33,113 nt of DNA from Phocaeicola coprophilus (GTDB lineage: Bacteria; Bacteroidota; Bacteroidia; Bacteroidales; Bacteroidaceae). The notes under the pieces were generated by a model that was not told the origin of the DNA, did no database searches, and saw only the letters and a program-made list of their open reading frames with translations. The translations under genes and the position numbers were made by a program. Below are positions 1 through 33,113 of this stretch, in pieces (positions within the stretch are counted from its first letter, which is position 1; each line of letters begins with the position of its first letter). Location of the stretch: positions 1-33,113 of the forward strand of contig JACJJM010000034.1 in the NCBI GenBank assembly GCA_016900015.1, written 5' to 3'.

Positions 1-1659
1 CGTTCCGGAAGGAAGATAATTCTCTGACTTGCTTGCCGCACGCTGAAGCTCTTCATGGCTCTGCGCTTGCGACAGCAACAGTTCGCCCGTTTCCACCACA
101 CGGCCTTGCGAGTCATACTGCGAATAGCTCCAGCGGTTCGGATTGTCGGCGCGTTCCTCGCCGTCCTGGCTCAACACCATGCGGTCGCGGCTGTCATAAA
201 CCATGTAAATAGGCGCACAGCCGGGAAGACGTTTCAGCGTCATCCGCTTGCGGGCATCGTATGCGTAATTGTATGCCAGGCGTTCCAGCACGTCGCTGTC
301 CGTTGTCGAATCGAGCTGTGCGCTCGCTTCGGGAGAAAGCACCCAGCGGAGCAGGCCGCGGTCGTCATACACCTTGTAAGTCTCCAGGCGGGTGCTGCCG
401 TCGGTCTGGACGGACAACACCTCCCGGTCTTGGTTGTCCGTGTATGTGATGCTTGTATGCCCGTCCTCGTCCGTCGTGCGCACGGTTTGCAGCGTGCCTG
501 CGGCATAATAGCCGAGTTGCGCCAGCGTGCCGTCGTCCGCCACTTCGTAGCAACGCACTTCATCCGCGGCATTCAGGCCGTAAGCCGTCGTCACGCCTTT
601 GCCTTGCGTATGCCATGCTCGTCCTTCTCCCATTCGTTTCACGACACGGTTCAGAGGGGACGCCTCGTAATCGGTTTGGGCGAAAGCGTAAGCAGCCTCG
701 GATTCGCCGTAGACATTCTGCCAGTTGGAAGCGGAATATGCGTCCGCATACAGTTCGCCTTGTTCACAGCTTGCAGCATAAGCTTGATAAGCATAACCCG
801 TCGACAGCCAACCGTCATAACGGAAAGGGGTGACAAGATCATATCCGGACAGAGGAGAACCCGAAATTTCGATACACTGCAACGGACGACCAAAACCATC
901 CATATAATTCATGACAACATTGCATGAATCGTCGGACGCTCCTGTAAAAATGCTATCTACACGAAAACTGTAATCCGTATTGTAACGATTGACACAAACC
1001 TCCCCAAGCATACGTCTGCGTTCTTCCTCGTTCCACCCTTCCACGTGGTAAAGACCTGCATCGTGCACTTCAAACGAAAGTTTTCCACCGGTGCCTTCAC
1101 TGGTAGCATATAACACACTGTCACGGTATAAATCATAGTGTACACGTTCATTCGAACCTGACAATTCCAGAGTCACACTGCCACTTGGACGCAAATAACG
1201 TTGCCCGCTGGAAAATTCATATTCCTGAACTTCATAACGTCCATGCTGAACCACTTCTAACATACTAGGATGCCCCAGATAAAAAGCCTCGAATAAAAAT
1301 GAACGGGAATGAGAGGTCTCATTCAATTTCACATGAAATATGACATCCCCGATATATGGGCTCTCTCTCTGAATGTTGCCTGTCGTCTGTACAGAAAGCC
1401 AATCAACAGGTTTGTTCATATGGTGAGCATTATACCTAATGATATGATTCCGAAACAAGGAGACTACATTGCCTGAATGAACCGCATGCTCTATATCACC
1501 CTTATATTGCCCTTCCACATGTATGGAAAATAACTGAGCCTTATAATCCAACTCGATTGTAGGCGGATTCTTCGACAAGTCTATCCATTCTAATTGTTGG
1601 GCAAAAACCGTAAACGGACAAAGCAATAGCAATACTATACAATAAATTAACTTCTTCAT
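1..1659 (-). CDS. RHS/YD-repeat secreted protein, DUF6443-like, 3' end beyond window
   Basis: An uninterrupted minus-strand frame runs 553 codons from ATG at 1659 to the window edge, so the C-terminus is missing. It opens with a signal peptide (MKKLIYCIVLLLLCPFTVFA, then QQ), implying export. Around residues 245-290 it has the stretch NYMDGFGRPLQ followed by FRYDGWLSTGY. Further on come YEASPLNRVVKR and repeated Y-D/tyrosine-rich elements, typical of the N-terminal half of Bacteroidota RHS proteins annotated as DUF6443. The start lies 7 nt after the stop of the preceding gene, so the two are almost certainly cotranscribed. The last 600 bases towards the left edge are visibly more GC-rich than the first 1000, as if core and N-terminus had different histories. 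In this family a variable C-terminal tip, often a toxin, would lie beyond the edge; that part is inference. Confidence 0.85.
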   Translation of the reverse strand, partial: MKKLIYCIVLLLLCPFTVFAQQLEWIDLSKNPPTIELDYKAQLFSIHVEGQYKGDIEHAVHSGNVVSLFRNHIIRYNAHHMNKPVDWLSVQTTGNIQRESPYIGDVIFHVKLNETSHSRSFLFEAFYLGHPSMLEVVQHGRYEVQEYEFSSGQRYLRPSGSVTLELSGSNERVHYDLYRDSVLYATSEGTGGKLSFEVHDAGLYHVEGWNEEERRRMLGEVCVNRYNTDYSFRVDSIFTGASDDSCNVVMNYMDGFGRPLQCIEISGSPLSGYDLVTPFRYDGWLSTGYAYQAYAASCEQGELYADAYSASNWQNVYGESEAAYAFAQTDYEASPLNRVVKRMGEGRAWHTQGKGVTTAYGLNAADEVRCYEVADDGTLAQLGYYAAGTLQTVRTTDEDGHTSITYTDNQDREVLSVQTDGSTRLETYKVYDDRGLLRWVLSPEASAQLDSTTDSDVLERLAYNYAYDARKRMTLKRLPGCAPIYMVYDSRDRMVLSQDGEERADNPNRWSYSQYDSQGRVVETGELLLSQAQSHEELQRAASKSENYLPSGT

Positions 1660-1666
1660 AATCTTA

Positions 1667-3352
1667 TTATCTTTTATCTATTTGTTTAACATTAAAAAAA
1701 TGGGAACTTATACGTTTCCCTGTGATGTCTTTCACTTCCATGACACGACATGCGCGATCATAATCATAAATTTCTCCATGTCCCTCTCCATCAAACCTCG
1801 CATAAACCGTTCCGTCAGCATTATAACTGGTTGCCTCAAAAGAAGTTCCCAATGGCATGACAGCCATGTAATTGACGAACGCACCACATAAAATGGTCAG
1901 ACGGGAGGGAGATGGACAGGCTGACAAATCCAGCACCAACCAATGCAACCGCTCGCTATTAGTTGGATGATAATCTATCGTGCCGGTGGTCACCGTTCCG
2001 TCAGCACACTCCAACACGTAGCTTGTCCCCAATAGTCCTAATTGCATATCTCTGAAAGAAGAATGTGACAACACAGCTATCAACAAACGGCCATCTGCCG
2101 GCAAATGCTCCAGATAAAGAGTATCTTTGCGAATAAGCAGCGTGTCATCATACGATAAACTATCAATCAAATTTTCCACCTGCCGGCGATGGTCTATGGC
2201 CGCAACTTCATTAAAATGCGCTGAATTGGATTGGAATATCTTATGCTCTCCTAAAGCATCATAGACAAAAGATTCTACGTTATTGCCAACACGGGCTTCC
2301 ACCGTCCTATAACCACCATATTGCTTTTGATGCACGTATCTGATAGTCTGCAACGGCGTATTCAAGCTATCCACATACAGTTCAACTGAATCCAACATAA
2401 GCGGTTCTTGAGTATTCCCTTGAGGAAAACCATAATGGAATATCCGCTTCTCCTGCAATCGTCCGTTAAAATAAGAAGATTCCACAAGCGGATAATTCCT
2501 CAGATTCCTCTCCTTTGCAGCCTCATACTTCTGAGACACCGTAGAAAGGCCCATAGTCACATAGGTGGTTTGAGTACATAAAGTATCGCCACGGGAATCT
2601 ATCTGAATTGTTCGCGTCGGCAAAAAAGTTTCATCCGGTGCTTCATAATAATAAAGCTGCTGACGGTAGGGCATATCTTTAGAAAAAACCTCCAAGTCTG
2701 ATACTGATGGAACAGGAACCATGACATCTGAGAAATGATATTCACGCAAACCACACAACACAGGCTTTCCGCCATAATAAAGCAGATAAGAACCACCCGA
2801 GTTTTTGCCTTTTGGCAGGTGAGGGGCAATGTTGGGCAAATAGTAATCGCGATATGGTTCAAACGATCCCAGCACAGGCATATAAACCGGATTCAGCCCT
2901 TTATAATAACTTTCCAAAGCCTGTTCGTCCACAGCATACTCATCCGCCTCTACTTGCAGCAAGGACTTGTCCGCCAGAAATGGAACTCTCTTATCTTCCA
3001 TAGAATAATCATAACAGAAGAGTTGTAACAGATGCCCGTCCGACGAATAGGATGCTTTTCCTTGAATGACACCATTCATCCGATAATCCACCACACCGGG
3101 CATCGCTGCAAACCAGTAAGCATTCCATCCCCGATGAGGAAGCTCTTCGAGCACAAAAGGATAATACACACCGTTGTTCCCTGTATTGGCAAGAGGACAA
3201 CCTTTCATCTTTCCAAGCGACCTGCGTATCTTGTCCATACTGTTTTTACATGTTATTAAGGCTTCATACTCCAACGTTTCAAATATTTGTACTCCCTTTT
3301 CCGGATAATGATAACGAATCGTATCGGCATACGTATCATCAGACAGTACCAT
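1667..3352 (-). CDS. C-terminal half of frameshifted RHS-like surface protein
   Basis: This 561-codon frame continues the protein begun at 5028 but sits one base out of frame with it. Its first residues, MVLSDDTYADTIRYHYPEKG, read as the natural continuation of the upstream frame's YYPQGGFRIK, so the ATG at 3352 is probably internal to an ancestral gene rather than an independent start. It has no signal peptide of its own. It carries beta-rich, tyrosine-rich sequence ending in a YD-like segment (YARFDGEGHGEIYDYDRACRV). It ends 7 nt before the next RHS gene. If translated alone, for example by coupling through the overlap with the upstream frame, the product would stay in the cytoplasm. More likely it is made by frameshifting or is part of a disrupted gene. 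Confidence 0.75.
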   Translation of the reverse strand: MVLSDDTYADTIRYHYPEKGVQIFETLEYEALITCKNSMDKIRRSLGKMKGCPLANTGNNGVYYPFVLEELPHRGWNAYWFAAMPGVVDYRMNGVIQGKASYSSDGHLLQLFCYDYSMEDKRVPFLADKSLLQVEADEYAVDEQALESYYKGLNPVYMPVLGSFEPYRDYYLPNIAPHLPKGKNSGGSYLLYYGGKPVLCGLREYHFSDVMVPVPSVSDLEVFSKDMPYRQQLYYYEAPDETFLPTRTIQIDSRGDTLCTQTTYVTMGLSTVSQKYEAAKERNLRNYPLVESSYFNGRLQEKRIFHYGFPQGNTQEPLMLDSVELYVDSLNTPLQTIRYVHQKQYGGYRTVEARVGNNVESFVYDALGEHKIFQSNSAHFNEVAAIDHRRQVENLIDSLSYDDTLLIRKDTLYLEHLPADGRLLIAVLSHSSFRDMQLGLLGTSYVLECADGTVTTGTIDYHPTNSERLHWLVLDLSACPSPSRLTILCGAFVNYMAVMPLGTSFEATSYNADGTVYARFDGEGHGEIYDYDRACRVMEVKDITGKRISSHFFNVKQIDKR

Positions 3353-5028
3353 TTTATGCGAAATCCACCCTGCGGATAATAAGTCGGAGTTTGCACAGTA
3401 TTAGGTTCATAAACCAAATGAATGTATCCTCCATTAGATAAACGTATGCATTGCAATGTTCCATTGGTCATACACTCGGGAGAAATGCCAGGATCAAAGA
3501 AATTCAACTCCCCGTTCATTTGTTTCGCATACCCCCACCAGTCATGCCCATTAGCCGGTTCTGAATAATAAGAAAATCTCAAATGAGAAACCTCTTCATT
3601 GTCTTTGCCTAAAAAGCCTACACGAGAAAGCGTCTTATCAGATGAGAAACAAACTGATGAAACCTGTCTTTTCAATGCATCCAAGAGTGTTATTCGCTCA
3701 AGTTTGTTATTCCAATAAGAAAAAACAATTTCCCGGTCTCCGCATACGATGGATTGCAAACAAGGTGTACTAATCTGATAAGAACAACCTTGGTTCGTTA
3801 TTTTCTTGTCCAACAGCTCCACTTCTCGAATACAAGTTTCCAAAATTCCTTTTGCCCCTTTCAAATAAGACCGGATTAAATACCCATTAGGCAAAGTCCT
3901 ATTGTCAAACGATTTGTAATAAGTTATTGTCCGTTCCAGATTCATATACATTTCATACCAGCATTCAGCCAAACGAGAAGGATTCGACAACATACCCATG
4001 ATCTGAAACTCATTTCGAGCAAACCATGACATATCGGTCCATTGCGGCCTGAGCCATCGCTCCATATATTGTTCCATCGTTCCTCTCGAAGCTTCAAAAT
4101 CATATAAACTCGTAGGAATATCTACCAAAAAGACCGAAGCTTGAATTTCTGCTTTAGCAAGATTTATATAACGATTGAATTCAGGTTCGTATTTTCCAAA
4201 ATCAAAAGAACGGTCAGCAACAGAATTTCCATATTGATAATAGACCAAAGAATAGCTGTTAAACTCATCATCTAGGGGCTTGGATGCATAACGGAACTCT
4301 ATAGGCCGCTCATGGACTGGCTCAATACGAGTCATGTACCAAGAAGAACGATAGGCCTGATGACGTATGCCATTAAAACTGACCGGGCCATCCTCACGCA
4401 CTTGCTGTAAAACTTCGAATTCACCATAGATATATCGGTTTCCCAATTCATCCGTAATAATCCAGCCGTCAATACTGTTTATATCGCCCAGTGGCTCAAT
4501 CTTCACAGAATTGTCTTCTAACGAATATGCACTGATTTTATTGTGCAAGGAATCATAACGTATAATAAACGGCACACTCCGATTCGCAAATACTGCCGTA
4601 AAGAGATCCGACTCCCCATCCCAGATGCGCCGGTCTACGTCCTTGACAAACTGTTCCTCATCTATCAACGCTCCTGCACGCTCTGCATGTATAAAACCTT
4701 TTGAAGGAAATTCATCTGCAATTCCACCGCGCACCGTGCGTGTCACCACACCGCCAGTGTTAAGCGTCCAGTTATAACCTAACAGACCGGGCCGATCGTC
4801 CACACGGACGCCACGGGCCGTATAGTCCAGCGTGATGGGAAGTTCGTAATCTCCCGATTTCAATGTGTAAACGGGAACATGGTAGTGGAACGTACCTGTG
4901 GCATAGTCCACCGTCACGTTTTTGCTTTCAAGCATACCCTGTGCCTGTTGACCGGGTTTAAAATTCTGACCGCAAACCAAGGTTATACAACACAAGCATA
5001 TTATCAATGTGCAAAGTATCTTTTTCAT
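3256..5028 (-). CDS. N-terminal half of RHS-like secreted surface protein (frameshifted)
   Basis: This 590-codon frame starts with a signal peptide (MKKILCTLIICLCCITLVCG). Residues about 30-90 then match the well-known Bacteroidota RHS-associated N-terminal pattern: ATGTFHYHVPVYTL, then LPITLDYTARGVRVDD, then GLLGYNWTLNTGGVVTRTVRG. In other members this is the module before YD repeats. The true frame ends near residue 559, where a one-base shift occurs. The remaining residues of this frame (WYCLMIRMPIRF to the TAA at 3256) have a random composition unlike the rest. Joined to the next frame it would make a protein of about 1,120 residues. It is the first gene of the leftward RHS operon and has a candidate promoter at about 5300. 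Role in adhesion, contact or toxin delivery is inferred from the family. Confidence 0.8.
   Translation of the reverse strand: MKKILCTLIICLCCITLVCGQNFKPGQQAQGMLESKNVTVDYATGTFHYHVPVYTLKSGDYELPITLDYTARGVRVDDRPGLLGYNWTLNTGGVVTRTVRGGIADEFPSKGFIHAERAGALIDEEQFVKDVDRRIWDGESDLFTAVFANRSVPFIIRYDSLHNKISAYSLEDNSVKIEPLGDINSIDGWIITDELGNRYIYGEFEVLQQVREDGPVSFNGIRHQAYRSSWYMTRIEPVHERPIEFRYASKPLDDEFNSYSLVYYQYGNSVADRSFDFGKYEPEFNRYINLAKAEIQASVFLVDIPTSLYDFEASRGTMEQYMERWLRPQWTDMSWFARNEFQIMGMLSNPSRLAECWYEMYMNLERTITYYKSFDNRTLPNGYLIRSYLKGAKGILETCIREVELLDKKITNQGCSYQISTPCLQSIVCGDREIVFSYWNNKLERITLLDALKRQVSSVCFSSDKTLSRVGFLGKDNEEVSHLRFSYYSEPANGHDWWGYAKQMNGELNFFDPGISPECMTNGTLQCIRLSNGGYIHLVYEPNTVQTPTYYPQGGFRIKWYCLMIRMPIRFVIIIRKREYKYLKRWSMKP
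3349..3360 (-). other. frameshift junction (ATA AAA TGG) inside RHS-like gene
   Basis: On the minus strand the codons CGC ATA AAA TGG carry a run of four A (3355-3352). One extra A would give CGC ATA AAA ATG GTA and join the two reading frames without loss. A one-base backward slip of a Lys-tRNA on AAA would do the same, because it can re-pair perfectly. The run is short for a phase-variable tract, so a mutation or a sequencing error is at least as likely. Confidence 0.6.
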
Positions 5029-5072
5029 TTCTTTTGTTTTTAAATGTTCATAATAGGGTATAGTCCGGACAA

Positions 5073-5192
5073 GACAGGCTGTTTGCCAACCTGTCCGAAC
5101 AGAATAATTTATTTGTATGTCAATAGGAAAAGGGCGTCCAGACGGGCGCCACGTCTGGATTGTCCCTTAAAAGAGTTACGGATGTCATCCGT
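5073..5192 (-). other. structured 5' leader of the RHS operon (three hairpins)
   Basis: Between the candidate promoter near 5300 and the ATG at 5028 there are three clean inverted repeats. GACAGG/CCTGTC lies at 5073-5078 and 5090-5095. TCCAGACG/CGTCTGGA lies at 5137-5144 and 5152-5159. ACGGAT/ATCCGT lies at 5178-5183 and 5187-5192. Read on the minus strand the middle hairpin is followed a few bases later by a short T run, so attenuation is possible. No known riboswitch class is recognised. Confidence 0.45.
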
Positions 5193-5295
5193 GTCCGAAC
5201 GACGCTTCCCTGATATGTTTTTTCGGTTTTCTCATGTTCTTAGTTATAATTGATTAGTTAGACATTTTAATTCTCATCTCCCCGGGAAAACATTG

Positions 5296-5330
5296 CAAAG
5301 ATATGCGGGTGAAAAAACATGTGCAACAAA
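5296..5330 (-). promoter_or_regulatory. candidate promoter of the RHS operon
   Basis: On the minus strand TATCTTTG (5303 to 5296) matches the Bacteroidota -7 consensus TAnnTTTG and is followed by CAATG. A TTTG at 5330-5327 lies 23 bases upstream, slightly longer than the usual 19-21. It would start transcription about 260 bases before the ATG at 5028. Confidence 0.5.
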
Positions 5331-5448
5331 AAAACAGCGTTTGCGTTCACAAAACGTTAACCAAAGAACAGATACAGCACAGGCTCGAACAAGATTCGTG
5401 TATATACAAAACCTGTCCGAGCCTGCGCCTTTTAAACATGGTGTATTA

Positions 5449-5640
5449 TTATTCCAGCCAAGCCATAATCTTCTCTATCAAACGCCACAGCAACACCAAA
5501 GGGCCACCTATTGCCCCGAAAGCCAATAGCCCCAAAATATTATAACCGATTTCATGAGGATCATAATCATCGTCTTCGTAAATGCGAAAACCATGTTTTG
5601 CCATAAACTTATGAACGAACTCACCTAATATATAAAACAT
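5449..5640 (-). CDS. small single-span membrane protein, candidate immunity protein (copy A)
   Basis: This is a 63-residue protein. Its acidic N-terminal half has FMAKHGFRIY followed by DDYDPH, and its C-terminal half is one hydrophobic segment (IGYNILGLLAFGAIGGPLVLLW) ending in RLIEKIMAWLE. It is about 80% identical to the product of 5981-6169, and the last 22 residues are the same. The start is firm because the ATG at 5640 lies one base after the stop of the tip relic, which places it as a coupled downstream gene. Two near-identical small membrane proteins, each placed directly behind an RHS tip end, suggest immunity against a membrane-acting toxin. That function is inferred from context only. 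No database family is recognised. Confidence 0.7.
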   Translation of the reverse strand: MFYILGEFVHKFMAKHGFRIYEDDDYDPHEIGYNILGLLAFGAIGGPLVLLWRLIEKIMAWLE

Positions 5641-5641
5641 A

Positions 5642-5806
5642 CTATTCGTTATCGTTTTCTATTACATTATTTAGATAATTAGCCCCTTTTATTAATTTGC
5701 CAGGCCTCTTCATTGTTTTTACATTATTCTCAAAAACCCGACGTTTTCCCTGAAACATGTTCCGGCGCTGCGGCACAGGAATTATTTCACGGTTGGCATT
5801 CAGTTC
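5642..5806 (-). pseudogene. relic of an RHS C-terminal tip tail
   Basis: From 5800 leftward the minus strand reads NANREIIPVPQRRNMFQGKR, closely matching the intact tip at 6325-6237 (NANREMIPTPQRRDMFQGKR). It then diverges into a different tail ending VIENDNE and a TAG at 5644-5642. An in-frame TGA at 5809-5807 closes the frame upstream, so only the last 50 or so codons remain. It is the 3' stub of a second tip gene left by tandem duplication or recombination, directly upstream of small membrane gene A. Confidence 0.7.
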
Positions 5807-5828
5807 TCATCTCCCCGGGAAAACATTG

Positions 5829-5836
5829 CAAAGGTA
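5829..5836 (-). promoter_or_regulatory. duplicated -7 box driving tip relic and small gene A
   Basis: TACCTTTG on the minus strand fits TAnnTTTG and occupies the same place in the right repeat copy as TATCTTTG does in the left copy. No convincing -33 element is seen, so activity is uncertain. It would transcribe the relic and the small gene at 5640. Confidence 0.4.
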
Positions 5837-5980
5837 TGCGGGTGAAAAAACATGCGCTAGAAAAAAGTAGCGGTTGCATTCACAATACGTTAACCAAGAA
5901 ACAGAAACAACACAGGCTCGAACATAATCTGTGTATAGACAAAACCTGTCCGAGCCTGCACCTTTTAAATATGGTGTATA

Positions 5981-6169
5981 TTATTCCAACCAAGCCATAA
6001 TCTTCTCAATCAAACGCCACAACAACACCAAAGGGCCACCTATTGCCCCGATTGCCAATAATCCGATAACTCTATAGCCTATCGGGTGAGGATCATAATC
6101 ATCTTTATCATAAATCCTAAAACCATGCTTGGCCATAAACCAATGTGTTAATCTACCTAATGGATACAT
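5981..6169 (-). CDS. small single-span membrane protein, candidate immunity protein (copy B)
   Basis: This 62-residue protein starts MYPLGRLTHWFMAKHGFRIY. It has the DDYDPH motif and the same transmembrane C-terminus as copy A (GAIGGPLVLLWRLIEKIMAW). Its ATG at 6169 lies inside the last codons of the orphan RHS tip gene, a 17-base overlap in another frame. That implies cotranscription and translational coupling with the tip, the usual arrangement of a toxin and its immunity gene. The two copies differ mainly in the first 12 residues and around the middle, next to where the tip tails also differ. The immunity role is inference. Confidence 0.7.
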   Translation of the reverse strand: MYPLGRLTHWFMAKHGFRIYDKDDYDPHPIGYRVIGLLAIGAIGGPLVLLWRLIEKIMAWLE

Positions 6170-7427
6170 CGTCTTTTTCTTCCTTTATAGCTTTAATTAC
6201 ATCAATCGACTTATAAATATGTTCATGCGTTTCCATCATTTTAACATTATTCTCAAAAACCCGACGTTTTCCCTGAAACATGTCCCGACGCTGAGGCGTA
6301 GGAATCATTTCACGGTTGGCATTCCTAAACTTGAACCATGCCCCCGGATCAGTGGCGCGCAGCAAAGGAGATGCTACACGGGACATATTGCCCGAAAGAA
6401 CATCAATAAAACTTTCCATGCGTTCATCCGACGTAGCTGTATGCCCTGCCCAAGTATGCCCGGTCAGAAGCACTTTTGGGCTGTTAACTGCTGAATACAG
6501 CATATTGCCTACAAATTTGTCACCCACATCAAGCCAGCTTTCCGAAGGGCGATTCAGATACAGCTCGAAGAAAGCTGCCGAACCCGCCTTCACGGGCTGA
6601 AGCATTGCATAACTTCCTGTGTATTGCCACTGCCAAAACTCGTCGTCCGACAAACGCACCCGATTCCCATTGCCATAATCCACATACGTCTGGAGGCCGA
6701 AAAACGTGTTGTGAAACCACGTGTTCTTCCGTGTTTCCTTGTAGCTGCCATCCGGATTATAGACAACCTGCATCTCACCCGTCGGGTCTACATACCTTAT
6801 CGGGTTGTTCTGGCAATAGGCATAATCCGAATGCCCGTAGTCTACTTCCGACAGCGGGTCCGGCGTAAGCCAACGGCCCAAACCGGCATCATACATGCGC
6901 GCCCCAAAATCATAGACCTCGCTTTCCGGCCAGTCTTGGCGTTCTTTCCCGGCAAACAAGCGGCGGTTGCCTGTTTCTTCCGCCCCCTCGTGCGGCTGTT
7001 CCGTGCCCAAAGGGTAGTAGTCATGACGTTCCACCACCTTTCCTTCTTCGTCTATCAACGCGCGGACGCTGCCCAGTTGGTCGGTCAGGGCGTAGCGCAC
7101 GCCGTCTTTCGTAAACCATACGTCGCCCACAACGGCATGGTCGAATTCACGCTTTCCGTCAGTGACTTTGTAAACAACGCTACCCACATAGTCATAACCG
7201 TTCTTACCACTGCCATCGCGAACATCCAACAAAGTTCCATCTGCCAAATAATGGTAGCACAGCAGGAGCGAATCGCCCCGCCACACTTTCTCCAACAAAT
7301 TTAAACGATTGTAGGCAAACGACAAACCTTTCCGGCGGTCTTTTGTCAGATTTCCGTTGGCATTGCATTCATAATTTCCACCCAGACCACATATTCGACG
7401 AAAAAAGTAATGGTCCGTCCATCCCAA
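6153..7427 (-). CDS. orphan RHS core with C-terminal tip (candidate toxin), N-terminus absent
   Basis: This 424-residue frame begins abruptly (MGWTDHYFFRR) and by residue 20 is in the RHS core (YECNANGNLTKD). It continues through DQLGSVRALIDEEG (116-129) and ends the core with YDFGARMYDAGLGRWLTPDP (172-191) and NPIRYVDPTG (208-217), the hallmark RHS-associated boundary. The following ~207 residues are a variable tip with no toxin motif I recognise. It has no signal peptide and no YD-repeat shell. It is therefore either a silent donor cassette for recombination onto a full RHS gene or the surviving 3' end of a deleted paralogue. The small membrane gene overlaps its stop. Base composition drops from core to tip, as is common in RHS genes. 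The start codon is uncertain. Confidence 0.75.
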   Translation of the reverse strand: MGWTDHYFFRRICGLGGNYECNANGNLTKDRRKGLSFAYNRLNLLEKVWRGDSLLLCYHYLADGTLLDVRDGSGKNGYDYVGSVVYKVTDGKREFDHAVVGDVWFTKDGVRYALTDQLGSVRALIDEEGKVVERHDYYPLGTEQPHEGAEETGNRRLFAGKERQDWPESEVYDFGARMYDAGLGRWLTPDPLSEVDYGHSDYAYCQNNPIRYVDPTGEMQVVYNPDGSYKETRKNTWFHNTFFGLQTYVDYGNGNRVRLSDDEFWQWQYTGSYAMLQPVKAGSAAFFELYLNRPSESWLDVGDKFVGNMLYSAVNSPKVLLTGHTWAGHTATSDERMESFIDVLSGNMSRVASPLLRATDPGAWFKFRNANREMIPTPQRRDMFQGKRRVFENNVKMMETHEHIYKSIDVIKAIKEEKDDVSIR

Positions 7428-7432
7428 ATGTC

Positions 7433-7440
7433 TACCTTTG
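7433..7440 (+). promoter_or_regulatory. candidate -7 box upstream of the esterase gene
   Basis: TACCTTTG matches TAnnTTTG and is the only such plus-strand motif noticed between the orphan RHS gene and the gene at 7603. It would give a leader of about 160 bases that includes a dispersed repeat. No clear -33 element was seen. Confidence 0.35.
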
Positions 7441-7460
7441 TGTCATAAAAGACAACATTT

Positions 7461-7558
7461 AAGCGGATAGGAAACTAGCCGAGAGCCGAAAGGAAGGTAG
7501 CCGACCACGGATAGGAATCCGTGCGAGAGCGGAAAGGAAGCTTGGCGCGGCTAGCTTT
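7461..7558. repeat. dispersed intergenic repeat, locus 1
   Basis: This segment has GCGGATAGGA, GAAAGGAAGGTAGCC and GTAGCCGACCACGGA, shared with the gap at 11181-11251 and, in reverse or partial form, with 21758-21843 and 28489-28570. It lies between two divergent genes and encodes nothing obvious. Confidence 0.6.
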
Positions 7559-7602
7559 AAGAGACTGCCTAACATATTCAGTACAAACAAATTGAACCGA
7601 TT

Positions 7603-9075
7603 ATGCCAGAAATAAAAAACTTTCAACATCTTTTGCTGCTTGCCTGCCTCGTTGCCGGACTCCGGCCTGCGCAGGCACAGACAGGAGAAGGATTCCCGCC
7701 CGACACGGTCACGGCCGTCATGGACTACCGGAACATGCTACAACAGCTGGGCATCCGCCTACCCGACCTCCCCTCTGTCGACGACGACCCGTCACGTCCC
7801 GCCCATATCCACCCGGCTAACCCGGGCGAACGCGGGGCCTGGCTCTGGTGGAGCGACGCGGACTACCGCCCCGGCGACACGCTGCGCTACCAAGTGACAC
7901 GTTCGCCCTTCGGCCTCTGGATGAACTACGACGAGAGTCCCTCCCGCGAGGGGGGCTATCCCCCTATTGACCCACTGGCCGACGCCGCCGGGGGACCGGT
8001 GCTGACACCGGACGACTGGTGGCAGCGTGCCCGTCCCCAATGGCAGGCCTTGTGCGAAGAGTCCGTATGGGGACTGCGCCCGGCCGCGGCCGACAGCCTG
8101 CACATCGAGTGGACACAGACGGACGCAGGCCCGGTCGAGGGATTCCCCGGCTACCGTGCCTACGTCGTCGAGGGACGCATCGACACGTCGCGCCATCCAT
8201 CCCTCCGCCACCAGCCTGTCATCCATGCCCGTCTCTATGTGCCGGACGACGCGCAAGGCGTGCCCCTCATCATCCAGCTGGCCTGGATGAAGGAAGGCGT
8301 GCCGACGGCCTATCTGGAGCCATGTGCCGCCCGTGGGTGGGCATTCCTCCAGATGGATCCGACACGCCTGCAACCTGACGACGGCGCCCACCTGACCAAC
8401 TATCTCATCGGCTTGTGCAACGGGGGACGCTGGCGCCGCCCGTCTGACTGGGGCACGCTCTCTGCCTGGGGTTGGGGAGCAAGCCGCCTGGCAGACTTCT
8501 TCGAGGGAGACCCGCGCATCGACTCCCGCCGCGTCGGCCTCGCCGGACACTCGCGCTACGGGAAATCGGCCCTGGCAGCCATGGCCCTCGACGGACGCTT
8601 CTCGCTCGCCTACCTGAGCTGTTCAGGCATGGCCGGCATGTCACCCATGCGCCGTCACTACGGCGAGGACTTCGAGAGCCTCGGCTGGGACCGCCTGCAT
8701 CATTGGCTCGCGGGTGCGGCCATGCGCTGGTGCGGCCCGCTCGTGCCTGGCCGGCAACTTCCCCGCCGGGTGCTTGCCTTGCCCGTCGACGCGCAAGTGA
8801 TGGTCGCCCTCTGCGCACCGCGTCCGCTGTTCATCGCCACGGGCCATGCCGACACCTGGTCCGACCCCGTAGGTTCCTATCTCACCTGTCTCCGCGTCTC
8901 CCCGGTCTACCACTTGCTCGGCACAGCAGGTTTCCAAGACTGCGGCGAGCGCCTGCCCGCCGTGGACAAGCTTTATGGCGACGGCCCCTTGGCCTATCGC
9001 ATGCACCGCGGCGACCATACAGACGTCATCGACTGGCCCCTGTTCGTGGAGTGGGCAGCGAAGTGGTGGGAATAA
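7603..9075 (+). CDS. CE15-type glucuronoyl esterase, secreted
   Basis: This 490-residue protein has a signal peptide (about 1-26, ending PAQAQ). It shows alpha/beta-hydrolase features of bacterial carbohydrate esterase family 15. The nucleophile motif GHSRYGKSAL has Ser317 followed by Arg, and CAPRPLFIATG leads to DTWSDPVGSYL. The C-terminal RGDHTDVIDW supplies the catalytic His. CE15 enzymes cleave the ester between glucuronic acid on xylan and lignin alcohols, freeing plant cell-wall polymers. Activity on that substrate here is inferred from the family. No SusC/D pair or glycoside hydrolase lies beside it, so it does not sit in a recognisable polysaccharide utilisation locus. Its GC content is clearly higher than that of flanking genes, with heavy GCC/CGC/CTG use, suggesting transfer or a different expression class. 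Confidence 0.75.
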   Translation: MPEIKNFQHLLLLACLVAGLRPAQAQTGEGFPPDTVTAVMDYRNMLQQLGIRLPDLPSVDDDPSRPAHIHPANPGERGAWLWWSDADYRPGDTLRYQVTRSPFGLWMNYDESPSREGGYPPIDPLADAAGGPVLTPDDWWQRARPQWQALCEESVWGLRPAAADSLHIEWTQTDAGPVEGFPGYRAYVVEGRIDTSRHPSLRHQPVIHARLYVPDDAQGVPLIIQLAWMKEGVPTAYLEPCAARGWAFLQMDPTRLQPDDGAHLTNYLIGLCNGGRWRRPSDWGTLSAWGWGASRLADFFEGDPRIDSRRVGLAGHSRYGKSALAAMALDGRFSLAYLSCSGMAGMSPMRRHYGEDFESLGWDRLHHWLAGAAMRWCGPLVPGRQLPRRVLALPVDAQVMVALCAPRPLFIATGHADTWSDPVGSYLTCLRVSPVYHLLGTAGFQDCGERLPAVDKLYGDGPLAYRMHRGDHTDVIDWPLFVEWAAKWWE

Positions 9076-9086
9076 TGACCTGTATG

Positions 9087-9137
9087 TATTCTCTTTTCAC
9101 ATGAAATGCCTACCTTTGTCCCAACAAAAAGAGAATA
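9087..9137 (+). promoter_or_regulatory. murK promoter flanked by an inverted repeat (operator candidate)
   Basis: TACCTTTG at 9111-9118 is a good -7 box 27 bases before the kinase ATG. It is bracketed by the perfect 11-base inverted repeat TATTCTCTTTT (9087-9097) and AAAAGAGAATA (9127-9137). The repeat could be a repressor site or a weak hairpin ending the esterase mRNA. Confidence 0.5.
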
Positions 9138-9144
9138 GACACCT

Positions 9145-9981
9145 ATGATACTTATAGCTGACAGTGGCTCAACAAAGACCGACTGGTGCGGGCTGAAACA
9201 AGATGTTTGCCTCCGGCTACAGACAGGAGGCATCAACCCTGTGCTCCAAAAACCGGAAGACATCGTGCGACAACTCTACAAGGAACTGCTTCCCCAACTC
9301 CCTGTCGAACCGATCGAGGCTATCCATTTCTACGGAGCCGGATGCACGCCGCTATGGAGCAAAGTGCTCCGCACATGCCTGATGAAGGTGTTCGGCGAAC
9401 AAATCCATTGCGAAGTGCACAGCGACATGGTGGGCGCCGCACGTGCTCTGTGCGGACAGCAGGCAGGCATTGTCTGCATCCTGGGGACAGGCTCGAATTC
9501 ATGTTACTACGACGGACAGCAGGTCACCCGCCACACCCCGGCATTGGGCTACGTGCTGGGCGATGAAGGCAGCGGCGCCTATTTGGGCCGCCAACTGCTC
9601 AACGGAGTGCTCAAAGAACTGTTGCCTCCGCACATCTGCATCACATTCGCCAACGAGACGCAACTGACTCAGGAGGAAATCATCCACAAGGTCTATCGCC
9701 GTCCCTTGGCCAACCGCTTCCTGGCCAGCTTCGCACCGTTCCTGGCCAAGTATCGCAACGAACCTACCATCCGCCAACTCCTGACGGATGCTTTCAGCGA
9801 CTTCATCAGCCACAATCTTCATGCTTATCCCAAGGACAAGCCGGTCTTCGCCGTAGGCTCTGTGGCACACCATTTTCAGGATGAATTCACTGAAGCGTTG
9901 CGCAAGAAAGGCTACCAAGTGGCCGTCATCGCCCAAAGCCCGATGGAAGGCCTCATCCGCTATCACCGGGATTTGGGCTAA
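9145..9981 (+). CDS. murK: BadF/BadG-type sugar kinase, MurNAc/GlcNAc kinase (MurK-like)
   Basis: This 278-residue protein has the ASKHA/BadF-BadG fold motifs: an N-terminal phosphate loop ADSGSTKTDW (5-14), GTGSNS (114-119) and GDEGSGA (139-145). Members phosphorylate amino sugars at O6. It lies just before MurQ, the etherase acting on MurNAc-6-phosphate. In Tannerella forsythia a kinase of this kind (MurK) is encoded with murQ and makes its substrate, so I infer MurNAc kinase; GlcNAc kinase is the alternative. No MurT-like transporter is visible nearby. The start ATG at 9145 sits 27 bases after a -7 box. The gene is separated from murQ by 294 bases holding a second promoter, so the two may be expressed separately. 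Confidence 0.75.
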   Translation: MILIADSGSTKTDWCGLKQDVCLRLQTGGINPVLQKPEDIVRQLYKELLPQLPVEPIEAIHFYGAGCTPLWSKVLRTCLMKVFGEQIHCEVHSDMVGAARALCGQQAGIVCILGTGSNSCYYDGQQVTRHTPALGYVLGDEGSGAYLGRQLLNGVLKELLPPHICITFANETQLTQEEIIHKVYRRPLANRFLASFAPFLAKYRNEPTIRQLLTDAFSDFISHNLHAYPKDKPVFAVGSVAHHFQDEFTEALRKKGYQVAVIAQSPMEGLIRYHRDLG

Positions 9982-10106
9982 AACAACTGCCCTGCGGCAG
10001 CTTGCGACACCCGACTGAGACGGCATATCTCTTCGATTGTAGCACCGTTGCGTTCCAAGGCGTAGAAGCCTGACTCGGGCAGGAGGATAAACAAATAAAG
10101 CGAATA
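9978..10106 (-). pseudogene. possible decayed gene fragment with a winged-helix-like end
   Basis: The minus strand between in-frame stops at 10109 and 9980 reads as plausible protein: PESGFYALERNGATIEEICR, then LSRVSQAAAGQLF. The pattern of a short helix, TIEEICRLSRVSQ and a second helix resembles a helix-turn-helix or DprA-like C-terminus, but it is too short to assign. There is no start codon of note and no upstream homologous sequence. It may be a relic or chance. Confidence 0.2.
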
Positions 10107-10249
10107 CTATATGTCCTATTCCTACAAACACACTGCGTGGACGATTCTTGCCCTGAAGTGCGGTGTAGGAAAGACCTGTACAACTGGACAAGAAATCATC
10201 ACATGATAAATTCAAAGCAGCTTCTTAGCCATAAATCGTGATTAATCTC

Positions 10250-10257
10250 TAAATTTG
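10250..10257 (+). promoter_or_regulatory. murQ -7 promoter box
   Basis: TAAATTTG fits TAnnTTTG and ends 18 bases before the ATG at 10276, giving a very short leader. No good -33 match was found. The motif overlaps a TTG at 10255 that could be mistaken for a start codon. Confidence 0.55.
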
Positions 10258-10275
10258 CCCGCACAAATTCGCAAT

Positions 10276-11112
10276 ATGACATTTATAAAGATAACGGAAC
10301 AGCCGTCCCTGCACGACCATCTGGAACAACAGTCGGTGCGTGAATTGCTGGAGGGCATCAACGAGGAAGACCAAAAGGTGGCTTTGGCCGTAAGGAAGTG
10401 CATCCCGCAGATAGAGCGTCTGGTAACAGCCATCGTCGAACGCATGCAGCGCGGCGGACGCCTCTTCTACATCGGTGCGGGTACCAGCGGCCGGCTGGGT
10501 GTGCTCGACGCATCGGAAATCCCACCCACATTCGGCATGCCCCCCGGACGTGTCATCGGCCTGATTGCCGGAGGCGACCGCGCCCTGCGCAATGCCGTGG
10601 AAAACGCCGAAGACAATCCCATGCGCGGATGGGAAGAATTGCAGGAACATCGCATCGGGCCTGATGACACTGTCATCGGCATTGCAGCTTCCGGCACTAC
10701 GCCCTACGTCATCCATGCCCTGCGGGCTGCCCGCACACACGGCATCCTGACGGCCTCCATCTGCAGCAATCCCGACGCACCCATCTCCCGCGAGGCAGAC
10801 ATCGCCATCGAGATGATAGTCGGTCCGGAGTTTGTCACCGGAAGCTCACGCATGAAAAGCGGCACGGGACAGAAAATGATTCTGAACATGATCAGCACAG
10901 CCACCATGATCAAACTTGGACGTGTCAAGGGAAACCGTATGGTCAACATGCAGCTCAGCAACCAGAAACTCGTAGACCGCGGCACACGCATGGTGATGGA
11001 CGAACTTCATTTGCCTTATGAGCAGGCACGCGAACTGCTGTTGCGTCACGGTTCAGTGCGCAAGGCTGTCGATGCCACCCTTCAGGCGCAGGACGATTCA
11101 TCCAAGCACTAA
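10276..11112 (+). CDS. murQ: N-acetylmuramic acid 6-phosphate etherase
   Basis: MurQ cleaves the lactyl ether of MurNAc-6-phosphate to give GlcNAc-6-phosphate and D-lactate, a cytoplasmic step in peptidoglycan recycling. From ATG 10276 the protein has 278 residues, close to the usual length of just under 300, and begins MTFIKITEQPSLHDHLEQQS as family members do. The SIS-domain signature GAGTSGRLGVLDASEIPPTF (68-87) includes the catalytic Glu81. GTTPYV and TGSSRMKSGTGQKM are further family motifs. A TTG 21 bases upstream is rejected as start because it lies in the promoter and adds atypical residues. The kinase directly upstream would supply its substrate. Confidence 0.93.
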   Translation: MTFIKITEQPSLHDHLEQQSVRELLEGINEEDQKVALAVRKCIPQIERLVTAIVERMQRGGRLFYIGAGTSGRLGVLDASEIPPTFGMPPGRVIGLIAGGDRALRNAVENAEDNPMRGWEELQEHRIGPDDTVIGIAASGTTPYVIHALRAARTHGILTASICSNPDAPISREADIAIEMIVGPEFVTGSSRMKSGTGQKMILNMISTATMIKLGRVKGNRMVNMQLSNQKLVDRGTRMVMDELHLPYEQARELLLRHGSVRKAVDATLQAQDDSSKH

Positions 11113-11180
11113 TCCGGAAAACCCTACACCTTATTATATAGTTACAAAGAGCGGCCGATCCGGCCCTATACTCGGCTCAT

Positions 11181-11251
11181 GAGCGGATAGGAGTCCGCCC
11201 GACCACGGAAAGGAGGGTAGCCGACCACGGAGTTAAGGGCGTGGTCGGCCG
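11181..11251. repeat. dispersed intergenic repeat, locus 2
   Basis: GAGCGGATAGGAGTCCGCCC, ACGGAAAGGAGGGTAGCCG and ACCACGGAGTTAAGGGCGTGG link this locus to loci 1, 3 and 4. It also forms a hairpin: GCCGACCAC (11219-11227) pairs with GTGGTCGGC (11241-11249). Confidence 0.6.
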
Positions 11252-11300
11252 CTGTTCATACGGGGCACGGCGTCACAGGGATTTTATTTTTAATTATACT

Positions 11301-11400
11301 TGCAGGGACGCTCGGCCGGAGCGTCCGGGAGATGGTATTTGTCTGCAAGGCTTTAGCCGTTTTGCGCGGCAAGCAGACGCTCCGACCGAGCGTCCCTACA
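11301..11400. repeat. REP-like paired palindrome
   Basis: Two 25-base arms (11301-11325 and 11376-11400) are inverted copies of each other with two mismatches, separated by 50 bases. Each arm is itself nearly palindromic (GACGCTC...GAGCGTC), so the element can fold as two small hairpins or one long one. This is the architecture of REPIN or MITE-like elements. It lies in the murQ-SIMPL gap, which otherwise holds only dispersed repeat locus 2 and a promoter. Confidence 0.7.
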
Positions 11401-11473
11401 AATTGAGTTCAGGACATTTGCGAACATTCAATAAAAAAACTCTGGAAATTCATTGTTTCAAAGACTAAATCCC

Positions 11474-11481
11474 TATCTTTG
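11474..11481 (+). promoter_or_regulatory. -7 promoter box of SIMPL-domain gene
   Basis: TATCTTTG fits TAnnTTTG, 29 bases before the ATG at 11511. The region upstream is A/T rich with no clear TTTG at the expected spacing. Confidence 0.5.
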
Positions 11482-11510
11482 TTCATTATCAACTAAAAAA
11501 CAATTTGCTT

Positions 11511-12212
11511 ATGAAAAACTTAAGGATTGAAGCCATCATCCTCGCCATCGGCCTGATGTTGACAGGCTATTTCATCAAATCCGGCATCGACACCCTGGCA
11601 AGCCGCGACCGGGTAGTGACAGTGAAAGGTCTGGCTGAAATGGAAGTCCCGGCCGACAAAGTGACATGGCCACTCATGTATAAAAGCTTGGGCAACAACT
11701 TGCCAGCCCTGTATGACCAAATCAACAACACGAATCAGAAAATCACGGCTTTCCTGACCTCCAAGGGCATCAATGCGGACGAAATCAGCATCAATGCTCC
11801 GGAAATCCTCGACCTGGAAGCTGAACGATATGGAAACAACGACAAGCCCTACCGCTACAACGTCACGACGGTCATTACCGTGACCTCCAACAAAGTGGAC
11901 CTCGTGCGCGGTCTCATCGCCTCACAAGGCGAACTGCTGAAGCAAGGCATTGCCATCAGCGGAGGTGACTACCGCTACAACGTGTCTTACGACTACACCA
12001 GCTTGAACAAAATCAAGCCTCAAATGATCGAAGAAGCCACGAAGAATGCGCGTGCAGCAGCCGAAAAATTCGCCAAGGACTCCGAAAGCGAACTTGGGAA
12101 AATCAAGAAAGCTTATCAAGGCCAATTCAGCATAAGTGACCGCGACGCCAACACACCTTATATAAAAAAGGTACGCGTGGTGACCACCATCGACTACTCG
12201 CTGGAAGACTAG
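11511..12212 (+). CDS. SIMPL (DUF541) domain protein, membrane-anchored
   Basis: This 233-residue protein has one N-terminal hydrophobic segment (about residues 7-24, IEAIILAIGLMLTGYFI) followed by a SIMPL/DUF541 domain. Typical features are the early VVTVKGLAEMEVPADKVTW, the YRYNVTTVITV strand near the middle, and the late stretch with A-rich helices (IEEATKNARAAAEKFAKD). The family is periplasmic or surface-exposed and poorly understood; some members affect outer-membrane or stress phenotypes. I start at ATG 11511 (MKNLRIEA) rather than the TTG six bases upstream, which lies in the A/T-rich leader. It is a single-gene unit with its own promoter and a strong terminator. Confidence 0.85.
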   Translation: MKNLRIEAIILAIGLMLTGYFIKSGIDTLASRDRVVTVKGLAEMEVPADKVTWPLMYKSLGNNLPALYDQINNTNQKITAFLTSKGINADEISINAPEILDLEAERYGNNDKPYRYNVTTVITVTSNKVDLVRGLIASQGELLKQGIAISGGDYRYNVSYDYTSLNKIKPQMIEEATKNARAAAEKFAKDSESELGKIKKAYQGQFSISDRDANTPYIKKVRVVTTIDYSLED

Positions 12213-12235
12213 AAATAGGCGCAAAGGCTAAATAA

Positions 12236-12288
12236 ATCGGTGCAACTATCAGAAAATAGGAAGAATAGTTGCACCGATTCATTTTTTT
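12236..12288 (+). terminator. rho-independent terminator after SIMPL gene
   Basis: A perfect 14-base stem, ATCGGTGCAACTAT (12236-12249) with ATAGTTGCACCGAT (12265-12278), is followed by TC, A and a run of seven T (12282-12288). Confidence 0.85.
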
Positions 12289-12292
12289 GTAC

Positions 12293-12300
12293 TATCTTCG
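12293..12300 (+). promoter_or_regulatory. candidate rpsA -7 box
   Basis: TATCTTCG is one base off TAnnTTTG and lies 67 bases before the rpsA ATG. A TTG in the 3' arm of the preceding terminator sits about 21 bases upstream. Weak but positionally sensible. Confidence 0.35.
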
Positions 12301-12367
12301 CGCCCGATTATTATAGCAATATAATGTCTAACCCATTTAATTTCTAAACAACAACCTATTTTTATTA

Positions 12368-14164
12368 ATGGAAAGCGAAAAATTAAAGAACGTAGCTCCC
12401 TTGGAAGACTTCAACTGGGATGCTTATGAAAACGGCGAGACCACAACCGGTTTGAGCCACGAAGAGCTTGAAAAAGCTTATGACGGTACACTGAACAAAA
12501 TCAATGACCACGAAGTGGTTGACGGTACTGTCATCTCTATCGACAAACGCAATGTCGTTGTCAACATCGGTTACAAGTCAGACGGTATCATTCCGGTGAA
12601 TGAATTCCGTTACAATCCGGATTTGAAAGTCGGCGACACTGTAGAAGTGTACATCGAAAATCAAGAAGACAAGAAAGGCCAACTCATCCTTTCACACAAG
12701 AAAGCACGCGCTACACGCTCTTGGGACCGTGTAAATGCAGCTCTCGAAAACGACGAAATCATCAAGGGTTACATCAAGTGCCGCACGAAGGGTGGTATGA
12801 TCGTAGACGTATTCGGCATCGAAGCCTTCTTGCCGGGTTCTCAAATCGACGTGAAGCCTATCCGCGACTACGATGTGTTCGTCGGAAAGACTATGGAATT
12901 CAAAGTTGTCAAAATCAACCAAGAATTCAAGAACGTGGTTGTTTCTCACAAAGCACTCATCGAGGCCGAACTGGAACAACAAAAGAAAGAAATCATCAGC
13001 AAACTCGAAAAAGGTCAAGTTCTGGAAGGAACTGTCAAGAATATTACATCTTATGGCGTGTTCATCGACTTGGGCGGCGTAGACGGTTTGATTCATATCA
13101 CCGACTTGTCATGGGGCCGTGTAAGCGATCCGCATGAAGTCGTTCAACTGGATCAGAAGTTGAATGTCGTAATCCTCGACTTCGACGACGAGAAGAAACG
13201 TATCGCCCTCGGCTTGAAGCAACTCACTCCGCATCCTTGGGATGCCCTCGACCCGAACTTGAAGGTGGGTGATCACGTGAAAGGCAAAGTGGTCGTTATG
13301 GCTGACTACGGAGCATTCATCGAAATCGCTCCGGGCGTAGAAGGTCTGATCCACGTATCTGAAATGTCCTGGTCTCAACACCTGCGTTCAGCTCAAGACT
13401 TCATGAAAGTGGGCGACGAAGTGGAAGCTGTCATCCTGACCCTCGACCGCGAAGAGCGCAAAATGTCTTTGGGCATCAAACAGCTCAAACCGGATCCCTG
13501 GGAAACGATCGAAGAGAAATACCCTGTTGGCTCCAAACATACAGCCAAAGTGCGTAACTTCACCAACTTCGGCGTGTTTGTTGAAATCGAAGAAGGTGTT
13601 GACGGCCTGATCCACATCTCTGACCTCTCTTGGACTAAGAAAATCAAGCACCCGTCAGAGTTCACGCAAATCGGCGCAGACATCGACGTCATCGTATTGG
13701 AAATCGACAAGGAAAACCGTCGCTTAAGCCTCGGCCACAAGCAGCTCGAAGAGAATCCGTGGGATGTATTTGAAACAGTCTTCACCGTTGGTTCTGTTCA
13801 CGAAGGCACTATCATCGAAATGCTCGACAAAGGCGCTGTCATCGCATTGCCTTACGGCGTAGAAGGTTTCGCTACCCCGAAACACTTGGTAAAAGAAGAC
13901 GGAACTCAAGCTCAACTTGACGAGAAGCTGCCGTTCAAGGTTATCGAGTTCAACAAGGACGCTAAACGCATCATCCTTTCTCATAGCCGCATCTTCGAAG
14001 ATGCTGCCAAGGCTGAAGAAAGAGCTGAAAAGAAAGCTGCTGCAAAGAAATCTTCCAAGAAAGAAGAAACTCCGATGATCCAAAACCAAATCGCATCGAC
14101 GACTTTGGGCGACATCGACGCATTGGCTGCCTTGAAAGAACAAATGGAAGCAGAACAAAAGTAA
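12368..14164 (+). CDS. rpsA: 30S ribosomal protein S1
   Basis: This 598-residue protein is built of six S1 RNA-binding repeats (about 48-112, 130-196, 216-285, 302-372, 389-458 and 475-541). The central four carry the canonical YG(V/A)F(I/V) and GLIH(I/V)S signatures (for example ITSYGVFIDLGGVDGLIHIT and MADYGAFIEI). A Lys/Glu-rich tail follows. S1 binds mRNA on the small subunit, which matters in Bacteroidota where A/U-rich leaders replace Shine-Dalgarno contacts. The length and six-repeat layout match the Bacteroidota form. Its own leader (12301-12367) is A/T rich without a Shine-Dalgarno sequence. Codon use is even and optimised, as expected for a highly expressed gene. It is monocistronic, flanked by terminators. 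Confidence 0.97.
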   Translation: MESEKLKNVAPLEDFNWDAYENGETTTGLSHEELEKAYDGTLNKINDHEVVDGTVISIDKRNVVVNIGYKSDGIIPVNEFRYNPDLKVGDTVEVYIENQEDKKGQLILSHKKARATRSWDRVNAALENDEIIKGYIKCRTKGGMIVDVFGIEAFLPGSQIDVKPIRDYDVFVGKTMEFKVVKINQEFKNVVVSHKALIEAELEQQKKEIISKLEKGQVLEGTVKNITSYGVFIDLGGVDGLIHITDLSWGRVSDPHEVVQLDQKLNVVILDFDDEKKRIALGLKQLTPHPWDALDPNLKVGDHVKGKVVVMADYGAFIEIAPGVEGLIHVSEMSWSQHLRSAQDFMKVGDEVEAVILTLDREERKMSLGIKQLKPDPWETIEEKYPVGSKHTAKVRNFTNFGVFVEIEEGVDGLIHISDLSWTKKIKHPSEFTQIGADIDVIVLEIDKENRRLSLGHKQLEENPWDVFETVFTVGSVHEGTIIEMLDKGAVIALPYGVEGFATPKHLVKEDGTQAQLDEKLPFKVIEFNKDAKRIILSHSRIFEDAAKAEERAEKKAAAKKSSKKEETPMIQNQIASTTLGDIDALAALKEQMEAEQK

Positions 14165-14193
14165 GACAAACTTACTTTCACGCTCATAAATAA

Positions 14194-14234
14194 AGAGAGG
14201 CCGCAAAGAGAAATCTTGCGGTCTCTCTCTTTTT
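14194..14234 (+). terminator. rpsA terminator
   Basis: AGAGAGGCCGCAA pairs with TTGCGGTCTCTCT (one G-U pair) around a short loop, preceded by A and followed by TTTTT. Confidence 0.88.
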
Positions 14235-14327
14235 GTCCCAATCCGGGATTATGATTCAACTTTGAAACAACAGAATGCACCTCTAATACAGGCAGACACA
14301 AGTCCTAGCAAAAAAAAGCTCGAAATT

Positions 14328-14358
14328 TTTGTCTTTAATAAAACAATCTTTATATTTG
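14328..14358 (+). promoter_or_regulatory. strong promoter for short transcript upstream of lysS
   Basis: TTTG (14328-14331) and TATATTTG (14351-14358) are separated by exactly 19 bases, a textbook Bacteroidota sigma-ABfr promoter. Transcription should begin near 14365. Confidence 0.75.
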
Positions 14359-14364
14359 CAACAT

Positions 14365-14472
14365 AGACGAAAAAAGGAGTTGTGAAACTCCCGAAATAGA
14401 ATAGTTTAGTTAAGTCTAGTTTAGTTTTTGTGTTGGAAAAGCATCGTTAACATCCGTTTTCGATGCTTTTTT
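14365..14472 (+). ncRNA. candidate small RNA or lysS leader/attenuator (~108 nt)
   Basis: The region runs from a strong promoter to an intrinsic terminator within about 108 bases and has no substantial ORF. It contains a hairpin GGAGTT/AACTCC (14376-14381 and 14386-14391), two direct repeats TAGTTTAGTT (14402-14411 and 14417-14426) and the terminator stem. lysS has its own promoter after the terminator, which favours an independent small RNA. Alternatively, read-through could control lysS: a mini-frame GTG AAA CTC CCG AAA TAG at 14382-14399 contains two lysine codons. I do not recognise a known RNA family. Confidence 0.5.
14437..14472 (+). terminator. intrinsic terminator of the short transcript
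   Basis: AAAAGCATCG (14437-14446) pairs with CGATGCTTTT (14461-14470) around a 14-base loop, followed by further T residues. Confidence 0.8.
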
Positions 14473-14473
14473 C

Positions 14474-14504
14474 TTCGTTTATGCCAAATTAATTCGTACT
14501 TTTG
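14474..14504 (+). promoter_or_regulatory. lysS promoter
   Basis: TACTTTTG (14497-14504) matches TAnnTTTG. TTCG (14474-14477), one base off TTTG, lies 19 bases upstream. The ATG follows 29 bases after the -7 box. Confidence 0.6.
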
Positions 14505-14533
14505 CCCGAAACAGTTACAGACGAACAACAAAG

Positions 14534-16261
14534 ATGAATATTCTAGAACTAAGCGAACAAGAAATCAACAGACGCAACAGTCTGAATGAATTGAGAGCGA
14601 TGGGTATCGACCCTTATCCCGCAGCAGAATATGTAGTTAACGCCTATTCGACAGACATCAAAGACACATTTGATGACCAAGTTGAACCGCGCAAAGTGTC
14701 CATCGCCGGACGTATGATGAGCCGTCGTGTCATGGGCAAAGCTTCATTCATCGAACTGCAAGATTCCAAAGGACGTATCCAAGTGTATATTACCCGTGAC
14801 GATATTTGTCCGGGAGAAAACAAAGATTTATACACCACTGTCTTCAAACGCTTGCTCGACTTGGGCGATTTCATCGGTATTGAAGGTTTCGTTTTCCGCA
14901 CCCAAATGGGCGAAATCAGCGTGCATGCGCAAAAGCTGACCGTCCTCTCCAAGAGCCTCCGCCCGCTTCCTATCGTGAAATACAAGGACGGAGTAGCCTA
15001 CGACAAGTTTGAAGACCCGGAGCTCCGCTACCGCCAACGCTATGTGGACCTCATCGTAAATGACGGTGTGAAGGACATCTTTCTGAAACGTGCGAAAATC
15101 ATCAGCACCATGCGTTCCATTCTAAATGAAGCCGGATACACGGAGGTGGAAACACCAACCTTGCAAGCTATCCCTGGCGGAGCGAGTGCACGTCCGTTTA
15201 TCACCCATCACAATGCACTTGACATAGACCTCTATCTGCGTATTGCCACAGAGCTTTATCTGAAACGTCTCATCGTGGGCGGTTTCGAAGGTGTCTACGA
15301 AATCGGAAAGAATTTCCGTAATGAGGGAATGGACAAGAACCACAATCCGGAGTTCACCTGCATGGAACTTTACGTGCAATACAAAGACTACAATTGGATG
15401 ATGGGCTTTACCGAACGTCTATTGGAACAGATTTGCACGGCAGTGAACGGATGCCCGGAAACAGTCATTGACGGCAAAACCATCAGTTTTAAAGCGCCCT
15501 ATCGCCGTCTCCCAATTCTCGAAGCCATCAAAGAAAAGACCGGCTATGACTTGGAAGGCAAAACAGAAGAAGAAATACGCGATATATGCAATAAGCTGAA
15601 CATGGAGATTGACGACACGATGGGTAAAGGAAAGCTCATTGATGAAATATTCGGCGAATTCTGTGAAGGCACTTTCATCCAACCGACCTTTATCACAGAC
15701 TACCCCGTGGAGATGTCGCCACTCACGAAGATGCACCGCAGCAAGCCCGGACTGACCGAACGCTTCGAACTCATGGTGAACGGGAAAGAGCTGGCAAATG
15801 CATATAGCGAGCTGAATGATCCGATGGACCAGGAAGAACGCTTCAAGGAGCAGCTCCGCCTGAGTGAAAAAGGCGATGACGAAGCCATGTTCATCGACCA
15901 GGACTTCTTGAAAGCCCTGCAATACGGAATGCCCCCCACTTCAGGTATCGGCATCGGTATTGACCGCCTTGTCATGCTCATGACCGGTAAGCCTTTTATC
16001 CAAGAAGTCCTCTTCTTCCCGCAGATGCGCCCTGAGAAGAAAGCCCCCAAAGACCCGGCAAGCAAATATGTCGAAATCGGGGTGTCTGAAGAATGGGTGC
16101 CCGTGCTTCAAAAAGCCGGTTACAACCTCGTAACAGATATGAAAGAGGTGAATCCGCAAAAACTGCACCAAGACATCTGCGGACTCAACAAGAAATTCAA
16201 ACTGAATCTTACCAACCCGACAGTCGATCAAGTGGCTGAATGGATCAGCAAGATTGAGTAA
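14534..16261 (+). CDS. lysS: lysyl-tRNA synthetase, class II
   Basis: This 575-residue enzyme charges tRNA-Lys. It has an N-terminal OB-fold anticodon-binding domain (about 55-145, VSIAGRMMSRRVMGKASFIE). The class II catalytic core follows: motif 1 near EVETPTLQAIPGGASARPF, motif 2 KNFRNEGMDKNHNPEFTCME, and motif 3 GIGIGIDRLVMLMTG. After motif 3 there is an additional tail of about 70 residues (SKYVEIGVSEEWVPVLQKAG and onward) with helix-forming sequence. A C-terminal extension of this kind occurs in Bacteroidota LysS. It is first in a tight cluster with gpsA (12-base gap) and pgi (11-base gap), linking translation and central carbon genes in one transcript. Confidence 0.97.
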   Translation: MNILELSEQEINRRNSLNELRAMGIDPYPAAEYVVNAYSTDIKDTFDDQVEPRKVSIAGRMMSRRVMGKASFIELQDSKGRIQVYITRDDICPGENKDLYTTVFKRLLDLGDFIGIEGFVFRTQMGEISVHAQKLTVLSKSLRPLPIVKYKDGVAYDKFEDPELRYRQRYVDLIVNDGVKDIFLKRAKIISTMRSILNEAGYTEVETPTLQAIPGGASARPFITHHNALDIDLYLRIATELYLKRLIVGGFEGVYEIGKNFRNEGMDKNHNPEFTCMELYVQYKDYNWMMGFTERLLEQICTAVNGCPETVIDGKTISFKAPYRRLPILEAIKEKTGYDLEGKTEEEIRDICNKLNMEIDDTMGKGKLIDEIFGEFCEGTFIQPTFITDYPVEMSPLTKMHRSKPGLTERFELMVNGKELANAYSELNDPMDQEERFKEQLRLSEKGDDEAMFIDQDFLKALQYGMPPTSGIGIGIDRLVMLMTGKPFIQEVLFFPQMRPEKKAPKDPASKYVEIGVSEEWVPVLQKAGYNLVTDMKEVNPQKLHQDICGLNKKFKLNLTNPTVDQVAEWISKIE

Positions 16262-16273
16262 TCATAAATTGAT

Positions 16274-17275
16274 ATGTCACAACTTCCTAAGGGCAAAATA
16301 GCAATCATCGGAGGCGGTAGCTGGGCAACAGCTATCGCCAAGATTGTGTTGACTCACGAAGAATCCATCAACTGGTATATCCGGCGAGACGACCAAATAA
16401 GTGAATTCAAACGCTTAGGACATAATCCTTCCTACCTCACAGGAGTACATTTCGACCTGAAACGCATCCAATTCTCTTCTGACATCAATAAAGTCACACG
16501 CGACTCGGATCTCTTAATCTTCGTAACGCCGTCTCCCTACTTGAAGGCGCAACTAAAGAAACTGAAGACCAAGATCAGCAATAAGTTTGTCGTGACAGCC
16601 ATAAAAGGCATTGTTCCGGACGAGAACATGATCATTTCTAATTACTTCAACCGTATGCTGGACGTACCGATGGAAAACATTGCCGTACTGGCAGGTCCGT
16701 GCCATGCAGAAGAGGTAGCTTTGGAAAGACTCTCCTATCTCACCATTGGATGCAGAGATGAAGAAAAAGCCCAATTGCTTGCCAAGAAGTTGAACAATCT
16801 CTATATAAAAACCTCCATCAGTAAAGATGTGGACGGCATAGAATATGCCGCTGTATTAAAGAATGTATATGCCATTGCCGCCGGCATTTGCAACGGACTG
16901 AAGCACGGAGACAACTTCCAAGCTGTCCTCCTGTCAAATGCCATCGAGGAAATGGAACGCTTCTTGTCCGTGATACACCCCATCCCACGCAACATCTGCA
17001 AGTCAGTCTATCTGGGTGATTTGCTCGTGACCGGTTACTCAAACTTCAGCCGTAATCGCGTTTTCGGCACCATGATCGGACGAGGTTATTCTGTCAAGAG
17101 CGCCCAACTCGAAATGGCGATGGTCGCTGAAGGATATTATGGGACAAAGTGCATGAAGGAAATCAACCAACATTATCACGTAAACACTCCTATCCTGGAT
17201 GCCGTCTATAACATTCTCTATAAAAACATATCTCCCCTGACGGAAATCAGACTCTTAACCGATTCGTTTCGATAA
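16274..17275 (+). CDS. gpsA: glycerol-3-phosphate dehydrogenase [NAD(P)+]
   Basis: This 333-residue cytoplasmic enzyme reduces dihydroxyacetone phosphate to sn-glycerol-3-phosphate for phospholipid synthesis. The Rossmann dinucleotide loop is [13 protein letters not shown] (11-23). [13 protein letters not shown] and [14 protein letters not shown] are typical of the N-terminal domain. [20 protein letters not shown] contains the catalytic Lys, and [12 protein letters not shown] lies in the C-terminal helical domain. Length is usual for the family. Start ATG 16274 lies 12 bases after the lysS stop, within the operon. Confidence 0.95.
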
Positions 17276-17286
17276 AAACATATAGT

Positions 17287-18633
17287 ATGAAAAACATCAG
17301 CTTGAACATTGACAAAGTGGCTAAATTTATTTCCAAAGAAGGAATAGCTGCTTATGAGCCTCTGGCAAATGCTGCCATGAAGACTCTGGAAGAAGGAACT
17401 GGACTTGGCAATGACTTCCTGGGATGGCTACACCTGCCGTCAACCATGAGCAAAGAACTCCTGGAGGACTTGAAAGCCACAGCCAAAGTGCTACGCGAGA
17501 ATTGTGAAGTGGTCATCGTGGCCGGTATCGGAGGCAGTTACTTGGGTGCACGTGCCGTAAACGAAGCCCTTTCAAACAGTTTCCAATGGTTGCAAACCCA
17601 TCACAATGCTCCGGTGATGATTCACGCCGGACACAATATCAGCGAAGACTATCTGTATGAATTGACCGAATACCTGAAAGACAAAAAATTCGGTATCATC
17701 AACATCTCCAAATCTGGAACGACAACGGAAACAGCCCTAGCTTTCCGCCTGCTAAAAGAACAATGCGAACGCCAACGCGGCAAGGAAATGGCACGCAAAG
17801 TCATTGTTGCCATCACTGATGCCAAGAAAGGAGCTGCACGCGTGACTGCCGACAAGGAAGGTTACAAATCGTTCATCATCCCAGACAACGTGGGCGGACG
17901 TTTTTCCGTACTGACTCCAGTAGGACTACTGCCCATCGCTACAGCCGGATTTGACATCGACAAGCTGGTGGAAGGAGCAGCTTCCATGGAGAAACTGACT
18001 GCATCCGACGTGCCTTTCATGGAAAATCCGTCGGCTGTATATGCAGCCGTACGCAACGCACTCTATGCGCAAAACGGAAAGAAGATTGAAATCCTGGTGA
18101 ACTTCCACCCGAAACTCCATTATGTCAGCGAATGGTGGAAACAGCTCTACGGAGAATCTGAAGGAAAAGACCACAAAGGCATTTTCCCCGCAGCCGTAGA
18201 TTTCTCGACTGACCTGCACTCAATGGGACAGTGGATTCAGGAAGGCGAACGCATCATCTTCGAGACAGTCATCTCCATTGAAAAACCAGCCTGTCATCTC
18301 GAAATCCCCAGCGATGAAGAAAATCTCGACGGTCTGAACTTCCTGGCCGGAAAACGTGTGGACGAAGTGAACAAGATGGCCGAACTGGGTACCCAACTGG
18401 CCCATGTGGATGGCGGAGTGCCCAACATGCGCGTCATCGTCCCGGAACTCAACGAATTCTACTTAGGACAGCTCATCTACTTCTTCGAAAAAGCTTGCGG
18501 CATCAGCGGCTACATCCTCGGCGTGAACCCGTTCAACCAACCAGGCGTAGAGGCTTACAAGAAAAACATGTTTGCCCTGCTGAACAAACCAGGCTATGAA
18601 GAAGAGTCCAAAGCCATCCGTGCCCGCCTATAA
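17287..18633 (+). CDS. pgi: glucose-6-phosphate isomerase
   Basis: This 448-residue enzyme interconverts glucose-6-phosphate and fructose-6-phosphate. It is of the shorter bacterial PGI type. The SIS sugar-binding motifs are [16 protein letters not shown] and [39 protein letters not shown] and the GERIIFET segment hold active-site residues. Third gene of the lysS-gpsA-pgi cluster, 11 bases after gpsA, followed by an inverted repeat that probably ends the transcript. Confidence 0.96.
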
Positions 18634-18670
18634 TCGGACTGACTTTACTTTTATTCCTTAAGAATACTCC

Positions 18671-18724
18671 ATAAGTCGTTAATTCGCATGTAAGATATGC
18701 CGAGTTAACGACTTATTTCGTAAT
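18671..18724 (+). terminator. inverted repeat after pgi, probable terminator
   Basis: ATAAGTCGTTAA (18671-18682) and TTAACGACTTAT (18705-18716) form a perfect 12-base stem with a 22-base loop. The tail TTCGTAATTT is only weakly T-rich, so termination may be partial, or the site may bind a regulator. Confidence 0.5.
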
Positions 18725-18759
18725 TTCGAGGGCCAATCGTTAAAAACGTGTGTTAGCCC

Positions 18760-20799
18760 ATGAAGAAACTCTGTTACTTGTTCCTGCTGACCCTCGCAGG
18801 CATACTCTCCATACAAGCCCAACCGACATCTACACGGAAAAAGGTCGCCGTCGTCTTAAGCGGAGGCGGAGCAAAAGGCGTCGCCCACATCGGCGCCCTG
18901 AAAGTCATCGAAGAAGCAGGCATCCCCATCGACTACATCGTAGGGACCAGCATGGGTTCCATCATCGGAGGACTTTATGCCATCGGCTATACACCGGAAC
19001 AAATGGACAGCCTCGTACGCATCCAGGACTGGAGCTTCATCCTGACCGACGCTGTCAACCGCAACGAGGAACTCCTCATCAAAAAGCAACGCTCTGAGAA
19101 ATACACCATCTCTGTCCCCTTCAAAAACACTCCGAAAGACGCTCTGAAAGGAGGCGTCATCGCCGGACGCAACATCGCACGCCTCTTCTCCGAGCTGACT
19201 GTGGGCTATCACGACTCCATCAACTTCAACAAACTCCCCATCCCCTTTGCCTGCGTGGCTGAAAACCTGGTCGACGGCAAGGAATACGTTTTCCACAGTG
19301 GAAAGCTCGCCCTGGCCATGCGTGCCAGCATGTCTATCCCCGGCGTGTTTGAACCGGTCAAGTGGAACGACATGGTGCTCGTCGATGGCGGTATGTGTAA
19401 CAACTACCCCGTCGACGTGGCCAAAGAAATGGGGGCTGACATTGTCATCGGAGTCGATGTGAAAGAAGGACTGTCATCCGCCGAGGAACTAAACACCCTC
19501 TCTGACATTGCCGGACAAATCATCGACCTCATGGGAGTGGAAAAATATAACGAGAACGTACAAAACAGCGACGTGCACATCCATGTGAACGTCAAGGGAT
19601 ACTCCTCGGCCAGCTTTAACAAGCAAGCCATACTGACTTTATTGGAACGCGGAGAAAACGCCGCACGACGCAACTGGGAAAGCCTCATCGACCTGAAACG
19701 CCAAATCGGAATCGCTCCCAACTATGTCCCCAAGAAGCATGGCCCCTTCGTCACGCCGCCACGCGAAGAACAAATCAAAGTCCCGGTCATACCGGAGATA
19801 GACACGGGCGAAATCCCGGAAAACTCCATCAGTGTGGGCGTGCATTTCGACAATGAATCTCTGGCAGCATTGGCACTGAACACCAACATCAACCTGGACA
19901 AGAAAAAGAAACACCAGGCTTCGCTCACCGTACAGCTGGGACAACAGCTCGCCGGACGGCTCGACTACACAGGGCATCCTTTCAATCCAAAATGGTATGT
20001 CACACTCAGCTACCAGATAGACAACAGCGACATGGACCTCTACAGCTACGGAGACAAGTTCTGCACCTACTCCTACACCCACCACCTGGGGCAGGTCAAC
20101 ATCTCACGCAGCTGGAACAGCATCCGTTGCTCGCTGGGAGCACGCTACGAATACTACAACTACGACGACATCCTCCTGCCCAGCGGATTCAATGACGGCG
20201 ACCTCGACATCCAGAACCAACACCTTATCGTCTACTACGGACACATGGAATTCGACAGCTACGACCGGCGCACCTACCCGACCAAAGGCACAAAGTGGAA
20301 CCTCATGGCCGAGCTATACACGGACAACGGCGTGAAATATGACGGCAAACGCATGTTCCCCGTCGTCTCAGCTTTCTGGGAAGGGGCTTTCCGCCTCACA
20401 AACCGTTTCACCTTCCTCCCGTGGATCGGCGGACGGGCTATCCTGAACGACGAATACAGCTTTGCCATTGCCAACATGATGGGCGGCAATGCACCCGGAC
20501 GTTATGTGAACCATCAACTCCCCTTCGTCGGCATCAACTACATGGAACTCGCCGGCTCGAAACTCTTCACCGCAGGCATACGCTTCCGCCAGCGCATGGG
20601 CACCAACCACTATGTCACCCTGACGGGAAACACCGGCGTGCAACACGACGAATGGCGTCATCTGTTTGACCGCATGATGTGGGGAGGAGGCGTCTCCTAC
20701 GGTTACGATACATTCCTGGGACCGCTGGAAATCACGTTCAACTATTCCAACATCACCCACAAACTGGGCACCTACATCAGTTTCGGGTACGAGTTTTGA
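18760..20799 (+). CDS. patatin-like phospholipase with C-terminal outer-membrane barrel
   Basis: This 679-residue protein starts with a signal peptide (MKKLCYLFLLTLAGILSIQA). Residues about 27-320 form a patatin lipase domain. The oxyanion loop is GGGAKG (35-40), the nucleophile elbow GTSMG has Ser64, and DGG has Asp209, the complete Ser-Asp dyad. After a linker (about 330-370) the C-terminal ~310 residues alternate aromatic beta strands (YRLNVTL-like patterns, LGARYEYYNYDD, RAILNDEYSF) as in BamA/Omp85 surface-antigen barrels, ending in an aromatic residue (GYEF). This is the layout of type Vd autotransporters such as PlpD and FplA, so the lipase is likely exposed at the surface. The substrate is unknown. 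It stands alone between pgi and a HAD phosphatase. Confidence 0.88.
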   Translation: MKKLCYLFLLTLAGILSIQAQPTSTRKKVAVVLSGGGAKGVAHIGALKVIEEAGIPIDYIVGTSMGSIIGGLYAIGYTPEQMDSLVRIQDWSFILTDAVNRNEELLIKKQRSEKYTISVPFKNTPKDALKGGVIAGRNIARLFSELTVGYHDSINFNKLPIPFACVAENLVDGKEYVFHSGKLALAMRASMSIPGVFEPVKWNDMVLVDGGMCNNYPVDVAKEMGADIVIGVDVKEGLSSAEELNTLSDIAGQIIDLMGVEKYNENVQNSDVHIHVNVKGYSSASFNKQAILTLLERGENAARRNWESLIDLKRQIGIAPNYVPKKHGPFVTPPREEQIKVPVIPEIDTGEIPENSISVGVHFDNESLAALALNTNINLDKKKKHQASLTVQLGQQLAGRLDYTGHPFNPKWYVTLSYQIDNSDMDLYSYGDKFCTYSYTHHLGQVNISRSWNSIRCSLGARYEYYNYDDILLPSGFNDGDLDIQNQHLIVYYGHMEFDSYDRRTYPTKGTKWNLMAELYTDNGVKYDGKRMFPVVSAFWEGAFRLTNRFTFLPWIGGRAILNDEYSFAIANMMGGNAPGRYVNHQLPFVGINYMELAGSKLFTAGIRFRQRMGTNHYVTLTGNTGVQHDEWRHLFDRMMWGGGVSYGYDTFLGPLEITFNYSNITHKLGTYISFGYEF

Positions 20800-20808
20800 G
20801 GTTTTTAG

Positions 20809-20816
20809 TAACTTTG
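20809..20816 (+). promoter_or_regulatory. -7 box of HAD phosphatase gene
   Basis: TAACTTTG followed by CAGCC fits the consensus TAnnTTTG, 47 bases before ATG 20864 and immediately after the phospholipase stop. No good -33 element was seen. Confidence 0.5.
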
Positions 20817-20863
20817 CAGCCGAAAAGAGGCAAACAGCTTTGCTACACTAAAAACCCAAGCAA

Positions 20864-21604
20864 ATGTACAACGACAAAATCGAGAACTACCTGCGCCGGC
20901 ACGACTACACCGGCATCCGCCTGCGCGCCGTCCTGTTCGACATGGACGGCGTACTCTTCGACTCCATGCCCAACCATGCACGTGCCTGGCACGAAGCCAT
21001 GGCCCTCTACGGCATGCACCTCTCTCCCGAAGAGGCCTACATGCACGAAGGGCGCACCGGAGCGGCGACCATCAACATCGTCAGCCGGCGCGAACGCGGC
21101 ACAGACGCCACCCCCGAAGAAATCGAACGCATCTATAAGACCAAGACCGACTTGTTCAACGCCCTCCCCAAGGCCCAAGCCATGCCGGGAGCGTGGGAAC
21201 TCATCCGGCAACTGAAATCCGAAGGCCTGGCCATCCTACTCGTCACCGGTTCCGGCCAAGCATCCCTGCTCGACCGCCTCAACCGCCATTTTCCCGACAC
21301 ATTCCACCAAGAACTCATGGTGACGGCATACGACGTCAGCCGTGGCAAGCCCGACCCGGAACCCTATCTGAAAGCACTCGCCAAAGGAGGCTTGCACCCC
21401 TGGGAAGCTATCGTCGTCGAGAATGCCCCGATGGGTGTACAGGCAGGTGTGGCTGCGGGCATACTCACCCTGGCCGTCAACACCGGTCCTCTGCCTGACA
21501 GCGTGTTGCTCGACGCCGGGGCAGACCTCCTCTTCCCCTCCATGACGGCCCTCAGCGAACAGTGGCCCGTCCTGCGAGAAAGCCTCGCCGGCACAACCTT
21601 GTAA
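20864..21604 (+). CDS. HAD-superfamily phosphatase, beta-phosphoglucomutase-like
   Basis: This 246-residue cytoplasmic protein has all four HAD motifs. Motif I is FDMDGVLFDS with nucleophile Asp26 and Asp28. Motif II is LLVTGSGQ, motif III is GKPDPEPYLKAL (Lys), and motif IV is VVENAPMGVQAG. A helical cap lies between residues about 35 and 105, which marks subfamily IA. Its relatives include phosphoglycolate phosphatase, sugar-phosphate phosphatases and beta-phosphoglucomutase; the substrate cannot be told from sequence. The 20 residues before motif I (MYNDKIENYLRRHDYTGIRL) are an extension found in some Bacteroidota members. It has its own -7 box and a strong terminator. Confidence 0.85.
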   Translation: MYNDKIENYLRRHDYTGIRLRAVLFDMDGVLFDSMPNHARAWHEAMALYGMHLSPEEAYMHEGRTGAATINIVSRRERGTDATPEEIERIYKTKTDLFNALPKAQAMPGAWELIRQLKSEGLAILLVTGSGQASLLDRLNRHFPDTFHQELMVTAYDVSRGKPDPEPYLKALAKGGLHPWEAIVVENAPMGVQAGVAAGILTLAVNTGPLPDSVLLDAGADLLFPSMTALSEQWPVLRESLAGTTL

Positions 21605-21621
21605 GCACAGCGACACAAAAC

Positions 21622-21688
21622 AAAAAAGACACAGAACGAATCACAAGCGGCAAGTCCCTGAAGATTCGTTCTGTGTCTTTTTTTATTT
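21622..21688. terminator. bidirectional terminator between HAD and exonuclease genes
   Basis: A 16-base stem AGACACAGAACGAATC (21627-21642) with GATTCGTTCTGTGTCT (21663-21678) has A6 before it and T7 after it, so it can terminate the rightward HAD transcript and the leftward exonuclease operon. Confidence 0.88.
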
Positions 21689-21757
21689 TCATCCTCACAA
21701 AGCCAGCCGCATAACCATGAAACGGCGCAGTCCGGCTACCACCAACAACGAGTAAAA

Positions 21758-21843
21758 AGGGCTGTCGGCTACCCTTAACTCCGTCCGACCACAGCCTTAA
21801 CTCCGTCCGACCACGGAAAGGAGTCCGCCCGTGGCTACCCTTT
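21758..21843. repeat. dispersed intergenic repeat, locus 3
   Basis: CCTTAACTCCGTCCGACCAC occurs twice in direct order (about 21774 and 21795), followed by GGAAAGGAGTCCGCCCGTGG. The reverse complement carries GGAGTTAAGG and GTGGTCGG as in locus 2. Confidence 0.6.
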
Positions 21844-21879
21844 ATGCCAACGTCGCGACTATCGGACAACACACATGGC

Positions 21880-22374
21880 TCACAGTATCATCCGCGCAAT
21901 GCAGGCACAAGCCTCAGCGTCAGCCAACGCATGATGATGGCGCGTGAGGTCGTAGCCGCAGTGGGCGGCCACGGTCTGGAGCTGGTGATTCGGAAGGATG
22001 CGGCCAAACACACGGCGCGAAGCACGACATGTGCAGCGAAACTCATAGCCTGGCCAGGACATGCCGTAGTGGGCAAAGGCGGCCCGCAGGCAACCCTCGT
22101 CGAAAGGACTGTTGTGCGCGACGAGCGTCAGTCCCTCAATGCGCGGCGCGATGTCAGCCCAGACAGCGGGAAATTCCGGCTCGGATGCCGTGTCGGACGG
22201 ACGGATGCCATGGACAGCGATGTTGAACCGACTGTAATAATTGGGCCACGGGCGGATAAGACGGTATATCTTCTCTACGACCGTCCCGCCACGGACGACG
22301 ACCACACCCACGCTGCACACGCTGGACGGCTCGCGGTTGGCTGTCTCAAAATCAATGGCTGCAAAGTCGGTCAT
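21880..22374 (-). CDS. DEDDh 3'-5' exonuclease
   Basis: This 164-residue protein is a single exonuclease domain of the DnaQ/RNase T type. ExoI is AAIDFET with Asp8 and Glu10. ExoII is LVAHNSPFD with Asp92. ExoIII-epsilon is RHHHALADAEACA with His147 and Asp152. All catalytic residues are present. No polymerase, BRCT or other domain is attached, so it is probably an accessory DNA or RNA trimming enzyme rather than polymerase epsilon proper. Its start overlaps the end of the WYL gene by 4 bases (ATGA), implying translational coupling. It is the last gene of the AAA-WYL-exonuclease operon, ending near a bidirectional terminator. Confidence 0.88.
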   Translation of the reverse strand: MTDFAAIDFETANREPSSVCSVGVVVVRGGTVVEKIYRLIRPWPNYYSRFNIAVHGIRPSDTASEPEFPAVWADIAPRIEGLTLVAHNSPFDEGCLRAAFAHYGMSWPGYEFRCTCRASRRVFGRILPNHQLQTVAAHCGYDLTRHHHALADAEACACIARMIL

Positions 22375-23288
22375 CGCTCGCCTCCTTCCTCATAGTGAGC
22401 GGCCATCGCTTTCACCTTCTTCCGAATGCCCTCACGCAGCCACTCGGGCGTCAGCACCTCTACATCTTCGCCTCGCGACAGAACTTCCTGCACGAAGTCA
22501 TAGGTGGGGCGCAGCAGGTAAGTGAACACGGAATAGTCAGCAGTCTGCTTCACCTCCGTCTGCGACTCGTGGAGGGGCAGTGCACGCAGGTACTTGCATT
22601 GCACGCCGTAAACCTTCAGACTGACAGGCTCAACGTCGAACTCCTCGTCGACGATGATGCCGTAACTGAAGCGGAAGAAGGCCTCCGGGTCGAAGTCTTC
22701 CGGATAGACAAACGGACGGTCGGTCGTCGTCAAGTCGAGGATGCGGTCGAGCGAATAAATCATCACCTTGTCATAGACCGGACTGCGGGCTATGACGTAC
22801 CAACGCTGGCGGAACACCTTCAGGCAATAAGGTTCGACGTCAAACGTAGAAGCCTTCTCGTGCGTGAAACTCCGATAAGTGACCGTGACGACGAACCCGT
22901 CGCGCATGGCCTCGATGAGGGGTGTGAGGAAACGCTGTCCCGAGGGGATGTTCTCGAAGAGAATGCGGTGGCGAAGCTGCCGGCTCTCGCGGATGAGGTT
23001 GCTGACAGCGAAGGTGTTGAGTAGCCACGTGCGCAGCCCGCTGCGCTCCATGTCTTCCAGATTTTCGATGTAGTAGTAATATCCCCCGCGCCTGTTGCAC
23101 CCGATGTTGATGTCAAATATCTCTTCGATGGCCTTGCGGTGGTTGTGAAACGTGCGGAGAGGTATTTCCACGCCTCCGCTCATCTCGGTGCGCAGCCAGC
23201 GTTCGTTGATTTCCTCCAGGGTGATTTTCCCGGCCCGGTAGATGGTGTCGACGAGCCAGATGTAACGGTTGAATAAATCTTTTGCCAT
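22371..23288 (-). CDS. WYL-domain transcriptional regulator
   Basis: This 305-residue protein has an N-terminal winged helix-turn-helix (about 1-65, with IPLRTFHNHRKAIEEIF as recognition region). The WYL domain around 120-190 shows VTVTYRSFTHEKASTFDVEP, then RWYVIARSP (163-165 WYV) and IYSLDRI. A C-terminal WCX-like extension (about 215-300) follows. WYL proteins sense ligands such as nucleic acids or nucleotides and often repress defence operons, for example BrxR and CapW. Here it sits between an AAA+ ATPase (50 bases upstream) and an exonuclease (4-base overlap), so autoregulation of the operon is the simplest inference. The target and ligand are unknown. Confidence 0.88.
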   Translation of the reverse strand: MAKDLFNRYIWLVDTIYRAGKITLEEINERWLRTEMSGGVEIPLRTFHNHRKAIEEIFDINIGCNRRGGYYYYIENLEDMERSGLRTWLLNTFAVSNLIRESRQLRHRILFENIPSGQRFLTPLIEAMRDGFVVTVTYRSFTHEKASTFDVEPYCLKVFRQRWYVIARSPVYDKVMIYSLDRILDLTTTDRPFVYPEDFDPEAFFRFSYGIIVDEEFDVEPVSLKVYGVQCKYLRALPLHESQTEVKQTADYSVFTYLLRPTYDFVQEVLSRGEDVEVLTPEWLREGIRKKVKAMAAHYEEGGER

Positions 23289-23337
23289 AATGTAGGTCTA
23301 TCTTTTGGAACGTTAAAAATACAGAGATTTCCCGTAT

Positions 23338-25029
23338 TTAGAAGCCGATGCGACGTCTTTTCTCAGGAGAGGCGATGCGTTCGCTGTCGCAATATTGGCG
23401 GAGGGTCTCGATGTCCACGCGCTCCACGCCGCGGAGTATCTTGTCGACGGCCTGCTTGCGGGCGATGTTCTCGATTTGTCCTCCGGTGAAGTCGTAGGCG
23501 GATGCCAGTTCGGTAGCCTCCTCTGCGGTCAGGTCAGGGAGCATGGATTGCCAGATGGCCTGCTTGGCTTCCAGCGAAGGACGTTCGAACTCGATTTTGT
23601 AGAGGAAACGGCGTTCGAAAGCCTTGTCCATGTTCTGCGTGAGGTTGGTTGTCGCGATGAGAATGCCGTCGAGTGACTCCATCTCCTGGAGGATGATGTT
23701 TTGGATGGAATTCTCCATCTTGTCCACGGCGCGTTCGGCTCCTTCCTGCCGCTTGCCGATGATGGCATCAGCTTCGTTGAACAGCAGGATGGGGACAGTG
23801 TCACACTTCGTGACCAGCGTACGGTAGCGGTCGAAGAGGGCCTTGACGTTTTTCTCGCTCTCACCCACCCAACAGCTTTTCAGTGCGGCAAAGTTCACCT
23901 GCATGATGTCACGCCCCGTACGCTTGGCCAGTTGATAGACCGTTTCTGTCTTACCCGTGCCCGGCGCGCCGTAGAACAAGCAGGCAAATCCGTTGCGCAT
24001 GCCGCTCGCGGCCAACCGACTGCGGATGTCGTCGAAACGGTCAGGACTCAGAAGCGCAGCCAGTTGGTCGATTTGCCGTGCTTCACGTTCGTTGTAGAAC
24101 AGCTGCTTGGCAGGGAGTGTCACGTGCTTCAAGAGGTCCTTGTCAGGATTGGCCTGCTGCTTGCTGATGTTCAGTTCGCCGAGGAGTTCCTCTTTCGCCT
24201 GGTCCGTCAGTTTGAAAGCGTTACGGTCGGCATAGCCGTCGCTGTTGACATATTCCACCAACTTGCGGCGCATCAAGTCACTGTGTCCCTGCACGAGTTC
24301 ACGTTCTTGGAGACGGAAGATAATCTTGCTTTCGTAGAGGTCGTCGAAATCATGAGGGCCGATATTGTCGTCATCGTTGCTCACGAAGAGATGGCAGAAA
24401 TAAACCAGTAACACCCAGTCCCACTCCGCCAGGCCATAACTCCGCACCCGGCGGACAAACTCCAGCGAATCGTTGTTGTCAAACAGCGTGTTTATCTCGC
24501 CCACAAGGGCATCATAGGTGAGCTCGCTGTCGTCACGCTGTTCGAAGAGGTCGTCCAGTTCGTCGAATAGCTCCTCGCAAGTCAGTCCCCCGCGAAGTTG
24601 CGGCTCGTAGCAGCGGTTTTCCTTCAAAGCCTCGATGACCGGCATGGAAATCCGGTAAGTCTTCTCCCGTCGCTGACGGCAGCAAATCACCAGCTTGCGC
24701 TTTTCGAGCACATCGATGTCGCTCATGTAGCGGATGATGCGCACGGTGCGGCATCGGAGGTGCGTAGCAAAGTCGCTGATGCGGATGCAGCTGTCGTCGC
24801 TCTTGTCGACGAAGAGGGAAAAGAGCACGGCCTGCACCGGCGTCAGCGAAAGTTTCTTCGCCACGTAGCGGACATACCGTCTGGCTTTCACATAGAACTC
24901 TTCACTCAGGTTAGACCCTTCCGAGAGTTCCACAATCTGTTCGATGGCCGTCAAGAGGTTCAGCCGCTTGGGTTCGGCCAATGTCGTCTTTTCTTCTGTC
25001 GCTTGTTGCGTAACGTTCAGTCTCTTCAT
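23338..25029 (-). CDS. AAA+ ATPase with N-terminal helical/winged region
   Basis: This 563-residue protein has a C-terminal AAA+ module. Walker A is GAPGTGKT (354-361), Walker B is ILLFNEAD (414-421), sensor 1 is ILIATTN (456-462), the arginine finger region is AFERRF (470-475), and a lid with GGQIENIARK follows. The Walker B motif has Asn in place of the usual Asp, which could alter Mg2+ coordination. The first ~300 residues hold helical and winged-helix-like sequence (SDFATHLRCRTVRIIRYMSD reads as a DNA-binding helix pair). It resembles the FtsH/p97-type ATPases but has no protease or transmembrane part. First gene of the AAA-WYL-exonuclease operon. Probably a remodelling or sensor ATPase; the substrate is unknown. 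Confidence 0.85.
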   Translation of the reverse strand: MKRLNVTQQATEEKTTLAEPKRLNLLTAIEQIVELSEGSNLSEEFYVKARRYVRYVAKKLSLTPVQAVLFSLFVDKSDDSCIRISDFATHLRCRTVRIIRYMSDIDVLEKRKLVICCRQRREKTYRISMPVIEALKENRCYEPQLRGGLTCEELFDELDDLFEQRDDSELTYDALVGEINTLFDNNDSLEFVRRVRSYGLAEWDWVLLVYFCHLFVSNDDDNIGPHDFDDLYESKIIFRLQERELVQGHSDLMRRKLVEYVNSDGYADRNAFKLTDQAKEELLGELNISKQQANPDKDLLKHVTLPAKQLFYNEREARQIDQLAALLSPDRFDDIRSRLAASGMRNGFACLFYGAPGTGKTETVYQLAKRTGRDIMQVNFAALKSCWVGESEKNVKALFDRYRTLVTKCDTVPILLFNEADAIIGKRQEGAERAVDKMENSIQNIILQEMESLDGILIATTNLTQNMDKAFERRFLYKIEFERPSLEAKQAIWQSMLPDLTAEEATELASAYDFTGGQIENIARKQAVDKILRGVERVDIETLRQYCDSERIASPEKRRRIGF

Positions 25030-25151
25030 CTTCTATTGCTATTTTCTGATTCACGATGCAAAGATGAAGCACAGTTATGCCAAAACGAGGCAGTAGATGA
25101 AAGGAAATGCAAAAAAAAACAACGCAACCTAATCCTCTTCTTTATACCTTG

Positions 25152-25212
25152 CAAACATAACATCCTCCCAACCACAACCGTAAAGATATTACGACTGCAG
25201 TCAGGAGGATGT
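25152..25212 (-). promoter_or_regulatory. candidate promoter and operator of the AAA-WYL-exonuclease operon
   Basis: On the minus strand TATGTTTG (25159 to 25152) fits TAnnTTTG. A perfect 9-base inverted repeat ACATCCTCC (25160-25168) and GGAGGATGT (25204-25212) starts directly beside it and spans the -33 region. It is a possible site for the operon's own WYL protein; this is inference. Confidence 0.4.
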
Positions 25213-25276
25213 CACAACAGGCAGACTATCCCTAATCCAGCTTATTAAAGAATCAGAAACAACACAAATACTCGCC

Positions 25277-25477
25277 CTATTTTCCTCTATCTTCTTCCAT
25301 CCTCTTCCAAATCCCCCGATACACCTCTTCCTGCAACCAGCCAAACAGCCCGGCAGGGCGCGTCCGCACACTACCGCAATGCGGACAAGGCTGCGGCATG
25401 GAATAAACGGTGGCGGCGTATTCGATGTCGGGAGCACGAAAACGCTTGCCACAACAGGTGCATTTGAATGTTGTCAT
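25277..25477 (-). CDS. small zinc-ribbon protein
   Basis: From ATG 25477 the 66-residue protein reads MTTFKCTCCGKRFRAPDIEY and carries two knuckles: C6-x2-C9 and C31-x2-C34 (PCPHCG). That is a zinc ribbon, followed by a helical, acidic tail (VYRGIWKRMEEDRGK). A start 12 bases upstream at 25489 (MLRGMTTF) is also possible. Short proteins like this are common in Bacteroidales and have no assigned role. It lies in the same direction as, and upstream of, the AAA operon, with a 247-base gap holding a candidate promoter, so it is probably separate. Confidence 0.7.
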   Translation of the reverse strand: MTTFKCTCCGKRFRAPDIEYAATVYSMPQPCPHCGSVRTRPAGLFGWLQEEVYRGIWKRMEEDRGK

Positions 25478-25665
25478 TCCTCGGAGCATGGTTTTCTTTC
25501 TTATTCTTAGTTCTAAAGTTCGTAACTTTTATTCTTCAATGCCAAATTTCCTTTGGTCCAAGTTGGTTCACTGCAAAGGAAAACAGACGGGAAGAGAAAG
25601 TCACGGGCAAAGATGCACACGTCGTATGCCAAATGGCTGCATGTCTTCTATATTTTCCACACAAA

Positions 25666-25697
25666 TTTGTCCGTCAACAGCAAAGCCGTTAATTTTG
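25666..25697 (+). promoter_or_regulatory. mutS2 promoter
   Basis: TTTG (25666-25669) and TAATTTTG (25690-25697) are 20 bases apart, a good Bacteroidota promoter. It fixes the mutS2 start downstream at 25730. Confidence 0.7.
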
Positions 25698-25729
25698 CAC
25701 CGCTTTTATTACGCTATACCTTATTATAT

Positions 25730-28225
25730 ATGATATATCCGCAAAACTTCGAACAGAAGATTGGCTTTGACCAAATACGTACCCTGCTGAAAGCGCAATG
25801 CCTCAGCACACTGGGGCAGGAACGGGTGGACGCGATGGAGTTCTCCGACAAACGGGACGACATCGAACGGCAACTGAACGAGACCACAGAATTCGTCCGC
25901 ATCATCGAAGAGGAAGACGGCTTCCCTGACCAATATTTTTTCGACGTGCGCCCTTCGCTGAAACGCATCTGTGTGGAAGGACTCTACCTGGACGAGCAGG
26001 AAGTGTTCGACCTGCGCCGTTCGCTGGAGACCATCCACAGCATCGTGCGCTTCCTGCATTGGGAAGAGGAAGAGTCAGGTGACTATCCCTATCCGGCTCT
26101 CCAGGCATTGGCAGGCGACGTCGTCGTCTTCCCGCAACTCATCGCTGCCATCGAACGCATCCTCGACAAATATGGGAAAATCAAGGACACGGCCTCAGCC
26201 GAACTGCTACGCATCCGTCGCGAGATAGCTTCGACCACAAGCGGCATTTCGCGCAGCCTGAACGCCATCCTGCGCTCGGCACAAGCCGAAGGCTATGTGG
26301 ACAAAGACGTAACGCCCGCCATGCGCGACGGCCGGCTTGTCATCCCCGTGGCGCCGGGCATGAAGCGCAAAATACGCGGCATCGTGCACGACGAATCGGC
26401 CACAGGCAAGACCGTGTTCATCGAGCCGGCCGAAGTGGTGGAAGCCAACAACCGCATCCGCGAGCTTGAAGGCGAAGAGCGGCGCGAGATTATCCGCATC
26501 CTGACAGAGTTTTCCGCCACCGTGCGCCCGGCTATCCCCGAAATATTGCAGTCATACGAGTTTCTGGCCGAGATAGACTTCATCCGTGCCAAAGCGCGCC
26601 TGGCCATACAGACCAACGCCATCAAACCCATGCAGGAAGACACGCAGGTCATCGACTGGGCCTCGGCCATCCACCCGCTGCTGCAACTGTCGCTGGCCAA
26701 GCACGGAAAGAAAGTCGTCCCGCTCGACATCGAGCTGAATGCCACGCAACGCATCCTCATCATCTCCGGCCCGAACGCCGGCGGCAAGTCGGTCTGCCTG
26801 AAGACAGTCGGTCTGCTGCAATACATGCTCCAGTGCGGCATGCCCATCCCGTTGCACGAACGCAGCCGGGCCGGCATCTTCGGAAGCATCTTCATCGACA
26901 TCGGCGATGAACAGAGCATCGAAAACGACCTGAGTACCTACTCCTCCCACCTGCTCAACATGAAAATGACGATGAAGCACTGTGACGGACGCAGCCTTAT
27001 CCTCATCGACGAGTTCGGCAGCGGGACGGAACCACAAATCGGAGGCGCAATGGCCGAAGCCGTACTAAAACGTTTCAACGACAAGGGAGCGTTCGGCGTC
27101 ATCACCACCCACTACCAGAACCTGAAACACTTCGCCGACAATCACGAGGGCGTGGTCAACGGAGCCATGCTCTACGACCGCCACCACATGCAGGCGCTCT
27201 TCCAACTCCAAATAGGCAACCCGGGCAGCTCGTTTGCCGTGGAGATAGCCCGCAAGATAGGCATCCCGGAAGATGTGATTGCCGACGCCTCGGACATCGT
27301 GGGACGTGAATACATCAACGCGGACAAATACCTGCAAGACATCGTGCGCGACAAACGCTATTGGGAGACCAAGCGACAGAACATCCGCCGCCGCGAAAAA
27401 CAGATGGAGGAGACCATCGAACGCTACGAGGCCAAGCTGAAGGAACTGGACGACAGTCGTAAAGCCATCATCAGCAAAGCGAAGGAAGACGCCCAGCACC
27501 TGCTTGACGAATCAAACGCGCGCATCGAAAACACCATCCGCACCATCAAGGAGGCACAAGCCGAGAAAGAAAAGACGCACACGGCACGCCAGGAACTGAA
27601 CGAATTCAAAGAATCGGTCAAAGAGTTTGAGAAACAACAAGCCGAGGAAAAGATAGCCCGCAAAATGGAACAACTGCTCGAAAAGCAACGCCGCAAGGAA
27701 GAGCGCAAGAAACGGGCCAAGGATACGCCGGCAGAAGCGAAGCCCAAAGCCGAACGCCCCCTGCAGCCCGGCGACACAGTGCGCATCAAGGGACAGACAT
27801 CGGTGGGCGAACTGACCGAAGTGAGCGGAAAGAATGCCACCGTGGTCTTCGGCACCATCAAGACGACCGTGAAGCTCGACCGGCTCGAACGCGCCGAAGC
27901 CCCCCGCAGCAATGCCACTTCACAGGCATCTTCATTCGTCAGCGCCAGCACCCAGGACCAGGTGTATGAAAAGAAACTCCAATTCAAACAAGACATCGAC
28001 GTGCGAGGCATGCGTGGCGACGAAGCCATCCAAGCCGTGACCTACTTCATCGATGACGCCATCCTTCTGGGCATCAGCCGTGTGCGCATTCTGCACGGCA
28101 CAGGCACAGGCATCCTGCGCACCCTCATCCGCGACTACCTGAAGACCGTCCCCGGCGTGCGCCATTTCCAGGACGAACACGTGCAGTTCGGCGGAGCAGG
28201 CATCACGGTGGTCGACTTGGATTAA
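25730..28225 (+). CDS. mutS2: endonuclease MutS2
   Basis: I start at ATG 25730 (MIYPQNFEQKIGFDQIRTLL), giving 831 residues. The frame stays open 59 codons further upstream, but those lie before and through the promoter and are not family-like. The MutS core and lever (about 1-330) precede the ATPase with Walker A GPNAGGKS (347-354), Walker B near LILIDEFGSGTEP and VITTHYQNLK. A long coiled coil (about 540-670) follows, then a KOW-like segment (LQPGDTVRIKGQTSVGEL) and a C-terminal Smr domain (about 755-831, DVRGMRGDEA and LHGTGTGILR). MutS2 proteins suppress recombination or act on stalled and collided ribosomes. There is no mismatch-recognition domain. Confidence 0.94.
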   Translation: MIYPQNFEQKIGFDQIRTLLKAQCLSTLGQERVDAMEFSDKRDDIERQLNETTEFVRIIEEEDGFPDQYFFDVRPSLKRICVEGLYLDEQEVFDLRRSLETIHSIVRFLHWEEEESGDYPYPALQALAGDVVVFPQLIAAIERILDKYGKIKDTASAELLRIRREIASTTSGISRSLNAILRSAQAEGYVDKDVTPAMRDGRLVIPVAPGMKRKIRGIVHDESATGKTVFIEPAEVVEANNRIRELEGEERREIIRILTEFSATVRPAIPEILQSYEFLAEIDFIRAKARLAIQTNAIKPMQEDTQVIDWASAIHPLLQLSLAKHGKKVVPLDIELNATQRILIISGPNAGGKSVCLKTVGLLQYMLQCGMPIPLHERSRAGIFGSIFIDIGDEQSIENDLSTYSSHLLNMKMTMKHCDGRSLILIDEFGSGTEPQIGGAMAEAVLKRFNDKGAFGVITTHYQNLKHFADNHEGVVNGAMLYDRHHMQALFQLQIGNPGSSFAVEIARKIGIPEDVIADASDIVGREYINADKYLQDIVRDKRYWETKRQNIRRREKQMEETIERYEAKLKELDDSRKAIISKAKEDAQHLLDESNARIENTIRTIKEAQAEKEKTHTARQELNEFKESVKEFEKQQAEEKIARKMEQLLEKQRRKEERKKRAKDTPAEAKPKAERPLQPGDTVRIKGQTSVGELTEVSGKNATVVFGTIKTTVKLDRLERAEAPRSNATSQASSFVSASTQDQVYEKKLQFKQDIDVRGMRGDEAIQAVTYFIDDAILLGISRVRILHGTGTGILRTLIRDYLKTVPGVRHFQDEHVQFGGAGITVVDLD

Positions 28226-28357
28226 CGCCTTTGTTCGCGGCACGCCTCCCGCACAAACGCCAAGCGGACCGCTTGCATTCGTTCACAAGAGTCAAAAATC
28301 GGATTCAGTCCTTGCAGATTGCCAATCCATCGGTGACGGATGCCCATAATATACAGA

Positions 28358-28423
28358 CGCGGACGCCGCAGGAGACACTGATAAACAATTCAAAATCCGT
28401 GTCCTCCGCGACATCCGCGTCCG
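28358..28423. repeat. imperfect palindrome in mutS2/DUF4890 gap
   Basis: CGGACGCCGCAGGAGACAC on the left is mirrored by GTGTCCTCCGCGACATCCGC and GTCCG on the right around an A/T-rich loop. It could be a terminator for either of two convergent genes or a REP/MITE-like element; there is no T run. Confidence 0.45.
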
Positions 28424-28488
28424 ATAATCCCAAAGCGGCCAAAGAGTTTGAACAAACGTGCTAATGACTGATTGGGGATAATCAATCC

Positions 28489-28570
28489 CAACCCTCCTTT
28501 CCGTCCCTCCCAGCCTTCCTTTCGGCATTTCCTTACCCTCCTTTCGGCCCGTGGACGGAGTTAAGGGCCA
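28489..28570. repeat. dispersed intergenic repeat, locus 4
   Basis: It contains CCCTCCTTTCCGT, CCTTCCTTTCGGC and CCCTCCTTTCGGCCCGTGG in near-direct repeats, then GGACGGAGTTAAGGGCC. It shares the CGGAAAGGAGGG and GGAGTTAAGGGC words with loci 1-3, in the opposite orientation for part. Confidence 0.55.
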
Positions 28571-28575
28571 CCTTG

Positions 28576-29067
28576 TCAGAAGTCTTCTTCCTCAAAATCA
28601 TCGGAGAATGGCCTGCGCCGCTCGGGAGTGCCCCGCCGCGGCCTTTCACGGCGTTCCATCCGGTTCTTCTGGTCTTCCTGGTACTTCGCAAACTGCTCCT
28701 CTGTCAATATCTGGCGAAGAGCCTGCTCATACTCCTCCGCATTCTTCTTCATGCGCTCCCGCATTCCGGCTTCCTTCTCCTTCATCGCTTTCCGATAAGC
28801 CTTTCGTGCGTCCTTGTCCATAGCCTGAAGGGAATCCCGCGGGATACGTTCCGGACGCATGTCCTTCATTTGTTCCATCTGCCTCATGTTCAGGGCAAAC
28901 AGGGAGTCAGTCTGCGTCTGGTTCAACCCATACTTTTGCACCATCAAGGCCGTGCGTTGCTCGGCCATCTCTTCCGGCGTCAGTCTCTTGCCGCGTTCCG
29001 GGCGCTGCGCCTCTGCCTGGAGTCCAAAGCAAAACATCGCAGCAAGCATTACAATCAAAGTTCTCAT
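28576..29067 (-). CDS. secreted, charged DUF4890-like (Spy/CpxP-like) protein
   Basis: From ATG 29067 the protein has 163 residues: a signal peptide (MRTLIVMLAAMFCFGLQAEA, then Q) and a very charged helical body. Repeats of the type LTPEEMAEQRTALMVQKYGL and ILTEEQFAKYQEDQKNRMER, the LT-E-Q pattern of Spy/CpxP-like periplasmic chaperones, fit the Bacteroidota DUF4890 family. The C-terminus is Arg/Glu-rich and acidic at the end (FSDDFEEEDF). A start 9 bases upstream (MFFMRT) is possible. It converges on mutS2. The exact role is unknown; envelope stress is the family-based guess. Confidence 0.8.
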   Translation of the reverse strand: MRTLIVMLAAMFCFGLQAEAQRPERGKRLTPEEMAEQRTALMVQKYGLNQTQTDSLFALNMRQMEQMKDMRPERIPRDSLQAMDKDARKAYRKAMKEKEAGMRERMKKNAEEYEQALRQILTEEQFAKYQEDQKNRMERRERPRRGTPERRRPFSDDFEEEDF

Positions 29068-29181
29068 AAAAAACATATTTTAAAATCAACTTACTCTGTT
29101 TTCAAGACCCCTCCAGACTTCAAAAAGTTCAATCCCGGCGAAAGAAAAAGTCACGGAATTGGCTTTTTAGACAGAAACACT

Positions 29182-29189
29182 TAAATTTG
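29182..29189 (+). promoter_or_regulatory. -7 box of gene at 29233
   Basis: TAAATTTG fits TAnnTTTG, with TTGG (29159-29162), one base off TTTG, 19 bases upstream. The ATG follows 43 bases later. Confidence 0.5.
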
Positions 29190-29232
29190 CAGGACCAATT
29201 TTATTCACTTATTTTATACATCATATACCGAC

Positions 29233-29856
29233 ATGGGATTATTCGATATATTTAAAAAGAAAAACACCGAAACGACCGAGAAAGTAGGAGGCATGGAAGA
29301 CTTCATGACACTGATACGCGTATATTATGAATCTGTCATGGCTTGCAACCTGGGCATCACCAACCTGGCTTTCCTCCCTGACGTGGCCGTGTTCAAACGT
29401 ACCCTGAAAGTGCCTACGCAAAACAACAAACTGGGCGTTGCCGAAAAGAGCCGCAGCAGAAAGATGCTAAAAGAAATCTACGGCCTGAGCGACGACTTCT
29501 TCAAGGAAATCGACCTGTCTATCAAAAAAAATTGCCGCAACCTCAATGAGGTGAAAAACTATTTGTTCATGTTCCAAGGATTCAGCCAAGACCTCATGAT
29601 GTGTCTCGGCAACCTGATGAAATGGAAATTCCGCGTGCCCAGCATTTTCAAAAAAACCCTATACCAACTGACCTCCAAAGCCGTCAACGACCTCCTGACC
29701 CGTTATGAATGGAAAGACGACGCCATGCGGAAAACCAGTAACAACATTCGCAAATACCAACATACGCTGGGCTACTCCGCCCAATGGATGAGCGAGTATG
29801 CCTTCAACATCATCTTGCTGGCCAAAAAAGAACCCAAGCCCAAGGACAAAGACTGA
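29233..29856 (+). CDS. conserved Bacteroidales-type hypothetical protein
   Basis: This 207-residue soluble protein begins MGLFDIFKKKN and has no signal peptide or obvious membrane segment. It is helical with basic patches (SIKKNCRNLNEVKNYLFMFQ and KTSNNIRKYQHTLGYSAQW) and ends in a charged tail (KKEPKPKDKD). I do not recognise the family. It has its own -7 box. It is followed by a hairpin TTTTTCACA/TGTGAAAAA (29867-29888), so it appears monocistronic, just upstream of the zapA unit. The neighbourhood suggests cell division or envelope but gives no firm function. Confidence 0.75.
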   Translation: MGLFDIFKKKNTETTEKVGGMEDFMTLIRVYYESVMACNLGITNLAFLPDVAVFKRTLKVPTQNNKLGVAEKSRSRKMLKEIYGLSDDFFKEIDLSIKKNCRNLNEVKNYLFMFQGFSQDLMMCLGNLMKWKFRVPSIFKKTLYQLTSKAVNDLLTRYEWKDDAMRKTSNNIRKYQHTLGYSAQWMSEYAFNIILLAKKEPKPKDKD

Positions 29857-29866
29857 ACAAGCCTGT

Positions 29867-29888
29867 TTTTTCACAAATGTGTGAAAAA
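29867..29888 (+). terminator. A/T-rich hairpin after hypothetical gene
   Basis: TTTTTCACA (29867-29875) and TGTGAAAAA (29880-29888) form a 9-base stem with a 4-base loop, followed by TCTTTTGTT. A weak terminator that abuts the next promoter. Confidence 0.45.
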
Positions 29889-29891
29889 TCT

Positions 29892-29921
29892 TTTGTTATT
29901 CACAAAGAAAGGCTATATTTG
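29892..29921 (+). promoter_or_regulatory. promoter of the coiled-coil/zapA unit
   Basis: TTTG (29892-29895) and TATATTTG (29914-29921) are 18 bases apart, close to ideal. The ATG at 29942 follows 21 bases later. Confidence 0.65.
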
Positions 29922-29941
29922 TATGACAAATTGGCAAACTC

Positions 29942-30235
29942 ATGACGGAAGAAGAAGAAAGACAACTCAACATTTTCGAAGCTCGTTTTCGTCATTTCCT
30001 TTACCAGTATGACGTGTTGAAGCAGCAAAACGAAACGCTTCGCCAAGAACTCCTTCAGAAAGAAGGAGAAATCAAGGCCTTGGAAGCACGTTGTCAGCAA
30101 ACAGAAACCGAGTATGCCAATTTGAAAGCAGCCAGGATTATCAGTATCAACGACAACGAATCGCGCGATACGAAACAACGGCTTGCAAGACTGGTGCGTG
30201 AAATCGATAAATGCATCGCTTTATTAAACGGATAA
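29942..30235 (+). CDS. small coiled-coil protein, ZapB-like by position
   Basis: This 97-residue protein is largely helical and rich in Glu, Gln and Lys, with a heptad-like stretch (about 20-60, YDVLKQQNETLRQELLQKEG). The C-terminus is KQRLARLVREIDKCIALLNG. It has no signal or membrane segment. It lies 15 bases before zapA with a clear GGAGG between them, so it is cotranscribed and may form a divisome partner of ZapA. Small coiled-coil proteins next to ZapA, such as ZapB, play that role in proteobacteria; here it is inference from position and shape, not homology. Confidence 0.75.
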   Translation: MTEEEERQLNIFEARFRHFLYQYDVLKQQNETLRQELLQKEGEIKALEARCQQTETEYANLKAARIISINDNESRDTKQRLARLVREIDKCIALLNG

Positions 30236-30250
30236 GGAGGATGTATTCAG

Positions 30251-30565
30251 ATGAACGATAGCGAAAAAATGAGAATTCGTTTAACCATTGCCGATGGCAT
30301 CTATCCGATGACCATCAACCGCAAAGACGAGGAACTCTATCGTAAGGCGGCAACAATGATCAACGAGAAAGTAAATATGTATCGTGAAAGAGTCGCAGGA
30401 GGCAAACGGGAAGACTACATCGTCATGGTGGCGTTTGAATTTGCTTTCGAACTCGTGACCAGACACTGGGAAAACGATACGCAACCCTACCAAAAGAAGC
30501 TTGACGAACTCACCCGCGAACTCGAAGAGCGTTTACGCGATGAGCACGACAACCAGCCGATGTAA
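30251..30565 (+). CDS. zapA: cell division protein ZapA
   Basis: This 104-residue protein matches ZapA in size and layout. The N-terminal beta region is MRIRLTIADGIYPMTINRKD, where ZapA proteins have VKIxIxGxxYxL and an early Glu-Glu-Leu helix. A long C-terminal coiled coil (about 55-100) includes YIVMVAFEFAFELVTRHWEN. ZapA bundles FtsZ filaments at the division ring. An unusually clear AAGGAGG at 30234-30240, 10 bases upstream, fixes the start at ATG 30251 rather than the ATG at 30241, which meets a stop after six codons. RNase Y follows after a strong terminator. Confidence 0.85.
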   Translation: MNDSEKMRIRLTIADGIYPMTINRKDEELYRKAATMINEKVNMYRERVAGGKREDYIVMVAFEFAFELVTRHWENDTQPYQKKLDELTRELEERLRDEHDNQPM

Positions 30566-30595
30566 GGGTTACATTTTTTTGAGATTAAGATATTC

Positions 30596-30652
30596 GCGCA
30601 TTGCTTCATCATTGGAGAGAAGAGTTCTCCAGTGAGAGTAATGCGCATTTTT
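30596..30652 (+). terminator. long bipartite terminator hairpin between zapA and rny
   Basis: An outer stem GCGCATTGCTT/GAGTAATGCGC encloses an inner stem (CATTGGAGA with TCTCCAGTG), followed by A and six T residues. The hairpin spans about 50 bases, longer than most intrinsic terminators. Confidence 0.8.
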
Positions 30653-30672
30653 TATTATAAATTCTTAGTAAA

Positions 30673-32214
30673 ATGAGTTTAACTATAGTAACAGTAACAT
30701 CACTTGTAGCGCTTGTTATAGGACTGGTGGTTGGTTATACGATTTTCAGATACGTCATGAAATCGAAATACAACAGCATCCTGAAAGAAGCCCAAACAGA
30801 AGCGGAAGTAATCAAGAAGAACAAACTTCTTGAAGTGAAAGAAAAGTTCTTGAACAAGAAAGCTGATCTGGAAAAAGAGGTCGCACAACGCAACCAACGC
30901 ATCCAACAAGTCGAAAACAAGTTGAAACAGCGCGAACTTATGCTGAACCAACGCCAAGAAGAGGTGCAGCGCAAGCGCAACGAAGCCGATGCCATCAAGG
31001 CAAACCTGGAAAACCAACTGGTAATCATCGACAAGAAGAAAGAGGAACTGGACAACCTGCAAGCGCAAGAACGCGAGAAACTGGAAACCATCAGCGGACT
31101 GTCGGCAGACGAAGCGAAGGAACGTCTTATCGAGTCGCTGAAAGAGGAGGCTAAAACCCAGGCACAATCCTACATCAATGACATCATGGACGACGCTAAA
31201 ATGACGGCCAACAAGGAAGCCAAGCGCATCGTCATCCAGACCATCCAACGCGTGGCCACAGAAACGGCCATCGAAAACTCCGTGACTGTCTTCCACATCG
31301 ACTCTGACGAAGTGAAAGGACGCATCATCGGACGTGAAGGAAGAAACATTCGAGCCTTGGAGGCAGCAACCGGCGTGGAAATCGTTGTCGACGACACACC
31401 TGAAGCCATCGTGCTCTCAGCCTTCGACCCCGTCCGGCGCGAAATCGCCCGCCTAGCCCTGCACCAGCTGGTCACTGACGGACGTATCCATCCGGCCCGT
31501 ATCGAGGAAGTCGTGGCCAAAGTGCGCAAGCAAGTCGAGGATGAAATCATCGAAACCGGCAAACGCACGACCATCGACCTCGGCATCCATGGCCTCCACC
31601 CCGAACTCATCCGCCTCATAGGAAAGATGAAATACCGTTCCAGCTACGGGCAGAACCTGTTGCAGCATGCACGCGAGACAGCCAACTTGTGTGCCATCAT
31701 GGCTTCTGAATTAGGCCTGAATCCTAAAAAAGCCAAGCGTGCAGGTCTGCTCCACGACATCGGTAAAGTGCCCGACGACGAGCCGGAACTGCCCCACGCA
31801 CTGTTAGGACAGAAATTGGCCGAAAAGTACAAAGAAAAGGCTGACATCTGCAACGCCATCGGCGCACACCACGACGAAGTGGAAATGGAAACCCTCATCG
31901 CTCCTATCGTGCAAGTGTGCGATGCCATCTCAGGAGCACGCCCCGGCGCACGCCGCGAAATCGTAGAAGCCTATATCAAGCGCCTGAATGACCTGGAACA
32001 ACTGGCCCTGTCCTACCCGGGCGTCACCAAGACCTATGCCATCCAGGCAGGACGCGAGTTGCGTGTCATCGTCGGTGCAGACAAGATCGACGACAAACAG
32101 ACCGAACTGCTCTCCTCGGAAATAGCCAAGAAGATTCAAGATGAAATGACCTACCCGGGTCAAGTGAAAATCACGGTCATCCGCGAGACACGCGCCGTCA
32201 GCTTCGCAAAATAA
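30673..32214 (+). CDS. rny: ribonuclease Y
   Basis: This 513-residue endoribonuclease starts mRNA decay at the membrane. It has an N-terminal transmembrane helix (about 6-28), a long charged coiled coil (about 30-180), a KH RNA-binding domain with GRIIGREG (216-223), and an HD phosphohydrolase domain with HARETANL and GLLHDIGKV (catalytic His361-Asp362). HHDE and a C-terminal conserved region ending in ETRAVSFAK follow. Layout and size are standard for the family. It lies between zapA and ssrA on the same strand. The hairpin after it overlaps the tmRNA promoter. Confidence 0.96.
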
Positions 32215-32228
32215 ATTTGTAGAAACAT

Positions 32229-32259
32229 TTTGAGCATTGCTCAGAGTTGTCTATATTTG
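32229..32259 (+). promoter_or_regulatory. ssrA (tmRNA) promoter
   Basis: TTTG (32229-32232) and TATATTTG (32252-32259) are exactly 19 bases apart, a consensus Bacteroidota promoter. Transcription should start near 32265, about 30 bases before the mature tmRNA 5' end. Confidence 0.8.
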
Positions 32260-32260
32260 T

Positions 32261-32290
32261 AGCCCTCTTCGGTGGAAGAGGGCTATATTA
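32261..32290 (+). terminator. hairpin overlapping the tmRNA start region (rny terminator)
   Basis: AGCCCTCTTC (32261-32270) and GAAGAGGGCT (32275-32284) form a perfect 10-base stem with a 4-base loop, then ATATTATTTT. The start of tmRNA transcription falls in the 5' arm, so only read-through from rny makes the complete hairpin. Confidence 0.6.
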
Positions 32291-32296
32291 TTTTCT

Positions 32297-32692
32297 GGGG
32301 TTGTTTGGATTTGACAGCGGGCAGAAATGGTATGTAAGCATGCAGTGCGTCGGTGATTAGCACTATAATCACAGTTACCGAACAATTATCTGGCGAAAAC
32401 AACTACGCTCTCGCTGCTTAATCGAAGCATAGTAGATTAACTTTATTTCTGCACAAGGTGCGGAAACGAGACATCACTCGGAAGCTGTTGCTCCGAAGCA
32501 TTCCGGTTCAGTGGTGCAGTCATATCGGAGATAGTCAAAGTTCAGCCTTGGAGCTTTGATGAAACTTTAAAGGCTAAGGCGCAAGTGGGTGGCTCTGGTC
32601 TTGCTTACGCACGAAAACCGAAGGCAGAGATAAGCATGTAGAAAGCATATGGTTTCCTCGTTTGGACGAGGGTTCGACTCCCTCCAACTCCA
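32297..32692 (+). ncRNA. ssrA: transfer-messenger RNA
   Basis: The 5' end GGGGTTGTTTGGATTTGACA and the 3' end GGTTCGACTCCCTCCAACTC, followed by CA, are the tRNA-like halves. GGGGTTG pairs with CAACTCC (one G-U), followed by the discriminator A at 32692. The T arm GGTTCGACTCC is standard. The tag frame lies at 32392-32421. The next bases are CAA, so the terminal CCA is not encoded and must be added enzymatically. tmRNA rescues ribosomes stalled on broken messages together with SmpB, which is not in this window. Confidence 0.96.
32392..32421 (+). other. tmRNA tag peptide reading frame (GENNYALAA)
   Basis: GGC GAA AAC AAC TAC GCT CTC GCT GCT TAA encodes GENNYALAA, added after the tRNA-borne Ala. 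The ALAA end is the ClpXP-type degradation signal. Confidence 0.93.
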
Positions 32693-32710
32693 CAAGGACA
32701 AGTCTTAAGA

Positions 32711-32748
32711 GGCTGCTTCAAATAGCATTTTGAGGCAGCCTTATTTTT
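32711..32748 (+). terminator. tmRNA terminator
   Basis: GGCTGCTTCA (32711-32720) pairs with TGAGGCAGCC (32731-32740, one G-U) around a 10-base loop, followed by TTATTTTT. Confidence 0.88.
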
Positions 32749-33035
32749 CTTCTATTAATGGATATTTCTGTTGCTTCTCTGATATAAACTACGCACAAAA
32801 GATAGACGTACATACCTACTACTTATTTTGATTCGTCCAAGCTCTCTACGGGCCATTCTTAAAGCCTTCAGAACACAATTTAGGAGAGTCGGAAATACAC
32901 CCTTCCTTATTTTTAGATTATGTAAACCGACTGTGTAGATTTAACATACCCACAAAATTTTCGGGCTCCCTCTTATAAGGAAAGAGTTGCCGGCCGTGTC
33001 CCCGGCTCCCCGCACCCATGGTGGGGCAGGGGCAC
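32749..33035. other. intergenic region between tmRNA and rRNA operon end
   Basis: About 290 bases without a convincing ORF. Only a GC-rich inverted repeat stands out (CCCCGCACC/GGTGGGG around 33009-33027). It lies just after the rRNA terminator and may be a back-up stop for the leftward rRNA transcript. Nothing else is seen. Confidence 0.5.
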
Positions 33036-33083
33036 AAAAAAAGGAGTCCCCCGAAAGCTCATCGCTGAACTCCGGAGGACTCC
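33036..33083 (-). terminator. rRNA operon terminator
   Basis: On the minus strand GGAGTCCTCC pairs with GGGGGACTCC across a GAGTTCAGCGATGAGCTTTC loop region, followed by seven T (33042-33036). Confidence 0.85.
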
Positions 33084-33090
33084 GTCAAAA

Positions 33091-33113
33091 CGGCGGCTAC
33101 CTACTCTCCCACT
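33091..33113 (-). rRNA. rrf: 5S ribosomal RNA, 3' end only
   Basis: The reverse complement of the last bases reads AGTGGGAGAGTAGGTAGCCG and then CCG, the conserved 3' part of bacterial 5S rRNA (GGGAGAGTAGG). It is followed by the terminator at 33083-33036. The remainder of the gene and its operon lie beyond the right edge. Confidence 0.75.

What the first reader, a model, noticed from the sequence alone, without database searches (positions are those of the whole stretch)
5272..7427. RHS tip and small membrane gene duplicated as a module
Two tandem copies (5272-5800 and 5804-6325) each hold the tail of an RHS C-terminal tip, a directly coupled 62-63-residue membrane protein and a -7 promoter box. 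Only the right copy keeps a long tip gene. The tip tails diverge completely after a shared stretch of about 28 residues (NANRE to ENNVK). The small proteins differ mostly near their N-termini and are identical at their C-termini. This is what repeated swapping of toxin ends with their immunity genes would leave. The small protein would be an unusual, single-span membrane immunity protein, which points to an envelope-acting toxin.
Basis: partly seen in the sequence, partly recalled or inferred. Interest (0 to 1): 0.8.

Follow-up and report, generated by a model that had tools for sequence, protein, structure and literature searches.

The report
Duplicated toxin-tail and membrane-immunity module
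A gut-type bacterium carries two tandem copies of a unit holding the end of a probable antibacterial toxin and a tiny single-span membrane protein that may protect the cell from it; the few distant relatives of the toxin that were found each sit beside a small membrane protein of this kind.

Summary
The repeat is real: 5266-5801 and 5799-6324 match in blocks of 79-88% identity. On the minus strand each unit holds an RHS-tip tail, a 62/63-codon gene for a single-span membrane protein, a stable hairpin and a TAnnTTTG box. The right unit is attached to a 5'-truncated RHS tip (7427-6153); the left keeps about 52 codons of tail. No library names the small protein or the tip. Comparison supports toxin plus immunity: relatives of the tip in five other genomes (four lineages) are each followed directly by a 53-66-aa single-span membrane gene, against 0 of 10 other RHS tips. 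Two of those relatives are LysM proteins, one scanned and found to have a Bfe1-like T6SS-effector N-terminus, and their small genes form arrays of 5 and 2. Orphan relatives of that small protein lie at six places without a tip; in three of these, known immunity genes (PoNi, Imm5) and a tyrosine recombinase lie in the same array (rAID-like). The module is most likely a polymorphic-toxin/immunity pair acting at the envelope, with its immunity part tandemly duplicated. 'Repeated swapping' is not shown. Toxicity and protection are untested, and homology between the window's small proteins and the others is weak.

The parts
6153..7427 (-). 5'-truncated RHS fragment with tip: RHS core at residues 137-217, tip at residues 218-424; no signal peptide by eye, so an orphan tip
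   Evidence: TIGR03696 E 1.5e-17; own-genome RHS matches start at residue 16 or later; in-frame stop upstream
6381..6575 (-). About 65-aa conserved domain of the tip (P-S ... Y-S ... N-S-P ... T-G-x-T ... F-I-D), shared with RHS tips and LysM proteins elsewhere
6240..6323 (-). Tip tail shared with the left copy (28 aa, 25 identical)
6153..6239 (-). Divergent end of the tip, right copy
5981..6169 (-). Small single-span membrane protein R (62 aa), putative immunity protein; overlaps the tip's end by 17 nt
5913..5958 (-). Stable hairpin just after gene R (z -6.0), terminator-like but without a clear T run
5829..5836 (-). TACCTTTG, -7-like box upstream of the left tail and gene L
   Evidence: consensus recalled
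5717..5800 (-). Left copy: shared 28-aa tip tail without the rest of the tip
5642..5716 (-). Left copy: divergent end of the tail; its stop lies one base before gene L
5449..5640 (-). Small single-span membrane protein L (63 aa), 79% identical to R, putative orphan immunity protein
5380..5425 (-). Hairpin after gene L (z -5.2)
5296..5303 (-). TATCTTTG, -7-like box, left copy; next gene downstream is the RHS operon at 5028
   Evidence: consensus recalled
3256..5028 (-). N-terminal part of the following RHS-type gene, with a signal-peptide-like start (by eye)
   Evidence: no family above cut-off
1..1659 (-). DUF6443 RHS-type protein, cut by the contig end
   Evidence: PF20041 E 5.9e-29

Best explanation
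The locus is a displaced polymorphic-toxin cassette whose immunity part was tandemly duplicated. The 424-aa ORF is the broken-off end of an RHS toxin. Its tip belongs to a family that acts at the cell envelope of competing bacteria, most likely at the inner membrane (inferred). The 62/63-aa proteins are its immunity proteins: an N-terminal amphipathic helix, a polar linker and one C-terminal membrane span. By charge they would lie N-in/C-out in the inner membrane and would block the toxin there, as membrane immunity proteins do for pore-forming bacteriocins (analogy recalled). The duplication copied tail + immunity gene + hairpin + promoter-like box, leaving an orphan immunity gene with its own possible promoter. 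One contiguous stretch then diverged most: the last ~25 codons of the tip and the first ~12 codons of the immunity gene. That would be expected if these two ends set the specificity of toxin-immunity recognition. Shown: duplication, truncation, mosaic divergence, co-occurrence of tip family and single-span gene in the loci found, T6SS-effector-like fusion, orphan relatives in immunity arrays. Inferred: toxicity, protection, target, orientation, promoter function. My estimate for pore formation or depolarisation specifically is about 0.4.
For: Duplication and mosaic. The small genes look constrained (pN 0.16, pS 0.42 overall; last 20 codons pN 0, pS 0.23; first 12 codons pN 0.36, pS 0.34). Tip relatives: G289 full-length RHS protein, 44% identical tip; G656, another family of the order; G746; G322 and G300. 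Each is followed directly by one or more 53-66-aa single-span genes (for G322 and G746 counting from a later start than the longest ORF). Control: of 10 RHS tips without the domain, 9 have a neighbour of 120-229 aa and 1 has no neighbouring ORF of 45 aa or more within 250 nt; a domain pattern (fitted to these tips) found it only in the six domain tips among the 11 loci checked. The G322 protein carries LysM (E 5.8e-13) and a Bfe1-family-like N-terminus (E 6.4e-14 over residues 1-84, 52 bits against a full-length cut-off of 315); G300's near-identical protein lies 2.8 kb from a TssD/Hcp gene. The G322 tandem unit also carries the last ~11 codons of its toxin. Orphan relatives of the G322-type protein lie with PoNi or Imm5 genes and, 3.4-6.2 kb upstream, a tyrosine recombinase at 3 of 6 places. 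In this genome six of six other complete RHS tips are followed by proteins with signal-peptide-like starts (by eye), so this RHS repertoire probably acts outside the cytoplasm.
Against: No toxic or protective activity was tested. Profile comparison of the window's small proteins with the G322 type is weak: P 0.058 with 7 rows, P 0.0019 and probability 14% after 4 more relatives were added. With the G289/G656/G746 type it is not significant (P 0.13), nor is that type against the G322 type (P 0.18). The shared motif was noticed post hoc. The tip family is rare, so the co-occurrence rests on four lineages besides the window. The window's tip is truncated and may never be made. The conserved ~65-aa domain could be a pre-toxin linker rather than the toxin. 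The tip model failed (pLDDT 40).
Confidence: 0.72

Rival explanations
1. The small protein is not immunity but part of the attack: a membrane-active peptide or a membrane anchor/export helper for the tip.
For: It is short, membrane-spanning and directly coupled to the tip.
Against: Relatives of the G322-type protein occur without a tip at six places, three of them in arrays with PoNi or Imm5, and are multiplied in tandem behind one toxin. Both fit immunity better than a toxin or helper.
Confidence: 0.12
2. RHS debris: the truncated tip and both small genes are decaying remnants with no current function.
For: The tip lacks the RHS N-terminal part, and the left copy has only a tail; other RHS genes with other tips exist in the genome. 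In G322 one of the five small genes itself looks frameshifted.
Against: Both small genes of the window are intact and look constrained, with the last 20 codons identical in protein despite synonymous change; hairpin and box are kept in both copies.
Confidence: 0.12
3. Repeated replacement of tip and immunity ends by recombination, rather than tandem duplication followed by divergence. This concerns the origin and can hold together with the immunity reading.
For: A contiguous low-identity stretch (~0.5-0.6) lies between blocks of about 0.9 identity, and synonymous divergence differs along the gene, as a recombination mosaic would give.
Against: No donor sequence was found in the own genome or in the samples searched. 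G322 shows a similar tail-plus-gene repeat in a tandem array.
Confidence: 0.35

Closest known systems
RHS polymorphic toxins with orphan tip/immunity cassettes
   Same: RHS core (TIGR03696), variable C-terminal tip, coupled neighbour gene, truncated orphan cassette next to an RHS operon
   Different: The tip family is in none of the libraries searched; the neighbour is a ~60-aa single-span protein; the duplicated unit carries only the end of the tip
Bacteroidales T6SS effectors of the Bfe1 family (NF053698)
   Same: In G322 the same tip domain follows a Bfe1-like N-terminus plus LysM; in the near-identical G300 protein's locus a TssD gene is close
   Different: Only the first ~84 residues match, far below the full-length cut-off; the window's version is an RHS tip
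rAID orphan-immunity clusters of Bacteroidales
   Same: Relatives of the G322-type small protein sit in co-oriented low-GC gene arrays, three of them with PoNi or Imm5 and a tyrosine recombinase upstream
   Different: These genes are 63-79 codons, below the ~100-300 codons given in PMC12247911 (passage); the window's copies are not in such a cluster
Polyimmunity loci (Zhang et al. 2012, PMC3482391, passages)
   Same: Tandem immunity genes in one orientation
   Different: Here toxin tails lie between the copies

Membership tests
Polymorphic toxin (RHS class) tip | RHS repeat-associated core directly before a variable C-terminal domain | tested here: met
   TIGR03696 at residues 137-217, E 1.5e-17
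Polymorphic toxin (RHS class) tip | Export signal and full RHS shell in the same protein | tested here: not met
   The window ORF is 5'-truncated. The relative G289 is a 1191-aa protein with DUF6443 and a signal-like start by eye
Polymorphic toxin (RHS class) tip | The same tip domain occurs on different delivery backbones | tested here: met
   RHS in window, G289, G656, G746; LysM protein with Bfe1-like N-terminus in G322 (scanned) and its near-identical G300 counterpart
Polymorphic toxin (RHS class) tip | Toxic activity | not testable with these tools
   needs expression assays
Immunity protein | Gene directly downstream of the toxin across lineages | tested here: met
   six of six loci found, including the window and counting G322 and G300 apart; 0 of 10 other RHS tips have such a neighbour
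Immunity protein | Sequence homology of the small proteins across those lineages | tested here: inconclusive
   P 0.058 then 0.0019 (window vs G322 type), 0.13, 0.18
Immunity protein | Neutralises its toxin | not testable with these tools
   needs co-expression
rAID cluster (for the orphan relatives, not the window) | Tyrosine recombinase upstream of co-oriented low-GC genes | tested here: met
   Met at 3 of 6 places: L090, L091, L093, Phage_integrase E 5.9e-39 or better. In L092 and L094 no ORF was flagged by a crude motif; the sixth place was not examined for it
rAID cluster (for the orphan relatives, not the window) | Conserved intergenic motif | not tested
   similar out-of-frame peptides recur between genes (seen), not analysed
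VasX/Bte2 pore-forming toxins | MIX domain, large helical region with transmembrane segments, C-terminal Ig-like domain (description from PMC12718326 passages) | tested here: inconclusive
   no Pfam match in the tip and no strongly hydrophobic segment (best 19-residue hydropathy 0.74), but that paper states such relatives are missed by sequence methods

The most novel reading that the evidence does not exclude
A previously unnamed family of membrane-acting antibacterial toxin domains, carried alike by exported RHS proteins and T6SS effectors, is countered by a family of ~60-residue single-span immunity proteins. These multiply as tandem [toxin-tail + immunity] units and are captured as orphans in recombinase-associated defence arrays. 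Recognition specificity lies in the last ~25 residues of the toxin and the N-terminal helix of the immunity protein.
Probability: 0.45. Interest if true: 0.65.

Novelty: new member of a known kind. Interest (0 to 1): 0.5.

Why it matters
Membrane immunity proteins of 53-66 residues are easily missed by gene calling and by immunity-gene surveys, and here they pair with one toxin domain on two kinds of delivery protein. If confirmed, this would add an unrecognised toxin-immunity family to competition among gut Bacteroidales. It would also give a small system in which recognition specificity can be mapped, because the two copies differ mainly in one contiguous stretch.

Tried and rejected
Names from libraries: Pfam, NCBIfam, PHROGs and PADLOC give nothing credible for the small proteins, and nothing credible but the RHS core for the tip. 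Solved structures: only chance-level matches. The genome-contig scans with the window's small proteins and with its tip confirmed no relative. The viral-contig scans with the tip profile A6 and the G322-type profile A5 confirmed none. Phages were searched with small protein R only (none), plasmids with the tip and with the G322 tip (one E 0.3 match judged chance). The tip fold was too poor to search. An Rfam match to mir-105 in the hairpin is far below that family's score and taken as chance. The G127 match lies inside a 582-aa frame and was rejected. The G943 match (a CoaE-like protein by eye) and the G223 match (reading frame) were rejected. Not inspected: G004, G375, G259, G224, the other five weak rows, and the rows at E 4.5e-5 and above. 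Bte2/VasX was considered and set aside on size and hydropathy, not excluded. The hairpin-and-box region has only two full copies in the own genome, both here. In the control one 57-aa hydrophobic ORF was listed 234 nt after a control tip; it lies inside the 175-aa neighbour in another frame and was not counted.
Full report
What is there. On the minus strand the order is: a 5'-truncated RHS fragment with tip (7427-6153, 424 aa); small gene R (6169-5981, 62 aa); a tip tail without the rest of the tip (from about 5803 to its stop at 5642); small gene L (5640-5449, 63 aa); then an RHS operon (5028-3256, 3352-1667, 1659-1, cut by the contig end). The window is the whole of contig C182. Direct repeats pair 5266-5801 with 5799-6324 at 79-88% identity.

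Pattern of divergence. Along the aligned units the shared tail is 77/84 nt identical (25 of 28 residues). Identity then drops to about 0.5-0.6 over the last ~25 codons of the tail and the first ~10 codons of the small gene, recovers to 0.8-0.87, drops again to 0.63-0.73 around left-copy 5578-5519, and is 0.93-0.97 over the last third of the small gene. The region after the gene is 156/176 identical. In the small gene pN/pS is 0.16/0.42 overall, 0.36/0.34 in the first 12 codons and 0/0.23 in the last 20. So both genes look constrained, with a free or diversified N-terminal end; the numbers are small and give no proof of positive selection. Each gene is followed by a hairpin of -27.7 or -28.8 kcal/mol (z -5.2 and -6.0) and a TAnnTTTG octamer. 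The Bacteroides -7 consensus is recalled; 26 such octamers occur in the window, so promoter activity is inferred only from position and conservation. The hairpin-plus-box region has two full copies in the genome, both here.

Small proteins. Each has one hydrophobic stretch (best 19-residue hydropathy 1.89 and 1.83 at 34-52). The two-sequence model has helices 4-15 and 30-62 at mean pLDDT 72. More K+R lies before the span (5 and 3) than after (1 and 2), which suggests N-in (rule recalled).

Where relatives of the tip occur. Samples: 399 family genomes with the single tip (8 with E<=0.01: own, G289, G322, G300 accepted; G223 rejected; G004, G375, G259 not inspected); 251 family genomes with a profile at E<=0.001 (own only); 344 of the order (own and G656); 61 of G322's genus (4 matched: G322, G300, G746 accepted; G224 weak with stops, not inspected); 178 of the phylum (own plus six weak rows, of which G943 was inspected and rejected). 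The samples overlap and are drawn evenly from larger groups. The family is rare. The shared part is a ~65-aa domain with invariant residues E5, L8, P11, K21, Y28, S29, N32, S33, P34, G40, T42, G45, E52, F57 and D59 among the five sequences (G746 was found later and has NSI for NSP). I see no obvious catalytic set, which is a judgement and not a test.

Neighbours of those tips. G289: 53-aa gene overlapping the tip's end by 4 nt. G746: 64-aa ORF overlapping by 38 nt (a later start would give 57 aa). G656: 65-aa gene 7 nt downstream (coordinates; the script missed this tip because its RHS pattern did not match). G322: five tandem single-span ORFs, of which the first is 77 aa from its longest start or 63 aa from a later one, and one (7754-7915) is read only from an internal start and looks frameshifted; G300: two of 63 aa. 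Hydropathy was measured for one protein of each of these loci except G300, and for one orphan, and gave one strong span each. Control: one search found 13 RHS tips in nine loci; the 3 with the domain (window, G289, G746) have 53-64-aa neighbours; of the other 10, nine have neighbours of 120-229 aa and one has none of 45 aa or more within 250 nt. Leaving out the window and counting G322/G300 once, that is 4 of 4 lineages against 0 of 10 (one-sided exact P = 1/1001, computed by hand; two of the four come from outside). Tips were grouped by homology to the window's tip, not by neighbour.

Delivery. The G322 protein is 312 aa with LysM (E 5.8e-13), and its first 84 residues match the Bfe1-family T6SS-effector model (E 6.4e-14, 52 bits against a cut-off of 315, so a shared N-terminus only). 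The G300 protein was not scanned but is nearly identical along its length; near it lie a TssD gene (E 8.2e-19) and a CHAP-domain gene. This moves the domain from 'RHS tip of unknown function' to 'probable interbacterial effector domain'. A table in PMC7604300 (passages) lists Bfe1/Bfi1 of B. fragilis 638R as an effector-immunity pair.

Orphan relatives. A profile of the G322-type small protein (A2) searched in 301 family genomes gives 55 genomes at E<=0.1, but only 8 places in 5 genomes are strong (E<=1.7e-15); 2 are the G300 pair behind the toxin and 6 have no tip among the ORFs read around them. In four of the six arrays 10 proteins were scanned: 3 are immunity families above cut-off (PoNi in G244 and G256, Imm5 in G149), one SUKH-3 and one DUF6320 match are below cut-off, one is DUF7691, four match nothing. 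A Pfam-confirmed tyrosine recombinase lies co-oriented and 3.4-6.2 kb upstream of the small gene in the same three genomes; in the other two extended loci (L092, L094) none was flagged by a crude motif, and the sixth was not extended. This fits the definition of rAID systems in PMC12247911 (passages) for three of six places. These relatives are of the G322 type; the window type itself was found only in this genome.

Are the small proteins one family? Profile comparison gives P 0.058 (window vs G322 type, 7 rows) and P 0.0019 over 53 columns after four relatives were added, 0.13 (window vs G289 type) and 0.18 (G289 type vs G322 type). All four alignments include the same N-terminal stretch, [LI]-G-x-[FLYTV]-x-x-[WK]. 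A motif written after seeing this occurs in all nine sequences tested and in 0.1-0.6% of shuffles per sequence; because it was fitted to these sequences, that is only suggestive. Common descent is plausible but not shown; shared position and architecture are shown.

Tandem units. In G322 two of the small genes are preceded by the same ~11-codon copy of the toxin's end, one real and one orphan. So duplication of [toxin end + small gene] occurred there too, with a shorter tail. This makes tandem duplication of the immunity part the simpler reading of the window; recombination of the divergent stretch remains possible.

How it probably works. The RHS shell, or a T6SS, delivers the domain to the envelope of a neighbour. 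LysM and the secreted character (by eye) of the other RHS neighbours in this genome point to the periplasm (inferred). The domain attacks at the inner membrane (inferred from membrane-embedded neighbours in all lineages found). The single-span protein binds and blocks it in the membrane. An extra divergent copy would widen or shift protection, as orphan immunity genes do (PMC12247911, passages).

Novelty. Among the rows listed by the literature searches (12-15 rows each, 7) no title or opening of an abstract describes this pair. I saw the abstract and passages of PMC12718326 and passages of PMC7604300, PMC3482391, PMC4714493 and PMC12247911; nothing else was read. PMC4714493 (passages) already predicts undescribed transmembrane effector and immunity families in B. 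fragilis T6SS loci, so the kind is known. The library lacks most subscription papers, so absence from print is not claimed.

Noticed in passing
window 7461-7561: A short dispersed repeat just upstream of the truncated tip: 39 other places listed in the own genome at 76-92% identity (only 40 of 187 candidates were scored).
   Followed up: no
window 3256-3352: The RHS-type gene 5028-3256 and the ORF 3352-1667 overlap in different frames as if one gene were frameshifted; left as it is.
   Followed up: no
L024-L028 (own contigs C211, C208, C215, C206, C185): Small contigs carry RHS tips resembling HExxH metalloproteases, a JAB peptidase and an L,D-transpeptidase (labels recalled, from motifs by eye); the complete ones are followed by genes with signal-peptide-like starts.
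   Followed up: partly
window 5060-5110: A third strong hairpin (z -5.2) just upstream of the RHS operon, with GGACAGG in its stem like those after the small genes.
   Followed up: no
L065, L066, L068: 65-79-codon single-span genes inside rAID-like arrays, shorter than the gene sizes given for rAID, so surveys may miss them.
   Followed up: partly
L088 66-2432: One RHS tip (G746) with no neighbouring ORF of 20 aa or more starting within the next 700 nt, so a tip without an obvious immunity gene.
   Followed up: no
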